Assembly (NCBI GenBank): GCA_023511995.1
Contig: JAIMAL010000002.1
Location: 62,001-126,000 of the forward strand
Length of the DNA stretch: 64,000 nt
Source of the DNA: Burkholderiales bacterium
GTDB taxonomy: Bacteria; Pseudomonadota; Gammaproteobacteria; Burkholderiales; Thiobacteraceae
Direction of reading: 5' to 3'
In this document: piece after piece, positions 1-64,000 of the stretch
Layout of the letters: each line of letters starts with the position of its first letter
How positions within the stretch are numbered: the first letter of the stretch is position 1
Made by a program: the position numbers and the translations under genes
The notes under the pieces: model-generated
Database searches by the model: none
Seen by the model: only the letters and a program-made list of their open reading frames with translations
What the model was told of the DNA's origin: nothing

Positions 1-90
1 GTCGGAGAACACGGTGGCGTTTTCCATCACGCCCTGCTTGAGACGGACACAGTGACCGTCCTTGAGGTCGATGGCGGGGATGATCAGCAT
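1..90 (-). CDS. hisA: HisA, ProFAR isomerase (partial, N-terminal 30 residues)
   Basis: Reading leftward from ATG at 90 gives [20 protein letters not shown] and ten further residues before the window ends. This is the beta1 strand and first loop of the HisA (beta/alpha)8 barrel, with the catalytic Asp in 'PAIDLK'. HisA isomerises ProFAR to PRFAR in histidine biosynthesis. It starts 11 bases after the hisH stop, consistent with co-transcription. The C-terminal part lies outside the window. Confidence 0.93.
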
Positions 91-100
91 GGCGGAACTC

Positions 101-781
101 TCACAAACAGGCAGAAGAGGCGCAGGCGCCGGCATGGGTGGCACTGCCGTCCCAGGTGACGAAATTGCCGAGGAGGGTGAGACCGGCCGCCTGGCTCTTT
201 TCCGGATGGAACTGCACGGCGAACACGTTTCCCCGGGCTACGGCACTGGTGAAAGGAAACGGATAGAGGGTGTAGCCAGCGATCAGATCGGGGCTTGCCG
301 GCTCGCAGTAGAAGCTGTGCACGAAATAGAAGCGCGCCCCGTCATCAATGCCCGCCCACAGGGGATGGGGGGCCGCCTGATACACCTGGTTCCAGCCCAT
401 GTGCGGCACCTTGAGCTTGCCGCCTGCCGCATCGTGCATGGCCTCCAGGGGAAACCGCCGCACCCGCCCGGGCAGCACGCCAAGCCCGGGCGTGTCGCCT
501 TCCTCCGAGTGCTCGAAGAGCATCTGCATGCCCAGGCAGATGCCGAGGAAGGGCTTGCTGCGCGCCGCCTCCACCACCGCCTGGCGCAGCCCGCGGGCCT
601 CGAGCTCGCGCACACAGTCGGCGGCATGCCCCACGCCGGGGAAGACGACGCGGCCGGCGCGGCCAATCACCTCCGGATCACTGGTGATGCTGACGGTGGC
701 ATGGGGCGCCACGTGTTCCAGCGCCTTGGAGACGGAACGGAGGTTGCCCATTCCGTAGTCGATGACGGCGATGTCAGTCAT
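101..781 (-). CDS. hisH: HisH, glutamine amidotransferase subunit of IGP synthase
   Basis: This 226-residue class I glutaminase supplies ammonia to HisF for imidazole glycerol phosphate and AICAR synthesis. The oxyanion/nucleophile motif GICLGMQ has Cys82, and the His-x-Glu pair is His192/Glu194 in QFHPEKS. The N-terminus ([17 protein letters not shown]) is typical of HisH. It is slightly longer than usual (about 200-215) because of a Cys/Ala-rich tail. It lies between hisB and hisA in the his operon, 42 bases after the hisB stop. Confidence 0.96.
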
Positions 782-823
782 AACATGCGATCGCTTCGCG
801 AGCCACGACCCCGCGGTTTTGCG

Positions 824-1411
824 CTAGAGCGTTCCCTTGGTGGAAGGCATGATGCCCGCGGCGCGCGGGTCGGCTTCCACCGCCATGCGCAACGCCCGGC
901 CGAAGGCCTTGAACACACTCTCCGCCTGGTGGTGGGCGTTGCTGCCGCGCAGGTTGTCCACGTGGAGGCTCAGCTGCCCGTGGTTGACGAAGCCCTGGAA
1001 AAATTCGCGGATGAGATCGACGTCGAATTCACCAATGCGGGCCCGGGTGAACGCCACCTCGTACACCAGGCCGGGACGGCCCGACAAATCCACCACTACC
1101 CGCGACAGGGCCTCGTCCAGGGGCGCATAGGCGTAGCCCATGCGCCGCAGGCCCTTCTTGTCGCCCAGGGCAGTGGCGAACACCTGACCGAGGGTGATGC
1201 CGACGTCCTCCACCGTGTGGTGGGCGTCGATATGCAAATCCCCTTGGGCCTCGACCTCGATGTCGAACAGACCATGGCGCGCCACCTGATCCAGCATGTG
1301 ATCGAGAAAGGGCACGCCGGTGTGGAGCCTGGACTGGCCACTGCCGTCCAGGTTGATGCGCGCGAAGATGCGGGTCTCGAGGGTTTCGCGTTGGGTGGTG
1401 GCTTCGCGCAT
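824..1411 (-). CDS. hisB: HisB, imidazoleglycerol-phosphate dehydratase
   Basis: This 195-residue monofunctional IGPD dehydrates IGP to imidazole-acetol phosphate. The metal-binding motifs are HHTVEDVGI near residue 65 and [15 protein letters not shown] near residue 165, with the N-terminal FLDHM motif. There is no fused histidinol-phosphatase domain, so that step must be encoded elsewhere. The start codon lies 5 bases after the hisC stop, so translational coupling is likely. Confidence 0.97.
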
Positions 1412-1416
1412 GATGT

Positions 1417-2484
1417 CTAGAGGAGCGTCTGCAGGCTTTGCAGGAACCGGCTGTTTTCCTCGGGCGTGCCCACCGTCACGCGCAGGCAGCCCGCAAGCAG
1501 GGGATGGGTGCGGTTCAGGTTCTTGATCAGGATGCCCTGTTGCTTCAATCCTTCGAAAATCCGCTCCGCGTCGGCAACGCGGAACAGGAGGAAATTCGCC
1601 TCACTCGGGTAAGGGGTCACACCGGGCAGGGCGGCAAGCGCCTTGAAAAGCCGGCCCCGTTCGTCACGGATGCGGGCTGCCTGTTCCGCAAGCACCCCCA
1701 TCTCCCCCAGCACCCGCTCCGCCACCAGTTGGCTGAGTACGTTCACATTATACGGCAGGCGCACCTTGTCAAGTTCCCCGAGCCAGGCCGGCGCCCCCAC
1801 CAGAAAACCCAGCCGCAGGCCGGCAAGCCCCAGTTTGGACAGGGTGCGCATGATGAGCAGGTTGGGGTAGCTGCCTAGGCGATCGAGGAAGCTTTTACCG
1901 GCGAAGACATGATAGGCCTCATCCACCACCACAAGCCCCGGCGCCGCCTCGAGGATGCGTAGGATATCTGCCTCGGCAAAGAGATTGCCGGTGGGATTGT
2001 TGGGATAGGCAATGAAAACCAGAGCGGGGCGATGTTCCTCGATCGCCGCCAGGGTAGCCTCCCCATCGAGGGTAAAATCCGGCTTGAGGGGCACGCCCAC
2101 GTAGCGCAGACCGGCGAAAGTGGCGATCATGCGATACATGACGAAGGAAGGCTCGAAGCCCAGGAGGGTGGCCCCGGGACGCGCCACGGCAAGGGCGAGC
2201 ATCTGGATGATCTCATCCGAGCCATTGCCCAGGAGGAGGTCGAAGCCGCCGGCGATACCCATGCTTTCCCGCAGTCGGGCTTTCAGCCGGGCGGCTGCCG
2301 CGTCCGGATAGCGGTTGATTTCCGCTTCCGCCACCAGTTGTCCGATTTCCCGGCGCAGCCCCTCCGGCAGACGGTAGGGGTTCTCCATGGCATCCAGCTT
2401 GATGAGGCCGGTGGCTTTAGGCACGTGATAGGCCGAAAGCGCCCGGATGTCGTCGCGGATGAGCTGCTCAGGGGTCAAAGGCAT
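1417..2484 (-). CDS. hisC: HisC, histidinol-phosphate aminotransferase
   Basis: This 355-residue fold-type I PLP aminotransferase converts imidazole-acetol phosphate and glutamate to histidinol phosphate. The PLP-binding lysine is Lys217 in [14 protein letters not shown]. The substrate/PLP motifs NPNNPTGN-like (YPNNPTGN, about 160-167) and VVDEAYHVF (about 187-194) are present. The length is normal. It sits directly between hisD and hisB in the operon. Confidence 0.97.
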
Positions 2485-2556
2485 GGTTTTTCACGTCGGA
2501 CCACAGAGAGGACAGGATGTCACACCCCTACGCCTCACTTTCGGGTCCAGGATTCT

Positions 2557-3861
2557 TCAGCGATGGGTAATCCGATACTCCGCCGACTTGGCATGCGCCG
2601 GTAGGCCTTCGCCGTAGGCCAGGGTGGCGGCGATACGGCCCAGGGTATTGGCACCCTCCGGCGACACCTGGATCAGACTGGAGCGCTTCTGGAAGTCATA
2701 AACCCCCAGGGGCGAGGAAAAACGGGCCGTGCGGGAGGTGGGCAGGACATGGTTGGGCCCGGCGCAATAGTCCCCCAACGCCTCGCAGGTGAGGCGCCCC
2801 ATGAAGATGGCGCCGGCGTGGCGGATCTTGGCCGCCCACGTCTCCGCATCCGTCACCGACAGCTCCAGATGCTCCGGCGCGATGCGGTTGGCCAGCGCCA
2901 CCGCCTCCTCCAGATCCCGCACCTCAATGAGCGCCCCGCGTCGCTCCAGGGAGGCGGTGATCACCTCCCGCCTCGGCATGTCCGGCAGCAGGCGCGCGAT
3001 GGCCTCCGCTACCCGGTCGATGAAGGCGGCATCCGGGGAAAGCAGGATGGATTGTGCCAGCTCATCGTGCTCCGCCTGGGAGAAGAGGTCCATGGCGATC
3101 CACTCCGGCTCCGTCCGGCCGTCGCAGATGATGAGGATTTCCGAGGGTCCCGCCACCATGTCGATGCCCACCACGCCGAACACCCTGCGCTTGGCCGTGG
3201 CCACGTAGGCATTGCCCGGGCCGACGATCTTGTCCACCTGGGGAATGGTCTCGGTGCCGTAGGCGAGCGCCCCCACCGCCTGCGCACCGCCGATGGTGAA
3301 CACCCGGTCCACGCCACAGACGGCGGCGGCGGCGAGCACGAGCTCGTTCACCACCCCGCCGGGGGTGGGCACCACCATGATGAGCTCGCCCACCCCCGCC
3401 ACCTTGGCGGGGATGGCGTTCATGAGCACGGAGGAGGGATAGGCGGCCTTGCCCCCCGGCACATAGAGCCCCACCCGATCCAGCGCCGTGACCTGCTGGC
3501 CCAGCAGCGTGCCATCCGCCTCCCGGTAGGTCCAGGAGTGGAGGAGCTGCCGCTCGTGGTAGGCCCGCACCCGTTCGGCGGCGGTGGAAAGTGCCGCCCG
3601 CGTGTCCGGGGGAAGTGCTTCCAGGGCCTCAGCAAGACGCGGAGCGGGCAGTTCCAGGGCCGCCACCGAAGGCGCCGTCAAGCGGTCGAACTGCCGCGTA
3701 TAGTCCAGCACCGCCGCATCACCCCGACTTTTCACATCCTCCAGGATGCGCGCCACGGTGGCCTCGATGGTGGCATCCTGGGCGCCCTCGAAGGCAAGCA
3801 GTTGGGCGAAGCGGGCTTCGAAATCGGCATCACGGGTGGAAAGGCGACGCAGTTTGAGCAT
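2557..3861 (-). CDS. hisD: HisD, histidinol dehydrogenase
   Basis: This 434-residue zinc enzyme performs the two NAD-dependent oxidations of L-histidinol to histidine. Diagnostic stretches are [20 protein letters not shown], the zinc-ligand segment [11 protein letters not shown], and the C-terminal GPNHVLPTS / [10 protein letters not shown] region. The length is typical. It is preceded by hisG with a 14-base gap and followed by hisC after 72 bases. Confidence 0.98.
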
Positions 3862-3875
3862 GGTGTACCCCTGAA

Positions 3876-4538
3876 TCAGGCGGGATTTTCCGTTTCGGAC
3901 CTCACGGCTTGAGCGAAGGCATCGATGAGGGGCCGGATCTGCGCGTAGCGGAGCTTGAGCACCGCCTGGTTCACCACCAGGCGAGCGCTGATGGGCATGA
4001 TCTCCTCCACCGCCACCAGCCGGTTGGCCCGCAGCGTGCTGCCCGTGGAGACGAGATCGACGATGGCGTCCGCCAGGCCCACCAGGGGGGCGAGCTCCAT
4101 GGAACCGTAGAGCTTGATCAAATCCACGTGCACCCCCTTGCCGGCAAAATGCTCCCGCGCCGTCTTCACGTATTTGGTCGCCACCCGCAGCCGCGCCCCC
4201 TGGCGCACCCGGCCGGCGTAATCGAAGCCCTCCGGCACCGCCACCATCATACGACAGCGGGCAATCCCCAAATCGAGAGGCTGGTAGAGGCCGGTGCCGC
4301 CATGCTCCAGCAGCACGTCCTTGCCGGCGATCCCCAGGTCCGCCCCCCCGTGCTGCACATAGGTGGGCACATCGGTGGCCCGCACGATGATGAGGCGCAC
4401 CTCTGGCTGGCTGGTGCCGATGATGAGCTTGCGCGAGGCTTCCGGGTCTTCGAGGGGCACGATGCCCGCCGCCTGCAGAAGCGGTGTGGTCTCCTCGAAG
4501 ATGCGGCCCTTGGATAAGGCGATGGTGAGCTGGGACAC
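3876..4538 (-). CDS. hisG: HisG, ATP phosphoribosyltransferase (short form)
   Basis: It catalyses the first, feedback-regulated step of histidine synthesis. I place the start at GTG 4538, giving 220 residues beginning [17 protein letters not shown]; the reading frame upstream of it looks non-coding. The PRPP-binding stretch [14 protein letters not shown] is near the C-terminus. The length is that of short-form HisG, which lacks the regulatory C-terminal domain and in known systems works with HisZ; no hisZ is present in the window. It is the first gene of the his operon, so the promoter should lie in 4539-4640. Confidence 0.95.
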
Positions 4539-4640
4539 GGTGGCGCTTCCAAAACGCTCATTGTAGCGGAGAACCGCCGCTGACCCCACGGGGCCGCCGC
4601 GCCCCCCTCTTAAGCCTTTGCCGACGCCGGCCGGCCCGCT

Positions 4641-6614
4641 ATGATGTTGGATTTCCCGCCATCGATGATGCAAAGAATCCGCCTTCCCTCCCGGCTTGCC
4701 CCTGCCCTTGCGCTGGCGAGTTGCCTACTTTTCGTTTCCACGGCCACCCGCATCGCCCTGCTGTGGCAGGCGCGGGAAGGCGTGCCGCCGGGCCTTCTGC
4801 CCTATGTTGCCATTTTCGGCTTCGGCTTCCTCTACGACCTCGCCACTGCGGTGTATTTCGTCACGCCAGTGGTTCTGGCGCTGGCTGTCGTTCCTGACCG
4901 GCTCGCCCGCTGGCACACCTGGCGCGCGCTGGGGATGGTGGTGCTCTTCGTCCTGACTTTCCTCCTCATGCTCACCGCCGTGGCGGAATGGCTGTTCTGG
5001 GAAGAATTCGGCGCCCGGTTCAATTTCATCGCCGTCGATTACCTCATCTACACCCAGGAGGTGCTGGGCAATATCAAGGAGAGTTATCCCGTGGGGCACA
5101 TCGTCGCCGGCGTGGCCTTCGCCGCCCTGGTGCCATGGCTTCTGCTGGGGCGGCGCGTCTATCGTGCGGCGGCGGCGCCGTGGCCGTGGCGGTCCCGCGC
5201 GGCCTGGCTCCTGGGTTCAGTCGGCCTGGTCCTCGCCTTCGCCGTGGGACTCGACCAGGAACTGAAGGACACCAGCCGCAGCGATACCGTCAATGAATTG
5301 GCGGGCAACGGGATTTATTCCTTCTTCGCCGCCAACCGGCGTAACGAGTTGGATTTCGAGCGCTTCTACGCCGCCCTGCCGCGCGCCGAGGCCTATGCCA
5401 TCACCCGCGCCGTGCTGGCCGCCGACGGCGGGGTCTGGCTGCCGCAGGCGGCGGGCGGGGTGACGCGCTTTTTCCCCGGCGACGGGCCGCGGCGTCTGAA
5501 TGTCGTCCTGGTCAGCATCGAAAGCCTGGGTGCCGAGTTCCTCGGCAGTTATGGCGACCGGCGTGGCTTGACGCCGGTGTTGGATCGCCTGGCGCAGGAG
5601 AGTCTGTGGTTCGCCAATGCTTATGCCACCGGCAACCGGACGGTGCGCGGGCTGGAGGCGCTCTCTTTGGCGCTGCCGCCGACACCCGGCCAGTCCATCG
5701 TGCGCCGGCCCCACAACGAGCATCTGTTTTCCCTCGGCGCGGTCCTGGAGGATCTCGGCTACGACGTTTACTTCGCCTACGGGGGCTACGGTTATTTCGA
5801 CAACATGAATGCCTTCTTCGCCCGCAATGACTACCACGTCTTCGACCGCACCGACATGGCCCCGGAACGCATCGGCTTCGCCAATGTGTGGGGGGTGGCC
5901 GATGAATATCTCTTCGATGAAGCCCTGCGCGTCCTCGACCACGCCGCGGAAAAAGCGCGCCGCAGCGGTGCCTGGCGGCCCTTTTTCATGCATATCATGA
6001 CCACCAGCAACCACCGGCCTTACACCTATCCCGCAGGCCGCATCGACATTCCCTCCGGCTCTGGGCGCGAGGGGGCCGTCAAGTACGCGGATTGGGCAAT
6101 TGGCCACCTGCTTGCCGAAGCGCGCAAACGGCCGTGGTTCGACGACACCCTCTTCGTCATCACCGCCGACCACGGCGCCAATGCCCGGGGAACCCTCGAA
6201 ATCCCGGTGGACAAGTATCGCATTCCGGTCTTCTTCTACTCGCCCAAGCACGTTGCCGCGCAGCGGGTGGACCGGCTGATGTCGCAGATCGACATTCCCC
6301 CCACCCTGCTTGGCCTGCTGGGTGTGAGCTACTTTGGCAAGTTCTTCGGGCGCGACATGCTGCACGCGCCAGCCGGGGGCGACCGGGCCTTCGTCGCCAA
6401 CTACCAGACCCTGGGTTATCTCAAGGACGACAAATTGGTGGTGCTGCGACCCCGCCGCCAAGTGAGTGTCTTCCGCCTCGACGCCCGTGGCCTGCCCGCT
6501 TCCCCCATCGAGGACCCCGCCCTGGCACGCGAAGCCATCGCCCTTTACCAGAGCGCCGCCCGCGTCTTTCGCGAAGGTCTTTATACGGACGATGAGCAGC
6601 GACCGCCGCGTTGA
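4641..6614 (+). CDS. LtaS/OpgB-type phosphoglycerol transferase-like membrane protein
   Basis: This 657-residue protein has about five N-terminal membrane segments (within residues 20-210) followed by an extracytoplasmic sulfatase-fold domain. The metal and nucleophile motifs of the LtaS/MdoB family are visible: [15 protein letters not shown], the threonine motif [22 protein letters not shown] and [10 protein letters not shown]. In a Gram-negative this would suggest transfer of phosphoglycerol to osmoregulated glucans or another envelope glycan; the substrate is not predictable. The start is uncertain (ATG at 4641 or the tandem ATGs at 4665/4668). It is on the opposite strand to its neighbours hisG and murA and looks like an insertion in that block. 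Confidence 0.85.
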
Positions 6615-6675
6615 CAGGCGTAAGGCGTCAGGCAGCAGGAATCAGGGATCAGAGAAGCGGTTTTCCCCTGAGCTT

Positions 6676-7953
<1,278 letters not shown>

Positions 7954-7997
7954 TTATGACCAGGGGGTGCCGCCCTTGGCCGGTGGGGGAAACAAGG

Positions 7998-8234
7998 CTA
8001 GCGCTGCGCCCAGTCTTCCGGGGTGAAGGTTTTCATGGAAAGGGCGTGGATTTCCTCGCGCATCCTGTCCCCCAGAGCGGCATAGACGGCCTGGTGCTGC
8101 TGCACCCGGTTCTTGCCCCGGAAGAGGGGGCTCACGATCACTGCCTCGAAATGATGGCCATCCCCGCGCACCTCCACGTGATCACAGGGCAGCCCCTCAC
8201 GGATGTATTGCTCGATCTGTTCCGGTGTCACCAT
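7998..8234 (-). CDS. BolA family protein (IbaG-like)
   Basis: This 78-residue protein has the class II KH-like BolA fold signature: EVRGDGHHFEAVIVSPLFRGKNRVQQHQAVYAAL and the C-terminal hALSMKTFTPEDW. BolA/IbaG proteins work with monothiol glutaredoxins in Fe-S handling, and the position upstream of murA is conserved in many proteobacteria (as for ibaG). The start is 4 bases after the permease stop. Confidence 0.93.
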   Translation of the reverse strand: MVTPEQIEQYIREGLPCDHVEVRGDGHHFEAVIVSPLFRGKNRVQQHQAVYAALGDRMREEIHALSMKTFTPEDWAQR

Positions 8235-8238
8235 GGGG

Positions 8239-8991
8239 TCAGTAGCGAAGCTTGTAACCCGATCTCAGCAATTGCAGGGTGATCAATGATAAGACCAAAC
8301 AGGCGGCCGCGACAATGAACAAGCTGGTCAGCGGCGGCACGTCGGATACGCCGAAGAAGCCGAAACGAAAACCATCGACCATGTAAAAGAAGGGGTTGAA
8401 ATGGGACAGCGCCTGCCAGAAGGGAGGCAGGGAGTGGATGGAATAGAAGACCCCGGCAAGGAAGGTGAGAGGCATGATGATGAAGTTCTGGAAGCCGGCC
8501 ATCTGGTCGAATTTCTCCGCCCAGATCCCCGCCACTACGCCCAGTGCCCCCATCAGGGCGCTGCCCAGCAGGGCGAACACCAACGCCCAGCCGGGATGCA
8601 GAAGGGGCACCGGCGTAAACCAGGTGGCCACGCCCAGCACACCCAGGCCCACCACCACGCCGCGCACCATGGAGGCCAGCACATAGGCGAGGAAGAATTC
8701 CAAATAGGAGATGGGCGGCAGCAAAACGAAAACGATGTTGCCGGTGATCTTGGACTGGATGAGGCTCGAGGAACTGTTGGCAAAGGCATTCTGCAGCACC
8801 GACATCATGGCAAGCCCCGGAATGAGAAAAGCGGTATAGGGCACGCCGGGATAGACCTCGTGTCGGGAGAGCACGTGGGAGAAGATGAGGAGATAGAGCA
8901 GGGCCGTGATGATGGGGGCGAGGATGGTCTGCAGAAAGACCTTCCAGAAACGCAGCAGTTCCTTGTAGAAAAGGGTGAGGAAGGAGGTCAT
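8239..8991 (-). CDS. ABC-2 type transporter permease (YadH-like)
   Basis: This 250-residue membrane protein starts at ATG 8991 (MTSFLTLFYKELLRFWKVF), overlapping the ATPase stop by an ATGA. It has about six hydrophobic segments and the ABC-2 exporter signature near residues 165-200 (MAGFQNFIIMPLTFLAGVFYS). With the adjacent ATPase it forms a complete two-gene exporter. The substrate is unknown. The location between the Mla operon and murA suggests an envelope role, which is an inference from context only. Confidence 0.92.
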   Translation of the reverse strand: MTSFLTLFYKELLRFWKVFLQTILAPIITALLYLLIFSHVLSRHEVYPGVPYTAFLIPGLAMMSVLQNAFANSSSSLIQSKITGNIVFVLLPPISYLEFFLAYVLASMVRGVVVGLGVLGVATWFTPVPLLHPGWALVFALLGSALMGALGVVAGIWAEKFDQMAGFQNFIIMPLTFLAGVFYSIHSLPPFWQALSHFNPFFYMVDGFRFGFFGVSDVPPLTSLFIVAAACLVLSLITLQLLRSGYKLRY

Positions 8992-9887
8992 GCTTCGCTT
9001 TGCATGAGGTGCAAAAAGACTTCCTCCAGATCCGGCTTGACCAGATCCAGTTCCGCAATGGTGGCGCCCTCGGTGCGCAGGGTGCAAAGGAGCTGCTCCA
9101 GCTCCGCCATGTCGTTGAGCCGCACTGTGTAGCGGTCGCCCTGCCTCACCACGCTGCCTGCCAGGGTGTCAGGCAGACGACCTGCGCGCAGGGTGAAGGT
9201 GGCGTATTTTTCGGTGAAGCGGGCGAGAAGATTTTCCTTGGTATCGAGGGCGATGATGCGCCCCTGCTTGAGCATGGCGATGCGGTTGCACAGTGCCTCC
9301 GCCTCCTCCAGGTAATGGGTGGTGAGGAGGATGGTATGCCCCTCCTGGTTGAGCTGCTGGATGAATTGCCACAGGCTTTGCCGCAACTCCACGTCCACGC
9401 CCGCGGTCGGCTCATCGAGAATGATCACCGGGGGTTTGTGCACCAGGGCCTGGGCAACCAGCACGCGCCGTTTCATGCCCCCCGAAAGACGCCGCATGTT
9501 GGTGTCGGCCTTGTCGGCAAGGCCGAGGCCGGCAAGCAGTTGGTCGATCCACGCGTCATTCCGCCGCAGGCCGAAATAGCCGGACTGGATGGTGAGCGTT
9601 TCCCGTACCGTGAAGAAGGGGTCGAAGACCAGTTCCTGGGGCACCACACCGAGGGCACGGCGTGCTGCGCGGTAGTCCGCCACCACGTCGTGGCCCATGA
9701 CGCGGGCGGTGCCGGCGGTGGCGCGGGCAAGCCCCGCGATAATGTTGATGAGCGTGGATTTGCCTGCCCCATTGGGGCCCAGCAGCGCGAAGAACTCGCC
9801 CTGCTCCACCTTGAGGTCCACCCCGCGCAGGGCTTCGAGTGCCCCGAAGCGCTTGTGGACGCCGCAGACCTCGAGGGCGGGCTGCAC
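8988..9887 (-). CDS. ABC transporter ATP-binding protein (YadG-like)
   Basis: This is a 299-residue ATPase of the ABC-2 exporter. The start is placed at GTG 9887 (MQPALEVCGVHKRFG), 8 bases after the preceding STAS gene. Walker A is GPNGAGKST, the signature is LSGGMKRRVLVAQAL, and Walker B is VIILDEPTAGVD. A C-terminal extension of about 70 residues after the H-loop is common in this subfamily. Overlap of its stop with the permease start indicates coupled translation. Confidence 0.94.
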   Translation of the reverse strand: MQPALEVCGVHKRFGALEALRGVDLKVEQGEFFALLGPNGAGKSTLINIIAGLARATAGTARVMGHDVVADYRAARRALGVVPQELVFDPFFTVRETLTIQSGYFGLRRNDAWIDQLLAGLGLADKADTNMRRLSGGMKRRVLVAQALVHKPPVIILDEPTAGVDVELRQSLWQFIQQLNQEGHTILLTTHYLEEAEALCNRIAMLKQGRIIALDTKENLLARFTEKYATFTLRAGRLPDTLAGSVVRQGDRYTVRLNDMAELEQLLCTLRTEGATIAELDLVKPDLEEVFLHLMQSEA

Positions 9888-9895
9888 GGCGGCTT

Positions 9896-10186
9896 CTACT
9901 CCGCTTCGGGCAGCAGGTCGGTGACACCGTAGAGGGCGGCCAGGCTTTTCAGGCTTGCGGGCAGATGGGCAAAGCGCAGGCGCATGCCCCGACGGGCGGC
10001 CTGGCGCTGCCATTCCAGCAGCAGGCTCACGGCGGAGGAATCCACCTCCGTCACCCCGGCGAGGTCAATGCAGTGGATGTCCTGGCCAAAAAGAGGCGCC
10101 GCCTCCGCCAGGAGCGCCGGCACGTTGGACATCTGCACCGGGCCGTCCAGCTTCAGGCACGACCCTTCCCGACGCACGGCGCCCAT
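9896..10186 (-). CDS. mlaB: STAS-domain protein, MlaB
   Basis: This 96-residue STAS domain protein contains the characteristic segment IDLAGVTEVDSSAVSLLLEW with conserved Asp/Ser. In the Mla phospholipid transporter, MlaB binds the ATPase MlaF and supports activity of the inner-membrane MlaFEDB complex. Its start overlaps the mlaC stop (TGATG), which supports the assignment over an anti-sigma antagonist. Confidence 0.9.
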   Translation of the reverse strand: MGAVRREGSCLKLDGPVQMSNVPALLAEAAPLFGQDIHCIDLAGVTEVDSSAVSLLLEWQRQAARRGMRLRFAHLPASLKSLAALYGVTDLLPEAE

Positions 10187-10800
10187 CAGTTCTTCTGGGT
10201 GGGCTGACCCACCTGGGCGTTCTTCGCCGCCAGGGTCTGTATCAGCCTCTCCACGCCACCCTGCTGGATTTCCTGGGCAAAGCTGGAACGGTAATTCACC
10301 ACCAGGCTCACCCCCTCCACCGTGATGTCGTACACCTTCCAGCCATCGGGTGTCCTCACCATCTGATAGTCGATGGGGATCGGCTGCCGGCCCGGCTCGA
10401 TGACCACCGTCTTCACCGTGACATCGGTGTCATTGGGCCCGATGCGCAGGGGTTTGTACTCGATGGTCTGGTTTTTGTAGTTGGCAAGCGACATGGCATA
10501 GGTACGCACCAGCAGATCGCGGAATTCCCGGGTGAGGCGCTGCTGCTGCTCGGGCGTCGCGTCCTTCCAGTAGCGCCCGACCGCAAGCCGCGTCATGCGC
10601 GTGAAATCGAAATGGGGTAGCACCTTGGCATCCACCAGGGCGTAGATTTTCTTCGCATCCCCCTTCTGGATGTCCTTGTCCGTCTTGAGAATGGCGATGA
10701 CCTCGCTTGCCACCGACTTGACAAGCTCGTCCGGCGGCATCGCGTTGGCGTAAGTGGTCAGGGGAGCGATCAGGAAAAGGAAAAGCAGCAGTTTTTTCAT
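10186..10800 (-). CDS. mlaC: MlaC, periplasmic phospholipid-binding protein
   Basis: This 204-residue protein has a signal peptide (MKKLLLFLFLIAPLTTYANA). The mature protein has the MlaC/Ttg2D signature: FDFTRMTRLAVGRYWKDATPEQQQRL followed by VKTVVIEPGRQPIPIDYQM and GWKVYDITVEGVSLVVNYRSSF. It shuttles phospholipids between the outer-membrane MlaA complex and MlaFEDB; mlaA is not in the window. It lies downstream of mlaD with 21 bases between them. Confidence 0.96.
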   Translation of the reverse strand: MKKLLLFLFLIAPLTTYANAMPPDELVKSVASEVIAILKTDKDIQKGDAKKIYALVDAKVLPHFDFTRMTRLAVGRYWKDATPEQQQRLTREFRDLLVRTYAMSLANYKNQTIEYKPLRIGPNDTDVTVKTVVIEPGRQPIPIDYQMVRTPDGWKVYDITVEGVSLVVNYRSSFAQEIQQGGVERLIQTLAAKNAQVGQPTQKN

Positions 10801-10821
10801 GGTCTGGTCCTCATTGCCGGA

Positions 10822-11295
10822 TCATTTTTTCTCGCCGTTTCCCTCGGCCGCCTTGGAGTAGAGGAACTGGCCGATCAGGTTTTCCAGCACCACTGCGGAC
10901 TGGGTGCGGGCGATCTTGTCACCATCCGCCAAGTTGTCCGGATCCCCGCCGGGGTCGAGGCCGATGTACTGCTCCCCCAGAAGCCCCGAGGTGAGGATTT
11001 TGGCGAAGGTGTCCTTGGGAAACTGGTAACGCTTGTCCACGTGGAACGTCACCTTGGCGCGGAAAGTCTGATTGTCGAACTGGATGTCGCTCACCCGCCC
11101 CACCACCACGCCCGCGCTCTTCACCGGCGCGCGCACCTTGAGGCCACCGATGTTTTCGAACTCCGCCCACAGGGTGTAGGTTTCATTGTGGTTGAAGGTG
11201 CCCAGATTGCCCACCTTGAAGGCGAGCACCAGCAGGGCGGCGATACCAGCCACCACGAAGGCGCCCACCCACAAATCCAGCGTCGTGCGTTCCAT
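10822..11295 (-). CDS. mlaD: MlaD, MCE-domain lipid transport protein
   Basis: This 157-residue protein has one N-terminal transmembrane helix (LWVGAFVVAGIAALLVLAFKVG) and a single MCE domain (YTLWAEFENIGGLKVRAPVKSAGVVVG and LLGEQYIGLDPGG). MlaD forms a hexameric ring on MlaE in the periplasm that conducts phospholipids. Position and length match proteobacterial MlaD. It starts 5 bases after the mlaE stop. Confidence 0.96.
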   Translation of the reverse strand: MERTTLDLWVGAFVVAGIAALLVLAFKVGNLGTFNHNETYTLWAEFENIGGLKVRAPVKSAGVVVGRVSDIQFDNQTFRAKVTFHVDKRYQFPKDTFAKILTSGLLGEQYIGLDPGGDPDNLADGDKIARTQSAVVLENLIGQFLYSKAAEGNGEKK

Positions 11296-11300
11296 TCTCC

Positions 11301-12095
11301 CTATACCCCCCGAAACATGAATGCGGTCAAGACGAAATCCAACCCGAGCACGGCCAGCGAAGACGTCACCACGGTGCGCGTGGTGGCGTGGGAGACACCT
11401 TCCGCCGTGGGTGGCGCATCGTAACCCTCGAAGAGGGCGATGGCGGTGACGGCGACGCCGAACACCACGCTCTTGATCACGCCATTGACGATGTCCTGGC
11501 GGAAATCCACCGCCGCCTGCATCTGGGACCAGAACTGCCCTTCGTCCACGCCGATCAACACCACCCCCACCAGGTAGCCGCCGAAGACACCGATGGCGGA
11601 GAACAGGGCGGCAAGCAGGGGCATGGAGATGACTCCGCCCCAGAAGCGCGGCGCCACCACCCGGGCAATGGGATCGACCGCCATCATCTCCATGGCTGAA
11701 AGCTGCTCGGTGGCCTTCATCAAACCGATTTCCGCAGTGATGGCGGACCCCGCGCGGCTGGCGAAGAGCAGCGCCGCCAGCACCGGCCCCAGCTCCCGCA
11801 CCAGCGACAGGGCCACCAGCGTGCCCAGCGCCGACTCGGAGCCGTATTTCTGCAGGGTTTCATAACCCTGCAGGCCCAGCACCATGCCCACGAACAGCCC
11901 CGACACCAGAATGATGATCAGGGACAGCACGCCACTGAAGTAGATTTCCTTGATCGTGAGATGGAAACGGCGGAAGCTTGCCCCCGAGTGGAAAAGCGTG
12001 GCGACGAAGAAACGCGCCGCATAGCCCAGACGCCAGACGGCATCCACCACCCGGTGGCCAATCCCCCGCACGGTGCTGACCAGGCGCTCAGGCAT
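11301..12095 (-). CDS. mlaE: MlaE, lipid ABC transporter permease
   Basis: Starting at ATG 12095 ([11 protein letters not shown]), this is a 264-residue MlaE/YrbE permease. It has the [35 protein letters not shown] region, [35 protein letters not shown] (conserved coupling segment) and [22 protein letters not shown]. It is the membrane core of MlaFEDB. The start overlaps the mlaF 3' end by 8 bases. Confidence 0.96.
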
Positions 12096-12900
12096 GGGCG
12101 ACCTCCACTTCAAGATCGGCGCCATAGGGGGCGGCGGGGTAATGGAAGGCCATCGGCCCATCGATCTCACCATGCACGAACTGGTGGACGAAGGGCGTGT
12201 CGGAATGGCGGATTTCCTCCGGCGTGCCCTGCGCGATCACCACGCCATCCGCCATGAAATAGATGTAGTCCACGATCCGCAGCGACTCCTGAACGTCATG
12301 GGTGACGATGATGGAGGTGGCCCCCAGCGCGTCGTTGAGGCGGCGCACCAGATTGCCGATGACACTCATGGAAATCGGGTCCAGGCCGGTGAAGGGTTCG
12401 TCGTACATGATGAGCATGGGATCGAGGGCAAGGCACCGTGCCAGCGCCACCCGCCGCGCCATGCCCCCGGAGAGCTCCGCCGGACGCATGTTCCACACCG
12501 CGTGCAGGCCCACCGCATGCAGCTTCATCATCACCAGGTCGCGGATGAGGGACTCCGGCAGCCGGGTGTGCTCCCGCAGCGGAAAAGCCACGTTGTCGAA
12601 CACGGTCATGTCCGTGAACAGCGCCCCGAACTGGAACAACATGCCCATGCGACGACGCAGGGCGAACACCCCCTCGCGATCCAACGCACTGGTCACCTGA
12701 CCGTCCACCACCACCTGGCCGCTGGTGGGCAGAATCTGCGCCCCGATCAGGCGCAAAAGCGTCGTCTTGCCGCAGCCGGACAGGCCCATGATGGCCACCA
12801 CCTTGCCGCGCGGGATGTCCATGTTGATGCCCTTGAGCACCGGCCGCACGTCGTAGGTGAAATTCACGTCCCGGATTTCGATCAGGTTCTCGGAAGCCAT
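12088..12900 (-). CDS. mlaF: MlaF, lipid ABC transporter ATPase
   Basis: Starting at ATG 12900 ([24 protein letters not shown]), this is a 270-residue ABC ATPase with Walker [10 protein letters not shown], signature [15 protein letters not shown] and Walker [14 protein letters not shown]. It drives MlaE-dependent phospholipid transport. It is the first gene of mlaFEDCB. The gene continues with tight overlaps into mlaE, so the operon promoter should lie between 12901 and 13010. Confidence 0.96.
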
Positions 12901-13010
12901 GAATGTGCGCCAAAATCGCGGCATTCTACCCGAAACGTCGGTCTTCGGCCAGACAGAAACAGCACTGGTGACAGGACACCGTCATCCCCCGGGTGTGACG
13001 CCAGCACACG

Positions 13011-13502
13011 TCAATACCCCAGCACCTCCAGCAGGGTGCGCACCTGCACTAGGCTCGCAAGATCGGCATCGAGGGAGAGCAGGTAAAGCCTGTGGTTGCC
13101 GGCGAAAGCCTCCTTCGCCTTGGCCTGAAGGCGTGCGGCGAGGTCTTTCAGGTCGGTGCCGGCATCAAACCAGAGGAGAAAATCCCGTGTTTCGGCGGTG
13201 AGGAGCACGGCCCGCTCGCCCAAAGCGGCGATGCGCTCGTAGTCCCCCTGATCGGGCGCGCGCGGCGGATGCTCGAGGAGGAAACGGAAACGCTCCAGGG
13301 TCTCTTCGGCCCACGACGCCACCGTCGGCAGCGGGGCGTGGGCCCACAGGGGATAGGGCAGAAAGACGCAATCGAACTGGGTGTTGTAGTAGGCAAGCCG
13401 CCATTCCTCCGGCAGGTCTTCCGGGTAGAAGGGACCCACCCACTGGGGATGATCCCAGCCGATCGCACCGAGGGCGCAGAAATGTGTCGCCGCATGTGTC
13501 AT
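13011..13502 (-). CDS. DUF72-like short protein of unknown function
   Basis: This is a 163-residue protein. Its N-terminal half (IGWDHPQWVGPFYPEDLPEEWRLAYYNTQFDCVFL) recalls the start of DUF72 TIM-barrel proteins (strand, then FYP..LP, then YY...F). However, it is much shorter than the usual about 240 residues and lacks the rest of the barrel. It could be a divergent relative or a reduced form. It is divergently transcribed from the monooxygenase gene at 13529 with only 26 bases between starts. Function unknown. Confidence 0.7.
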   Translation of the reverse strand: MTHAATHFCALGAIGWDHPQWVGPFYPEDLPEEWRLAYYNTQFDCVFLPYPLWAHAPLPTVASWAEETLERFRFLLEHPPRAPDQGDYERIAALGERAVLLTAETRDFLLWFDAGTDLKDLAARLQAKAKEAFAGNHRLYLLSLDADLASLVQVRTLLEVLGY

Positions 13503-13528
13503 AGGGTAGGATTATCCCCCACACGGGC

Positions 13529-14602
13529 ATGCACTTCGATCTCTTTCATGAGCTGGCCATGCCACCGCAGCTTGGCCGCAGCGAAACCCAGGCGGTGGCG
13601 GACTGGCTTTGCGAGCTGGAACTCGCGGACACGCTGGGCTTCCGCTGCGCCTGGCTGCCGGAGCATCACTTCAGCGGCGACTATTCCCATTGCGCTGCGC
13701 CCGATCTTCTGCTGGCCGCGGCGAGCACCCGCACCCGCCGGCTGCGTCTGGGTCTGGCGGTGATCCCGCTTCCCCTCCATCACCCGGTGCGCGTGGCGGA
13801 ACGGGTGGCGACCCTCGATGTGCTCTCCGGCGGCCGCCTCGAGGTGGGTATTGGGCGCGGTTTTTCGCCCCTGGAGTACGCGGTATTCGGCGCCGATCAG
13901 AAAAACAGCCGCGCCATCATGACGGAGGCCTTGGCACTGCTGCGCGCGAGTTTCCGCCGCGAGCCGGTGCGGCTCGTAAGCGGCGAGACGGTCAACATCC
14001 TGCCCAAGCCGGTGCAGGCGGCACCGCCCCTGTGGGCGGCGGCGGTGAGCCCCGAGGGTTTCGCCTGGGCGGCCGACCAGAAGCTGCCCGTGCTTGCCGG
14101 GCCCTTCAAACCGTGGTTCATGACCCGCGCCGACCTCGCCGCCTATCGCGCAGCCTGGCCCCCTTCCACGCCGCCTTCCATCGGTCTTGCCCTGGGCATT
14201 TTCTGTCTGCGCGATGGGCGTCGGGCGCGCAGGCTCGCCGCGCCCGCCTTCGAGTGGTTCTACCGTGAGCTCTTCCGCGTCACCGCCCCGGTGCTTGAGC
14301 GCCTCTACCCGGGCTATGAACATTTCGCAAGCCTTGGCCGCTTCCGTCACCTCCTGCGGCTGGGCGTCAATCTGCGTTTCCTCACCACCTTCGGCATGGC
14401 TGTCGTCGGCTCCCCCGAGGAATGCGTGGAGGCGCTCGGCAAATACCGCGAGGCGGGCGTCACCCATCTGCTGTGTGCGGTGGGGGCGGGTGCCTTGCCC
14501 ACCGACCTGGTGCGGGAATGCCTGCACGTGCTCGCCGAGGAGGTGATGCCCCATTTCGCCGTGGGGGATGGGCCTGATCATGCGGGTTCTGCTCACCGGT
14601 AG
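13529..14602 (+). CDS. LLM-class flavin-dependent monooxygenase
   Basis: This 357-residue protein has a luciferase-like (bacterial luciferase family) TIM barrel. MHFDLFHELAMP opens strand 1, GFRCAWLPEHHFSGDYS is the conserved helix/strand 2 motif with EHHF, and GLAVIPLPLHHPVRVAERVATLDVLSGGRLEVGIGRGF is the family signature. It probably uses FMNH2 or F420-type flavin and oxygen on an unknown substrate. It overlaps the following epimerase gene, suggesting a shared pathway. Confidence 0.9.
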   Translation: MHFDLFHELAMPPQLGRSETQAVADWLCELELADTLGFRCAWLPEHHFSGDYSHCAAPDLLLAAASTRTRRLRLGLAVIPLPLHHPVRVAERVATLDVLSGGRLEVGIGRGFSPLEYAVFGADQKNSRAIMTEALALLRASFRREPVRLVSGETVNILPKPVQAAPPLWAAAVSPEGFAWAADQKLPVLAGPFKPWFMTRADLAAYRAAWPPSTPPSIGLALGIFCLRDGRRARRLAAPAFEWFYRELFRVTAPVLERLYPGYEHFASLGRFRHLLRLGVNLRFLTTFGMAVVGSPEECVEALGKYREAGVTHLLCAVGAGALPTDLVRECLHVLAEEVMPHFAVGDGPDHAGSAHR

Positions 14603-15464
14603 CGCCTCGCATCTCGCCCGGGTCCTGCTGCCGCGCCTCTGTGCAGCGCCCTGGGTGGAGGCGGTGGTGGGCTGCGATGTGCGCCCGACGCCCTTTCGCC
14701 ATGCCAAGCTCATTGCCCACCGCCTGGATATCCGGGAGGCAGGCTTCGAGGGGCTCATCGCGGGCTGCGATGCGCTGGTGCATCTGGCCTTCGTCGTGCT
14801 GCGCGGGCGGCTCGATGCGCCAAGCATGCGCGCGGTGAACGTGGAAGGCACCCGGCGGGTGTTCACCCTGGCCGCCGAACGGGGAGTACAACGGCTCGTG
14901 CACCTGTCCAGCGCCGCCGTCTATGGCGGGGGCGAGAATCTCACCGAAGCCGCGCCGCTCGCTCCCCTGCCGGGTTTTCTCTATGCCCACCACAAGGCGG
15001 AAGTGGAGGCCTGGCTCGCCGCCACGCTGCCGCAGGTGGTGCGCCTGCGCCCCCACGCCATTCTCGGCCCCCATTGCCAGCCCCTGCTGGCAACGCTGCT
15101 CAGGCTGCCCCTTGGTGTGAAGGTGTCCGGCCCAGCGCCGCGCCTGCAATGCGTGCACGAAGAGGACGTGGCAGACGCCATCCTCGCCGCCCTTGAGCGG
15201 CCAGTGGCTGGTCCCTTCAACCTCGCTGCGCCCGGCAGCTTCACCCTCGATGCGCTGCCCGGGCGTCGCCTGCCGCTGCCCTTTTTCCTCGCCCGGGGTC
15301 TGTTGTCCACCGCCTGGCGCCTCACCGGTTTCGGTGGCGAGCCCGGGTGGCTGGCGGGGCTGCGCCATTCCCTCACCCTCGACTGCAGCCGCGCCCACAC
15401 CGAGCTTGGCTGGCAGCCCCGGCACGACGTGACGGCGATCCTCGGTGCTATGATCCCCCCATGA
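14580..15464 (+). CDS. NAD(P)-dependent epimerase/dehydratase family protein
   Basis: This is an extended SDR of about 294 residues from ATG 14580 (MRVLLTGSASHLARVLLPRL). The N-terminal Rossmann motif is atypical, TGSASHLAR rather than TGxxGxxG. The catalytic pattern is LVHLSSAAVYGGG ... YAHHKAEVE, where YxxxK appears as YAHHK. It could act on a nucleotide sugar or other polyol. Its 5' end lies inside the monooxygenase gene, and its stop overlaps the next gene by ATGA, so the three genes form one coupled unit. Confidence 0.85.
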   Translation: MRVLLTGSASHLARVLLPRLCAAPWVEAVVGCDVRPTPFRHAKLIAHRLDIREAGFEGLIAGCDALVHLAFVVLRGRLDAPSMRAVNVEGTRRVFTLAAERGVQRLVHLSSAAVYGGGENLTEAAPLAPLPGFLYAHHKAEVEAWLAATLPQVVRLRPHAILGPHCQPLLATLLRLPLGVKVSGPAPRLQCVHEEDVADAILAALERPVAGPFNLAAPGSFTLDALPGRRLPLPFFLARGLLSTAWRLTGFGGEPGWLAGLRHSLTLDCSRAHTELGWQPRHDVTAILGAMIPP

Positions 15465-16177
15465 CCGATGCCGCCATCGAGCTCACCGAAGTGCGCAAGT
15501 CCTACGGCCCGGTGGCCGCCCTTTGCGGCATTTCCCTCACCGTGCCGCAGGGGGTCGCCTTCGGCCTGGTGGGGGCCAACGGTGCGGGCAAGACCACCCT
15601 CATCAAATGCATGCTGGATTTCGTGCACTTGGATGGTGGCACCATCCGCCTGCTGGGCGTGACACACCGCTCGGTCGCCGCCCGCCGGCCGCTCGCCTAT
15701 CTGCCGGAAAATTTCTTGCCTTTCCACCATCTCACCGGACGCGAGTTCCTGCGCTACCTGCAGACCCTGCGCGGGGAGCCTTATTCGGAAGAGGAGATCC
15801 GCGCCTACTTTAGCGCCCTCGACTTCGACCCCGCCGCGCTTGACCGGCTGGCCCGCACCTACTCCAAAGGCATGACGCGCAAACTGGGGCTTGCCGCCTG
15901 TCTTGCCAGCCGGGCGCGTCTGTTTGTCCTCGACGAACCCATGAGCGGGCTGGACCCGAAGGCGCGAGCGCTCCTCAAACGGGAGCTTGCAGCCCTCACC
16001 GCGGCGGGCAGAACGGTGTTCATGAGCACCCATAGCCTCGCCGACGTGGAGGAATTGTGCGCCGCCATGGCCATCCTCCATGATGGCCGTCTGCGCTTTG
16101 CCGGCACCCCCGCCGCCTGCCGCGAGCAGTTTGCAAGCCCGACGCTGGAGGAAGCCTATCTTGCCGCAATCGGCTGA
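15461..16177 (+). CDS. ABC transporter ATP-binding protein (no cognate permease nearby)
   Basis: This is a 238-residue ATPase from ATG 15461 (MTDAAIELTEVRKSYG). Walker A is GANGAGKTT, the Q-loop region is LAYLPENFLPFHHLTGREFL, the signature is YSKGMTRKLGLAACL and Walker B is LFVLDEPMSGLDP. The YLPEN..... motif and C-terminal 'PTLEEAYLAAIG' are typical of ABC-2 exporter ATPases. No permease gene follows; the next gene is a regulator after 102 bases, so the partner must be elsewhere. Confidence 0.92.
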   Translation: MTDAAIELTEVRKSYGPVAALCGISLTVPQGVAFGLVGANGAGKTTLIKCMLDFVHLDGGTIRLLGVTHRSVAARRPLAYLPENFLPFHHLTGREFLRYLQTLRGEPYSEEEIRAYFSALDFDPAALDRLARTYSKGMTRKLGLAACLASRARLFVLDEPMSGLDPKARALLKRELAALTAAGRTVFMSTHSLADVEELCAAMAILHDGRLRFAGTPAACREQFASPTLEEAYLAAIG

Positions 16178-16279
16178 AGGCGCAGCCGGCCGGCTTGGTT
16201 TTGCCGGCGCCCTTCTGGCAAAATGGGCAAAAAAGCAGAATTCCCAATTGGGCGCAGAGGCAGTTTTCGTAGGAGTGCC

Positions 16280-17725
16280 ATGACCACGCCGCAAGACGAA
16301 AAACCTGCTCTGCTGATCGTCGATGACGATCCTCTGATCAGTGAAACCCTGAGCTTCGTGCTCGCGCGCAAGTTCCGCGTCTATACCGCCGATTCGCGGG
16401 CGCGCGCCCAGGTCCTGTTGCAGGAGCTGGAATCCCCGCCTGAACTCGCGCTGGTGGACCTGGGTCTGCCGCCGCTTCCCCATCTGCCGGACGAAGGCTT
16501 TCACCTCATTTCCGAGCTGCTCGCCTATTCGCCGGACATCAAAATCCTGGTCCTGTCGGGGCAGAACGACGAGGCCAACGCCCGCCATGCGCGCACCCTG
16601 GGCGCCATCGATTTCATCGCCAAACCCTGCGACCCCGACGTCCTCACCCGGCACCTGGAACGGGCCCTCGAGGCGCGGCGTGCCGAGGTGGCGGCGGAAG
16701 CGGCGGCGGAAAGCGATGCCACCTGCGGCATCGTCGGCGAAAGTCCCCCGGTGGCCAAGCTGCGGCAGCAGATCGCCCAGTTCGCGGATTCCCCCTTCCC
16801 CGTGCTCATCGAAGGCGAATCCGGCAGCGGCAAGGAACTGGTCGCCGCCTGCCTGCACCGGCTGAGCAGTCGCCGCAGGAAGCCCTTCCTCGCCCTGAAC
16901 TGCGCGGCCATCTCGCCCACCCTGGTGGAGCCCACCCTCTTCGGTTACAGCAAGGGCGCATTCACCGGCGCCCAGACCGCGCGCTCTGGCTATTTCGAGG
17001 ATGCCAGCGACGGCACGCTGTTTCTGGACGAGATCGGCGAGCTGCCCTTCGAGTTGCAGGCGAAACTGCTGCGCGTTTTGGAAAATGGCGAATTCCAGAG
17101 GGTGGGCGAAACCCAGACCCGGCATTCCAATGCGCGCATCGTCGCCGCCACCAATCGCGACCTGCGAGCGGAAATCCGCGCCGGACGTTTCCGCGCCGAT
17201 CTCTACCATCGCCTGTCGGTGTTCACCATCGATGTGCCTCCCCTGCGGGAGCTGGGCGAGGACAAGCTGGCGCTGCTCGACCATTTCCGCAATTTCTACG
17301 CCCGTCAGGCCAAGGTGGAACCCTTCGAACTGGACAAGCAGGCCACGGCGCGCTGGATGAGCTACCCCTTCCCGGGCAACGTGCGCGAGCTGCGCAACAT
17401 CGTCATCCGGCTCACAACCAAGTATGGGGGCCAACGGGTCAGCGCCGAAGCCCTCGAGGACGAGCTGGACAGCGAAATCCACGTGCCCGATCCCCTGGCC
17501 GCCCTCACCCGCGGCGAGGCCGTGGAGGAAATGGCGCGCAAGCACCTGTCAAGCACCACCCACTTCAACCTGGACCAGACCCTCAAGCAGTGGGAAAAGG
17601 CCTACGTGGAAGCGGCGCTCAAGATCACCCACGGCAATCTGAGCCAGGCCGCGAAACTGCTGGGGGTGAACCGCACCACGCTCTACAGCCGCATGCAGTC
17701 CTACGAAAACGCGGCCCGCGAATAG
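16280..17725 (+). CDS. Sigma54-dependent response regulator (NtrC/PrsR type)
   Basis: This is a 481-residue protein with REC, AAA+ and Fis-type HTH domains. It starts at ATG 16280 with AGGAG at 16271-16275. The receiver has the acidic pair (IVDDDP), the phosphoacceptor Asp in LVDLGLPP and the Lys in FIAKPC. The AAA+ domain has Walker A GESGSGKE and the sigma54-contact loop GAFTGA. The C-terminus [20 protein letters not shown] is a Fis-type HTH. The receiver resembles PrsR of PEP-CTERM/EPS systems. No histidine kinase is adjacent. It immediately precedes the pilus-like operon and may control it (inference). Confidence 0.93.
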
Positions 17726-17743
17726 GGGGAAGGCAGCCTTCGC

Positions 17744-19069
17744 GTGTATCTCGAGTTTTTCGGTCTCAGAGAACCCCCCTTCCGCATCACGCCCAATCCG
17801 GATTTCTTTTTCCCGGGGGGCAACCGCGGCGCCATCCTCGATGCCCTGATCTACGCTGTCACCCATGGCGAAGGCATCGTCAAGGTGATCGGCGAGGTGG
17901 GCAGCGGCAAGACCATGCTTTGCCGCATGCTGGAGGCAAGCCTCCCCGCCACCGTGGATACCGTCTATCTCGCCAACCCCAGCATGGGGCCGGAGGAGAT
18001 CCTGCATGCCATCGCCCTCGATCTGCAGCTTCCGGTGGCGGCGGAGGCGCCCCGCCTGCAGGTCATGCAAGCCCTCCACGAGCATCTCCTGAAACGCCAC
18101 GGCGAAGGCCGGCAGGTCGTTCTCTTCGTCGAGGAGGCGCAGGCCATGCCGCTGCCCACCCTGGAGGAGATTCGGCTCCTGTCCAATCTGGAGACACGCC
18201 ACCACAAGCTTCTCCAGATCGTCCTCTTCGGCCAGCCGGAGCTCGATGAGCTGCTCACCGACCCGGCTATCCGCCAACTGCGGGAGCGCATCGTGCACAG
18301 CTTCCACCTCGATCCCCTGAATGCCGTGGACACCCGCGCCTACCTCAATTTCCGCATGCGGCAGGCGGGCTACAAGGGACCGGATGTATTCAGCGCCGGC
18401 GCTGTGCGGGAAATCGCGCGCGCCTCGCTGGGGCTCACCCGACGCATCAACATCATCGCCGACAAGGCCCTGCTGCTCGCCTACACCGAGCGCACCCATG
18501 AGGTGACGGCGCGCCACGTGCTCGCCGCCGCCAGGGATTCGGAGTTCATCGATTTCAGCCGGCCGCAACCGGCGCGGCCGTGGCGGGGCTTGCTTCTCCT
18601 CCTTTGCGGGGGGCTTGTCGGTTTCGCCCTCGCCCGGCTGTGGCCGCCCGCGCCGGCCCGCCCGGCACCCGCCGCCCCCCTGGCCGTGCCCGCGCCAAGC
18701 CCTGCACCGCCGCCGGCCCCGGCGGCCAAACCCGCGGGCCTTGCCGAGCAGCGCTTCGCCGCCACCGAGGCGTGGCTTGCCAGCGCCCCCGAAGACACCT
18801 TCAGCATCCATATCCAGCTCATCCATGCCACCCAGCCGGAAAAGCTCGAGCGCTATCTCCAGGAACTTGGCAAACTCGTTGAAATAGAGAGGGTTTTTGT
18901 GTACCGTACACGAGCGGGTGGCAAACCCGCCGTCAGTGTCCTCTACGGCAGTTTTGCCAGTCGGGCCGCCGCGCAGGAGGCCATGCAGAACCTGCCCGCC
19001 TCCCTTCGCGCCCAGCGCCCTTATCTGCGCAGCGTGCGCGGTGTGCGATTGGAGCTTAGCCAACGTTGA
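17744..19069 (+). CDS. mshM: MshM/ExeA-like ATPase with transmembrane helix and SPOR-like domain
   Basis: This 441-residue protein starts at GTG 17744. An N-terminal AAA ATPase (ExeA/GspA family; FGLREPPFRITPNPDFFF, Walker A GEVGSGKT, Walker B VLFVEEAQ) is followed by a membrane helix (LLLLLCGGLVGFALARLW, about residue 285), a Pro/Ala linker and a C-terminal SPOR-like domain (FSIHIQLIHATQPEKLERYLQEL...). In MSHA and T2SS systems such proteins help insert the secretin through peptidoglycan. It starts 18 bases after the regulator stop. Confidence 0.9.
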   Translation: MYLEFFGLREPPFRITPNPDFFFPGGNRGAILDALIYAVTHGEGIVKVIGEVGSGKTMLCRMLEASLPATVDTVYLANPSMGPEEILHAIALDLQLPVAAEAPRLQVMQALHEHLLKRHGEGRQVVLFVEEAQAMPLPTLEEIRLLSNLETRHHKLLQIVLFGQPELDELLTDPAIRQLRERIVHSFHLDPLNAVDTRAYLNFRMRQAGYKGPDVFSAGAVREIARASLGLTRRINIIADKALLLAYTERTHEVTARHVLAAARDSEFIDFSRPQPARPWRGLLLLLCGGLVGFALARLWPPAPARPAPAAPLAVPAPSPAPPPAPAAKPAGLAEQRFAATEAWLASAPEDTFSIHIQLIHATQPEKLERYLQELGKLVEIERVFVYRTRAGGKPAVSVLYGSFASRAAAQEAMQNLPASLRAQRPYLRSVRGVRLELSQR

Positions 19070-19102
19070 AGGCAGCCCGCCGGGGCGGAGAGGAAAACCA
19101 TC

Positions 19103-20857
19103 GTGTGGCGCCCAATCATCGCTGCGATTCCCCCCCTCTGGCTCACTTTGGCCCTGCTGGGCCTGGCCGGCTGTGCCGATTCCCCCCGCATCCCCCTCTC
19201 ACCGGGGCACATCAGCACTCCGGCCACCCCGGCCGCGAGCGACATTCCCGCGCCGGTCACCGCGCCGCCGCAGTTGCCACCGCCCAAGGCCGCAGCCAAG
19301 GCACCCACTTACAGCGTGGTGGTCACCGAGGTGCCGGTGAAGGAACTCCTCTTCGCCCTGGCCCGGGATACCCAGCTCAACATCGACGTCCATCCCAACA
19401 TCCAGGGTGTTGTCACCCTCAACGCCATCAACGAAACGCTGCCGGCCATCCTCGACCGCATCGCCAATCAGGCGAACATCCGTTACCGCCTCGAAGGCAA
19501 AACCCTGATCGTCGAGCCCGACGCCCCCTACCTCAAGGCCTATCGCGTCGATTACGTGAATCTGAGCCGCAAGACCACCTCCAGCATCGGCGTCTCCGCA
19601 CAGGTGGCCACGACCGGCGGCGGCACCGGTGCCGGTGCCGGAGCCGCGGCGGGGAGCAATGCTTCCAGCACCACCGTCACCACCACTTCCAACAATGAGT
19701 TCTGGGAGGTGCTTGCCGCCAACATCCGCGACATCCTGCGCACCACCCGCGCCGCCGTCCTCACCGCGGAGGAACGCAATGCGCGGGTGGAGGCATTGCG
19801 GGCGGCGCGGGAGGAGCGTCTCCAGCAGGCCGCGGCGGTGGCGCGGGCCGGTCAGGCGGCCCCCACGCTGTTCAAGGAGGTATTCGGCCAGGGCGCGCAG
19901 GCGCCACTCGAGGAGCGCAAGGACGACGTCATCGTCAACCCCGTGGGGGGTACCGTGCTGGTGATGGCCACGGAAGCGCAGCACAAGCTGGTGCAGCAGT
20001 ATCTGCAAGGCGTGCAGGCGGCGGCCAACCGGCAGGTGCTCATCGAAGCCACCATCGTCGAGGTGACCCTGAAGGACGAATTCAGCGCCGGCATCGATTG
20101 GCAGCGGGCGCTCACCAGCGGCGCGGGGGCCGGCTTCTTTTTCAGCACCACGCCCAATCTCGCTGTCGCCTCGCCCTTTTTCACCCTCACCTACCGCAAC
20201 ACCAACCGCGACTTCACCGCGGCGGTGAAGTTGTTGGAATCCTTCGGTGAGGCGCGGGTGTTATCCAGCCCCAAACTCATGGTGCTCAACAACCAGACCT
20301 CCATGCTCAAGGTGGTGGACAACCTGGTGTATTTCTCGGTCGATGTGCAACAGGGGGCGCAGACCACGGGTGGGGTGATCGTCCAGCCCACCTTCACCAC
20401 CACCGCCCATACCGTCCCGGTGGGGGTCATCATGGCGGTGACGCCGCAAATCAACGCCAATGGGCGGGTGACGCTGGTGGTGCGCCCCACCATCACGCGC
20501 AAGGCAGATGTGGCGCTGGACCCCAATCCGGAGCTGGCCAAGGTCAACGTGAAAAACGAAGTGCCGGTGATCCAGGTGCGGGAGATGGAATCCGTGCTGC
20601 AGGTGGCGAGTGGGGAAACCGTGGTGCTGGGCGGACTCATGCAGGATGACAGCGCGAAAAACCGCGACGGTCTGCCCGGGCTCACGGAAAATCCCCTCAC
20701 CAACTTCCTCGTCGGCAAACGGGATCGCAAGGTCAAACAGACCGAGCTGGTGATCTTCCTGCGGCCGACGGTGATCGACCATCCCAGCCTCACCAGCAGC
20801 GAGCTTTCCTTCTACCGCCGCTACCTGCCCAAGGCCGAAGAATCGCCCAAGCCATGA
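19103..20857 (+). CDS. mshL: MshL, MSHA-type secretin
   Basis: This 584-residue outer-membrane secretin lipoprotein starts at GTG 19103 with GGAGAGG upstream. The lipobox is LAGC (Cys about 27). Residues 70-170 hold a secretin/TonB short N-terminal domain (VPVKELLFALARDTQLNIDVHPN), followed by a Gly/Ser/Thr-rich linker. The C-terminal half is the secretin domain (VLIEATIVEVTLKDEFSAGIDW, and the signature region VASGETVVLGGLMQDDSAKNRDGLPGL). It would form the exit pore. The stop overlaps the next start (ATGA). Confidence 0.93.
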   Translation: MWRPIIAAIPPLWLTLALLGLAGCADSPRIPLSPGHISTPATPAASDIPAPVTAPPQLPPPKAAAKAPTYSVVVTEVPVKELLFALARDTQLNIDVHPNIQGVVTLNAINETLPAILDRIANQANIRYRLEGKTLIVEPDAPYLKAYRVDYVNLSRKTTSSIGVSAQVATTGGGTGAGAGAAAGSNASSTTVTTTSNNEFWEVLAANIRDILRTTRAAVLTAEERNARVEALRAAREERLQQAAAVARAGQAAPTLFKEVFGQGAQAPLEERKDDVIVNPVGGTVLVMATEAQHKLVQQYLQGVQAAANRQVLIEATIVEVTLKDEFSAGIDWQRALTSGAGAGFFFSTTPNLAVASPFFTLTYRNTNRDFTAAVKLLESFGEARVLSSPKLMVLNNQTSMLKVVDNLVYFSVDVQQGAQTTGGVIVQPTFTTTAHTVPVGVIMAVTPQINANGRVTLVVRPTITRKADVALDPNPELAKVNVKNEVPVIQVREMESVLQVASGETVVLGGLMQDDSAKNRDGLPGLTENPLTNFLVGKRDRKVKQTELVIFLRPTVIDHPSLTSSELSFYRRYLPKAEESPKP

Positions 20858-21942
20858 GCCTGCTCATCAAGGCCCTGCAGAGTGTGGAGCGCAAACCCGC
20901 CGCAGAAAAAACGGCCGACTGGCAACTTGCCCCCAGGGAAGACGCCCCGGCGCGTCCCGCCCAGGCGGCGGCGGAACTGATGCGCAGCCGCGAGGATCAC
21001 CCTGAGAACCGGCGGCTGATGATCCTCCTTGCGCTGCTCGTCACTGTTGTGCTGGGCATGGGGGGCTATTTCTACGTGGCCATCTATATGCCCTGGCTTT
21101 TCCTGCCGAAGCCCCCGGCGGCCCCTGTCCCGCCGCCCACGGCTTCCAGCGCCGCGCCTGTCACCTCCCCGGCGGTGCCCGTCACCTCCCCCGCCGGACC
21201 CATCGCACCGCTGGCGGTTGCAGCGGCCTCCCCTCGTCCGCATCCACCCGCCCCGCCCCAGGTCTTGCCCCAGGCGCCCAGCCAGCCCGGCCCCGCGGTG
21301 CGTCCCGTGGCGGGGCAGCCGGCGAAGACCCAAAGCGCCGAGGCGGCCTGGCTCAAACCCGTGCGCAACGCCACCACCCCCTCCGCCGTGAATGAGGCCT
21401 ATGCCCTGCTCAAGGCGGGGCGCCACGCCGAAGCCCAGGCCGCCTACGAGAAACTCGCCCTCACCGAACCAGACAATCCGGATGTCTGGCTGGGACTGGC
21501 GGTGCTGGCCGACACCGCCCACCGCCACGAGGACGCAGCCCGTCTCTACGCGCGGGTGCTGGAGAAGGACAGCCGCAACGCCTACGCCCAGGCGGCGCTC
21601 ATTGCCCTTCTCGGCCGCAGCGAGCCTTTGGCGGCGGAAGCCCGCCTGCGCGCCCTGATCGCCGAGCAGCCGGCCGCCTATCTCCATTTTGCCCTGGGCA
21701 ATCTGCTCGCCGGCCAGGGGCGCTGGCGTGAGGCGCAACAGGCCTATTTCGAGGCCCAGCGCCTGGACAGCGAAGTGGCCGATTACGCCTTCAACCTCGC
21801 CGTCAGCCTGGAACATCTGGGCGAGGCCAAAGCCGCCGCCGATTATTACCGCCGCGCCCTGACGCTCGCGGAAAAACACGGCGGCGCCCATTTCGATCCC
21901 GCCCAGGCGAGAAGCCGCCTGGAGCGACTCGCCAGCCCTTAA
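20854..21942 (+). CDS. TPR protein, MshN-like pilus assembly factor
   Basis: This 362-residue protein has an N-terminal cytoplasmic segment (MSLLIKALQSVERKPA, typical of MshN), one transmembrane helix (LMILLALLVTVVLGMGGYFYVAIYM, about 50-75), a long Pro/Ala/Val-rich periplasmic linker (85-160), and TPR repeats (about 180-355). It sits between the secretin and the assembly ATPase, as mshN does in Vibrio. Probable role: periplasmic scaffold for secretin or pilus biogenesis. Confidence 0.85.
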   Translation: MSLLIKALQSVERKPAAEKTADWQLAPREDAPARPAQAAAELMRSREDHPENRRLMILLALLVTVVLGMGGYFYVAIYMPWLFLPKPPAAPVPPPTASSAAPVTSPAVPVTSPAGPIAPLAVAAASPRPHPPAPPQVLPQAPSQPGPAVRPVAGQPAKTQSAEAAWLKPVRNATTPSAVNEAYALLKAGRHAEAQAAYEKLALTEPDNPDVWLGLAVLADTAHRHEDAARLYARVLEKDSRNAYAQAALIALLGRSEPLAAEARLRALIAEQPAAYLHFALGNLLAGQGRWREAQQAYFEAQRLDSEVADYAFNLAVSLEHLGEAKAAADYYRRALTLAEKHGGAHFDPAQARSRLERLASP

Positions 21943-21946
21943 AGCC

Positions 21947-23653
21947 GTGTCCGAACAACGCAGGAAACTCCGCCTCGGCGATCTCTTGGTGCAACAGGGG
22001 CTGATCACCCAGGATCAGTTGCGCATCGCCCTCAAGGAACAGGAGCGCAGCCAGCTTCCCCTGGGACGCCAGCTCACCGCACTGGGTTTCGTCACCGAGG
22101 CGGTGATCCGCGACATCGTCGCCCACACCATCGGCCAGGAAAGCGTGGATCTTTCCACCGTGGTGGCGGATGCCGAGGCCCTGAAACTGGTGCCGCAGGA
22201 ATTCGCCCGCCGGCACAATCTCCTGCCTCTCGCCTTCGATGCGGAAAAGCGGCGCCTGGTGGTGGCGGTCGCCGACATCTTCAACGTCATGGCCCTGGAC
22301 CAGTTGCGCGCCCTGGTGGGCCCGCAGGTGGAGATCAAACCCCTGCTGGCGGGACTTGCCCAGCTTTCCGAATACATCGATCTCTTCTATGGCTACGAGC
22401 TGTCGGTGGACGGCATCCTGCGCGAGATCGAAACCGGCGAGGTGGACTACGCGAGTCTTGTCACCGCCAACGGGGAGATGGAATACACCCAGCCGGTGGT
22501 GCGTCTGGTGGGCGCGTTGCTCGCGGATGCGGTCAAGCGCGGCGCCTCCGACATCCACTTCGAGCCCGAATTCGCCTTCCTGCGCATCCGCTATCGTCTG
22601 GATGGTGTGCTGGAACAGATCCGCAGCCTGCACAAGACTTACTGGCCCTCCATCGCCGTGCGACTCAAGGTGATGAGTGGCATCAACATCGCCGAGACCC
22701 GCGCCGCGCAGGATGGACGCTTCAGCCTCAACCTCAACGGCCGGCCCATTGATTTCCGGGTCTCCACCCAGCCCACCATCTGGGGCGAGAACATCGTCCT
22801 GCGCATCCTCGACCGGGAACGCTCCATCATTCCCCTGGAGCACATGGATCTGCCCGCCGACACCCTGGCCGCCCTCAAGCGCATGCTGGCGCGGCCGGAG
22901 GGCATCCTCATCGTCACCGGTCCCACCGGCTCCGGCAAGACCACTACGCTCTACTCCCTGCTCACCCACATCAACGACGAGACCATCAACATCATGACCC
23001 TGGAGGACCCGGTGGAATATCCGGTCACCCTCATGCGCCAGACCTCGGTGAACGAGACGGTGAAGATGGACTTCGTCAACGGCATCCGCTCCATCATGCG
23101 TCAGGACCCGGACGTCATCCTGGTGGGGGAGGTGCGCGACCGGGAAACCGCAGAGATGGCCTTCCGCGCCGCCATGACGGGGCATCAGGTGTTCACCACC
23201 CTGCACACCAACTCGGCCCTGGGCACCTTTCCCCGGTTGCTGGACATCGGCATTTCGCCGGAGATCATGGCCGGCAACATCATCGGCGTCATCGCCCAGC
23301 GTCTGGTGCGCGTGCTCTGCCCCCATTGCAAAGTGCCCTACAATCCGGATGGGGAGGAACGCGCGATCCTGGGCGATGTTCCCCAGGACACGGTGATCTA
23401 CGGCCCCGTGGGCTGTCCCCAGTGCCGCCACAAGGGTTATCGTGGGCGCCTGGCCCTGATGGAGCTACTGCCCATGGACAGTGAACTGGACGAACTGGTG
23501 GCAAGCCGCGCCCCCCTGCACGTGCTGCGCAAGACGGCGCTTGCCAAGGGTTTCCGCACCATGGCCGAGGACGGCGTGCGCCGCGTCCTCGAAGGCAAGA
23601 CCAGTCTCGCCGAAGTGGGGCGGGTGGTGGACCTCACCGGCCGTCTGCGGTGA
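21947..23653 (+). CDS. mshE: MshE/GspE-family assembly ATPase with MshEN c-di-GMP-binding domain
   Basis: This 568-residue protein starts at GTG 21947. Residues about 6-75 show the tandem MshEN pattern: RLGDLLVQQGLITQDQLRIAL..Q, five residues, then LGRQLTALGFVTEAVIRDIV. This pattern is known to bind c-di-GMP. The catalytic core has Walker A GPTGSGKTTT, the Asp box (TLEDPVEYPV), Walker B (DPDVILVGEVRDRETAEMA) and the His box (HQVFTTLHTNSA). A tetracysteine zinc motif (CPHC...CPQC) follows. It powers pilus or pseudopilus assembly. Confidence 0.95.
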   Translation: MSEQRRKLRLGDLLVQQGLITQDQLRIALKEQERSQLPLGRQLTALGFVTEAVIRDIVAHTIGQESVDLSTVVADAEALKLVPQEFARRHNLLPLAFDAEKRRLVVAVADIFNVMALDQLRALVGPQVEIKPLLAGLAQLSEYIDLFYGYELSVDGILREIETGEVDYASLVTANGEMEYTQPVVRLVGALLADAVKRGASDIHFEPEFAFLRIRYRLDGVLEQIRSLHKTYWPSIAVRLKVMSGINIAETRAAQDGRFSLNLNGRPIDFRVSTQPTIWGENIVLRILDRERSIIPLEHMDLPADTLAALKRMLARPEGILIVTGPTGSGKTTTLYSLLTHINDETINIMTLEDPVEYPVTLMRQTSVNETVKMDFVNGIRSIMRQDPDVILVGEVRDRETAEMAFRAAMTGHQVFTTLHTNSALGTFPRLLDIGISPEIMAGNIIGVIAQRLVRVLCPHCKVPYNPDGEERAILGDVPQDTVIYGPVGCPQCRHKGYRGRLALMELLPMDSELDELVASRAPLHVLRKTALAKGFRTMAEDGVRRVLEGKTSLAEVGRVVDLTGRLR

Positions 23654-23677
23654 AGCCAGAATCCGCCGGGTCCCAAC

Positions 23678-24880
23678 ATGCCTGCCTTCCACTACTACGC
23701 CATGGACCGCGATGGCCACCGCATCCGCGGTCGCATGGATGCCACCAACGAGGCCGATCTGGAACAGCGGCTCAAGCGCATGGGCCTCGACCTCATCGTC
23801 AGCCGCGTGGAAACCGTGAGCGGGCCTTGGCTGTCGCGGCCGGTCTCCCGCCAGGACCTGATCAATTTCTGCTTCCACCTGGAGCAGATCCAGGCCAGCG
23901 GCATTCCCCTTCTCGATGGCCTCACCGATCTCGCCAGCACCCTGGACAATCCCCGTTTCCGCGACATCGTCACCGCGCTGGCCGAGGACGTGGCCGCCGG
24001 CCGCATGCTGTCGGAGGCCATGGCCCAGCACCCGCGCGTGTTCGATTCCCTCTTCGTGAGCCTCATCCGCGCCGGGGAGCAGACCGGCAACCTGCCGGAG
24101 ATTCTTGCCAGCCTCGCCGCCACCCTGAAGTGGCAGGACGAGCTCATCGCCCAGACCCGCCGACTCCTCATCTATCCCACGGCGGTGCTCATCGTCGTCG
24201 GTCTGGTGGTGCTGTTTCTCGTGCTCTATCTGGTTCCCGAGCTCAGCAACCTGCTGCGCACCCTGCGTCAGGAGCTGCCCTGGCAGACCCGCGCCCTCAT
24301 CGCCGTGTCCGATGTCATCGGCCGCTGGTGGCCGGTCTTCTTCGTTCTCCCCCCCGTTGCCGCCGTGATTTTTCTCCTCGCCGTGAGGCGCTTCCCGGGG
24401 GCACGGCTGATGTGGGACTACGTGAAACTGCATCTGCCCGTCACCGGGCCGGTGTTGCAGAAAATCATCCTCGCCCGTTTCGCCAATTTTTTCGGCCTGC
24501 TCTACCGCTCCGGCATCACCGTGCTCGACGCCCTGGCAAGCTGCGAAGGGATCGTTGCCAACCGCCACGTGGCGGATGGCCTGCGCCGTGCCGCTCAGCA
24601 GATCAGCGCCGGCGAGAGTCTCACCGAAAGTTTCCGCAACACCGGCCTTTTTCCCTCCCTGGTGCTGCGTATGATTCGCATCGGGGAGACCACCGGCTCC
24701 CTGGATGAGGCGCTGATGAACGTCACCTATTTCTACAACCGGGACGTGCGCGAATCGGTGGAGCGGGCCTTGAAGCTCCTCGAGCCGGCATTGACGATAT
24801 TCCTGGGCCTGGTGCTTGCTGCCATCCTCTTTGCCGTCCTCACGCCCATCTACGATATTCTGGGCAGCATGCCCCTGTGA
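23678..24880 (+). CDS. mshG: MshG/GspF-family inner-membrane platform protein
   Basis: This 400-residue GspF/PilC-type platform protein has two homologous halves. Each begins with a helical cytoplasmic domain (FCFHLEQIQASGIPLLDGL near residue 65; FANFFGLLYRSGITVLDAL near 270) followed by membrane helices around 165-190, 215-240 and 370-395. It couples the ATPase to pilin extrusion. The GTG of the next gene overlaps its TGA (GTGA at 24877-24880). Confidence 0.95.
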   Translation: MPAFHYYAMDRDGHRIRGRMDATNEADLEQRLKRMGLDLIVSRVETVSGPWLSRPVSRQDLINFCFHLEQIQASGIPLLDGLTDLASTLDNPRFRDIVTALAEDVAAGRMLSEAMAQHPRVFDSLFVSLIRAGEQTGNLPEILASLAATLKWQDELIAQTRRLLIYPTAVLIVVGLVVLFLVLYLVPELSNLLRTLRQELPWQTRALIAVSDVIGRWWPVFFVLPPVAAVIFLLAVRRFPGARLMWDYVKLHLPVTGPVLQKIILARFANFFGLLYRSGITVLDALASCEGIVANRHVADGLRRAAQQISAGESLTESFRNTGLFPSLVLRMIRIGETTGSLDEALMNVTYFYNRDVRESVERALKLLEPALTIFLGLVLAAILFAVLTPIYDILGSMPL

Positions 24881-26382
24881 GTGCAGTACCGATGCCGGCC
24901 AGGATCGTCCTCAATCTTTCGGCGCCCCGGGTGAGCTGGGGGGTGTTCGTCCATGGCCGGCTGCAGGGGTTCACCCGTCTTGCCAACGATGCCGCGGCAC
25001 GCGCGGCCTTCCTGGAACTCCTTGCCGCCCACCCCAAGCGGCCGGTTGCGGTCATGCTGGACGTGGTGGAGGAGGACTTCCGCCAGGAAGCGCTGCCCCA
25101 TGTGTGGGGAAGGGCGCGGCGGGCCATGGTGGAGCGCAAGCTTGCCCAATATTTCCGCACCACGCCCTACCGTGCAGCCTGTCTGCAGGGGCGGGGAGCG
25201 GGCCGCCGGCGCGATGACCGTTATCTCTTCCTGGCGCTCACCAACACCGATCTGCTGCAGCCCTGGCTCGAGGCCATCCATGCCCAGGGCGCGCCGCTTT
25301 CGGGCATCCATCTCCTGCCTGCGGTGAGCCAGCCCCTGGTGCAGAAGCTGGGCAGCCGCGGCGCCCTCCTCCTCGTGTCGTTGCAGGGGGGCGGTCTGCG
25401 CCAAAGCCTCTTCCTCGATGGCCAGTTGACCTTGAGCCGCTTGACACCCATGGAGGAGACCCCCGCCGAGGCCCTCCTCACCCTGCTGCCGGAGGAAATG
25501 GAAAAAAGCCGGCTTTTTTTCTACAACAGCCGCGTGCTCTCCCGCGATGCCCTGCTCACCGCCTGGGTGCTGGATCCCGATGGCCGCCTGGCGCCCGCCT
25601 GCCGGCAGGTGAGCGAAGAACCCAATTTCCGTTGTCAGGTGGTGGCCGCGGAGACTTTGGCGAGGGCGCTGGCGGTGCCGGTGGGCGAGCTCCCCCAAGA
25701 CATGGACGCCATCATGCTGAGCCTTTTGCCCCGCGCGGCCCCGGAGTGCAACCTCGCCCCGCCGGCGCAGCGGCGACGTTTTCTCGAGCAAAGGCTGCGC
25801 CAGGTCCTCTATGCCACCGCCGCGGGCATTGCCCTCGCCGGTGGGGCTGCGGCAGGCTGGCTGCTCGTCGAGCGGCAGGGGGTGCTGAAGGATGCGGCCG
25901 CCTTGCGCAAGCAGACCGCGGCGCTTGCCGCCCGTTATGCCGCAGCCACCCGCAGCTTCCCGGCGGCACCCGCCTCGGCGGAGGAGATGCGCGCCACGGT
26001 GGAGGCTTTCGCCCTGCTGCGGGCGCAGGCCCGCACACCCGCCACCGCCTTGCGTCTGGTGGGCAGCGTGCTGCCCGCCTATCCCCAGGTGGAACTCTCC
26101 CGCCTGACCTGGAAACGGGGGCAGGGAGGCAATGCCAACGAGGAGGAGGTGGAGCTTACCGCGGAGATTCGTCCCTTCGATGGTGACTTCCGCGCCGCGC
26201 TGGCGCTCATCCAGCGTTTGACGGAAGATTTCCGCAACCGGCCGGCGGTGAAAGCGGTGAAGGTCGTTGCGCTTCCCGTCAACCTGGACCCGACCGCGCC
26301 CCTTTCCGGCAACACCGCGGAATCGCGGGAGGCGCAAAGCGCCCGCTTCCGCCTCCTCCTCACGCTGGAGGGAAGCCCATGA
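24877..26382 (+). CDS. PilM/PilN-like fusion protein of the MSHA-type system (MshI-like)
   Basis: This 501-residue protein starts at GTG 24877. The N-terminal about 290 residues look like an actin-like PilM/GspL-type cytoplasmic domain, only weakly recognisable. A transmembrane helix (ATAAGIALAGGAAAGWLLVE, about 310-330) and a PilN/GspL-like periplasmic region with coiled-coil character follow. The position after the platform gene and before a PilO-like gene supports a PilM-PilN-type alignment subcomplex. The sequence itself is not strongly diagnostic. Confidence 0.7.
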   Translation: MSAVPMPARIVLNLSAPRVSWGVFVHGRLQGFTRLANDAAARAAFLELLAAHPKRPVAVMLDVVEEDFRQEALPHVWGRARRAMVERKLAQYFRTTPYRAACLQGRGAGRRRDDRYLFLALTNTDLLQPWLEAIHAQGAPLSGIHLLPAVSQPLVQKLGSRGALLLVSLQGGGLRQSLFLDGQLTLSRLTPMEETPAEALLTLLPEEMEKSRLFFYNSRVLSRDALLTAWVLDPDGRLAPACRQVSEEPNFRCQVVAAETLARALAVPVGELPQDMDAIMLSLLPRAAPECNLAPPAQRRRFLEQRLRQVLYATAAGIALAGGAAAGWLLVERQGVLKDAAALRKQTAALAARYAAATRSFPAAPASAEEMRATVEAFALLRAQARTPATALRLVGSVLPAYPQVELSRLTWKRGQGGNANEEEVELTAEIRPFDGDFRAALALIQRLTEDFRNRPAVKAVKVVALPVNLDPTAPLSGNTAESREAQSARFRLLLTLEGSP

Positions 26383-26975
26383 CGAACACCCTGCGGGCCT
26401 GGGCCGCGCCCCTCACCGCGCTCATCGCGGCCGCCGCCTTCGCCACCGCGGCGGTGTTCCACGCCCAGGAGGGGCTCATCAAGGCGCAACAAAGCCGAGA
26501 GGAAGCCCGGGCGAAACGCGCCGAGGCCCAGCGGCGCCTGAACCAGGTGGACGAGGAAAGGCGTCTCATCGAACACTATGCCCCGGCCTATCGCGCGCTG
26601 CTTGGGGCCGGCATCATTGGCGCGGAGCGACGGGTGGACTGGATCGATGCCCTGCGGGCGGCCGGCCAGTCCCTGCGTGGTTTTGCCATCGACTACCGCC
26701 TGGCCGCCCAGCAGCCTGCTCTTCTCCCCGCTGCCCCGCGCGAGGTGCAGGTACGGGAATCGGTGATGACGCTGCGCCTCAAGCTTCTGCACGAAGGCGA
26801 TCTGCTCGCCTTCCTGCAGGCGCTGGAAGAGGCCCGGGCGGGGCTGTTTGTGCCCCGCTCCTGCGACATTAAGCGGCTTGCCGAGCCCTTCACCGTGCGC
26901 TTCGAGCCTAAGCTGGAGGCGGACTGTGAGCTGGCGTGGATCACCCTCGTGCCCGCGAAGGAGCCGGCGCCATGA
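26379..26975 (+). CDS. PilO-like single-pass protein (MshJ-like)
   Basis: This 198-residue protein has an N-terminal transmembrane helix (LTALIAAAAFATAAVFHAQ), a charged coiled-coil segment (KAQQSREEARAKRAEAQRRL, about 30-60) and a C-terminal periplasmic alpha/beta domain. This is the layout of PilO/GspM/MshJ. Its start overlaps the preceding stop (ATGA) and its stop overlaps the next start. Assigned from topology and position rather than motifs. Confidence 0.7.
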   Translation: MTNTLRAWAAPLTALIAAAAFATAAVFHAQEGLIKAQQSREEARAKRAEAQRRLNQVDEERRLIEHYAPAYRALLGAGIIGAERRVDWIDALRAAGQSLRGFAIDYRLAAQQPALLPAAPREVQVRESVMTLRLKLLHEGDLLAFLQALEEARAGLFVPRSCDIKRLAEPFTVRFEPKLEADCELAWITLVPAKEPAP

Positions 26976-27409
26976 AGGCAAGGCACCTCCTTTGGCTTTT
27001 CGCCGGCGTGTTGCAACCGGCCTCCGCCGACGAACTGGGGCGCATCTTTTTCACGCCCGAGCAGCGGGCGCTTTTGGAACTGGCGCAGCAGCAGGCCACG
27101 GCCGCGGACGCAGAAGGGGAGGGCGTCACCCTGAACGGCATTGTTGTCGGTAGCGACGGCAGACAGACGGTTTGGGTGAACGGCCGGCCAAAACCCGACG
27201 CCCGCGCCGTGGGGCCAGGAGCGGCCCTCATTCCCCTGCCTGCTGGCCCCGGCCAGGTGAGGCTAAAGGTGGGACAGACCCTCGACCCCATCAGCGGCCG
27301 CGTGGGGGAGCGGTTGCGGCGACCGGCGGCAACCCCCGCGCCCCCGTCCCCGCAAGCAACCAGACCCGTGGGCCAAAGCCATGAAACCAGCGAAGCGGAA
27401 GCCGATTGA
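26972..27409 (+). CDS. Small secreted protein, PilP/MshK-like
   Basis: This 145-residue protein has a probable signal peptide (MKARHLLWLFAGVLQPASA). The mature part contains 'VTLNGIVVGSDGRQTVWVNGR', the short beta-sheet motif common to MshK and GspC/PilP homology regions (L.GI....G...VWING). The C-terminus is Pro-rich and probably disordered. Its position after PilO-like supports a PilP/MshK role as a bridge to the secretin. Confidence 0.72.
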   Translation: MKARHLLWLFAGVLQPASADELGRIFFTPEQRALLELAQQQATAADAEGEGVTLNGIVVGSDGRQTVWVNGRPKPDARAVGPGAALIPLPAGPGQVRLKVGQTLDPISGRVGERLRRPAATPAPPSPQATRPVGQSHETSEAEAD

Positions 27410-28286
27410 TGCCCGCGGCCAGCGGGGCGCGGCGCTTTTTCTCATCCTGCTCCTCATCCTGGTGAGTGGGGGGCTTGTCTTTGTCAGCCGCCTGAAAAGC
27501 GCGGAGACGGAATTGGCAGCAGGCCGCAAAACGGCAGCGGCCCTGGCGGAAGCCAAGCAGGCCCTCCTGGGTTATGCCGCATTGGACCCTGGTGGCAATG
27601 TCACCAACCCGGGGCGGCTGCCCTGCCCCGATCAGGACAATGACGGCGATGCCCAAGGCGCGGTCTGCGCCAGCCCTCCCGTGGGGTGGCTGCCCTGGCG
27701 CACCCTCACCCTGGATGAGCGGCGGGATGGCCAGGGGGAGAAGCTGTGGCTTTTGGTGGACCCGTCATTCCTGAGCGGCAATGCGCCCATGAACTCCACC
27801 GTGCAACCCACGCTTCGGCTCAACGGGCAGCCGGTGGTCGCCATTCTCTTTTCGCCCGGCCCGCCCTTGAGCCGCTTGGGCCAGACCCGCTCGGCCAACC
27901 CCCCGGGGCTCACCAATGGCTTTTATGGCAATTATCTGGAGGGCTTCGACGGCAACAGCAGCGTCACCACCGCGCCCCTTTCCGACACCTACAACGACCG
28001 GGTGCTTGCCATCACGCCACGGGAGCTTTTCACCGGGGTCACCCAGCGCATGGCCCGGGAGCTGGCACTCTCAAACGCCGCGCCTTACCCAGTGCCCCCT
28101 CCGGGTGACCCGCCTCTCTCCCAGCTCGCGAAACCATCGGTGTGGACGGCCAACAACTGGGACGCTGCGGTGGATACGGCTTACACCGTGGTGACGCCCT
28201 CGGTGATCCGGCTCAAGTTTCAAAACTGCGACACCGTCTACTCCATCCGCCCGGAGGGCATCCAACGTTCCGCCAACACCTGCTGA
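27381..28286 (+). CDS. Non-canonical type IV pilin-like protein
   Basis: This 301-residue protein has a positively charged leader and one N-terminal hydrophobic helix (GAALFLILLLILVSGGLVFV), then a helix with KSAETELAAGRKTAAALAEAKQALLGYA resembling pilin alpha1-C. A large C-terminal domain follows with a late Cys pair (NCDTV...ANTC). The usual Phe1/Glu5 of type IV pilins is not visible, so prepilin-peptidase processing is doubtful. It resembles large minor pilins or MshP/Q-type proteins. It overlaps the preceding gene by 29 bases and ends the operon. Confidence 0.65.
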   Translation: MKPAKRKPIDARGQRGAALFLILLLILVSGGLVFVSRLKSAETELAAGRKTAAALAEAKQALLGYAALDPGGNVTNPGRLPCPDQDNDGDAQGAVCASPPVGWLPWRTLTLDERRDGQGEKLWLLVDPSFLSGNAPMNSTVQPTLRLNGQPVVAILFSPGPPLSRLGQTRSANPPGLTNGFYGNYLEGFDGNSSVTTAPLSDTYNDRVLAITPRELFTGVTQRMARELALSNAAPYPVPPPGDPPLSQLAKPSVWTANNWDAAVDTAYTVVTPSVIRLKFQNCDTVYSIRPEGIQRSANTC

Positions 28287-28354
28287 GGCGCAGCTTTCCG
28301 GGCCGGTGCCGATGACGTGCCCCCTGAGGGGCGAAGGATCCCCACGAGGTCGTC
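28287..28354. terminator. Possible hairpins between converging genes
   Basis: The 68-base gap between two convergent genes holds two short G/C hairpins (GCCCC-CTGA-GGGGC near 28319 and CCCCTC-TCCT-GAGGGG near 28360, the latter reaching into the Sua5 gene). No U-run follows either one, so intrinsic termination is only a possibility. Confidence 0.3.
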
Positions 28355-29347
28355 TCACCCCCTCTCCTGAGGGGAACCCCCCAACTCGCGATGCCCTGCC
28401 GCCGCGCGCTGCAGGCGGTCGGCAATGGCAAGCCACTCCTCGCTTTCGGGCACGGCCTCGACGAGGATGAGGTCGAAGCCCCCCGCATCGAGTTCCCGCA
28501 GCGTCGCGTAGAGTTCCCGCGCATAGTCCTCGGGACGCGAAGGCAGCGTGACGACGGTGGCCCGGGGCAGGCTTTCCGCCCCCGAGTGGGTGAGCACGGC
28601 GATGCGCGCCGTCGCCGCCTGGCGCGCCGCCTCCTGCCAGAGCCGATCACCGGCTAGGAGCAGAAGCGGTGTGGCCGGCGCATAATGGGCGGGCAGGCCA
28701 CCGGGCGCACGCACGCGGCTTTTCCCGCCCCGGGCCACCGGCCGGCCGAGGACAGCTTCCAGCGCCGCCAGACTCACGGCGCCCGGGCGCAGCAGGTGGG
28801 GTTCGTCCCCGGTGAGATCGAGGATGGTGGATTCCAGCCCCACCCGGCAGGGCCCCCCGTCGAGGATGAAGTCCACCGCCCCGTCAAGCTCCGCCACCAC
28901 GTGTTCGGGGCGGGTGGGGCTTAGGCGACCGAAGCGGTTGGCCGAAGGCGCCGCGAGGCCACCGCCGAAACGACGCAGGAGTTCAAGGGTCAGGGAATGC
29001 GCCGGCACGCGCAGGGCAACGGTATCCTGGCCGCCGGTCACCACGTCCGGCACATCGGGCAGACGCTTGAGCACGAGGGTGAGGGGACCGGGCCAGAACC
29101 GCCGCGCCAGGGTGTATGCCTCGGCGGGAATGTCCTTGGCCCAATCGGAAAGCTGGGCCGCCCCGCCGATGTGCACGATGAGGGGGTGGTCGGCCGGCCG
29201 GCCTTTGATGGCGAACACCCGCCCCACGGCCTCCACGTTGCGGGCATCGGCGGCCAGGCCATAGACGGTTTCCGTGGGGATGGCCACCACCCCGCCGGCG
29301 GCAAGGCGCGCCACCGCATAAGCCACGTCACGGGAGATTTCGGGCAC
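28355..29347 (-). CDS. L-threonylcarbamoyladenylate synthase (Sua5/TsaC type)
   Basis: With GTG 29347 as start (MPEISRDVAYAVARLAAGGVVAIPTETVYGLAADA), this is a 330-residue protein: an N-terminal YrdC/TsaC domain plus a C-terminal Sua5 domain (VRAPGGLPAHYAPATPLLLL and following). It makes threonylcarbamoyl-AMP for the t6A37 tRNA modification. The KxR/SxN-type residues (AIKGRPADHPL, SAPSANRFG) are present. The start follows the preceding gene's stop by 4 bases, so the coordinates are well constrained. Confidence 0.93.
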   Translation of the reverse strand: MPEISRDVAYAVARLAAGGVVAIPTETVYGLAADARNVEAVGRVFAIKGRPADHPLIVHIGGAAQLSDWAKDIPAEAYTLARRFWPGPLTLVLKRLPDVPDVVTGGQDTVALRVPAHSLTLELLRRFGGGLAAPSANRFGRLSPTRPEHVVAELDGAVDFILDGGPCRVGLESTILDLTGDEPHLLRPGAVSLAALEAVLGRPVARGGKSRVRAPGGLPAHYAPATPLLLLAGDRLWQEAARQAATARIAVLTHSGAESLPRATVVTLPSRPEDYARELYATLRELDAGGFDLILVEAVPESEEWLAIADRLQRAAAGHRELGGSPQERG

Positions 29348-29351
29348 GGGG

Positions 29352-29657
29352 CTATTCGTCGTCTTCGCTGAGCTCGGGATCCCAGCCTTTGCGCCGGGCC
29401 TCCTCCATGATGCGGGCGTAGAGGGCGGCGTGACGCTCCTTAAGCTCAGGCGGCAGGCGGCTGGGCAGGTTGCCGTATTTGTCCCATTCCGCGTCCACCC
29501 GCTCCATGAGCGCCTGCATGCGCCCCAGGTCCCAGCCGGCGCAGTCCTCCGTTTCTGGAATGAGGCCGAATACCCAAGCATCGACGACGATGCGGCCCAA
29601 CTGGGTAAGCCCATGGCCGTCCTGAAACAGCCCCACGTAACGCTTGGCGTCAGTCAT
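29352..29657 (-). CDS. Conserved small protein of unknown function
   Basis: This is a 101-residue acidic protein (MTDAKRYVGLFQDGHGLTQLGRIVVDAWVFGLIPETEDC...). It has no signal peptide or membrane segment and is largely helical, with a charged C-terminus ending SEDDE. It overlaps the 3' end of the aldolase-Dabb gene by 8 bases and is followed after 4 bases by Sua5, so it is translated as part of that operon. I do not recognise a family. Confidence 0.75.
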   Translation of the reverse strand: MTDAKRYVGLFQDGHGLTQLGRIVVDAWVFGLIPETEDCAGWDLGRMQALMERVDAEWDKYGNLPSRLPPELKERHAALYARIMEEARRKGWDPELSEDDE

Positions 29658-30831
29658 GGTGATCGAGGCGGTAATCGATGGTGAGGCGGTCCGTCGCCGC
29701 GGGCCGGAAGAAGCGATCCGCATAATCGCAATGGGCCGGATGGCGCGCATAGGACTCCACCACTTCCGGCGCGCTGAAACGGATGCTCCAGCAATAATGA
29801 TAACGGGCATCCCCGCGCAGGGCGACACCGGCTTCCACGGCACGCACGCCGGGAATCGCCGACAGGGTCTTCACACCCTGCCGCAGCAGCGCCTCCCGCG
29901 CCTCGGGGGGCATTTCCGCCGGCAAGTTGAAGCCGATGCTGTGCAACACTTCCCGCCACGGCCGGCAGGCTGCCGCCACTTCCTGCGCCCGTCCCGTGGC
30001 GCCCAGCAGGGCATTCATGCGTGAGACCTCGCGGGCAATGGCCTCCCGCACGCCCGCCAGAAGCTGGGGATAACCCGCGCCAGCCACGCCCGCGTTGGCG
30101 CGAATGCAATCCGCCGCGGCATCCGACAGCGCCGTGTAATAGTTGAGCTTGGTCATGCCGGCTTCCACCAGGCAGCGGTATTGGTCATCGAGGAGGCCGG
30201 TGCCCCCGTGGATGACCAGGGGCACCGCCACCGCGTCGCGAATGGCTGCAAGGCGACCAAAATCCAGCGCCGGGGTGCCCCGCATGCGGCCGTGCACCGT
30301 GCCCACGGAGACCGCCAGACAGTCACAGCCGGTCTCAGCGACGAAACGCGCCGCCTCTTCCGGCTCTGTCATGTTTAGCTCCCCCGGGTGCAGGGCGGCA
30401 TCCTCCCCCTCCACGCCAGGCACATAGCCCAGCTCGGCTTCCACCGGGATACCGCAGCCATGGGCGAGTTCCACGATGTCGCGGGTGAGGGCGACGTTTT
30501 CCCCATAGGGCAGATGGGAGCCGTCGATCATCACGCCGTTGACCCCGTGACGGATGGCCTCGATGACGCTGGCGCGACTCAGGCCGTGGTCGAGGTGGAT
30601 GGCAAGGGGCACCCGGGCGCGACGCGCGGCCGCCACCACGGCCGGCATCAGGGTGGCAAAGTCGTAGTGGTGGAAATGGGACTCAGCAAGACTGAGGATG
30701 GCCGGCGCCGCATCCCGCTCGCAGGCGGCGATGATGGCCTCGAGAAACTCCAGGCTGACGATGTCATAGCCGCCCACGGCGAAGCGCCGGCTTCGCGCAT
30801 ATTGCAACAGGTCGCGCATGTGGATGAGCAT
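29650..30831 (-). CDS. Class II ketose-bisphosphate aldolase fused to a C-terminal Dabb domain
   Basis: This is a 393-residue protein. Residues 1-285 are a class II aldolase: catalytic Asp81 and zinc His82 in HLDHG, Glu in EAELGYV, His180 in VGTVHG and His208 in VIHGGTGL. Residues about 310-388 look like a Dabb (stress-responsive A/B barrel) domain, with HPAHCDYADRFFRP and the terminal IDYRL pattern. Aldolases of this class normally end near residue 285-350. It lies 44 bases downstream of cbbO and may be co-transcribed. A separate canonical fba is at 59565, so this one may have another substrate. Confidence 0.87.
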   Translation of the reverse strand: MLIHMRDLLQYARSRRFAVGGYDIVSLEFLEAIIAACERDAAPAILSLAESHFHHYDFATLMPAVVAAARRARVPLAIHLDHGLSRASVIEAIRHGVNGVMIDGSHLPYGENVALTRDIVELAHGCGIPVEAELGYVPGVEGEDAALHPGELNMTEPEEAARFVAETGCDCLAVSVGTVHGRMRGTPALDFGRLAAIRDAVAVPLVIHGGTGLLDDQYRCLVEAGMTKLNYYTALSDAAADCIRANAGVAGAGYPQLLAGVREAIAREVSRMNALLGATGRAQEVAAACRPWREVLHSIGFNLPAEMPPEAREALLRQGVKTLSAIPGVRAVEAGVALRGDARYHYCWSIRFSAPEVVESYARHPAHCDYADRFFRPAATDRLTIDYRLDHHD

Positions 30832-30875
30832 GTCTTCCTCTCCCTGCGTTGCGGAACCCCTCGAAAGACCCCGGC

Positions 30876-33212
30876 CTAGCGCGTCAGGCCGGCGTAAAGT
30901 AGCGGCAGTTTTTCCGGCAGCCGCTCGACGTGGTCCACCACCAGGTAGTTGCGGGCGCCGAAGATGCGCGAGACGTACTGGTCCGCGCGGGGGTCGAGGC
31001 TCATGCAGTAGGTGACGATGCCCACCCGCGCCGCCTCTTCCACCGCCTTCTTGGTGTCGTAGCGCAGGTATTGGGGGTCACGCACGTCCACGTCTGCCGG
31101 CTCGCCATCGGTGATGACCATGAGCAGTTTCTTCGCCGATTTCTGCTGGCGCAGATAATGGGTGGCGTGCCGGATAGCCGCCCCCATGCGGGTGGACAAC
31201 TGCCCCGTCATCCCGGCCAGCCGGGCCTTGGGCTTGTCGCCATAGGGCTCGTCGAAATCCTTGAAGCGGAAATACTCCACGTTGTGGCGCCCGTCGGAAC
31301 AGAAACCATGGATGGCGAAGGGATCGCCCACCTTGTGGATGGCGTCGGCAAGCAGCACGCAGGCCTGACGGGTGAGTTCCAGCACGGTGTAGTCCTGTCC
31401 TGCCACGTTTTCGTTGGTGGATTCGGAAAGGTCCAGCAGGACCAGCACGGAGATGTCCCGCGTCTTGCGCACCGAACGCATCATGATGCGGGGATCGGGC
31501 TGCTGCCCCATGCGGATGTCGATCTGCGCGCGGATGGCGGCATTGATGTCAATCTCGTCGCCATCCTCCAGCTTGCGGATGCGCTGCACGCCCTGGGGCT
31601 GCATGGCATCAAGGAGGAATTTCATACGCGAGATGAGGCGCTTGTGCTGGGCGGTGATGTCGTCGATGAGGGCAAGCTCGCCCGCCTTGGCGCGCTTTTC
31701 CACCACCGTCACCCAACTGGGGCGCTCGAGCTGAATCTGGTAATCCCACTCCGGGTAGTGGAAGGGGGGCGACACCGGCTCTTTGCCTTCCAGCTCATTG
31801 ATGGTCACCCCTTCGTCCAGGTAGAACTCGGTGGGCAGCACCCAGATTTCCTGGGCATCGTCGCCGGCGAGCTCCACATCCACCTCGTTGACCATCTCCA
31901 TCACGGAGACATATTTGCGCACCTGCCGGGGTTTTTCGTAGCCGGCGGCAATAGCCTTGTTGAAATCGAACTCCTCGAAGGCCCAGAAATACCGGTTGTC
32001 ATCGCGATAGGGTGCGATCAGGACGTCGGTGCGGGGATTGAAGGGGATGCGCCGGCTGAGGAAGTCATGGGCCAGGGCCACGCCGATGTCCCAGGAGGTC
32101 TGGTTGGTCTCCAGCCGCTCGGCGGCCTCGGCAAACCGGCGCCGCCCCTCGATGATCCAGGGGTCGTCGTCCTCATAGGTCTCATCGAGCAGGGCGCGGG
32201 CCAGGCGATTGAGATAGTCACCCGCTGAGGCCTCTTGCTGCGGGGTGATGACATGCAGGCGCGCCCAGAGCTGCTTCAGACCGGGGAACCGGCGCAGTGC
32301 CAGCGTTTCCACGCGGGCGTCCTCGATCACCGAGATCACCGCCATCTGCCAGGGGTTGAGGGCCTCCGCGGAAATGGGTTCGCGGGTGTAGACGATGTGT
32401 GCCGCCGCATGGGCCGCCGCTGCACGGTACACCTCCAGCCCCGGGACCTGGGTGCCGGAGGGAGTGATGAAATCGTCGAAGGCATCCGGCAGATGGATGA
32501 AATAGTCTTCGATGTAGGGTTTGTAGCCTTCCCGCGTCTCGAAATCGCCCGAGGTGGGCTTCATGAAGAAATCCCGTCCCCACAGGGCCCGCAGGTACAT
32601 GTTGATGCGCCGCTGCACATCGATGAACAGCGTCCCCTTGCGTTCCTTTTGCAGGACGGCCAGCGATTCTTTGCTCTCCAGGCCGAAATATCTGACCTGT
32701 GCCTCGTAATCGGTCCGGTGGGCATGCGCCCCCCACAGGGCCCAGCGGCGCAACCCGCCCAGCGTAAGCTGGCCCAAAAGCACGTCCAGTTTGTCCAGCA
32801 TGGGCCGCACCCCACGCGGAGCCTGGGCGACGAGGACATTGAGGAACTGCAGGTATTTGCGGAACAGATCCGCATCGCCCAGGCGGCGTGCCGCCGTCGG
32901 CGCCGTGGAGAGGATGAGCTCCAGCACCGCGCCCGAGGTCTTCGAGGCAAGGCTGAGCGCCGTGGTGGCCAGATCGGGGATCACATCCTCCCCCACCTCC
33001 TTGGCCACCAGGGGCGCATTTTCCAGCCACGCCACCACCAGGTCGCAGCCCCGGCCCAGACTCTTCAGCGCCATGGCGCCCTTGAGGTAGTTGTCGAGCC
33101 CCCGCGGCGAGTAGATCTTCGTCGCCTCCACCCAGGTGGCGCGCAGGGCTTCCTGGGAATCGGGGCTCAGCGCTTCGACCAGGTCTTTGTAATCGTCGAG
33201 GTTGACTGACAT
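30876..33212 (-). CDS. cbbO: CbbO, VWA-domain RuBisCO activase adaptor
   Basis: This 778-residue protein has a helical N-terminal half and a C-terminal von Willebrand factor A domain with the MIDAS motif DLSES (LLDLSESTNENVAGQ) and the Thr/Asp motifs further on (MVITDGEPADVDVRDP). Known role: CbbO links the AAA+ motor CbbQ to inhibited RuBisCO through the VWA domain and triggers release of sugar-phosphate inhibitors. It follows cbbQ on the same strand with 34 bases between them. The length is normal for CbbO. Confidence 0.96.
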   Translation of the reverse strand: MSVNLDDYKDLVEALSPDSQEALRATWVEATKIYSPRGLDNYLKGAMALKSLGRGCDLVVAWLENAPLVAKEVGEDVIPDLATTALSLASKTSGAVLELILSTAPTAARRLGDADLFRKYLQFLNVLVAQAPRGVRPMLDKLDVLLGQLTLGGLRRWALWGAHAHRTDYEAQVRYFGLESKESLAVLQKERKGTLFIDVQRRINMYLRALWGRDFFMKPTSGDFETREGYKPYIEDYFIHLPDAFDDFITPSGTQVPGLEVYRAAAAHAAAHIVYTREPISAEALNPWQMAVISVIEDARVETLALRRFPGLKQLWARLHVITPQQEASAGDYLNRLARALLDETYEDDDPWIIEGRRRFAEAAERLETNQTSWDIGVALAHDFLSRRIPFNPRTDVLIAPYRDDNRYFWAFEEFDFNKAIAAGYEKPRQVRKYVSVMEMVNEVDVELAGDDAQEIWVLPTEFYLDEGVTINELEGKEPVSPPFHYPEWDYQIQLERPSWVTVVEKRAKAGELALIDDITAQHKRLISRMKFLLDAMQPQGVQRIRKLEDGDEIDINAAIRAQIDIRMGQQPDPRIMMRSVRKTRDISVLVLLDLSESTNENVAGQDYTVLELTRQACVLLADAIHKVGDPFAIHGFCSDGRHNVEYFRFKDFDEPYGDKPKARLAGMTGQLSTRMGAAIRHATHYLRQQKSAKKLLMVITDGEPADVDVRDPQYLRYDTKKAVEEAARVGIVTYCMSLDPRADQYVSRIFGARNYLVVDHVERLPEKLPLLYAGLTR

Positions 33213-33246
33213 GCCAGACCTTCGTACAAGCGGTATTCAAGCGCGA

Positions 33247-34050
33247 TCAGAAGAAGGTGGTGACGGCGGCATCGAGCGCATCCCGCATGTCCGGATCATC
33301 CGTGATGGGACGCACCAGGGCGACGCGGCAGGCCGCCTTGGGCTCCACGCCCTTGGCGATCAGGCTGCCGGCATACACCAGCATGCGGGTGGAAATCCCT
33401 TCGTCCAGGCCATGCCCCTTGAGATTGCGGGCACGCTCGGCGATGGAAACCAGCTTGTCGGCAATTTCCGGGGCAATGCCCGCCTCATGGGCGACGATCT
33501 CGGTTTCGATGTCGTGCTCGGGATAATTGAAGTCCAGCGCACCGAAACGTTGCTTGGTGGACTGTTTCAGGTCCTTCATCAGCGACTGATAGCCGGGGTT
33601 GTAGGAAATGACGAGCTGGAAATCCGGATGGGCATGGATGAGCTCGCCTTTCTTTTCCAGGGGCAACACGCGGCGATTGTCGGTGAGCGGGTGGATCACC
33701 ACGGTGGTGTCCTGGCGCGCTTCCACCACCTCATCGAGGTAACAGATGGCGCCATAGCGGGCGGCCAGCGCCAGGGGCCCATCCTGCCAGCGCGTGCCCT
33801 GGGCATCGAGGAGGAAACGGCCCACCAGGTCGGAAGCGGTCATGTCCTCGTTGCAGGCGACGGTGATGAGGGGCTTTTTCAGCCGCCAGGCCATGTATTC
33901 GACGAAACGGGTCTTGCCGCAGCCGGTGGGGCCTTTCAGCATCATGGGCATGCGCACCGAATAGGCCGCCTCATAAAGCTCCACTTCGTCCCCCACGGGG
34001 CGATAGTAGGGCTCCTTCTCGATCAGGTACTGCTTGATGATGTCACTCAT
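33247..34050 (-). CDS. cbbQ: CbbQ, MoxR-type AAA+ RuBisCO activase motor
   Basis: This 267-residue AAA+ protein has Walker A GPTGCGKT (residues 40-47), Walker [14 protein letters not shown] and the sensor/arginine region [17 protein letters not shown]. It forms hexamers that remodel RuBisCO together with CbbO. It lies downstream of cbbS with a strong hairpin between the genes, so its expression may be lower than that of cbbLS. Confidence 0.97.
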
Positions 34051-34176
34051 GGTTGACTCCGGAATGCTTCAACGCAAACGTCATGGCGCCTCGCCACGGC
34101 CATTGGGTGTCGAAGGGGCGCAGCCTTCATGTAGAGGTCCAGCCCTTTGCCTTCTCACCTTTGAGCCCCCAAACAA

Positions 34177-34208
34177 AAACCCCCGCCACCTGACGGCGGC
34201 GGGGGTTT
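34177..34208 (-). terminator. Intrinsic terminator or attenuator between cbbS and cbbQ
   Basis: There is a perfect 11-bp inverted repeat, AAACCCCCGCC (34177-34187) and GGCGGGGGTTT (34198-34208), around a 10-base loop. On the minus strand the stem is followed by a U-rich stretch (TTTTTGTTTGG). It lies 25 bases after the cbbS stop and 127 bases before cbbQ. It probably stops most cbbLS transcripts, sets the ratio to cbbQO, and stabilises the cbbLS mRNA 3' end. Confidence 0.85.
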
Positions 34209-34232
34209 GACGACCTCCACCCTGCCGCGCCG

Positions 34233-34589
34233 TCAGACCGGCTTGCCGCGGTAGATCACCATGGCCGTGCCCTGGGACTGCGCGTAGTTGTCGTAGCCGA
34301 TCAGCCGCACATGGTGGCCGGGGTTGGCCTTGTGGCAGGCCTCCGCCTCGGCGAGGATTTTGTCCACATCGGTTTCGCCGAACATGGGCAGCTTCCACAT
34401 GTACCAGTAGTGGCCGAAGGCGTTTTCCGGTTCGGTGTGCTCGATGGCCGGGTTCCAGCCCTTCTTGACGATATATTCCACCTGCTTGCGAATCTGCTCC
34501 TTGCTCATCTCCGGCAGGTAGGAGAAGGTTTCGAACTTGCGGCTGGCAGGGTCGGAAAGCCGCGATTTGTAATCCATCATTTCAGACAT
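34233..34589 (-). CDS. cbbS: CbbS, RuBisCO small subunit (form IA, IAq-like insert)
   Basis: This 118-residue small subunit begins [20 protein letters not shown] and contains the conserved [12 protein letters not shown] and [14 protein letters not shown] segments. Compared with the carboxysomal Halothiobacillus small subunit as I remember it (about 110 residues), it carries six extra residues (about 12-17, DPASRK) just before 'FETFSYLP'. Such an insert is described for the non-carboxysomal IAq lineage that is linked to cbbQ, as here. It is 104 bases downstream of cbbL. Confidence 0.97.
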
Positions 34590-34693
34590 TTCACGTTCCT
34601 TTTCGGTTGGGGTACAGGATCACGGACCGGGATCCGGCAGGACGCGGCAGATCGGCGCCCTTCGGCCTCAATCCCGGATCCAGATCGCTGATC

Positions 34694-36115
34694 TTATTTG
34701 TGGGCGACGTCCAGCTTGTCCACGGTGTCGAACTCGAACTTGATCTCCTTCCAGGTCTCCATGGCGACCTTGAGTTCGGGCGAGTGCTTGGCAGCCGCTT
34801 CCAGGATGGCCTTGCCTTCCTTCTCCAGTTGCCGGCCCTCGTTGCGGGCTTCGACACAGGCCTCCAGGGCCACCCGGTTGGCCGCCGCACCAGCGGCGTT
34901 GCCCCAGGGATGACCCAGGGTGCCGCCGCCGAACTGCAACACGGCATCATCACCGAAGATCGTGACCAGCGCCGGCATGTGCCAGACGTGGATGCCGCCG
35001 GAAGCCACGGCGAAGACGCCGGGCATGGAGCCCCAGTCCTGATCGAAGAAGATGCCGCGGGAGCGGTCCTCCTGGATGTAGCTCTCCCGCAAGAGGTCGA
35101 TCCAGCCCAGGGTGGCGGCGCGGTCGCCTTCCAGCTTGCCCACCACGGTACCGGTGTGCAGGTGGTCGCCGCCCATCAGGCGCAGCACCTTGGCGAGCAC
35201 CCGGAAATGGATGCCATGGTGCGGATTGCGGTCCATCACGGCGTGCATGGCACGGTGCACATGCAGCAACAGACCGTTTTCGCGGCACCAGTTGGCAAGC
35301 CCCGTGTGGGCGCAGAAGCCGCCGGTGATGTAGTCGTGCATGATGATGGGCGCACCGATTTCCTTCGCGTACTCGGCGCGCTTGAACATCTCGTCCGGCG
35401 TCGGCGCGGTCACGTTGAGATAGTGGCCCTTGCGCTCACCCGTCTCCCGCTCGGCCTTGTGGATGGCCTCCATGACGAAATCGAAACGCTGCTTCCAGCG
35501 CATAAAGGGCTGGCTGTTGACGTTCTCGTCGTCCTTGGTGAAGTCCAGGCCTCCACGCAGGCACTCATAGACAGCGCGGCCGTAGTTTTTCGCCGACAGG
35601 CCCAGCTTGGGCTTGATGGTGCAACCCAGAAGCGGACGGCCATACTTGTTCAGGATGTCCCGCTCCACCTGGATACCATGGGGCGGGCCGCCGCAGGTCT
35701 TGACATAGGCGATCGGGAAACGCACGTCCTCCAGACGCAGGGCGCGGATCGCCTTGAAGCCGAAGACGTTGCCCACCAGGGAGGTGAAGACGTTGACCAC
35801 CGAGCCTTCCTCGAAGAGGTCGATGGGATAGGCCACGTAGGCGTAGAAGCAGGTGTCGTCACCCGGCACGTCCTCGATCTTGTAGGCGCGCCCCTTGTAG
35901 TAGTCGAGGTCGGTCAGAAGGTCGGTCCACACCGTGGTCCAGGTGCCGGTGGAAGATTCCGCGGCGACCGCGGCGGCAGCCTCCTCCCGGTCCACGCCAG
36001 GCTGGGGGGTGATCTTGAAGCAGGCCAGGATGTCGGTATCCAAAGGCGTATAGTCGGGCATCCAGTAGGTCTGCCGGTACTCTTTCACACCAGCGGTGTA
36101 GGTCTTGACGGCCAT
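34694..36115 (-). CDS. cbbL: CbbL, RuBisCO large subunit (form IA)
   Basis: This 473-residue subunit starts at ATG 36115, preceded by GGAGG at 36121-36125, which decides against the upstream ATG at 36127. The active site is complete: TIKPK motif (Lys168/Lys170), carbamylated Lys194 in [10 protein letters not shown], and the HIHRAMHA-like VHRAMHA loop. Sequence character is form IA. Tyr72 is present and position 346 is Tyr (in LLRESY); in Halothiobacillus, Tyr72 and Phe346 contact CsoS2 (from memory). It is divergent from cbbR1 and followed by cbbS-cbbQ-cbbO. Confidence 0.98.
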
Positions 36116-36263
36116 GTGAACCTCCAATCGGTAAAAAAATCAGACATCGCACCAGGGTCATGCAGCGCGAGCCCGAACTATAAGCCAACCCCGCCATAAG
36201 GAATAGTGAAAGTTTTTGATAATTAGGATAAGCTATCGCTTATCTTTGGCAGGTTCCACAGGG
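36116..36263. promoter_or_regulatory. cbbL / cbbR1 divergent control region with palindrome
   Basis: This is the 148-base intergenic region between divergent cbbL and cbbR1. It contains a perfect 7-bp inverted repeat GATAAGC-TATC-GCTTATC at 36227-36244 in an AT-rich stretch (36203-36246), unlike the GC-rich surroundings. LysR regulators bind such dyads, so this is a candidate CbbR operator. The RBS of cbbL (GGAGG) lies at its left edge. Confidence 0.7.
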
Positions 36264-37178
36264 ATGCTTCACCTCACTTTCCGGCAGCTTTCGGTCTTCG
36301 AGGCGGTGGCACGCCACCGGAGTTTCACCCGGGCGGCGCAGGAGCTCCATCTCACCCAGCCTGCGGTTTCCATGCAGATCAAGCAGCTCGAGGAAAACGT
36401 CGGCATGCCCCTCATCGAGCAGCTGGGCAAAAAGATCTATCTCACCGAAGCCGGCCATGAGCTCTACCACTACGCCCGGCTCATCGCCCAGCAGCTTGCC
36501 GAGGCGGAAGCCGTCATGGGAGAACTCAAGGGCTTGAAGCGGGGCAAACTCAAAATTTCCGTGGCCAGCACCGCCAATTATTTCGCGCCGCAGCTTCTGG
36601 CCACCTTCAGCCAACGCTTTCCCACGGTGACGGTGAGCCTCACCGTCACCAACCGCCAGGTCCTGCTGCAGCAGCTTGCCCACAACGAGATGGATCTGGC
36701 CATCATGGGTCAGCCCCCCGACGGCCTGGACCTGATCGCCGAGTCCTTCATGGAAAACCCGCTGGTGGTCATCGCTCCGGTCAACCACCCGCTTACGCGC
36801 CAGAAGGGCATCCCCCTTGCCCGCCTCGGCGAGGAAACCTTCCTCATGCGGGAGGAAGGATCGGGAACCCGGATCAGCATGGAAAGGTATTTCGAAGCCC
36901 ATGGCGTACCGATCCGCACCGGCATGGAAATGAGCAGCACCGAAGCCATCAAACAGGGCGTCCAGGCGGGGCTTGGCCTGGGCGTGGTTTCCCTGCACAC
37001 GGTGGAACTGGAACTGTCCGCCCGGCGCCTCAAGGTGCTGGATGTGGAGGGGTTTCCCATCCGGCGCCATTGGTACATCGTGCACCGGAAGGACAAGCGC
37101 CTGTCCGGCGTGGCGCAGGCGTTCAAAAACTTCCTGTTGGACGAGGCGGCGACGCTGCTTTCCCACTCTCCGGCCTGA
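36264..37178 (+). CDS. cbbR: CbbR1, LysR-type regulator of the RuBisCO operon
   Basis: This is a 304-residue LysR protein starting at ATG 36264 (MLHLTFRQLSVFEAVARHRSF). The N-terminal winged HTH (FTRAAQELHLTQPAVSMQIKQLEE) is followed by an effector domain with CbbR-like features (FLMREEGSGTRISMERYFEAHG, MSSTEAIKQGVQAGLGLGVV). It is divergent from cbbLSQO and so is presumed to activate it in response to Calvin-cycle metabolites. Its last 56 bases overlap the 3' end of the convergent SulP gene. Confidence 0.94.
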   Translation: MLHLTFRQLSVFEAVARHRSFTRAAQELHLTQPAVSMQIKQLEENVGMPLIEQLGKKIYLTEAGHELYHYARLIAQQLAEAEAVMGELKGLKRGKLKISVASTANYFAPQLLATFSQRFPTVTVSLTVTNRQVLLQQLAHNEMDLAIMGQPPDGLDLIAESFMENPLVVIAPVNHPLTRQKGIPLARLGEETFLMREEGSGTRISMERYFEAHGVPIRTGMEMSSTEAIKQGVQAGLGLGVVSLHTVELELSARRLKVLDVEGFPIRRHWYIVHRKDKRLSGVAQAFKNFLLDEAATLLSHSPA

Positions 37179-39288
37179 ACTCCGCCTCCGCCGCCGGAGG
37201 CTGCCCGCCGTATGCCGCCTCCAGCGCGCGCAGGGCCTGTTCCTTAGTTGCGAATACGTGCCCGTCCGGGATCACCTCAGCGAGCCCACCGCGCGCGAAC
37301 GCCGCCCGCACCTGCTGCTTGAGGCTGCTGAAGTACAGCGCCACGCCCTTCGCCTGTAGCTGGCGCGCAAGGCTTCGCAACTGCTCCTCGCCCGATGCGT
37401 CGATGTCGTTGATGCCGCTACCCACCACCAGCACCGCCTTCGCTTTCGGAAAGCGCGCGAGGGCTCGCAGCACGGCGTCCTCGAAGTGGGCCACGTTCAC
37501 GAAGTTGAGGGAGCCATCGAAGCGCATCACTACATAGTACTCGCTCACCGGTGGTAGGCCGTGCGTCTCCATGCCTGCCAGCACCCCGTCGGCGCGGCGG
37601 CCGAGAATCACGGCCCGCGGCCGCATGTTGCGCAGCAGATACACCCCCACCGTCAGGCCTACGCCCACCAAGATGCCGTTGGCCAGCGCCGGCGCCAGGG
37701 CAAGGGTCGCAACAAAGGTGGCGATGCCGATCAGGGCATCGGTGCGGTTGACCCGCCAGGCCTGCACCAGCGGCTGGATGCGCACCAGTCCGAATGCAGC
37801 AAACATGATGATGACCGCGAGCACCGCCTGCGGCAGGTGATACAGCAGCGGCGTCATGAACAGGATCACCACCATCACCCCAAGTGCGCTGACGATGGCG
37901 AACAGGCCAGTCTGCGCGCCTGCCTGCGCCGCGACGGCCGAACGGGAGAAGGAGCCACTCACGACATAGGCCTGGAAAAAGCTGCCGACGATGTTGGCCA
38001 GGCCCTGCCCGATGAGTTCGCGATTGGTGTCCACGCGCTGGCCGGTGCGGGCGCTGATCGCCTTGGAGATGGAGGTGGCCTCCATGAAGCCGAGCAGCGC
38101 CATGATCAGCGCCGCCGGCAGCAGTGGCAACACCAGCTCCCAGTCCACGCGTGGCGGCTTAAAGCTGGGCAATCCGGCAGGGATGGTGCCCACCACCTCG
38201 CCGCCGCTGCTGAGCTTGATCACATCGCCGCTCACGCCGGCGATGCGCCAGTGGCTCACGCCTAGTGCCTTGCCTTCGGGCACACGGCCCACTGGCTGGT
38301 AGATCACGCCGTCTTCTTTGTCCACGCGTCGAAGGTCGATCTGATGCAGTTGGCTCCGGCTGCGGAAGGCCTGCTCCTCGAGAATCTTCAAACGCATCTT
38401 ATGTTTCTCGATCTCGGCAGCCAGTTCCGTATGCCGCAGGCGGGCCGCGTCATCCTTCGGCCGGTTGCGGGCGAGCTCCGCCTTCAGCCTGGCGATGGCC
38501 TGACTCTCGCGCCGGATTTCGTCGTTGATCCGACTAAAGTCAGTGATCATCGCGCGCACGCCCTCGTCCCGAATGGCTGCCACGTTGACGGTGGTGGATC
38601 GCTCGAAGCCAACGACCTGGCTGAGGGCGGTGGTGACCACGATTGCGATCAGCACGGCCGGGAGCCGCGGTGCAAACCGCTGCAGGCCGAACACGATGGC
38701 GAAGCCGGTGAGCGCAAAGGCCAGGGTCGGCCAGTGGGCGTTGCCGAGCTGCTGCGCCACCGCCCACAGGTCGCCGAGGAAAAAATCGCTACGTGGCATC
38801 GGCACGTTCAGCAGCTTGTTGAGCTGGGACAGGCCGATGATCAGTGCTGCCGCATTGGTGAAGCCAATGATCACCGGATGGGAGAGGAAGTTCACCACCA
38901 GCCCGAGCCGGAACGCGCCCAACGCCAGGCGCAATACACCGACCATCAACGCCAGCATGATGGAAAGTTCGATGAATTCCGGGCTCCCGACAATCGCAAA
39001 GGGAAGCAAGGCTTGCGCTGACAGCAGCGACAGCATCGCCGTCGGCCCGGTGTGCAGCTGTCGCAGCGAACCCCACAGGGCGGCGACGATCACCGGTACG
39101 AAGGCGGCATACAGCCCATACACGACAGGCAGGCCGGCCAGTTGGGCGTAGGCCATGCTCTGCGGCACCAGTACCAGGGTCACGGTGATGCCAGCGAGCA
39201 GGTCCGCGCGCAGGCTCGCGCGCGTCATCGGGAACCAGTCGAGGAAGGGCAACGCCCGGCTTAGCCAGGCGGTTCTCGCCACGGCCAT
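37123..39288 (-). CDS. SulP-family anion (probable bicarbonate) transporter with coiled-coil insert and STAS domain
   Basis: This is a 721-residue SulP/SLC26 transporter. The N-terminal membrane domain carries the sulfate-transporter signature (PQSMAYAQLAGLPVVYGLYAAFVP). A C-terminal STAS domain includes VGSGINDIDASGEEQLRSL. Residues about 229-362 are an insertion between membrane segments, charged and heptad-like at 250-312, that ordinary SulP proteins lack; the core resumes at EVVGTIPAGLPSF. It is 43 bases after mcdB in the carboxysome operon, so bicarbonate is the likely substrate (inference, by analogy to BicA). Sulfate remains possible. Confidence 0.88.
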   Translation of the reverse strand: MAVARTAWLSRALPFLDWFPMTRASLRADLLAGITVTLVLVPQSMAYAQLAGLPVVYGLYAAFVPVIVAALWGSLRQLHTGPTAMLSLLSAQALLPFAIVGSPEFIELSIMLALMVGVLRLALGAFRLGLVVNFLSHPVIIGFTNAAALIIGLSQLNKLLNVPMPRSDFFLGDLWAVAQQLGNAHWPTLAFALTGFAIVFGLQRFAPRLPAVLIAIVVTTALSQVVGFERSTTVNVAAIRDEGVRAMITDFSRINDEIRRESQAIARLKAELARNRPKDDAARLRHTELAAEIEKHKMRLKILEEQAFRSRSQLHQIDLRRVDKEDGVIYQPVGRVPEGKALGVSHWRIAGVSGDVIKLSSGGEVVGTIPAGLPSFKPPRVDWELVLPLLPAALIMALLGFMEATSISKAISARTGQRVDTNRELIGQGLANIVGSFFQAYVVSGSFSRSAVAAQAGAQTGLFAIVSALGVMVVILFMTPLLYHLPQAVLAVIIMFAAFGLVRIQPLVQAWRVNRTDALIGIATFVATLALAPALANGILVGVGLTVGVYLLRNMRPRAVILGRRADGVLAGMETHGLPPVSEYYVVMRFDGSLNFVNVAHFEDAVLRALARFPKAKAVLVVGSGINDIDASGEEQLRSLARQLQAKGVALYFSSLKQQVRAAFARGGLAEVIPDGHVFATKEQALRALEAAYGGQPPAAEAEFRPESGKAASPPRPTGSF

Positions 39289-39331
39289 GTTTGGCTCGGC
39301 TCCGGTGGCCTTGAGGAATCAGGGACGTGGA

Positions 39332-39508
39332 TCAGTCCGGCCAGATGCGCGCCGGATGAAGTTCGGAGGGGACTGACCGCCGTTGCGCGGCGGGTCTGGC
39401 TTCTCGGCCGGCTTCGGGTTGGGGCGGGGCCGATGCGGCAGGCGGTGATTCCTGTTTCGCCTTCACTTTGCGCACGCCGGCTGCCAGCTTGTTCGATAGC
39501 TTGCTCAT
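39332..39508 (-). CDS. mcdB: McdB, carboxysome positioning adaptor (58 residues)
   Basis: This short gene starts at ATG 39508, overlapping the mcdA stop by ATGA. It encodes MSKLSNKLAAGVRKVKAKQE, then a Pro/Ala/Arg-rich disordered stretch, and ends ...LHPARIWPD. A basic N-terminus, disorder and a tryptophan within the last few residues (Trp56 of 58) are hallmarks of alpha-McdB, the partner that links McdA to carboxysomes. Position directly after a McdA-type ParA in a cso operon matches. It is much shorter than McdB proteins I know of. Confidence 0.8.
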   Translation of the reverse strand: MSKLSNKLAAGVRKVKAKQESPPAASAPPQPEAGREARPAAQRRSVPSELHPARIWPD

Positions 39509-40143
39509 GATCTCAAGACCTCGTTGATGATGGATTCCACTTCCTGGATAGCGGCACCACCCCGCTTGCCCAGGCCATAGACGCTGCTGCCTTCCAGCGC
39601 TGCGTTGCGGTAAGCGGCGCGCCGCGCCAGGCCGCTGTTAAGCACCGGGACCTCGAACTCCGCCAGGGCCTGGTGCATGGCTCGCGACAGCGCATTGCGC
39701 CGGTCGAGCTGGTTGAGCACCAAATACGCCTTGAGCCGCGCATTGCCCCGCCGCGCCTCCTGTACCGCCGCGATCATGTCGACGCTCGCCCACAGGTCGG
39801 GCGGCGACGGCTGCACCGGTACCAGCAGCAGGTCAACCGCCTGCATCACCTCCCGCAGCACGCCGGATTCCAGATGGGGCGGGCAGTCCACCAGCACGTA
39901 GCGGTGATGCTGCGCGGCCTGCCCGATCTTCGTCCGCACTTCTTCAGCAACCACGCGCTGCACCGGTGCCAGATCGCCGGCGGCACCCCCCACCCGCATC
40001 CAATGGCTGGCGGAGCCCTGCGGGTCTGCATCCAAAAGCAGCGTCGGTCCGCGACGCTGCAGACCGGCGGCGAGATTCACCGCCAGAGTGGTCTTGCCGG
40101 TCCCGCCCTTCTGGTTCGCGAGCGCGATGCGCAGGGCGGTCAT
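39505..40143 (-). CDS. mcdA: McdA, ParA-type ATPase for carboxysome positioning
   Basis: This is a 212-residue ParA/MinD-family ATPase with the deviant Walker A KGGTGKTT (residues 12-19, signature Lys12), the switch I region DADPQGSASHW and Walker B VLVDCPPHLES. It has no N-terminal HTH, as in McdA and other cargo-positioning ParAs. By homology it forms a nucleoid-bound gradient that McdB uses to space carboxysomes. It starts 5 bases after the acRAF stop and overlaps mcdB. Confidence 0.9.
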   Translation of the reverse strand: MTALRIALANQKGGTGKTTLAVNLAAGLQRRGPTLLLDADPQGSASHWMRVGGAAGDLAPVQRVVAEEVRTKIGQAAQHHRYVLVDCPPHLESGVLREVMQAVDLLLVPVQPSPPDLWASVDMIAAVQEARRGNARLKAYLVLNQLDRRNALSRAMHQALAEFEVPVLNSGLARRAAYRNAALEGSSVYGLGKRGGAAIQEVESIINEVLRS

Positions 40144-40148
40144 GGCGT

Positions 40149-40418
40149 CTACTCCTCCGGCACCGCCAGCGCGTCGATGCGCTGCGCCAGGGCAATGATC
40201 TCTGCACCGATCTTCTTGCCGTCGGCGTCGAGGGTCACACTGACGTAGTTCTTGCCAAAAGTCAGATTCGGGTAGTGCTGTGTTTCTTCCGATAACTTGG
40301 CCACCGCATCGAGGAAGCGCCGGGTCTCGGCATAGCTTCGGAATTCGAAGCGCCGGCTCAGCATCGGCGGCAGGTCATGTCGCTGCCAGTTCGGGATCGG
40401 GTCGCTGTCGTCAGGCAT
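40149..40418 (-). CDS. acRAF, pterin dehydratase-like RuBisCO assembly factor
   Basis: This 89-residue protein starts at ATG 40418, inside the end of the upstream gene (8-base overlap). The PCD-like fold is visible as LSRRFEFRSYAETRRFLDAVAKLSEETQHYPNLTFGKNYVSVTL. The catalytic PCD histidine motif (usually HHP) is replaced by QHYP, as expected for the carboxysomal acRAF group, which chaperones RuBisCO rather than dehydrating pterins. It is encoded in the cso operon between the bacterioferritin-like gene and mcdA. Confidence 0.85.
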   Translation of the reverse strand: MPDDSDPIPNWQRHDLPPMLSRRFEFRSYAETRRFLDAVAKLSEETQHYPNLTFGKNYVSVTLDADGKKIGAEIIALAQRIDALAVPEE

Positions 40419-40860
40419 AGCGCTGCTCCTTTTCGGGTAACTCGGCTTCCATCCTGGCGAGTTCATCAAGGTGCGCCAGTTCGTCGCCCAGGATCCCCGT
40501 GAACAGCTGGTGATGGGCGAAATCCCGCACGCGCGCGCAGTAGGCTGCGGCTTCCTCGTACAGGCGGATTGCCTCCACTTCCAGCATGCGGTCAATGGCG
40601 ATCAATTCGTGCAGTGACCGTCCGAGCCGCACCGGGGGCAGCTGGGTGGCGTTCGGCGCGACGCCGAGCTTGACCATCGCATCGATCAGGCTTTCGACGT
40701 GGCCGATTTCCTCGGTGACGTCCTCCCGGAAATGGGCGCAGTACTCGCTCATTTTCCACTGGTCACAGAGCCGGGACTGCGCCATGTATTGCAGTACCGC
40801 CGCCATTTCGTGGCTCAATGCCCGGTTCAGATAGCCCAACAGCCGTGGATCGATTGCCAT
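40411..40860 (-). CDS. Bacterioferritin-like protein of the carboxysome operon
   Basis: This is a 149-residue four-helix ferritin-like protein (SHEMAAVLQYMAQSRLCDQWKMSEYCAHFREDVTEEIGHVESLIDAM... LHELIAIDRMLEVEAIRLYEEAAAYC...). The Glu and E-x-x-H residues for a di-iron site are visible (EMAAVLQY, EEIGHVE, ILGDELAHLDEL). Such genes accompany cso operons in proteobacteria; the role in carboxysomes is not established. It follows the shorter-spaced csoS1 gene by 14 bases. Confidence 0.88.
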   Translation of the reverse strand: MAIDPRLLGYLNRALSHEMAAVLQYMAQSRLCDQWKMSEYCAHFREDVTEEIGHVESLIDAMVKLGVAPNATQLPPVRLGRSLHELIAIDRMLEVEAIRLYEEAAAYCARVRDFAHHQLFTGILGDELAHLDELARMEAELPEKEQRYA

Positions 40861-40874
40861 GCCGCCCTCTTGCT

Positions 40875-41216
40875 CTACACGACAAGGCCGGTCACATCGC
40901 CATCGCGCCCGGCGCCGCCGGCGGTCGGCTCCGTGGGCAGGATGCGTTCCACCTCGCCATGCACGCGGGCAATGATATGGGCGGCGACAAGGCCATCCCC
41001 CACGCGCTCGCAGGCATCCGCCCCGGCGCGCACCGCGGCATTCACCGCACCGGTCTCGCCACGTACCATCACGGTCACGTAGCCGCCACCCACGAACTGG
41101 CGGCCGATCAGCCGCACCTCCGCGGCTTTGGTCATCGCGTCGGCGGCTTCGATCGCCGGAACCAGACCGCGGGTTTCGATCATGCCCAGGGCAATGCCAG
41201 TCATTCCGTTAGCCAT
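40875..41216 (-). CDS. csoS1: CsoS1, alpha-carboxysome shell hexamer (BMC-H), copy with extended C-terminus
   Basis: This is a 113-residue BMC-H protein. It starts at ATG 41216 (MANGMTGIALGMIETRGLVPAIEAADAM), because AGGAG at 41223-41227 is correctly spaced for it; the in-frame ATG at 41231 overlaps that RBS. The pore motif region RLIGRQFVGGGYVTVMVRGETGAV is typical. The last 15 or so residues (TEPTAGGAGRDGDVTGLVV) extend beyond the other copy, as in CsoS1B. Shell facets of the carboxysome are built from these hexamers. Confidence 0.97.
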   Translation of the reverse strand: MANGMTGIALGMIETRGLVPAIEAADAMTKAAEVRLIGRQFVGGGYVTVMVRGETGAVNAAVRAGADACERVGDGLVAAHIIARVHGEVERILPTEPTAGGAGRDGDVTGLVV

Positions 41217-41253
41217 TTTCATCTCCTTCATAAAAGTTTGCCTTCAATTCCCT

Positions 41254-41553
41254 TTAGGCCGCGGCAGCGGTCGGCAGAATGTTTTCCACCTCGCTGTGGA
41301 CGCGGGCAATGATATGGGCGGCGACGAGGCCATCCCCGACGCGCTCGCAGGCATCCGCCCCGGCGCGCACCGCGGCATTCACCGCACCGGTCTCGCCACG
41401 CACCATTACGGTCACGTAGCCGCCGCCCACGAACTGGCGGCCGATCAGCCGCACCTCCGCGGCCTTGGTCATCGCGTCGGCGGCTTCGATCGCCGGCACC
41501 AGACCACGCGTTTCAATCATTCCCAGGGCGATGCCCGTCATTGCGCTTGCCAT
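41254..41553 (-). CDS. csoS1: CsoS1, alpha-carboxysome shell hexamer (BMC-H), short copy
   Basis: This is a 99-residue BMC-H protein, almost identical to the downstream copy from residue 4 to about 92, and nearly identical at the DNA level too. The differences are at the N-terminus (ASA for ANG) and from HSEVENILPTAAAA onward. It forms the bulk of the shell facet. It lies between csoS4B and the second csoS1 with only 37 bases to the latter. Confidence 0.97.
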   Translation of the reverse strand: MASAMTGIALGMIETRGLVPAIEAADAMTKAAEVRLIGRQFVGGGYVTVMVRGETGAVNAAVRAGADACERVGDGLVAAHIIARVHSEVENILPTAAAA

Positions 41554-41565
41554 GATATTTCTCCT

Positions 41566-41856
41566 TTACACGGTTGATGAAACTGCCTTGCTTTCCTCAC
41601 GGCGTTCTTCCGCCGCATCCCACTGATCGATGATCCCCAGGATCGTCAAGTCGGTGAGAACCCTGTAATCCCCGGTGGCGTAGCGGGCGGCCGAGCCACC
41701 GGCGGTAAAAACCCATTTCCCTTCCGGCACGCCCACCGGGTCCACCGCCACGGAGAGCTTGCCCTTCTCGTCCGCCAGCACGCGCAGCGAGGCGTTGAAC
41801 AGACCGGGAATGCGCCGGGTACACACCAGAGACGACACCACGCGCATGATCTCCAT
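41566..41856 (-). CDS. csoS4B: CsoS4B, carboxysome vertex pentamer (BMC-P)
   Basis: This is a 96-residue BMC-P/EutN-CcmL family protein (MEIMRVVSSLVCTRRIPGLFNASLRVL... VAVDPVGVPEGKWVFTAGGSAARYATGD...DLTILGIIDQWD). Pentamers close the vertices of the icosahedral shell. It is longer than CsoS4A because of a charged C-terminal tail. Its start is 1 base after the csoS4A stop. Confidence 0.95.
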   Translation of the reverse strand: MEIMRVVSSLVCTRRIPGLFNASLRVLADEKGKLSVAVDPVGVPEGKWVFTAGGSAARYATGDYRVLTDLTILGIIDQWDAAEERREESKAVSSTV

Positions 41857-41857
41857 G

Positions 41858-42109
41858 TCAGTGCTCCTGCCAGTGGTCGATGATGCCGATAATGGTCAGG
41901 TCGCTCGGGAAGTCCTTGGCGCCGGCCGCTTCGCGCGCCGCGGAGCTGCCAACGCAGATCACCCAATCGCCCGGGACGCAGCCCACGGCATCCACCGCCA
42001 CCTGGCGGGCGCCGCCCGCTTTTTCACGCACCACGAGAAGGGGGCGGTGACCCAGTTCACGCACGCGGTTGGTCGAAACCAGTGTTTTCTCCACTTGCAT
42101 GATCTTCAT
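41858..42109 (-). CDS. csoS4A: CsoS4A, carboxysome vertex pentamer (BMC-P)
   Basis: This 83-residue BMC-P protein (MKIMQVEKTLVSTNRVRELGHRPLLVV...VAVDAVGCVPGDWVICVGSSAAREAAG...DLTIIGIIDHW) has the typical length for CsoS4A. It caps shell vertices. It lies 9 bases downstream of csoSCA and abuts csoS4B; the two are clearly diverged paralogues. Confidence 0.96.
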   Translation of the reverse strand: MKIMQVEKTLVSTNRVRELGHRPLLVVREKAGGARQVAVDAVGCVPGDWVICVGSSAAREAAGAKDFPSDLTIIGIIDHWQEH

Positions 42110-42118
42110 TGCTTCACC

Positions 42119-43708
42119 TCAATGTCCATTCGCGCTGGTATCCATGTCCGGAACGCTTTCCTGCACGCTGCCCGGCTGCTTGCCCTGCACCGTCATGCCG
42201 CAGACGAGCAAACCCTGCCTGGCAAGCTCCGGGTAGCGCGTCTCGATCGCCGCCTTGATGCGGCGGCAGCGGGCCACCGCGCGCTCGCGCGAACCCGGGA
42301 CCCGCTCGTCGTAGCGGTAATGGATCGCGATCGGGATGGGCAGGCCGTGGATCACGTTCAGCTTGCTGAAAATCCTGATGCCCACGTCTAGGTCGGCCGC
42401 ACCCTCCTCGATGGTGTACAGGTGACCGAAGTAGGCGAGGTTGCGCAGATGCAGCCCGTCGAAGCTGTCGCCGATGTTGATCAGGCGCTCGGCATGGCCG
42501 ATGTCGGCATAGCGGCCGTTGTGCTGCGCGCAGACGTAATCGATCTGCGACAGATTGTTGGTGAGCAGCCGCGCGATCAGGCGGCGCATGCCAGGCTCCG
42601 GCATGCTGCGGCCGGCGGCGCGGGCGGCCTCGTCGATGGCGGCGGTAACACTGCTCGCCGCTTGCGAGGCGGCCATGTCGGCGGTCCGGCGGTACACGCT
42701 CAGGTTGTCCACGAAGCAGTCCACGCTCATCTCGCCCTGGGCATCCGGCACGTGTACCCTGATCGCGTCGTTGTCGGTGTCCACGCCGATGAGCAATGTC
42801 GCCACCGAGGCGCCGCAGCAGAACCCGTTTTCGATCGCGGTGCGGAAGGCCGCCAGGCGGTCGAGGGCCCCCTGGGCCGCCTTGCGATCATCACTGCCGT
42901 GGGCCGCGCAGCCTTCGTGCTGCGGGTCCGAGCTGCTGAAGTGGTAGACCGCGATTTTCAGGTAGCGCGTGCCGGCATCCGACAGGGTCGGCACACCTTC
43001 ACGGAAGCGGCGCAATTCGGTCTCGATCCACTGCTTCACGTTCATTTCGACGTCGAACAGGGCGCCGGCATAGGACTTGAGGCGTACCGAGTGCAGGGGC
43101 AGGCGCAGCACGAACTGGAGCAAGCCCTTGAGGCGGCCATCGGCACAGGGGCTGATATCCACTTCATGAAAGCCGCATTCGATGAAGAAGCGTTGCATGG
43201 CCTCCGCGTCTTCGCGGCGGTTTTCGCCTGCGGCCTGTTCACGAGCCAGCGCGTAATAGGTCTGCAGCACGCTGTATCCGTATAGCTTGCGCATGTCCAG
43301 GGTGGTCACCCAGGCGTCACCCAGCACGTCCGCCGGCAGTTCGAAGCCAAGGCGCTCCCGGGCGATCTGCTGCGCGCGCTGCTCGAAACCCGCCTCGTGT
43401 TGCTGTGCGGCGATGGCCTTCAGGATGGGAACGATGGCGTCGAAGCGGGCGCGTACGGCGCGTTCGTACTCGGCCAGTTCCGCATTGCGCGCAGCGTCGA
43501 TCAGCGGATGGGCGCGCGGGCTGCACGCGCTGCTCACGCATTCGCCGGCGCGCACCTCCATGCCGGGCGGGCAGAAGCTTGGCCGTTGTGGCCAGCCCGG
43601 CAATGCCGCAGCGGAGCTGGGTGCAGTGCGTACAGCCATGCCGACAGGGGCGGTGGCAGGGGCCGCCTGACGGCCGCGCAGCGCTGCCATGCGTTGACGG
43701 GTGTTCAT
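42119..43708 (-). CDS. csoSCA: CsoSCA, carboxysomal beta-class carbonic anhydrase
   Basis: This is a 529-residue enzyme (formerly CsoS3). The zinc ligands are identifiable by spacing against the Halothiobacillus enzyme: Cys188 and Asp190/Arg192 (SPCADGR), His256 (VYHFSSS) and Cys267 (HEGCAAHG). Residues 1-60 are disordered and basic (RQRMAALRGRQ), the type of segment that anchors CsoSCA to RuBisCO. It dehydrates bicarbonate to CO2 in the lumen. It follows csoS2 by 24 bases. Confidence 0.97.
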   Translation of the reverse strand: MNTRQRMAALRGRQAAPATAPVGMAVRTAPSSAAALPGWPQRPSFCPPGMEVRAGECVSSACSPRAHPLIDAARNAELAEYERAVRARFDAIVPILKAIAAQQHEAGFEQRAQQIARERLGFELPADVLGDAWVTTLDMRKLYGYSVLQTYYALAREQAAGENRREDAEAMQRFFIECGFHEVDISPCADGRLKGLLQFVLRLPLHSVRLKSYAGALFDVEMNVKQWIETELRRFREGVPTLSDAGTRYLKIAVYHFSSSDPQHEGCAAHGSDDRKAAQGALDRLAAFRTAIENGFCCGASVATLLIGVDTDNDAIRVHVPDAQGEMSVDCFVDNLSVYRRTADMAASQAASSVTAAIDEAARAAGRSMPEPGMRRLIARLLTNNLSQIDYVCAQHNGRYADIGHAERLINIGDSFDGLHLRNLAYFGHLYTIEEGAADLDVGIRIFSKLNVIHGLPIPIAIHYRYDERVPGSRERAVARCRRIKAAIETRYPELARQGLLVCGMTVQGKQPGSVQESVPDMDTSANGH

Positions 43709-43732
43709 GCAGCGTCGTCCTCGCCAAACCGT

Positions 43733-45523
43733 TCAGCCCCGGGCGCCTCCGGACAGGGTGACGAGTGCCCCGGCCTCGGTATTGCCGCTGCTGCCGGTGA
43801 TGCGACTGGGGGCGGGCGTCGGACGTTCCGCTTCGCGGTGGTCGCGGGCGCTCAGGCCGCCACCCCGCCAGGCGCCCCGTAGCGTCGGATTGCGGCTCTG
43901 GGCGGAACGACCTTCGGTACCGGTCACGCGGTCGTTCCGGTCCCAGGCGTCACCGGTGATCTGGCGCGCTCGGCCTTCGCCGGTGATGCGATCCACCTGA
44001 CCGTCGGGGCGGCGTGAGGGGGCGGCGGATGCCGTTTCATCCCTGTAGCGGAACTCCGGCGTGCCGGAGACTAGGCCCACGGCACGGGCCATGGGCCCGG
44101 TGATGCGGCCGTTGTCGCCGTAGGCGCTGCCGGTGATGCGTCGGACCTCGCTGTTGCGCGCCATGCGCGCCGGCGTGGTGATGGAGAAGCCGCTTGACAC
44201 CCTCGGTGCGGGCGGCGTGCCGCAGGCCTCGGCGCTCTGGTCCTCACCCACGTAGGGCGTGCCGCTGACCGGCTGGCATGCGCCGCGCGCGTTGCCGGTC
44301 AGCTTGCTGTCGGGACCGGGCTGGATGCCGGTGACCGCCGGACTGCGGCCCAGACGGGCGCGGTTGATGGCTTCCGCCGCGGCACGCGCGGCGCAGAACT
44401 CCGCGTACTGCTCGGCGCCGATGTAGGCGCTGCCGGTCACCGGCTTGCACGCGCCGTATTCGTCGCCGGTGACCCGGACCGACCGGCCCACCTGGGCGCC
44501 GGTCACGACCTGACCCTTGATGGTGCGCGACACGCCCACTTTGGCCGGCGGCTGGTAAGGTTGCTCGCGGCAGAAGGAAACGAACTCTTCGCTGGGGATG
44601 TAGTCGGTGCCAGTCACACGCTTGCAGGAGCCCTGCTCAACGCCGGTAAGGCTCGGTGAACGACCCAGTAGGGTTCCGGTCACCCTTGCGCCAGCGCTCG
44701 TGTGACTGACTTCCACCTTTTTTGGGGCGTTTCCCTCCTCATTCTGCCCGCTGATCGCGGGCTGGGCACCCGGCTCAGGGGCGGTGCCGCAGAAGTCGCG
44801 GACCTGCTCCGCCGCCAGGTATTCGGTGCCGGTCACGCGCTTGCACGTGCCGTATTCGTCGCCGGTGACCTTGCTGCTGCGGCCCACCTGGGTGCCGGTC
44901 ACACGGTGGCCGCGGCTGGTGCTGGTCACACCCACCTTGGCCGGCGACGGCTCGGGCAGCGTGCCGCAGAAGTCGCGGAACTGCTCCGCGCCCACGTATT
45001 CGGTGCCGGTGATGGTACGGCAGGTGCCGGCCTCGTTGCCGGTGACGCGTGAGGTGCGCTCCACCTGGCTGCCGGTCACGGGGGTGCCGGCCAACGTGGT
45101 GCCGATTTCCACCTTCGTCGGCTGCGGGCGTACCCGGCCGCAGGGGCGGCTGGGGGGTGCGTCGCCGCGCCCTCTCAGAGATTGTTCCATGCGGCGCTGG
45201 CGCGCCGGGGAGAGCGGGAGAGGCGTGAGATTCGCGGCAGGACGGGCTTCCTCGACGCGGGCGGAGAGGGGCTCGCCATGCTGGCAGCCACAGCTTGCCG
45301 CGTCGGCGTTTTCGCCGGCTGTAGGCGCGGCCGGGTTGGCTGCGACCGGCGCGGCGGCGCTGTTGCGCGCGGCAAGTCGGACCGCGGTGGCGCTTGCCGG
45401 TCCGCTGGTGATGGGGCCTGGGGTGGCGCCCTTCCCTTTGAGGGAGAGCGCGCGGCGGCGGGCGAGAGCCGCTTCTCGGCCGCTGAGGGCTTCACCCGGG
45501 GGGGTTGCAGTCGCTTGGCTCAT
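43733..45523 (-). CDS. csoS2: CsoS2, carboxysome assembly scaffold (compact)
   Basis: This is a 596-residue disordered scaffold. Two N-type RuBisCO-binding motifs are visible (SGREAALARRRALSLKGKG at 14-32 and LSPARQRRMEQSLRGRG at about 103-119). Four full M-repeats (K-V-x-x-S/T-x-T...VTG.Q/L-G-R-S...VTG.E.G.CK.VTGT.Y...FC) and a partial fifth follow. The C-terminal region ends in the conserved SRITGSSGNTEAGALVTLSG peptide that contacts the shell. It is shorter than the roughly 750-870 residues usual for CsoS2. It is first in the cso operon and divergent from cbbR2. A candidate -1 frameshift site lies at codons 268-269. Confidence 0.96.
   Translation of the reverse strand: MSQATATPPGEALSGREAALARRRALSLKGKGATPGPITSGPASATAVRLAARNSAAAPVAANPAAPTAGENADAASCGCQHGEPLSARVEEARPAANLTPLPLSPARQRRMEQSLRGRGDAPPSRPCGRVRPQPTKVEIGTTLAGTPVTGSQVERTSRVTGNEAGTCRTITGTEYVGAEQFRDFCGTLPEPSPAKVGVTSTSRGHRVTGTQVGRSSKVTGDEYGTCKRVTGTEYLAAEQVRDFCGTAPEPGAQPAISGQNEEGNAPKKVEVSHTSAGARVTGTLLGRSPSLTGVEQGSCKRVTGTDYIPSEEFVSFCREQPYQPPAKVGVSRTIKGQVVTGAQVGRSVRVTGDEYGACKPVTGSAYIGAEQYAEFCAARAAAEAINRARLGRSPAVTGIQPGPDSKLTGNARGACQPVSGTPYVGEDQSAEACGTPPAPRVSSGFSITTPARMARNSEVRRITGSAYGDNGRITGPMARAVGLVSGTPEFRYRDETASAAPSRRPDGQVDRITGEGRARQITGDAWDRNDRVTGTEGRSAQSRNPTLRGAWRGGGLSARDHREAERPTPAPSRITGSSGNTEAGALVTLSGGARG
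44637..44740 (-). promoter_or_regulatory. Candidate -1 programmed ribosomal frameshift cassette in csoS2
   Basis: On the coding (minus) strand: an internal SD-like GAGGAGG (44740-44734), a 10-base spacer, and the slippery heptamer A-AAA-AAG in the zero frame (44723-44717). A candidate stem follows, GTCAC pairing with GTGAC about 10 bases downstream, containing GCGC/GCGC. This is the layout of E. coli dnaX. A -1 slip would add 26 codons and end at TGA 44639-44637, giving a protein of about 295 residues. Halothiobacillus csoS2 is known to use -1 frameshifting to make CsoS2A and CsoS2B. Confidence 0.65.
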
Positions 45524-45699
45524 ATCCGATTGCCTTATGGTTCAGAAGTTGATCATTAGCTACCGTTGGTCGGGCACTTGCGCTGAATAAGCGTTTGTTG
45601 CCAACTATAGGGAGATAAGTGCATAATCAAAAATGAATAATTCTTATCGTTTCCATTCATCTTTATGAATGATTTCACTCAGTCAGAAAGGACTCGGTC
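45524..45699. promoter_or_regulatory. csoS2 / cbbR2 divergent control region
   Basis: This is a 176-base AT-rich intergenic region. It holds a perfect 7-bp dyad CATTCAT-CTTT-ATGAATG (45654-45671), a GATAAG (45613-45618) / CTTATC (45643-45648) pair, and TCTTATCGTTTCCAT (45642-45656), which recurs with one mismatch upstream of dabB1. These are candidate CbbR2 binding sites. No RuBisCO genes lie here. Confidence 0.65.
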
Positions 45700-46650
45700 A
45701 TGAACGTGACGTTTCGCCAGCTGCGCGTACTCGAAGCGGTGGCGCGCCATTCCAGCTTCACCCGCGCCTCGGAGGAGCTGCATTTGACCCAGCCCGCCGT
45801 CTCGACCCAGATCAAGCAGCTGGAAGAAGAAGTCGGCCTGCCCCTGTTCGAGCAGATGGGCAAGAAGATCTTTCTCACCGAGGCGGGCAAGGAGGTCTAC
45901 GCCTTCAGCCGCGCCATCGCCCAGCAGTTCCGTGACCTCGAGTCGGTACTGGACGACATGAAGGGCGTCAAACGCGGCACCTTGGCGCTCACCGTCACCA
46001 GCACCGGCAAGTACTTCGCCCCTTATCTCCTCGCGGCATTCACCAAGCGCCATCCCGGCACCCAGGTGCATCTCGAGGTCACCAACCGCGAGGAGCTCGT
46101 GCGACAACTGCACGACAACGTGCCGGACATGGCCATCATGGGAACACCGCCCGACAACATCGAAGTGCAGGCGCAGGCCTTCATGCCGAATCCCCTGGTG
46201 ATCATCGCACCCCCCGACCATCCGCTGGTAGGCAGCTCCCGCATTCCGTTGAGCCGCCTCGTGGAAGAGAACTTCATCCTCCGTGAGCGCGGCTCGGGCA
46301 CACGCAATGCGGTCGAACGCTTCTTCCAGCAGCGCGGCCTCAAGCTCAACACCTCGATGGAAATGAGCCGCAACGAGGCCATCAAGCATGCCGTGATGGC
46401 CGGCCTGGGCCTCGGCATCGTGTCGCTGTACACCCTGGAATTCGAGCTGGCGCTCAACCGCATCGCCCTCCTGAGCGTGGAGGGCTTTCCGATCATGAAG
46501 GAGTGGTACCTGGTCCACCGTAGCGGCAAGCGCATGTCGCCCATCGCCCAGGCCTTTCACGATTTCGTGCTGAACGAAGCGGAGCGGATCATGCAGCTGC
46601 CGCAACCGCGACCAGTGACGCGGTCCAACCGGCGCGTTACCCGTTCCTGA
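45700..46650 (+). CDS. CbbR2, LysR-type regulator divergent from the carboxysome operon
   Basis: This is a 316-residue LysR protein (MNVTFRQLRVLEAVARHSSFTRASEELHLTQPAVSTQIKQLEEEVGLPLFEQ). The effector domain has the CbbR-like segments FILRERGSGTRNAVERFFQQRG and MSRNEAIKHAVMAGLGLGIV. It is a clear paralogue of the genes at 36264 and 58395. It has a basic C-terminal tail (VTRSNRRVTRS). Divergence from csoS2 suggests it controls carboxysome and perhaps dab1 expression. Confidence 0.93.
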   Translation: MNVTFRQLRVLEAVARHSSFTRASEELHLTQPAVSTQIKQLEEEVGLPLFEQMGKKIFLTEAGKEVYAFSRAIAQQFRDLESVLDDMKGVKRGTLALTVTSTGKYFAPYLLAAFTKRHPGTQVHLEVTNREELVRQLHDNVPDMAIMGTPPDNIEVQAQAFMPNPLVIIAPPDHPLVGSSRIPLSRLVEENFILRERGSGTRNAVERFFQQRGLKLNTSMEMSRNEAIKHAVMAGLGLGIVSLYTLEFELALNRIALLSVEGFPIMKEWYLVHRSGKRMSPIAQAFHDFVLNEAERIMQLPQPRPVTRSNRRVTRS

Positions 46651-46775
46651 GCTCATTGGGTTTCCTGACTGGCCTCCGTGTTCGGTGCTCTCTTTCCCGC
46701 ACAGCGATAGCGGCTCCGTGGTTCAGCGTTTCAGGCTCACCGTGCCACCGTGTCTCTCAGGTGACGAGACCCGAC

Positions 46776-46792
46776 GCCATCCTCGGGATGGC
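46776..46792. terminator. Hairpin between convergent cbbR2 and CPII genes
   Basis: A perfect 7-bp inverted repeat GCCATCC-TCG-GGATGGC lies in the 167-base gap between the cbbR2 stop and the CPII stop. No U-run follows on either strand, so it may be only a weak or Rho-assisted terminator. Confidence 0.35.
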
Positions 46793-46817
46793 TCGCCGAG
46801 TCCAGAGGGGAGGCCGG

Positions 46818-47144
46818 TCAACTCTTGAACTTCACCAGGCGCGTGACCTGGATGTCGGAGATGAAGAACACGCCCGAGTGCTTGTCGAAAAACGGCGCGA
46901 AACCTTCCAGGATCGGCTCCACCAGTTCCGCGGGAACGGCCACGATGATCATGATCAGCACGGCGTCCTCGTTGAACATGAGGTGGCCCTCGTGAAATCC
47001 GTGCCGGCCCTTGCCGGAGAGATTGCCGACGATGGTGTAACCGGTCACGCCGGCGCGGTCCAGCAGGTCGGTGGCGAACTCCTTATGCGCGCCTTCGATG
47101 ATGATTTCCAGCTTTTTGAGGGGACTGAGGTTGAGGTTGGTCAT
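46818..47144 (-). CDS. CPII, carboxysome-associated PII-like bicarbonate sensor
   Basis: This is a 108-residue PII-like protein starting at ATG 47144, which overlaps the dabA1 stop (ATGA). The fold is recognisable from PLKKLEIIIEGAHKEFATDLLDRAGVTGYTIVGNLSGKGRHG, a T-loop region GFHEGHLMFNEDAVLIMIIVAV and FFDKHSGVFFISDIQVTR. It lacks the uridylylated Tyr T-loop of GlnB. Its closest known relative by memory is CPII of Thiomonas intermedia, which binds ADP/AMP and bicarbonate. It probably regulates inorganic-carbon uptake by DAB1 or SulP. Confidence 0.88.
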   Translation of the reverse strand: MTNLNLSPLKKLEIIIEGAHKEFATDLLDRAGVTGYTIVGNLSGKGRHGFHEGHLMFNEDAVLIMIIVAVPAELVEPILEGFAPFFDKHSGVFFISDIQVTRLVKFKS

Positions 47145-50100
47145 AGAGAGCGCTCCTGGGTTTCGATGGCGGTGTCGGGGGTGAGCACGCCGTGCTGCTG
47201 CCATGCGCCGTCCTCGAACACATGCAGCGTCTGGGTGTCCGGGTCGACGACGGCCATGCGCACCCAGCCGTTATAGACAAGAGTGCGGACGTTGCTGACG
47301 GCCTCGATCGCCCGCCGGGCGTGCTCGAAGGGCGCCTCGATCAGGGTCAGCAGACGCAGTGGCTGGTGGTAGGGCGCGCCGTCCTTGAGCACCGTCTGTG
47401 CCGGCAGCCCGGTGCGCAGGTCCGAGAGGTTGCCGGTCATGACACCAAAGCGTCCTGCAACGTTGTGGTAGACCTTGCTACCGCTGCCGTAGTGGGCGTT
47501 GTCCACGGTGGAGAAGTAGTGCTCCATGTTGATCCACTGGCCCACCACCAGCGGGCCGGAGAGGATGTTTTCCAGCAGGCGTCCCTTCGGATCGCAGCGA
47601 TGGTCGTAGGAATGCAGGAACACCCGGCCGTCGAGGTTGAGCTTTGCGGTGAGATGGCGGCGGCCAATGACGAAGGCGGCATTGCCAGACAGGCCCCACT
47701 CCGGCCGCACCTGCGACCAGTCCAGGGCATTGCGGCGCGCCTCGCGAAAGGCACGCGCCGGATCGCTGCTGTGCCCGTTTTGCGTCGGCTCCAGCGTCGG
47801 CATGCGCTCCGCCGCGGCCAGGCGCGACGCGGCCTGCAGACCGTTGTTGAGCCGCTCGAGGTAGAGCAGGTGGCTTGGCGGCAGCAAGTCGAGGTCATAG
47901 AGCCGGAGCTCGTCGGTGGTGGTGTTGTGGAAGGCGGGGATGAACCAGGTGTCGTCGGCAATGGCAATGCCCTGGGCGCGCAGGCGCTCGCGCACCGCCG
48001 GCTTGTTCGCCATCTGCGCCAGTACCCGCGCGTTGACGATGCCGTGGTTGCCACCACAGGCGCCGCAGTCCAGCGCCGACTCATAGGGGTTGTTTTCGGA
48101 GGTGCTGCCGTGGCCGACCAGCAGCACGAAGCGGGAGAAGCCGGAGGTGAGACCGATGGAGCGCAGCGCGGTGCTGACGAAGTGCACCTGCTCGTCCAGA
48201 CTGAATCCGATCCGCCCCAGGCGCTCCAGCTGGATCTGCGCATAGCCGCGATTGATGCGGTACACCTGCTGCAGGCGGGCGATGAACCTCTCTTCGGTCT
48301 CGGCATTTAGCCCAAAGGCCGCAGCGAAGTTGGTCGGCCCCGTGCGGTTACCCAGCGCCACCTCGCGCAGCTCGCGGATCATGTCGTCGGTGAGTGCCTC
48401 GCGCTGGATGTTGAGCTCGCGGCCGACGGCCCTCACGATCATCGCCCGCTGCAATGAGCGGATGATCGAGTCAGCCTGCTCGCGTGAGAGCTTGTCCAGC
48501 ATCAGGCGGCTGTCCGGCTTGTCCGGCTGCAGGCGGCTACGCCAGCGGTTGTAGGTCAAGGGCGCGAGGGTCTTGCCGAACATGTCCAGGCCGAACAGCA
48601 GGCCGATGGCCTCCACCGTGATGAAGGGCGACAGGATCGAAGCCTTCAGGTCGTGGACGACCTGTTCCAACACCGAGACGAAGGCCTCCTGATCGGCACT
48701 GCGCGCGATGGCGAGCTCCAGCACCAGGTTCTTGGGCGTGACCACCACTGGGCAGAGATGGGTCTCGCTGCCCTTATCCAGGCCGATGAAGCTCAACGGT
48801 ACGCCGAAAAAGCCGGCAATGCCAAACGTCTGATAGTCGCCCACCTTCTCCAGATGGCGGCGGATGCGCTCGGAGCGCACATCGATGCAGAACAGCACCT
48901 GCGCAAACGGGCGTTTGTCCCGCGTCGGGGCAGGTGCGAGGTTCAGCCCGGCCAGCAGCCGATTCCTGTACTTCGCTTCCGCTGCGGCCAGCCACATCGG
49001 GCCCTCCGCCGCCTCAAAGCGGACGAGGGTGGCGCACAGGCGCTCGATGCCGTCCGCATCGAGCTCAATCAGCGCCTCCCCCTGGCCCGCCTGGGCCGCC
49101 AGCTGTCGCAGACGCGCGGCCCAGTAGCAGGCTTCGTGTTCCCGTTTGCGGGCGACATAGACGGGCAGCAGGCGGGAAAGACGCTTTCGGCGACCGTCGG
49201 CGAGTGCCTCCTCGACCGCGTGCGCCAGTTCCGGCAGCACATGGCCGCCATGAAACTCGCGCCGCAGCCAGGCTTCCTCCGGGTGTTCCTCGACAAAGCG
49301 TGCCAGCGCCGGCAGGGTCGCCGGCGTGTTTCTGCGCTGGGCGTGCTCGCGCAGCAGCGCCAGGGCCAGTACCAGACGGATGGCGAGATAATCCACTAGG
49401 TCGGCCGGGCAGCTGCGGCTCCAGTGGTAATGCTTGGCGCCGGCACGCCAGCGGATGAATCCAGCCCAGCCGTGCAGCCGGGTGAGCTCGCAGGTGAAGG
49501 TGTCGGTCCAGTCGTCCTCGGGAACGCCCAGCTCTTCCATCACGTGGCTGATGAGACCCTCGGGGCTGTCGTCGACCGCCAGGATCTGTTTGATGTGCAG
49601 GCCGCGGATGAACAGCCGCAGGTTGTGGCGGGCCACCGCGCTCCAGGCCGCGAACAGGCCCCGCTCGCGCCCCGGCATCTGCCACACCGACTGGCCTTCG
49701 TCGAAAAAGTCGAGACAACTTCTGATCACCAGCTCGTCTAGGGTCGCGCCAATGTCAGTGCCGAACAGCTGGTCGACGAGGGTGTACACCGGTCGGCCCG
49801 GCGGCATGGCGGCGCGGACCCGCGCCGCCAGCGCCGCAGGCGTGATCGCGGCCGGCGGCAGGGAGCGGCCTGCGAGCGAGGCGTGAATGTCGCCCGCGCT
49901 GGCAAGCGAGGGCGCGGCGCCGATTTCCTGGGCCTCCTTCGTGAGCAAACTCATCAGCAGGCGCTGCAGGTCAAGCCCGGGAATCGGCGCCACCTCCGCG
50001 ACGAAGCGTTTCACCTCCCGCGCCAGCACGCCGGCATCCACCTTGCCCTCGGCCAGGTAGCGCTGTTGCAGGGCGCGGGGCAGGTAGCCGCGCGCCCGGA

Positions 50101-50266
50101 ACAGCCGCTCGCCCTGGGCCACCGCCTGCGCAAACGGTAGGTGCTCCAGGCCGTGCAGAGGGTTATGGTGGATGAAGGTGCGCATGGGCCAGAAATAAGG
50201 GATGGGCTCCCCCGCCACCTGCACCATGGCGCGAATCTTGAGGCGGCGTCCCAGGGAGAGGCTCAC
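47141..50266 (-). CDS. dabA1: DabA1, DUF2309 carbonic anhydrase-like subunit of the DAB1 inorganic-carbon pump
   Basis: This 1041-residue protein starts at GTG 50266 (GTGA overlap with the upstream gene). The beta-CA-like zinc site is Cys460 and Asp462 (VLFCIDVRSE) plus His719 and Cys734 (LLVGHGSTSENN...ALDCGACGG). DabA couples vectorial CO2 hydration to the cation flux through DabB, accumulating bicarbonate. It is longer than DabA2 (826) because of N-terminal and mid-region insertions, as in the DAB1 type. It is followed by CPII. Confidence 0.94.
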   Translation of the reverse strand: MSLSLGRRLKIRAMVQVAGEPIPYFWPMRTFIHHNPLHGLEHLPFAQAVAQGERLFRARGYLPRALQQRYLAEGKVDAGVLAREVKRFVAEVAPIPGLDLQRLLMSLLTKEAQEIGAAPSLASAGDIHASLAGRSLPPAAITPAALAARVRAAMPPGRPVYTLVDQLFGTDIGATLDELVIRSCLDFFDEGQSVWQMPGRERGLFAAWSAVARHNLRLFIRGLHIKQILAVDDSPEGLISHVMEELGVPEDDWTDTFTCELTRLHGWAGFIRWRAGAKHYHWSRSCPADLVDYLAIRLVLALALLREHAQRRNTPATLPALARFVEEHPEEAWLRREFHGGHVLPELAHAVEEALADGRRKRLSRLLPVYVARKREHEACYWAARLRQLAAQAGQGEALIELDADGIERLCATLVRFEAAEGPMWLAAAEAKYRNRLLAGLNLAPAPTRDKRPFAQVLFCIDVRSERIRRHLEKVGDYQTFGIAGFFGVPLSFIGLDKGSETHLCPVVVTPKNLVLELAIARSADQEAFVSVLEQVVHDLKASILSPFITVEAIGLLFGLDMFGKTLAPLTYNRWRSRLQPDKPDSRLMLDKLSREQADSIIRSLQRAMIVRAVGRELNIQREALTDDMIRELREVALGNRTGPTNFAAAFGLNAETEERFIARLQQVYRINRGYAQIQLERLGRIGFSLDEQVHFVSTALRSIGLTSGFSRFVLLVGHGSTSENNPYESALDCGACGGNHGIVNARVLAQMANKPAVRERLRAQGIAIADDTWFIPAFHNTTTDELRLYDLDLLPPSHLLYLERLNNGLQAASRLAAAERMPTLEPTQNGHSSDPARAFREARRNALDWSQVRPEWGLSGNAAFVIGRRHLTAKLNLDGRVFLHSYDHRCDPKGRLLENILSGPLVVGQWINMEHYFSTVDNAHYGSGSKVYHNVAGRFGVMTGNLSDLRTGLPAQTVLKDGAPYHQPLRLLTLIEAPFEHARRAIEAVSNVRTLVYNGWVRMAVVDPDTQTLHVFEDGAWQQHGVLTPDTAIETQERSL

Positions 50267-51003
50267 AGTCCACCCCCTGTCAGATAGAGGCCGGCGGCGG
50301 CGAACACGCCAAGGGCACCAAAATACGCCAGCGCGGCGGCGCCGCCGAGGTCGGCGGCCGGACCCGGGTATTCGTCACCGGCCACGAAGCCTTGCAGCAA
50401 ACGGGTCGCCGCCCAGCCCCACACCAGCCAGATCGCGAGCACGGCGAGGACGGCCGCGCCGGCGAGCGCGTGCAGCAAACCGAGCAGCGCGAAGAAACCC
50501 GGAAAGGGCGGCGTGGCCACTGCCGCCAGCGCGATCACCACCAGCAGCGCGGAAAGCCGCGGCAGACGACCGGCGAGGCCGCCCGGCAAGCCGGCATAGG
50601 CCGCGCCTAGACGCCGCGCCAGCGGGGCGACAAGCAACGCCAGCAGCGCCGCCGGCAGGCTGAGCCAGAACGCGAACTGGTGCAGCCTGGCCATTTCCCC
50701 CTGCGCCGCCAGGCCCCAGGTCAGCGCCAGCGCCGAACTCGCCAGGAAACCCGCCCACAGGCCGAGGTCGCGCACGGTGAGCAGGCGCAGGGCGTAGAGC
50801 GCGGAGGTCGCCAGCGCCCAGTAGGTGAAGGCGGCCGGCACCGGCTGCGGCGCATTCTGCAGCAGCAGCACGCCGATTTGCGGCCACGCCAGGATGAGCA
50901 CGCTGCGCGCCAGCGGATGGCGCACCAAGGTGAGCGCGGCGTTGAAGAGGATGCTCAGCGGAAACAACGGCAAGAAGAGGCCAGCGGCGAGGAGCAGCGT
51001 CAT
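50263..51003 (-). CDS. Membrane protein resembling half of a NuoM/MrpD antiporter subunit, in the dab1 operon
   Basis: This is a 246-residue very hydrophobic protein with about seven membrane segments. The segment VVIALAAVATPPFPGFFALLGLLHAL recalls the conserved 'PP..GF..K' helix of proton-conducting NuoL/M/N subunits, but the family's lysine and glutamate positions are not obvious. It starts 1 base after the dabB1 stop and overlaps dabA1 (GTGA), so it is an integral part of the operon. Likely an accessory membrane subunit; function not established. Confidence 0.75.
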   Translation of the reverse strand: MTLLLAAGLFLPLFPLSILFNAALTLVRHPLARSVLILAWPQIGVLLLQNAPQPVPAAFTYWALATSALYALRLLTVRDLGLWAGFLASSALALTWGLAAQGEMARLHQFAFWLSLPAALLALLVAPLARRLGAAYAGLPGGLAGRLPRLSALLVVIALAAVATPPFPGFFALLGLLHALAGAAVLAVLAIWLVWGWAATRLLQGFVAGDEYPGPAADLGGAAALAYFGALGVFAAAGLYLTGGGL

Positions 51004-51004
51004 G

Positions 51005-52684
51005 TCACACCCCCTTCAGCCAGATGTTGAGCCGCGCGGACAGGCCGAGCACCGCCTGGGTGAGCCAGGCGTAGACATCGGCCACGTAGAGCTCGCGTGA
51101 AAGGAGGGAATAGAAGGTGAGCCGCAGGGCCGACACCTTGCCGCCGGGGGAGCGGTTACTGGCGCTGGCGTAGTAGGTGACGAGCCAGCCCACGACGATG
51201 CCCACCGTGAGCAGCGCCACCAGCACCTCGAAGGTACCAATCGGTATGCTCGCCGCAGCGTAGAGGCGATCGCTCACTGCCCGATCCGGGTAAAGGAACA
51301 GCTCGAAGGCGTGGCCGATGATGGTGTAGCCGGCCACCACGATGATGAGGGACAGGATGATCATCGCCATCAGCCGCCACGCGCTGTCGGCACCCAGGCG
51401 GTAGGTGGCGAACAGCAGCTGCGCGCCGGTCGCCCAGCCGAAGAACAGCAGGATCAGCGCCCCTTGGCGGCCAACGAAATCGCGGTCCACCAGCCAGTGG
51501 GACAGGCCCAGGATCAAAAAGGGCACGGCCAGCGTGATGACCGCCGCCAGCACCCACGGCAGCCGTGAGACCACCGCCTTGCGTTCGACGACGAAGGTGT
51601 AGAGCTCGTCGTGGGGCACGTTGTCGTGGCGTCGGGCATTGCCGATGACGCTGCCGGCGCCGAGGAACAGCGTGCCCTTGAACAGGCCATGGGCGATGAG
51701 ATGGTAGATGGCGAGCGAGAACGCGCCGACGCCGCATTCGACGAACATGAAGCCCATCTGGCCCATGGTCGAATAACCGAGCGATTTTTTGATGTCGTTC
51801 TGGATCAGCATCAGAACCGAGCCGAGGATGGCGGTAATCAGGCCGACGATGAACACCAGGTGCAGCACCTCGCCGGCATGTACGAACACCGGCGCAAAGC
51901 GATTGAGGAGGAAGCCGCCGGCATTAACGATGCCGGCGTGCATCAGCGCCGACACCGGTGTGGGGCCTTCCATGGTGTAGGGCAGCCAAGTGTGCAGCGG
52001 GAACTGCGCCGAACGGGCGAAGGCGGCAAGCGCCACCAGAAAGGCGACGACAGTGGGTAGCGGCATGCCCAGCACCGTGTGCCCATTGGGGTCGGCGCCG
52101 ATCCGCTCGAACAGCGCCGGCAGCGACAGCAGGCCGTAGGCCTGATACAGCAGGACCGCCGCCAGCACCAACGGCAGGTCGCCGAGGCGGTAGGTGAAGA
52201 AAGACCAGAAAGCGTAGCGGCTCGCCGCCGGCCGCCGCAGGTCATGGCCCAGCAGGAAATACAGCACCACGCCGATGAGATGCCAGGCCATGAGCAGGGT
52301 GATCAGGTCCCCCGCCGCCACCATGAGCAGAATCGCCGCCGCCATCAGGTCCAGCAACGCAAAGAAGCGCGCATAGCCCGGCTCCTCGGCCATGTAGCGT
52401 ACGGAATAGACATGCACCACCAGGCTGATGCCCGCGACCATCAACGCCATGAGGTGGGCAAGCGGATCGAAGTAGAGGCTGCCCCAGCCCGCACTCGACG
52501 CCACCCACTGCGGCTTTGGCGCTGCCAGGTAGGCCAGCAGCGAGGCGATGCCCAGCACGAGCGTGAGCCCGCTGAAGGCGACGCTCAGGCGCGCGATCAC
52601 GGGGCGCGGCCGATCGCGCAGCAGCGCGATCAGCAGCGCCGAGAGCAAGGGCAGGGCCGGGAGCAGGAGTGTCAGCTTGTCCAC
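51005..52684 (-). CDS. dabB1: DabB1, NuoL/MrpA-like membrane subunit of DAB1
   Basis: This 559-residue protein starts at GTG 52684. It is a proton-conducting transporter subunit with about 14-16 membrane segments. Typical NuoL-type motifs are GHDLRRPAASRYAFWSFFTYRLGDL, FPLHTWLPYTMEGPTPVSALMHAGIVNAGGFLL, IQNDIKKSLGYSTMGQMGFMF and LIAHGLFKGTLFLGAGSVI. In DAB complexes this subunit carries the cation flux that drives DabA. It is first in the dab1 operon. Confidence 0.95.
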   Translation of the reverse strand: MDKLTLLLPALPLLSALLIALLRDRPRPVIARLSVAFSGLTLVLGIASLLAYLAAPKPQWVASSAGWGSLYFDPLAHLMALMVAGISLVVHVYSVRYMAEEPGYARFFALLDLMAAAILLMVAAGDLITLLMAWHLIGVVLYFLLGHDLRRPAASRYAFWSFFTYRLGDLPLVLAAVLLYQAYGLLSLPALFERIGADPNGHTVLGMPLPTVVAFLVALAAFARSAQFPLHTWLPYTMEGPTPVSALMHAGIVNAGGFLLNRFAPVFVHAGEVLHLVFIVGLITAILGSVLMLIQNDIKKSLGYSTMGQMGFMFVECGVGAFSLAIYHLIAHGLFKGTLFLGAGSVIGNARRHDNVPHDELYTFVVERKAVVSRLPWVLAAVITLAVPFLILGLSHWLVDRDFVGRQGALILLFFGWATGAQLLFATYRLGADSAWRLMAMIILSLIIVVAGYTIIGHAFELFLYPDRAVSDRLYAAASIPIGTFEVLVALLTVGIVVGWLVTYYASASNRSPGGKVSALRLTFYSLLSRELYVADVYAWLTQAVLGLSARLNIWLKGV

Positions 52685-53107
52685 TGCGTCAAGGTCCCTT
52701 GATCAGAGTGGTCCATGTTCGCCACCACGCGGTCGGCGGGCGTTTTCTTGCCCGCCCCTACCTGGCGGCGCCAACGCCGGGCATTAACCATGATCCATAA
52801 CTTGCTATCGGCGTTCTGTCATGGTAGAGGCGCCCTTTGCTTATTGTTGATGCATGGGGCGGAAAGACACTCTGAGAGCATTCTGAATGCCTCTCCGAGG
52901 TGACGCGCTCAATACTAGAGGCGTCAAACGATAGACAACAGTCTTAATTTTTTATGGGAACGATAAGACGAGGTAGATGCATCGGTGGCGGGACGAGGGC
53001 GCCGGGAGGGATCAGGTGCCAAGCCAGAAGGCGACGTTCCTTTCGAGGAGTTCGCGCCACGGCATGTCCTGGGAGCCAGCGCAGGAGAAGGTGAGAGGGG
53101 CCACGAG
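52685..53107. promoter_or_regulatory. Non-coding region upstream of dabB1 with LysR-type motif
   Basis: No convincing gene is present in this 423-base stretch. It holds GTCTTA (52941-52946) / TAAGAC (52964-52969) as a perfect dyad in an AT-rich patch, and on the minus strand TCTTATCGTTCCCAT (52968-52954), nearly identical to a motif in the csoS2/cbbR2 region. A 13-base palindrome GCATTCTGAATGC lies near 52881. It is probably the dab1 promoter and operator with a long leader. Confidence 0.6.
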
Positions 53108-53135
53108 AAAAAGGCTCTTCAGCGGGATAGAGCCT
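53108..53135 (-). terminator. Intrinsic terminator of the dab2 operon
   Basis: A 7-bp stem AGGCTCT / AGAGCCT (53112-53118, 53129-53135) is followed on the minus strand by TTTTTC. It lies about 120 bases after the stop of the zinc-ribbon gene, with nothing gene-like between. Well placed to end the dabB2-dabA2-zinc-ribbon transcript and insulate it from dab1. Confidence 0.75.
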
Positions 53136-53254
53136 CTTTCGCCTTTAACCCATGGGACAGCGACGGCCGGTCACGGTGGATCGCGGGGTGGCAATGGCCG
53201 AAAGCATGGGAACGCGGGCGAGGCCCCCCGGCAGGGGACCCGCAGGAACCGGGA

Positions 53255-54124
53255 TCAGGGATTGCACACATCGCAGCGACCGGGATTGGCGTGGCTGGGG
53301 CCGCTCAGTGGTCGTGTCTCGCGCTGCGTGCACTTCAGGCAGCCGTAAACCCAGGCACGGGTTTCCCCGGTCGGCGCGCCGCAATCCGCGCAGGGCAGGC
53401 CGGCTACCCGTTCGACCCTCCAGTAACCGGGTGTGCCGCAGGCGGGACAGCGCGACGCTAGCCTCGCCGCCAGATCCGCCGCCGCCACGGCGATATTTGC
53501 CATGCGGGCGGGGTTGGCATGGGCCCGGCCGTCGGTCTCGACGAAGGCCAGACCATTGTCCGCTTCCGACACGGCCCAGGCCCACGCCGCTTCCAGTTCG
53601 GGCCAGGTTTGAATGCCTTTACGGATGCGCCGATCGTGCGCGTCGCGGGGGCGCACGACCAGTTGCTGTTCCGGGAAACCGACCTCGCGCGCGAAGGCCT
53701 CGAGCGCCGGCCAATCGTGGGTGAGCAGGTGGTGAAAGTTCCCCCGATTCTCCGCCATTCCGACGACCTCCAGATTGCGCGGATAGTCGATGAACACGAT
53801 CACTTCCACGTTCCACGGCGCCATGCCGAGGAAGGGATCGGGAACGAAGGCCCCTTCGCTGCCCAGCCCAAAGGGCAAGCCCGCCAGTTCCATGGCGAGG
53901 CGCGCCTTTTTTCGCGCCACTTCCACCTGCGTGCCGAAGCGGGGGATGTCCCGCGTGAACGTGCCCAGCAGGTCGGTGTCGTAGCCATCGACATGGCGCA
54001 CGCGGCAGCCCAGCGTATCCTCCAGTACCGGTGCAATCACCCGCTGCTTACCGTGTTGGGTCAGCAGCGCGATCTCGGCCCCGGCATAAACGCTGATGGG
54101 GGTCGGCTTTTCGCTGGCCGGCAT
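53255..54124 (-). CDS. Zinc-ribbon protein of the dab2 operon (DUF6671-like)
   Basis: This is a 289-residue protein starting at ATG 54124 (MPASEKPTPISVYAGAEIALLTQHGKQRV), 11 bases after the dabA2 stop. The N-terminal about 215 residues form an alpha/beta domain with conserved-looking segments HGKQRVIAPVLEDTLG and NRGNFHHLL. The C-terminus has two zinc ribbons (CPACG...CADCG and GCLKC...CDVC). It resembles proteins I would call DUF6671, but that assignment is from memory. Soluble, with no signal peptide. Translational proximity suggests a DAB2-associated role. Confidence 0.75.
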   Translation of the reverse strand: MPASEKPTPISVYAGAEIALLTQHGKQRVIAPVLEDTLGCRVRHVDGYDTDLLGTFTRDIPRFGTQVEVARKKARLAMELAGLPFGLGSEGAFVPDPFLGMAPWNVEVIVFIDYPRNLEVVGMAENRGNFHHLLTHDWPALEAFAREVGFPEQQLVVRPRDAHDRRIRKGIQTWPELEAAWAWAVSEADNGLAFVETDGRAHANPARMANIAVAAADLAARLASRCPACGTPGYWRVERVAGLPCADCGAPTGETRAWVYGCLKCTQRETRPLSGPSHANPGRCDVCNP

Positions 54125-54135
54125 GGTGCGCTGCC

Positions 54136-56616
54136 TCAGACCCGTTGCCAATCCGCCTTGGATACGCGTCGGTAGACAACGCCATCGTCAGCGATGCGGA
54201 ACAGGTGCAGCCAGCCATTCTCCACCAGCTGCCGCACCATCTCGTGGCGACTGATGATGTCGTCCATGGCCGCTTCCGGCGCTTCGATGAACACGGAAAG
54301 GCGCAGCGGTTCGTGCACCCAGCGCTGGCCGTCGTGCAGCGACTGCATGGGCAGGCCCACGCGAAGATCGCCGCCGTTGCCTTCGAGCACACCGATGGCG
54401 CCGCCCACCACATTGTGCAGCACCTTGTTGCCACTGCCGAAGCGCCGGTTGTCCACCACCGAGCCGTAGTACTGCATGTTGATCCAGTTCGCCACCACCA
54501 TGGGCGCGGTCATGATCAGCTCCAGGATCTTGAAGCCCTCGTCCTTCCGCCAGACATACTCATGCAGGAAGGCACGGCCGCCGAGGTCCATGCCGGCGGT
54601 ACGCGCGCGCGGCGCGGCGATGAAGGCGGCGTTGTTGGCCAGCCCCCATTCCGGCCGCACCTGTGACCAGTCGCGGCTGCGCTGGCGCACATCTGCCGCC
54701 ACGCGATCATCGGGCAGGTTGCCAATGCCCAGCATGGCAGCGCGCTCCATGCGCGCGAGGTCGCCGGCCTGCTCCAGCCACTGGCGCAGTTGGGCGAGGT
54801 CCGGTGCCAAGGCGGCGGGCACCTCGTCGGTGTCGAACAGGCGCACCTCGTCCGTGGTGGTGTCGTGCAGGCCGGCGACGAACCAGGTGTCCTCTGGGAT
54901 GTCGATGCCCCGCTCGCGCAGGCCTCGGCGCACCGCCCGGTCGTTCATCAGCGCAGCCACCACGCGGGCGCTGACCTCGCCGGTCTGGCCGGCGCAGGCG
55001 CCGCAGTCGAGGCCGGTGGCATGGGGGTTGTTCACCGTGGTGCTGCCGTGGCCGACCAACAGCACCAGCCGACCGAAGTTCTCGGTCATGGCCATGGCGC
55101 GCAGGATGCGCTCGGCATGGTCGAGCCGATCGGCCTGGGGGATGCCGGAAGCGGCGGGGAGCGTGCAACATTGCGCCTCGGGCACGGCCTCCAGGGTCGG
55201 GCCGATGCGGTCGATGTCCTGCCGGGCGAGCCCCTGGCGGTGGGGATCGGGCACCGGCCGGGTCCAGCCAAAACTGTCGCTGAGCAGCCTGGGACCGTAG
55301 CTCAGGCCGGCGGCCTCGACGAAGGTGAAGCAGGACGAGGCCGACAGCTTGAAACCCTTCCATGCCTTGGACCGGCCGATGCGCTGGCGCCGCTGCTCGA
55401 GCAGGGTCGCGGCGTCGCCGCCCTTGACCCGGTCATGGATGCGATAGGCGGGCTTGAAAATCACCGGCACGTGGCTGCGGCCGGTGCTGGCGCCCAGCGG
55501 CACGTGTTCGATAAAGATGCCGAAGAAGCCGGCGAAGCCGATGGTCTGCACCGCGGGCGCCACTGTCTCCAGCGAGCGGCGGAATACCTCGGAGCGCACG
55601 TCGATGCAGAAAGCTGCCTGCACCGCTGGCCGCGCCGCGGGGGCAGACAGGGTCGGGTTGGCAAGCCCGGCGATCACGCTGCGCTGGAAGCCGATCTCCA
55701 TCGCGTTGAGCAAGATGCGGTCGATCTCAGCCGCGGCCTGGCGCTTGGCGGACGGCGGCCTCATGCTGGCGGCCAGCATCTCGCGCCAGCGCGCGACCAG
55801 CGCCGCGCTGCGCTTTTCCTTGAACAGCAGCACGTCCCATATCAGGCGGATCGCCAGCAGATCGACAATAGAGTCGTCACGCTGTCCGGCCAGCTCCGCC
55901 TGCCAGCGCAGATAACGCGTCCAAGCCGCCCAGCCGCCGATGCTCAAAAGCGAGGCATGGAGATAGCGCTCCACCGCCGCGTCGGGCACGTCCAGCTCCG
56001 CCACGGCCCAGGCAATGGCGGCGCGCGGTTCCGCGGGCACGCTGGCGACGGCAGTACGGAAATGATCGAGCCCCATCATTGCCGGGCTGCGATCGATGCT
56101 TGCTGCCTTGCGCCAGGCGGCGTACAGGGACAGATTGCGCCACGGCATACCCACTATGGCCTGGCCCAGGTCGAAATAGGCGGCGCAATGCAGGCTGATG
56201 CGATCGGTGACGAAAGGGGTCCAGATGCCGCCTTCCACGCGGTCGAGCACTTCGCTCACCGACGCCATGCCCATTTTCGGCTGCGGCGCCTCGACGGCAA
56301 GCGCCCGCTCCACGGCGGCCACGTCGAGCCGGCTGCCGCAGCGCGCGATCGCCTGTTCGATGTCTTCGTGCGTGATGCGGCCAGTCGCGAGTTGCTCCCG
56401 AAAGTAGGCGCGCGGCATATACAGGCTGCCGCCGGTGATGCGCGCCAGCGTGTCGGAGGCGTCCTGGAAGCTGAGGTCGCGCAGGCCGAAGAACGGGTTG
56501 ACCGCGACGAAGTGTTTGAGCGGCCACAATGGGGCGATGCGGTCGCAGGCCGCGTCGATGCGGCGGTTGAGCTCTTCCGCTGAATCCCTTTCGAGGGTGG
56601 CGTCGGTCATCTTCAT
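54136..56616 (-). CDS. dabA2: DabA2, DUF2309 carbonic anhydrase-like subunit of DAB2
   Basis: This 826-residue protein starts at ATG 56616 (MKMTDATLERDSAEELNRRI) with GGGAG upstream, 2 bases after the dabB2 stop. The open frame continues upstream only as a shadow of dabB2. Zinc-site residues are Cys337 and Asp339 (AFCIDVRSE) plus His523 and Cys538 (LLVGHGSTTVNN...GLDCGACAG), almost the same numbering as Halothiobacillus DabA2 (Cys351, Asp353, His524, Cys539). It performs energy-coupled CO2 hydration with DabB2. Confidence 0.96.
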   Translation of the reverse strand: MKMTDATLERDSAEELNRRIDAACDRIAPLWPLKHFVAVNPFFGLRDLSFQDASDTLARITGGSLYMPRAYFREQLATGRITHEDIEQAIARCGSRLDVAAVERALAVEAPQPKMGMASVSEVLDRVEGGIWTPFVTDRISLHCAAYFDLGQAIVGMPWRNLSLYAAWRKAASIDRSPAMMGLDHFRTAVASVPAEPRAAIAWAVAELDVPDAAVERYLHASLLSIGGWAAWTRYLRWQAELAGQRDDSIVDLLAIRLIWDVLLFKEKRSAALVARWREMLAASMRPPSAKRQAAAEIDRILLNAMEIGFQRSVIAGLANPTLSAPAARPAVQAAFCIDVRSEVFRRSLETVAPAVQTIGFAGFFGIFIEHVPLGASTGRSHVPVIFKPAYRIHDRVKGGDAATLLEQRRQRIGRSKAWKGFKLSASSCFTFVEAAGLSYGPRLLSDSFGWTRPVPDPHRQGLARQDIDRIGPTLEAVPEAQCCTLPAASGIPQADRLDHAERILRAMAMTENFGRLVLLVGHGSTTVNNPHATGLDCGACAGQTGEVSARVVAALMNDRAVRRGLRERGIDIPEDTWFVAGLHDTTTDEVRLFDTDEVPAALAPDLAQLRQWLEQAGDLARMERAAMLGIGNLPDDRVAADVRQRSRDWSQVRPEWGLANNAAFIAAPRARTAGMDLGGRAFLHEYVWRKDEGFKILELIMTAPMVVANWINMQYYGSVVDNRRFGSGNKVLHNVVGGAIGVLEGNGGDLRVGLPMQSLHDGQRWVHEPLRLSVFIEAPEAAMDDIISRHEMVRQLVENGWLHLFRIADDGVVYRRVSKADWQRV

Positions 56617-56618
56617 GC

Positions 56619-58244
56619 TCAGGCTCCCTGGTTGTGGGCGGGTTGAAGCGGTGCGGGCCACACGCGCTGCAACAGGCGCGTGATGTAGACGTCGATGTAC
56701 AGGCCGTTGTAGAGATGCACGTACAGCGTGTCGCGGAGATTCGAACGTGCGGTCTTGAGGAACTGTTGCATCAGGAGCAGGCCGACGAACGCGGCGATGG
56801 TCAGCGGCACGAGCACCGCCTGGAAGCCGGCGGCGGCGTCGCGCAGGGGCAGCACGCTGCCGTGCAGGGCGTGATCGAACAGCGCGTGCAGGATGAAGTA
56901 GACGATGGACACGACCGCGCTGAGCCCGACGGCGCGCAGCAGCGCGGCGGCGTTGCCGAGTAGGGTCGCGGTCTGCAGCATGAGCTGGCTCACGGCGATG
57001 GCCACGATGGTGCCGGCGGCGATGAGGGCGGGCTGTTGCTGCCAGGTTACGCCGAATGCCGCCCCCACGCCCGCTGTCATGGCGCCGGCGATGATCAGCG
57101 CGAGCAGCAGCTGGCCAAGCTGGAAACCCTTCGCCTCGTAGCGGATGGCCGGCGCGCGGAAGGCGTCCACCCCGCTTCCCGAGGCGAGGAAGGCATGGGC
57201 CTTGTACAGCGAATGGGCGACGAGGTGCAGCATGGCCAGGCTGTAGAGGCCAAGGCCACACTCCAGCAGCATGAAGCCCATCTGCGCCGTGGTGGACCAG
57301 GCCAGCGAGACCTTGATGCTGGTCTGCGTCAGCATCACCAGCGAGGCAAGCGCCAGGGTCACCAGGCCGATGATCGCAAGCAGCGCCATGGCGGTGCCGG
57401 AGTGGGACATGATCGGGCTCATGCGAATGACAAGGAAGGCGCCGGCGTTGACGATGCCCGCGTGCAGCAGGGCGGACACCGGGGTGGGCGCTTCCATCAC
57501 CTGGATCAGCCAGCCGTGGAACGGGAACTGGGCCGACTTGAGCGCCGCGCTCACCACCACCAGCAGGCTCGCAGCTTGCAGACGCGCAGGCAGCGGGCCC
57601 TCCAGGGCGGCCATGCGTGCGAAGATTTCGTTGAATTCCAGGGTGTGCAGCGTCGAGCCGATCAGTAAGATCGCCAGCAGCAGGCTCGCATCGCCGATGC
57701 GGCTGGCGATGAACTTCTTGTGGGCCGAGAGCACCGCGGCCGGCCGCTCCCGGTAGAACATCAGCAGCTGGTGCAGGCACAGGCTGGTGACGATCCAGGC
57801 GAGCGAGAACATCAGCAGGTTGCCGGAGACGATCAGGGTCAGGATCGAGGCCAGGGTGAGGATGAGCCACTTGTGGAAGCGGCCCTGGTTCGGATCGCCG
57901 TCGAGATAGTTGCGCGCATAGCGCGACACGATGGCGCCGACGAAGGACACCAGCAGCAGCATGATCACGGTGACGCTGTTGACGTAGGTGCCGATGGAGA
58001 AGGCGCCGATGTCGCCGGGCAGGGCGAGGGAGAACAGGACCCAGGTGTGGGGCGTGCCGAACAGGTAGGCAAACCCCGCCGCGAGGGCACCGGCGAACGC
58101 GAGCCAGGCGGCGCCCTCGTTCATCTGCGCCATCAGGCGGGGGCGTGCGTTGGCCAAGCCGGCCGGAGTGAGACCGACCAGCCAAAGCAAGGCGGACGGG
58201 AAGAGGACGAGAGCTGGAATGAACGAACTCAGCGTCGGTGGCAT
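56619..58244 (-). CDS. dabB2: DabB2, NuoL/MrpA-like membrane subunit of DAB2
   Basis: This 541-residue polytopic membrane protein has NuoL-family motifs: FPFHGWLIQVMEAPTPVSALLHAGIVNAGAFLVIRM, TQTSIKVSLAWSTTAQMGFMLLECGLG and LHLVAHSLYKAHAFLASG (conserved Lys/His). It is the cation-conducting partner of DabA2. It is first in the operon, divergent from a LysR gene with 150 bases between starts. Confidence 0.95.
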   Translation of the reverse strand: MPPTLSSFIPALVLFPSALLWLVGLTPAGLANARPRLMAQMNEGAAWLAFAGALAAGFAYLFGTPHTWVLFSLALPGDIGAFSIGTYVNSVTVIMLLLVSFVGAIVSRYARNYLDGDPNQGRFHKWLILTLASILTLIVSGNLLMFSLAWIVTSLCLHQLLMFYRERPAAVLSAHKKFIASRIGDASLLLAILLIGSTLHTLEFNEIFARMAALEGPLPARLQAASLLVVVSAALKSAQFPFHGWLIQVMEAPTPVSALLHAGIVNAGAFLVIRMSPIMSHSGTAMALLAIIGLVTLALASLVMLTQTSIKVSLAWSTTAQMGFMLLECGLGLYSLAMLHLVAHSLYKAHAFLASGSGVDAFRAPAIRYEAKGFQLGQLLLALIIAGAMTAGVGAAFGVTWQQQPALIAAGTIVAIAVSQLMLQTATLLGNAAALLRAVGLSAVVSIVYFILHALFDHALHGSVLPLRDAAAGFQAVLVPLTIAAFVGLLLMQQFLKTARSNLRDTLYVHLYNGLYIDVYITRLLQRVWPAPLQPAHNQGA

Positions 58245-58394
58245 GGGCCGGACTCCTTAAGAGTGAGGTCGGTAGAAAGAGCGTCCTTTGAACGTCTTGC
58301 CGCCGAGTCTAGGGAGTAGCCGATTAAACCGCTAATGAATTGTTCGCATAAAAATGATAGCCTTTAGGCAATACATGAGCGGAGGGTTCGTCCC
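58245..58394. promoter_or_regulatory. dabB2 / LysR3 divergent control region
   Basis: This 150-base region has an AT-rich core at 58322-58376. On the minus strand TATCATTTTTAT (58359-58348) fits the pattern TATC-R-TT-YYY-AT seen in the cso and dab1 regions. A short dyad GCC-TTTA-GGC lies near 58361. GGAGG at 58381-58385 is the RBS of the LysR gene. Confidence 0.5.
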
Positions 58395-59309
58395 GTGATG
58401 CATGTCACCCTGCGCCAGCTGCGGACCTTCGAGGCCGTGGCGCGCCTGAAGAGTTTTTCCCGTGCGGCGGAGGAGCTGCACGTCACCCAGCCCACGGTGT
58501 CGAAGCAAATCCGCCTGCTGCACGAGGAAGTTGGGCTGCCGCTGCTGGAGCAGATCGGCAAGAAGGTCTTTCTCACCGAGGCCGGCGAGCAGCTCTATGC
58601 CACCTGCGCCGAGTGGCTGGAGACCTGGAGCCGCTTCGAGCAGACCATCGCCGACCTCAAGGGCATCAAGCAGGGTCGGCTGCGGATCGCGGCGGTGACC
58701 ACCACCAAGTACTTCATGCCGCGGCTACTGGGCCCCTTTTGCGCGCAGTATCCGGGCATCGACATCGCGCTGGAGGTGATCAACCGAGACCGGCTGCTAG
58801 AGCGCCTGGCGCGTAATCAGGACGATCTCTACATCATGGGCGTGCCGCCGGAGGGGTTGGACATCGAGTGCGAACCGTTCCTGGAAAACCCCCTGGTGGT
58901 GCTGGCACCCGCCTCCCATCCGTTGACAAAGCGCAAGCGCATTGCGTTCGCCGATCTGGCCAACGAACCCTTCATCGTGCGCGAGCGCGGTTCCGGCACG
59001 CGGCTGACTGTCGAGCGCGTGTTTCAGGAGCGGAACGTGCCGCTCAAGATCAAGATGGAGTTGGGCAGCAACGAGGCGATCAAGCAGGCCGTCGCCGGTG
59101 GGTTGGGGTTGGCGGTGCTGTCCCAGAGCACCCTGAGCCTCGATCCGGGCCGGAAGGAGATAACGATCCTCAAGGTCGAGGGATTCCCGATCAAACGCTA
59201 CTGGTACGTGGTGCGGCTGCGGGGCAAGCAATTGTCCGTGGTGGCGAGAACGTTTCTCGACTTTCTGCGTAGCCACGTGCAGCTACTGTTACCGCGGCAC
59301 GGACCGTAA
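58395..59309 (+). CDS. LysR-type regulator divergent from the dab2 operon (CbbR paralogue)
   Basis: This is a 304-residue LysR protein. The start is GTG 58395 or ATG 58398 (MHVTLRQLRTFEAVARLKSF); GGAGG at 58381 fits GTG slightly better. The HTH is FSRAAEELHVTQPTVSKQIRLLHEEVGLPLLEQIGKKVFLTE. The effector domain has FIVRERGSGTRLTVERVFQERN and LGSNEAIKQAVAGGLGLAVL, like the two other CbbR-type proteins in the window. It probably regulates dab2 in response to carbon supply. Confidence 0.93.
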   Translation: MMHVTLRQLRTFEAVARLKSFSRAAEELHVTQPTVSKQIRLLHEEVGLPLLEQIGKKVFLTEAGEQLYATCAEWLETWSRFEQTIADLKGIKQGRLRIAAVTTTKYFMPRLLGPFCAQYPGIDIALEVINRDRLLERLARNQDDLYIMGVPPEGLDIECEPFLENPLVVLAPASHPLTKRKRIAFADLANEPFIVRERGSGTRLTVERVFQERNVPLKIKMELGSNEAIKQAVAGGLGLAVLSQSTLSLDPGRKEITILKVEGFPIKRYWYVVRLRGKQLSVVARTFLDFLRSHVQLLLPRHGP

Positions 59310-59517
59310 CGCGCTGCCGTGGGGGGGCAGGCCCCGCCAAGGGGGCGACGATGATTCTGCGGCCGGTCGGGCTGACATTCTTCGGCTCGCAGTTTCGCTC
59401 CACGCTTCCTCCCCACACTCGGTCACCCCCATGCAGTTGCGCTTCGCTTCGCTCGCTGTGATCAACTTACGGTGGGGCTTTCGTCCACAAGAGTGTGCCC
59501 GTGCCGGGCGCACCAAG

Positions 59518-59543
59518 AAAAACGGCCCATACGGGCCGTTTTT
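59518..59543. terminator. Bidirectional intrinsic terminator
   Basis: A perfect 11-bp stem AAAAACGGCCC / GGGCCGTTTTT with a 4-base loop provides A and T runs on both sides, so it can end both the LysR gene (plus strand) and the fba operon (minus strand, stop at 59565). It separates the CO2-concentrating block from the Calvin/glycolysis operon. The preceding about 200 bases (59310-59517) hold nothing gene-like that I can support. Confidence 0.9.
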
Positions 59544-59564
59544 CACATCCGCCTGACAGCAGCT

Positions 59565-60632
59565 TCAGTTGACCTTGGGATCAAGCTCGCCCTTCTCGTA
59601 GCGCTTGGACATCTCCTCGAGGGAGTAGATCTTGGTGAACTTGCTTGCCTGACCCGCGGTGCCGAAGGCTTCGTAGCGCGCCTTGCAGATTTCCTTCATC
59701 GCCTTGGTGGCAGCGCTCAGGAATTTGCGCGGATCGAATTCCTTCTTGTTTTCGGTGAGGAACTTGCGCACCGCCCCAGTGGAGGCCATGCGCAGGTCGG
59801 TATCGATGTTGACCTTGCGCACGCCATGTTTGATGCCTTCGACGATCTCCTCCACCGGCACGCCATAGGTCTCGCCCATGTCGCCGCCATACTCGTTGAT
59901 GATCTTCAACCACTCCTGGGGCACGGAGGAGGAGCCGTGCATGACCAGGTGGACGTTGGGAATGCGGGCGTGGATTTCCTTCACCCGGTCGATGGCGAGG
60001 ATGTCCCCCGTCGGCGGGCGGGTGAACTTGTAGGCGCCATGGGAAGTGCCGATGGCGATGGCCAGCGCATCCACGCCGGTCTTGCGCACGAAGTCGGCCG
60101 CCTCGTTGGGGTCGGTGAGGAGCTTGGAATGGTCGAGGGTGCCTTCGGCGCCGATGCCATCCTCCTCGCCGGCCTTGCCGGTTTCCAGGGAACCCAGGCA
60201 GCCCAGCTCACCCTCCACGGAAACGCCGCAGGCATGGGCGATCTCCACCACCTTGCGGGTGACTTCCACGTTGTATTCGTAGCTGGAGGGGGTTTTGCCG
60301 TCTTCCAGCAGGGAGCCGTCCATCATGACCGAGGAGAAGCCAAGCTGGATGGAACGGACGCAGACCGCGGGCGAGGTGCCATGGTCCTGGTGCATGCACA
60401 CCGGGATGTGGGGCCACTCTTCGATCGCCGCCAGGATCAGGTGGCGCAGGAAAGGCGCCCCTGCATATTTGCGCGCCCCGGCGGAAGCCTGGACGATGAC
60501 GGGGCTGTTGGTCTCGTGTGCCGCCTCCATGATGGCGCGCATCTGTTCCAGATTGTTGACATTGAATGCCGGCACGCCGTAGCCGTTCTCGGCGGCGTGA
60601 TCCAGCAGTTGGCGCAGGGTGATCAGTGCCAT
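59565..60632 (-). CDS. fba: Class II fructose-bisphosphate aldolase (CbbA/Fba)
   Basis: This is a 354-residue protein from ATG 60632 ([27 protein letters not shown]) with AAGGAG upstream. Class II motifs: HQDHG ([11 protein letters not shown], Asp/His of the active site), [22 protein letters not shown] and VMHGSSSVP. It condenses DHAP with G3P or erythrose-4-P in the Calvin cycle, or works in gluconeogenesis. It is the last gene of gap-pgk-pyk-fba. Confidence 0.97.
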
Positions 60633-60687
60633 TGTTCTCTCCTTGAGGGTTTGACTAAACGTTCCGGGCGGAAAGGCAGTTGGCCAT

Positions 60688-62124
60688 TCACGCCCTCCTG
60701 TGATCGCCCACCCGCACGATGCGCATGGTGTTGGTTCCCCCCGATTTGCCGATGGCTTCACCGAAGGTGATGATGATCAGGTCGCCGTCACGCACGGCGC
60801 CACGGCGACGCAGCTCGTCTTCCGCCTCCAGCAGGAGCTGTTCCCGATCTTTCGTCGTGGTCTTGAAGTTGACGGGGTAGACGCCGCGGAACAACGTCAA
60901 CTTTCTACGGGTTTCGACTTCGGGTGTCAAGGCGTAGATGGGCACTTCCGAGTGAAGCCGGGACATCCAGAGGGCGGTGGAGCCGGACTGGGTCAGCGCA
61001 CAGATGGCCTTCACCTTGATGTGGTTGGCGGTGAACATGGTGGACATGGCGATGGCCTCGTCCGCCCGTTCGAACACCTTCTTCACCTTGTATTGGGCGA
61101 GGAAGGAAATGTCGACTTCTTTTTCTGCCTCGGCGCAGATGCGGTCCATGGCGGCGATGGTTTCCACCGGATACTTGCCGGTGGCCGTCTCCGCCGACAG
61201 CATGACCGCGTCCGTGCCGTCGAGCACGGCATTGGCCACGTCGGAGACCTCGGCACGCGTGGGGATGGGGTTCTCGATCATGGATTCCATCATCTGCGTG
61301 GCGATGATGGCGAGCTTGTTCTGCTGGCGGGCCATGCGGATCATTCTTTTCTGCAGGCCGGGCACGGCGGCATCCCCCACCTCCACACCGAGGTCGCCCC
61401 GCGCCACCATGATGGCATCCGCCGCATCGATGATTTCCTCCAGGGCCGCCACCGCCTCCGCCCGCTCGATCTTGGCGACGATGAGCCCGCGCCCACCCGC
61501 CTCGCGCAACAGACGCCGCGCCCGCTCCACGTCGGCGCCGCTGCGGGGAAAGGAGACGGCGAGATAATCCGCCTTGAAGGCGGCCGCGGTCTGGATGTCC
61601 TCGATATCCTTTTCCGTCAGCGCCGGCGCGGACAGCCCCCCACCGAGGCGGTTGATGCCCTTGTTGTTGGACAGCACGCCCCCCTGCTTAACGGTGCAGA
61701 TGATTTCATCCCCGCGCACCTCCTCCACCCACATGGTAATGCGGCCATCGTCCAAGAGGAGCGTGGAGCCACGGGAGACATCCCGCGGCAGCTCTTTGTA
61801 GTCCAGGCCGACGCGTTCCTGATTGCCCAGCTCGCAGTTGGCATCGAGGATGAAACGGTCACCGGCCTTCAGGGTGACCGAGCCGGTGGCGAACTTGCCG
61901 ATGCGGATCTTGGGTCCCTGCAGGTCGGCGAGCACCCCCACCGTCTTGCCCCGCGCCCGCGCCAAGGAGCGGATCATCTCCGCCCGGCGGATGTGGTCCT
62001 CGGCGGTACCGTGGGAGAAATTGAGGCGCACCACGTCGAGGCCTGCGGCGATCATCTTGTCCAGAACCTTCGGGTCGTCACAGGCAGGGCCGAGGGTGGC
62101 GACGATTTTGGTGCGTCTTAGCAT
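60688..62124 (-). CDS. pyk: Pyruvate kinase
   Basis: This is a 478-residue protein starting [21 protein letters not shown]. It contains the active-site signature [19 protein letters not shown], the [14 protein letters not shown]-type segment [14 protein letters not shown], and the C-terminal allosteric domain. It converts PEP and ADP to pyruvate and ATP. It is located between pgk and fba, with 76 bases to the pgk stop. Confidence 0.97.
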
Positions 62125-62200
62125 TGACGTCCTTCACTCAAAATGCAAAAGGCGCCCGGCCGCTCGCGCCGCGGCCCGCGCGCCCCGATCCGCCTTTGCC

Positions 62201-63382
62201 TCAACCCCGCGCCCGTTCTTCCAGGATGGCCACCGCGGGCAGTTTCTTCCCTTCCAGGTATTCGAGGAAGGCGCCACCCGCGGTGGAGATGTAGGACACC
62301 TTGTCGTAGATGCCGTATTTCTGGATGGCGGCGATGGTATCGCCGCCGCCGGCCAGGGTGAAGGCCGGGGTGGCGGCAATGGCCTCGGCGATTTTCTTCG
62401 TGCCCTCGCCGAACTGGTCGAACTCGAACACCCCCACCGGACCGTTCCACACCACCGTGCCGGCGGCCATGATGATGTCGGCCAGTTCCTGGGCGCTTCT
62501 CGGGCCGATGTCGAAGATCATGTCGTCGTCGGCCACTTCCTTGACGTCCTTCACCACGGCCGGTTCATTGGCGTCAAACTTCTTGCCCACCACCACGTCC
62601 ACCGGGATGGGGATACGCGCCCCGCGGGCGGACATTTTCTCCATCAGCGATTTCGCGGTGGGAACCAGGTCATCCTCGCACAGGGATTTGCCCACGTTGT
62701 AGCCCGCCGCCTTGATGAAGGTGTTGGCAATGCCGCCCCCCACCACGAGCTGATCCACCTTTTCCGAAAGGGATTCGAGAACGGTGAGCTTGGTGGAAAC
62801 CTTGGAGCCGCCGACGATGGCCACCATCGGCCGCGCCGGATTGGCCAGGGCCTTTTCCAGAGCCTCCAGCTCCTGCATCAGCAGCAGCCCGGCGCAGGCC
62901 ACCGGCGCATACTTGGCGATACCATGGGTGGAAGCCTCGGCGCGGTGGGCGGTGCCGAAGGCATCCATGACGAAGACATCGCACAGGGCGGCGTATTTCT
63001 TCGCCAGCTCGTCGTCGTTCTTTTTCTCGCCCTTGTTGAAACGAACGTTTTCCAGCACCACGAGCTCGCCTTCCGCCACCTCGAAGCCGCCATCCACCCA
63101 GTTGCGGATGAGGCGGACGGATTTGCCCAGCCGTTGGGAGATGTTGTCGGCCACGGGCTTCAACGAGTTTTCTTCGGAAAACTCCCCTTCCGTGGGCCGC
63201 CCCAGGTGGGAGGTGACCATGACCCGCGCGCCCTGCTTCAGGCAATGCTCGATGGTGGCCATGGAGGCGGCGATGCGGGCATCCGAGGTCACTTTGCCAT
63301 CCTTGACCGGCACGTTCAGATCGGCGCGGATGAACACCCGTTTGCCCTTCAGATCGAGATCGGTGAGTTTGATGACGGACAT
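62201..63382 (-). CDS. pgk: Phosphoglycerate kinase
   Basis: This is a 393-residue monomeric kinase ([26 protein letters not shown]). It has the substrate motifs [43 protein letters not shown] and the nucleotide loop [12 protein letters not shown]. It phosphorylates 3-phosphoglycerate, the product of RuBisCO, in the Calvin cycle. It is downstream of gap with 107 bases between them. Confidence 0.98.
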
Positions 63383-63489
63383 GGTTCCCTCCTGATTGCG
63401 ATAAGGTGTCAGGCATGGAGCCTCTCCATGCCTGACACCTCACGGCGCAGGCCGCGGGCGCTCCCGCGGCCTGCCCTTCCGCGAATCGA

Positions 63490-64000
<511 letters not shown>

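Follow-up and report, generated by a model that had tools for sequence, protein, structure and literature searches.

In Escherichia coli dnaX, the frameshift is followed by a stop one codon past the shift and by a close stem-loop. A −1 frameshift in a carboxysome gene, csoS2 of Halothiobacillus neapolitanus, was reportedly described by Chaijarasphong et al. in 2016. The short form, CsoS2A, has 570 residues of 869, the last three of them from the −1 frame, and no 5′ Shine-Dalgarno (SD) sequence was noted (PMC5009743). The site is in the sixth M-repeat (PMC11365436). Altogether, 79 of 162 csoS2 genes have been predicted to frameshift, and in E. coli A_AAA_AAG shifts much more readily than the heptamers it was compared with; shifting on it relies on tRNA-Lys(UUU) decoding AAA and AAG alike (PMC5009743). 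It has yet to be explained why certain carboxysomes produce a short CsoS2 (PMC12312397).

Here we analyse a csoS2 gene in a window of 64,000 nucleotides from a Burkholderiales bacterium of the family Thiobacteraceae. The gene very probably carries a programmed −1 ribosomal frameshift site, from which a short product is predicted. Our analysis establishes the site, its conservation, selection on the −1 frame, its distribution in one clade, a linked loss and a match to the tRNA set; that slippage occurs, at whatever rate, is what we infer.

The csoS2 gene and its slippery site

The window gene has an in-phase heptamer of the X_XXY_YYZ type in its M-region and an early −1 stop:

43733–45523, minus strand: csoS2, encoding a CsoS2B-like full-length carboxysome scaffold protein of 596 aa and 61.5 kDa (Pfam CsoS2_M, E 3e-133)
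44734–44740, minus strand: GAGGAGG, an internal SD-like element with a 10-nt spacer to the heptamer, read from the sequence
44717–44723, minus strand: slippery heptamer A_AAA_AAG, in phase, with AAA AAG being Lys268-Lys269 of frame 0
44640–44717, minus strand: −1 frame of 26 codons, GGSQSHERWRKGDRNPTGSFTEPYRR, overlapping the M4-equivalent repeat of frame 0
44637–44639, minus strand: −1 frame stop TGA, read from the sequence
44640–45523, minus strand: predicted short product of 295 aa and about 30.6 kDa (269 frame-0 residues plus 26)

The protein matches H. neapolitanus CsoS2B in the PDB (phmmer E 1e-115). It has N-, M- and C-regions in addition to the Pfam domain, and csoSCA adjoins the gene, as expected of a CsoS2 scaffold protein. 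The sequence-only reading had proposed GAGGAGG, a 10-base spacer and an in-phase A-AAA-AAG; all are present on the minus strand, the frame-0 codons at the heptamer being CCA AAA AAG. Its 26-codon −1 frame and product of about 295 of the 596 residues also agree with what the sequence gives, 26 codons plus TGA and 295 aa. The proposed place, between M-repeats 2 and 3, is correct by our count of the repeats in the window protein. In the numbering of relatives, the site becomes the start of an M4-equivalent repeat, because they carry one extra repeat ahead of it.

Several kb from csoS2-S4 are cbbL (34694–36127), CbbQ (33247–34050) and a VWA protein that is likely CbbO (30876–33212). A LysR gene stands beside each of the two clusters, cbb and csoS2-S4, in a split locus known from Thiobacillaceae. 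Two adjoining csoS1 (BMC) genes, at 40875–41231 and 41254–41553, encode proteins with near-identical sequences for most of their length.

Conservation and history of the site

The csoS2 genes compared came from genome contigs, relatives, the order (399 genomes), the class (369 genomes), the family of G347 and two more families; a plasmid collection yielded distant csoS2 only. In 31 distinct csoS2 genes from Thiobacillus and allied lineages, A_AAA_AA[GA] occurs at the same place, and the −1 frame it opens is always 26 codons long. The constant 26 is due in part to the repeat architecture, in which stretches like GGCGATGAG or GGCGTTGAG supply the stop, so we do not take it as proof by itself. 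Every carrier has retained this stop, once as TAA. Ahead of the two lysines stands a CCA, CTA or TCA codon, in which the residue varies (Pro, Leu, Ser) and the rare wobble A stays, A-ending synonyms making up just 3–23% of such Pro, Leu and Ser codons in the genes tested. The earlier proposal of a −1 cassette was to be abandoned if the heptamer proved not to be conserved in close relatives; it is conserved throughout the clade, with one nested loss.

In a tree of 89 csoS2 genes, the carriers form one clade (support 97/94); it takes in the genus of the window, a record under the name Thiobacillus (L004) and genomes from several families. Related genomes have other csoS2 types, which suggests some exchange of csoS2 loci. 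The one nested non-carrier, SCN2, is placed within the clade with support of 92/84 only. Its csoS2 (L005, 5905–8493) has a duplicated block of two M-repeats; the PKK residues are kept, the two copies read GAAAAAG and GAAAAAA, and both −1 frames are without the tail and its stop. As neither heptamer nor tail is present, the two were lost together.

Candidate stimulatory elements

The sequence-only reading had likened the site to dnaX in three elements, of which the heptamer stands, the SD-like element stands in part and the stem does not. The SD-like element of the window, about 10 nt upstream as in dnaX-type sites, has an anti-SD energy of −12.8 kcal/mol, within the lowest 0.5% of the gene. 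Upstream anti-SD affinity is high in most members and above that of codon-randomised versions, but weak in L014 and L078. Randomisation gave a mean p of 0.22 vs. 0.68 at random places, and p below 0.2 in 62% vs. 8%, figures that come from related, non-independent genes. By this measure the element is semi-conserved in relatives.

The proposed stem (GTCAC/GTGAC with inner GCGC) is present in the window. As a conserved element it is unsupported, because only 1 of 17 sequences can form the closing pair and 59% of cells fit the inner helix; no compensatory change was found among the 17. A second candidate lies about 31 nt past the heptamer:

44654–44685, minus strand: possible downstream hairpin, a weak RNAalifold consensus (alignment columns 39–70)

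This one is kept better than the proposed stem, with 92% of cells paired, but the changes are mostly one-sided, with one double-changed pair. An Rfam search returned chance matches only.

Proposed slippage and the tRNA-Lys set

The mechanism that we propose is as follows. Most ribosomes would read through to give full-length CsoS2. Some would be held by the SD-like sequence within the gene, to which RNA structure downstream may contribute. The tRNA-Lys(UUU) molecules would then re-pair with AAA AAA, a slip of one base back on A_AAA_AAG, and the slipped ribosomes would translate 26 codons of the −1 frame before stopping.

Thermus dnaX exemplifies another route to such a product, in which transcription slips on the A-run, adding an A to the message, and normal translation does the rest. 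For csoS2 this route would leave both the product and the selection on the −1 tail unchanged, and a run of six to seven A is indeed conserved. We regard it as improbable all the same, as the run never exceeds seven A, 27 of 30 genes have A6G and the SD-like element is retained, and as the last base of the heptamer tracks the tRNA-Lys set, which transcription would not sense.

This last point deserves elaboration. The window genome (G000) yielded one tRNA-Lys, with anticodon UUU, by both pattern search and ARAGORN, so that A_AAA_AAG is found there with a single tRNA-Lys(UUU), the dnaX-type combination. An additional tRNA-Lys(CUU) was found in the carriers G195, G959 and G087, and exactly these have A_AAA_AAA. 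Among the remaining 26 or so carrier genomes, it was found in one only, G442, an assembly with 8% contamination. The association of heptamer form with tRNA-Lys(CUU) has a Fisher p of 0.001, uncorrected for descent, and involves at least two lineages. The pattern search can miss genes, and G405 gave none. G442 is the sole exception to the match; its tRNA-Lys(CUU) adjoins an integrase-like gene (L176, 98–1556), so named from reading the protein. Since the last base of the heptamer follows the tRNA-Lys set, ribosomal slippage fits and transcriptional slippage does not. The pairing of A_AAA_AAA with tRNA-Lys(CUU), a natural match between a slippery sequence and a tRNA set, thus suggests that the tRNA slips on the ribosome.

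Selection on the −1 frame

Similarity in the −1 frame at the site, compared with within-gene shuffles of synonymous codons, has a Z of 20, the highest among 613 windows compared (mean across the gene 4.2, sd 3.6). Compared pairwise, the 26 tail codons vary least at frame-0 position 3; they vary most at position 2, which is the −1 wobble position, and the top-ranking windows in a scan of position ratios all overlap the frameshift site. Counted by parsimony, as lower bounds, on a tree built from csoS2 outside the tail region, changes per codon at positions 1, 2 and 3 are 1.77, 1.88 and 1.65 in the tail region vs. 2.39, 1.80 and 6.08 in the remaining csoS2 (p 3.5e-11). The usual excess of third-position changes thus vanishes in the tail region. 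Between the two main groups, pN/pS of the tail region falls from 1.75 in frame 0 to 0.52 in frame −1; in three control stretches farther downstream it goes the other way, at 0.58–0.85 in frame 0 and 0.95–1.18 in frame −1. An alignment of relatives, suggested with the original proposal, shows that the constrained synonymous sites coincide with the −1 tail, and the constraint stops at the −1 stop codon. Judged by these substitution patterns, selection in the tail region is acting on the −1 frame.

In L006, L014, L015 and L135, the frame-0 repeat lacks its VTG and Cys residues and the −1 tail is retained. Several M-repeats of these four genes, from the fourth onward, are without VTG motifs and cysteines in frame 0. 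Evolution has thus kept the putative hidden tail under tighter constraint than the stretch of main protein that it overlaps, and for this reason the short form probably serves a purpose.

Conservation for an RNA structure or some other nucleotide-level element, the open −1 frame being incidental, would account for the weak consensus hairpin and for the +1 frame, whose Z in the shuffle test is likewise high (17.7). We give this reading very little credence. A constraint purely at the RNA level would not favour the −1 wobble position, and changes peak at frame-0 position 2; moreover, pN/pS is below 1 in the −1 frame only, and the constraint ends at a stop that all carriers keep, even where its codon differs.

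Returning to ribosomal slippage, the −1 frame is closed five codons before the heptamer of the window, so entry must be at or next to the heptamer; it is closed four to five codons upstream in L008, L078, L085 and L086. Internal initiation in the tail frame has an SD-like sequence just upstream in its favor, but ATG, GTG and TTG are absent from the tail and the 12 preceding codons in 31 of 31 carriers and the heptamer would not need to be retained, which excludes it for these usual start codons and leaves it a negligible chance. Equally negligible is a chance heptamer within ordinary coding sequence: the window has five copies of AAAAAAG against an expectation of 2.3, and as the heptamer is not rare by itself its conservation is what counts, here joined by a rare wobble A and by selection in the −1 frame.

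The predicted short product

The predicted short form of the window consists of the N-domain, two M-repeats, two lysines and the −1 tail. It would keep the Rubisco-binding N-domain but neither the later M-repeats nor the C-domain that binds the shell. Two M-repeats are the minimum for CsoS2A entry into engineered shells of Halothiobacillus (PMC11481516).

The tail consensus is GGNPSHERWRNGERHPTGSLVETFRR. The peptide is basic (pI 10.9 including the two lysines), and residues S5, W9, G12, P16, G18, E22 and R26 are invariant in 30 genes. A profile search of 399 genomes of the order gave strong scores solely in csoS2 −1 frames (8 genomes), and searches of the PDB and Pfam returned no match to the tail. 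A resemblance to the C-domain motif SGTPEFRYRD, seen by eye, was dropped when hhalign found no match to the tail in CsoS2 or CsoSCA. We expect the tail and the linker alike to be disordered.

Selection supports a function for the tail at the protein level; that the tail binds a carboxysome component is our guess. Because the tail is conserved by selection in a second frame, the short form in this clade should act in a tail-dependent manner. We consider it likely that the short form is not mere truncation: a −1 module under selection would give it a partner or targeting role that the full-length protein lacks, and the site would replace the one in the sixth repeat. The conservation of the −1 tail as a peptide was beyond the reach of the single sequence from which the proposal started.

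Comparison with known systems

Mapped on the protein sequence of solved CsoS2B, residue 567 of H. neapolitanus is the K of HAPK|MSGDE. A C_CCA_AA[AG] heptamer that precedes a [TS]GD motif and whose −1 frame stops after 3–4 codons occurs in 19 of the 89 csoS2 genes (records L010, L016, L017, L050, L054, L056, L057, L061, L088-L091, L096 and L099-L103) and is likely the Halothiobacillus-type site. A further 41 of the 89 have neither site and may use another site or none. The sixth-repeat site with its 3-residue tail is absent from the window gene and the 29 A-type genes scanned.

In the papers searched, no description of the clade site or its conserved tail was found; the 79 genes predicted to frameshift may include members of the carrier clade. 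In the split cbbLS/csoS1-4 loci of Thiobacillaceae, as here, cbbL is apart from csoS2-S4, and the Thiobacillus record L004 belongs to the clade; the paper on these loci does not mention frameshifting (PMC9164163).

With E. coli dnaX, the csoS2 site of the window shares A_AAA_AAG, an SD-like element about 10 nt upstream and tRNA-Lys(UUU) as the sole tRNA-Lys found. It differs in that 26 selected codons follow the shift and the close stem is unconserved. With H. neapolitanus, it shares the gene, a −1 shift in the M-region and a short form without the C-domain, whereas the clade has A_AAA_AA[GA] where the M4-equivalent repeat starts, an SD-like element and a selected tail of 26 residues. The proposal of a version distinct from that of Halothiobacillus is borne out by the different place, by a tail of 26 codons rather than three residues and by the finding that no csoS2 gene compared has both sites. 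In sum, this would be a new and separate csoS2 frameshift site with a selected tail coded in overlap, and csoS2 lineages would have two different frameshift sites between them.
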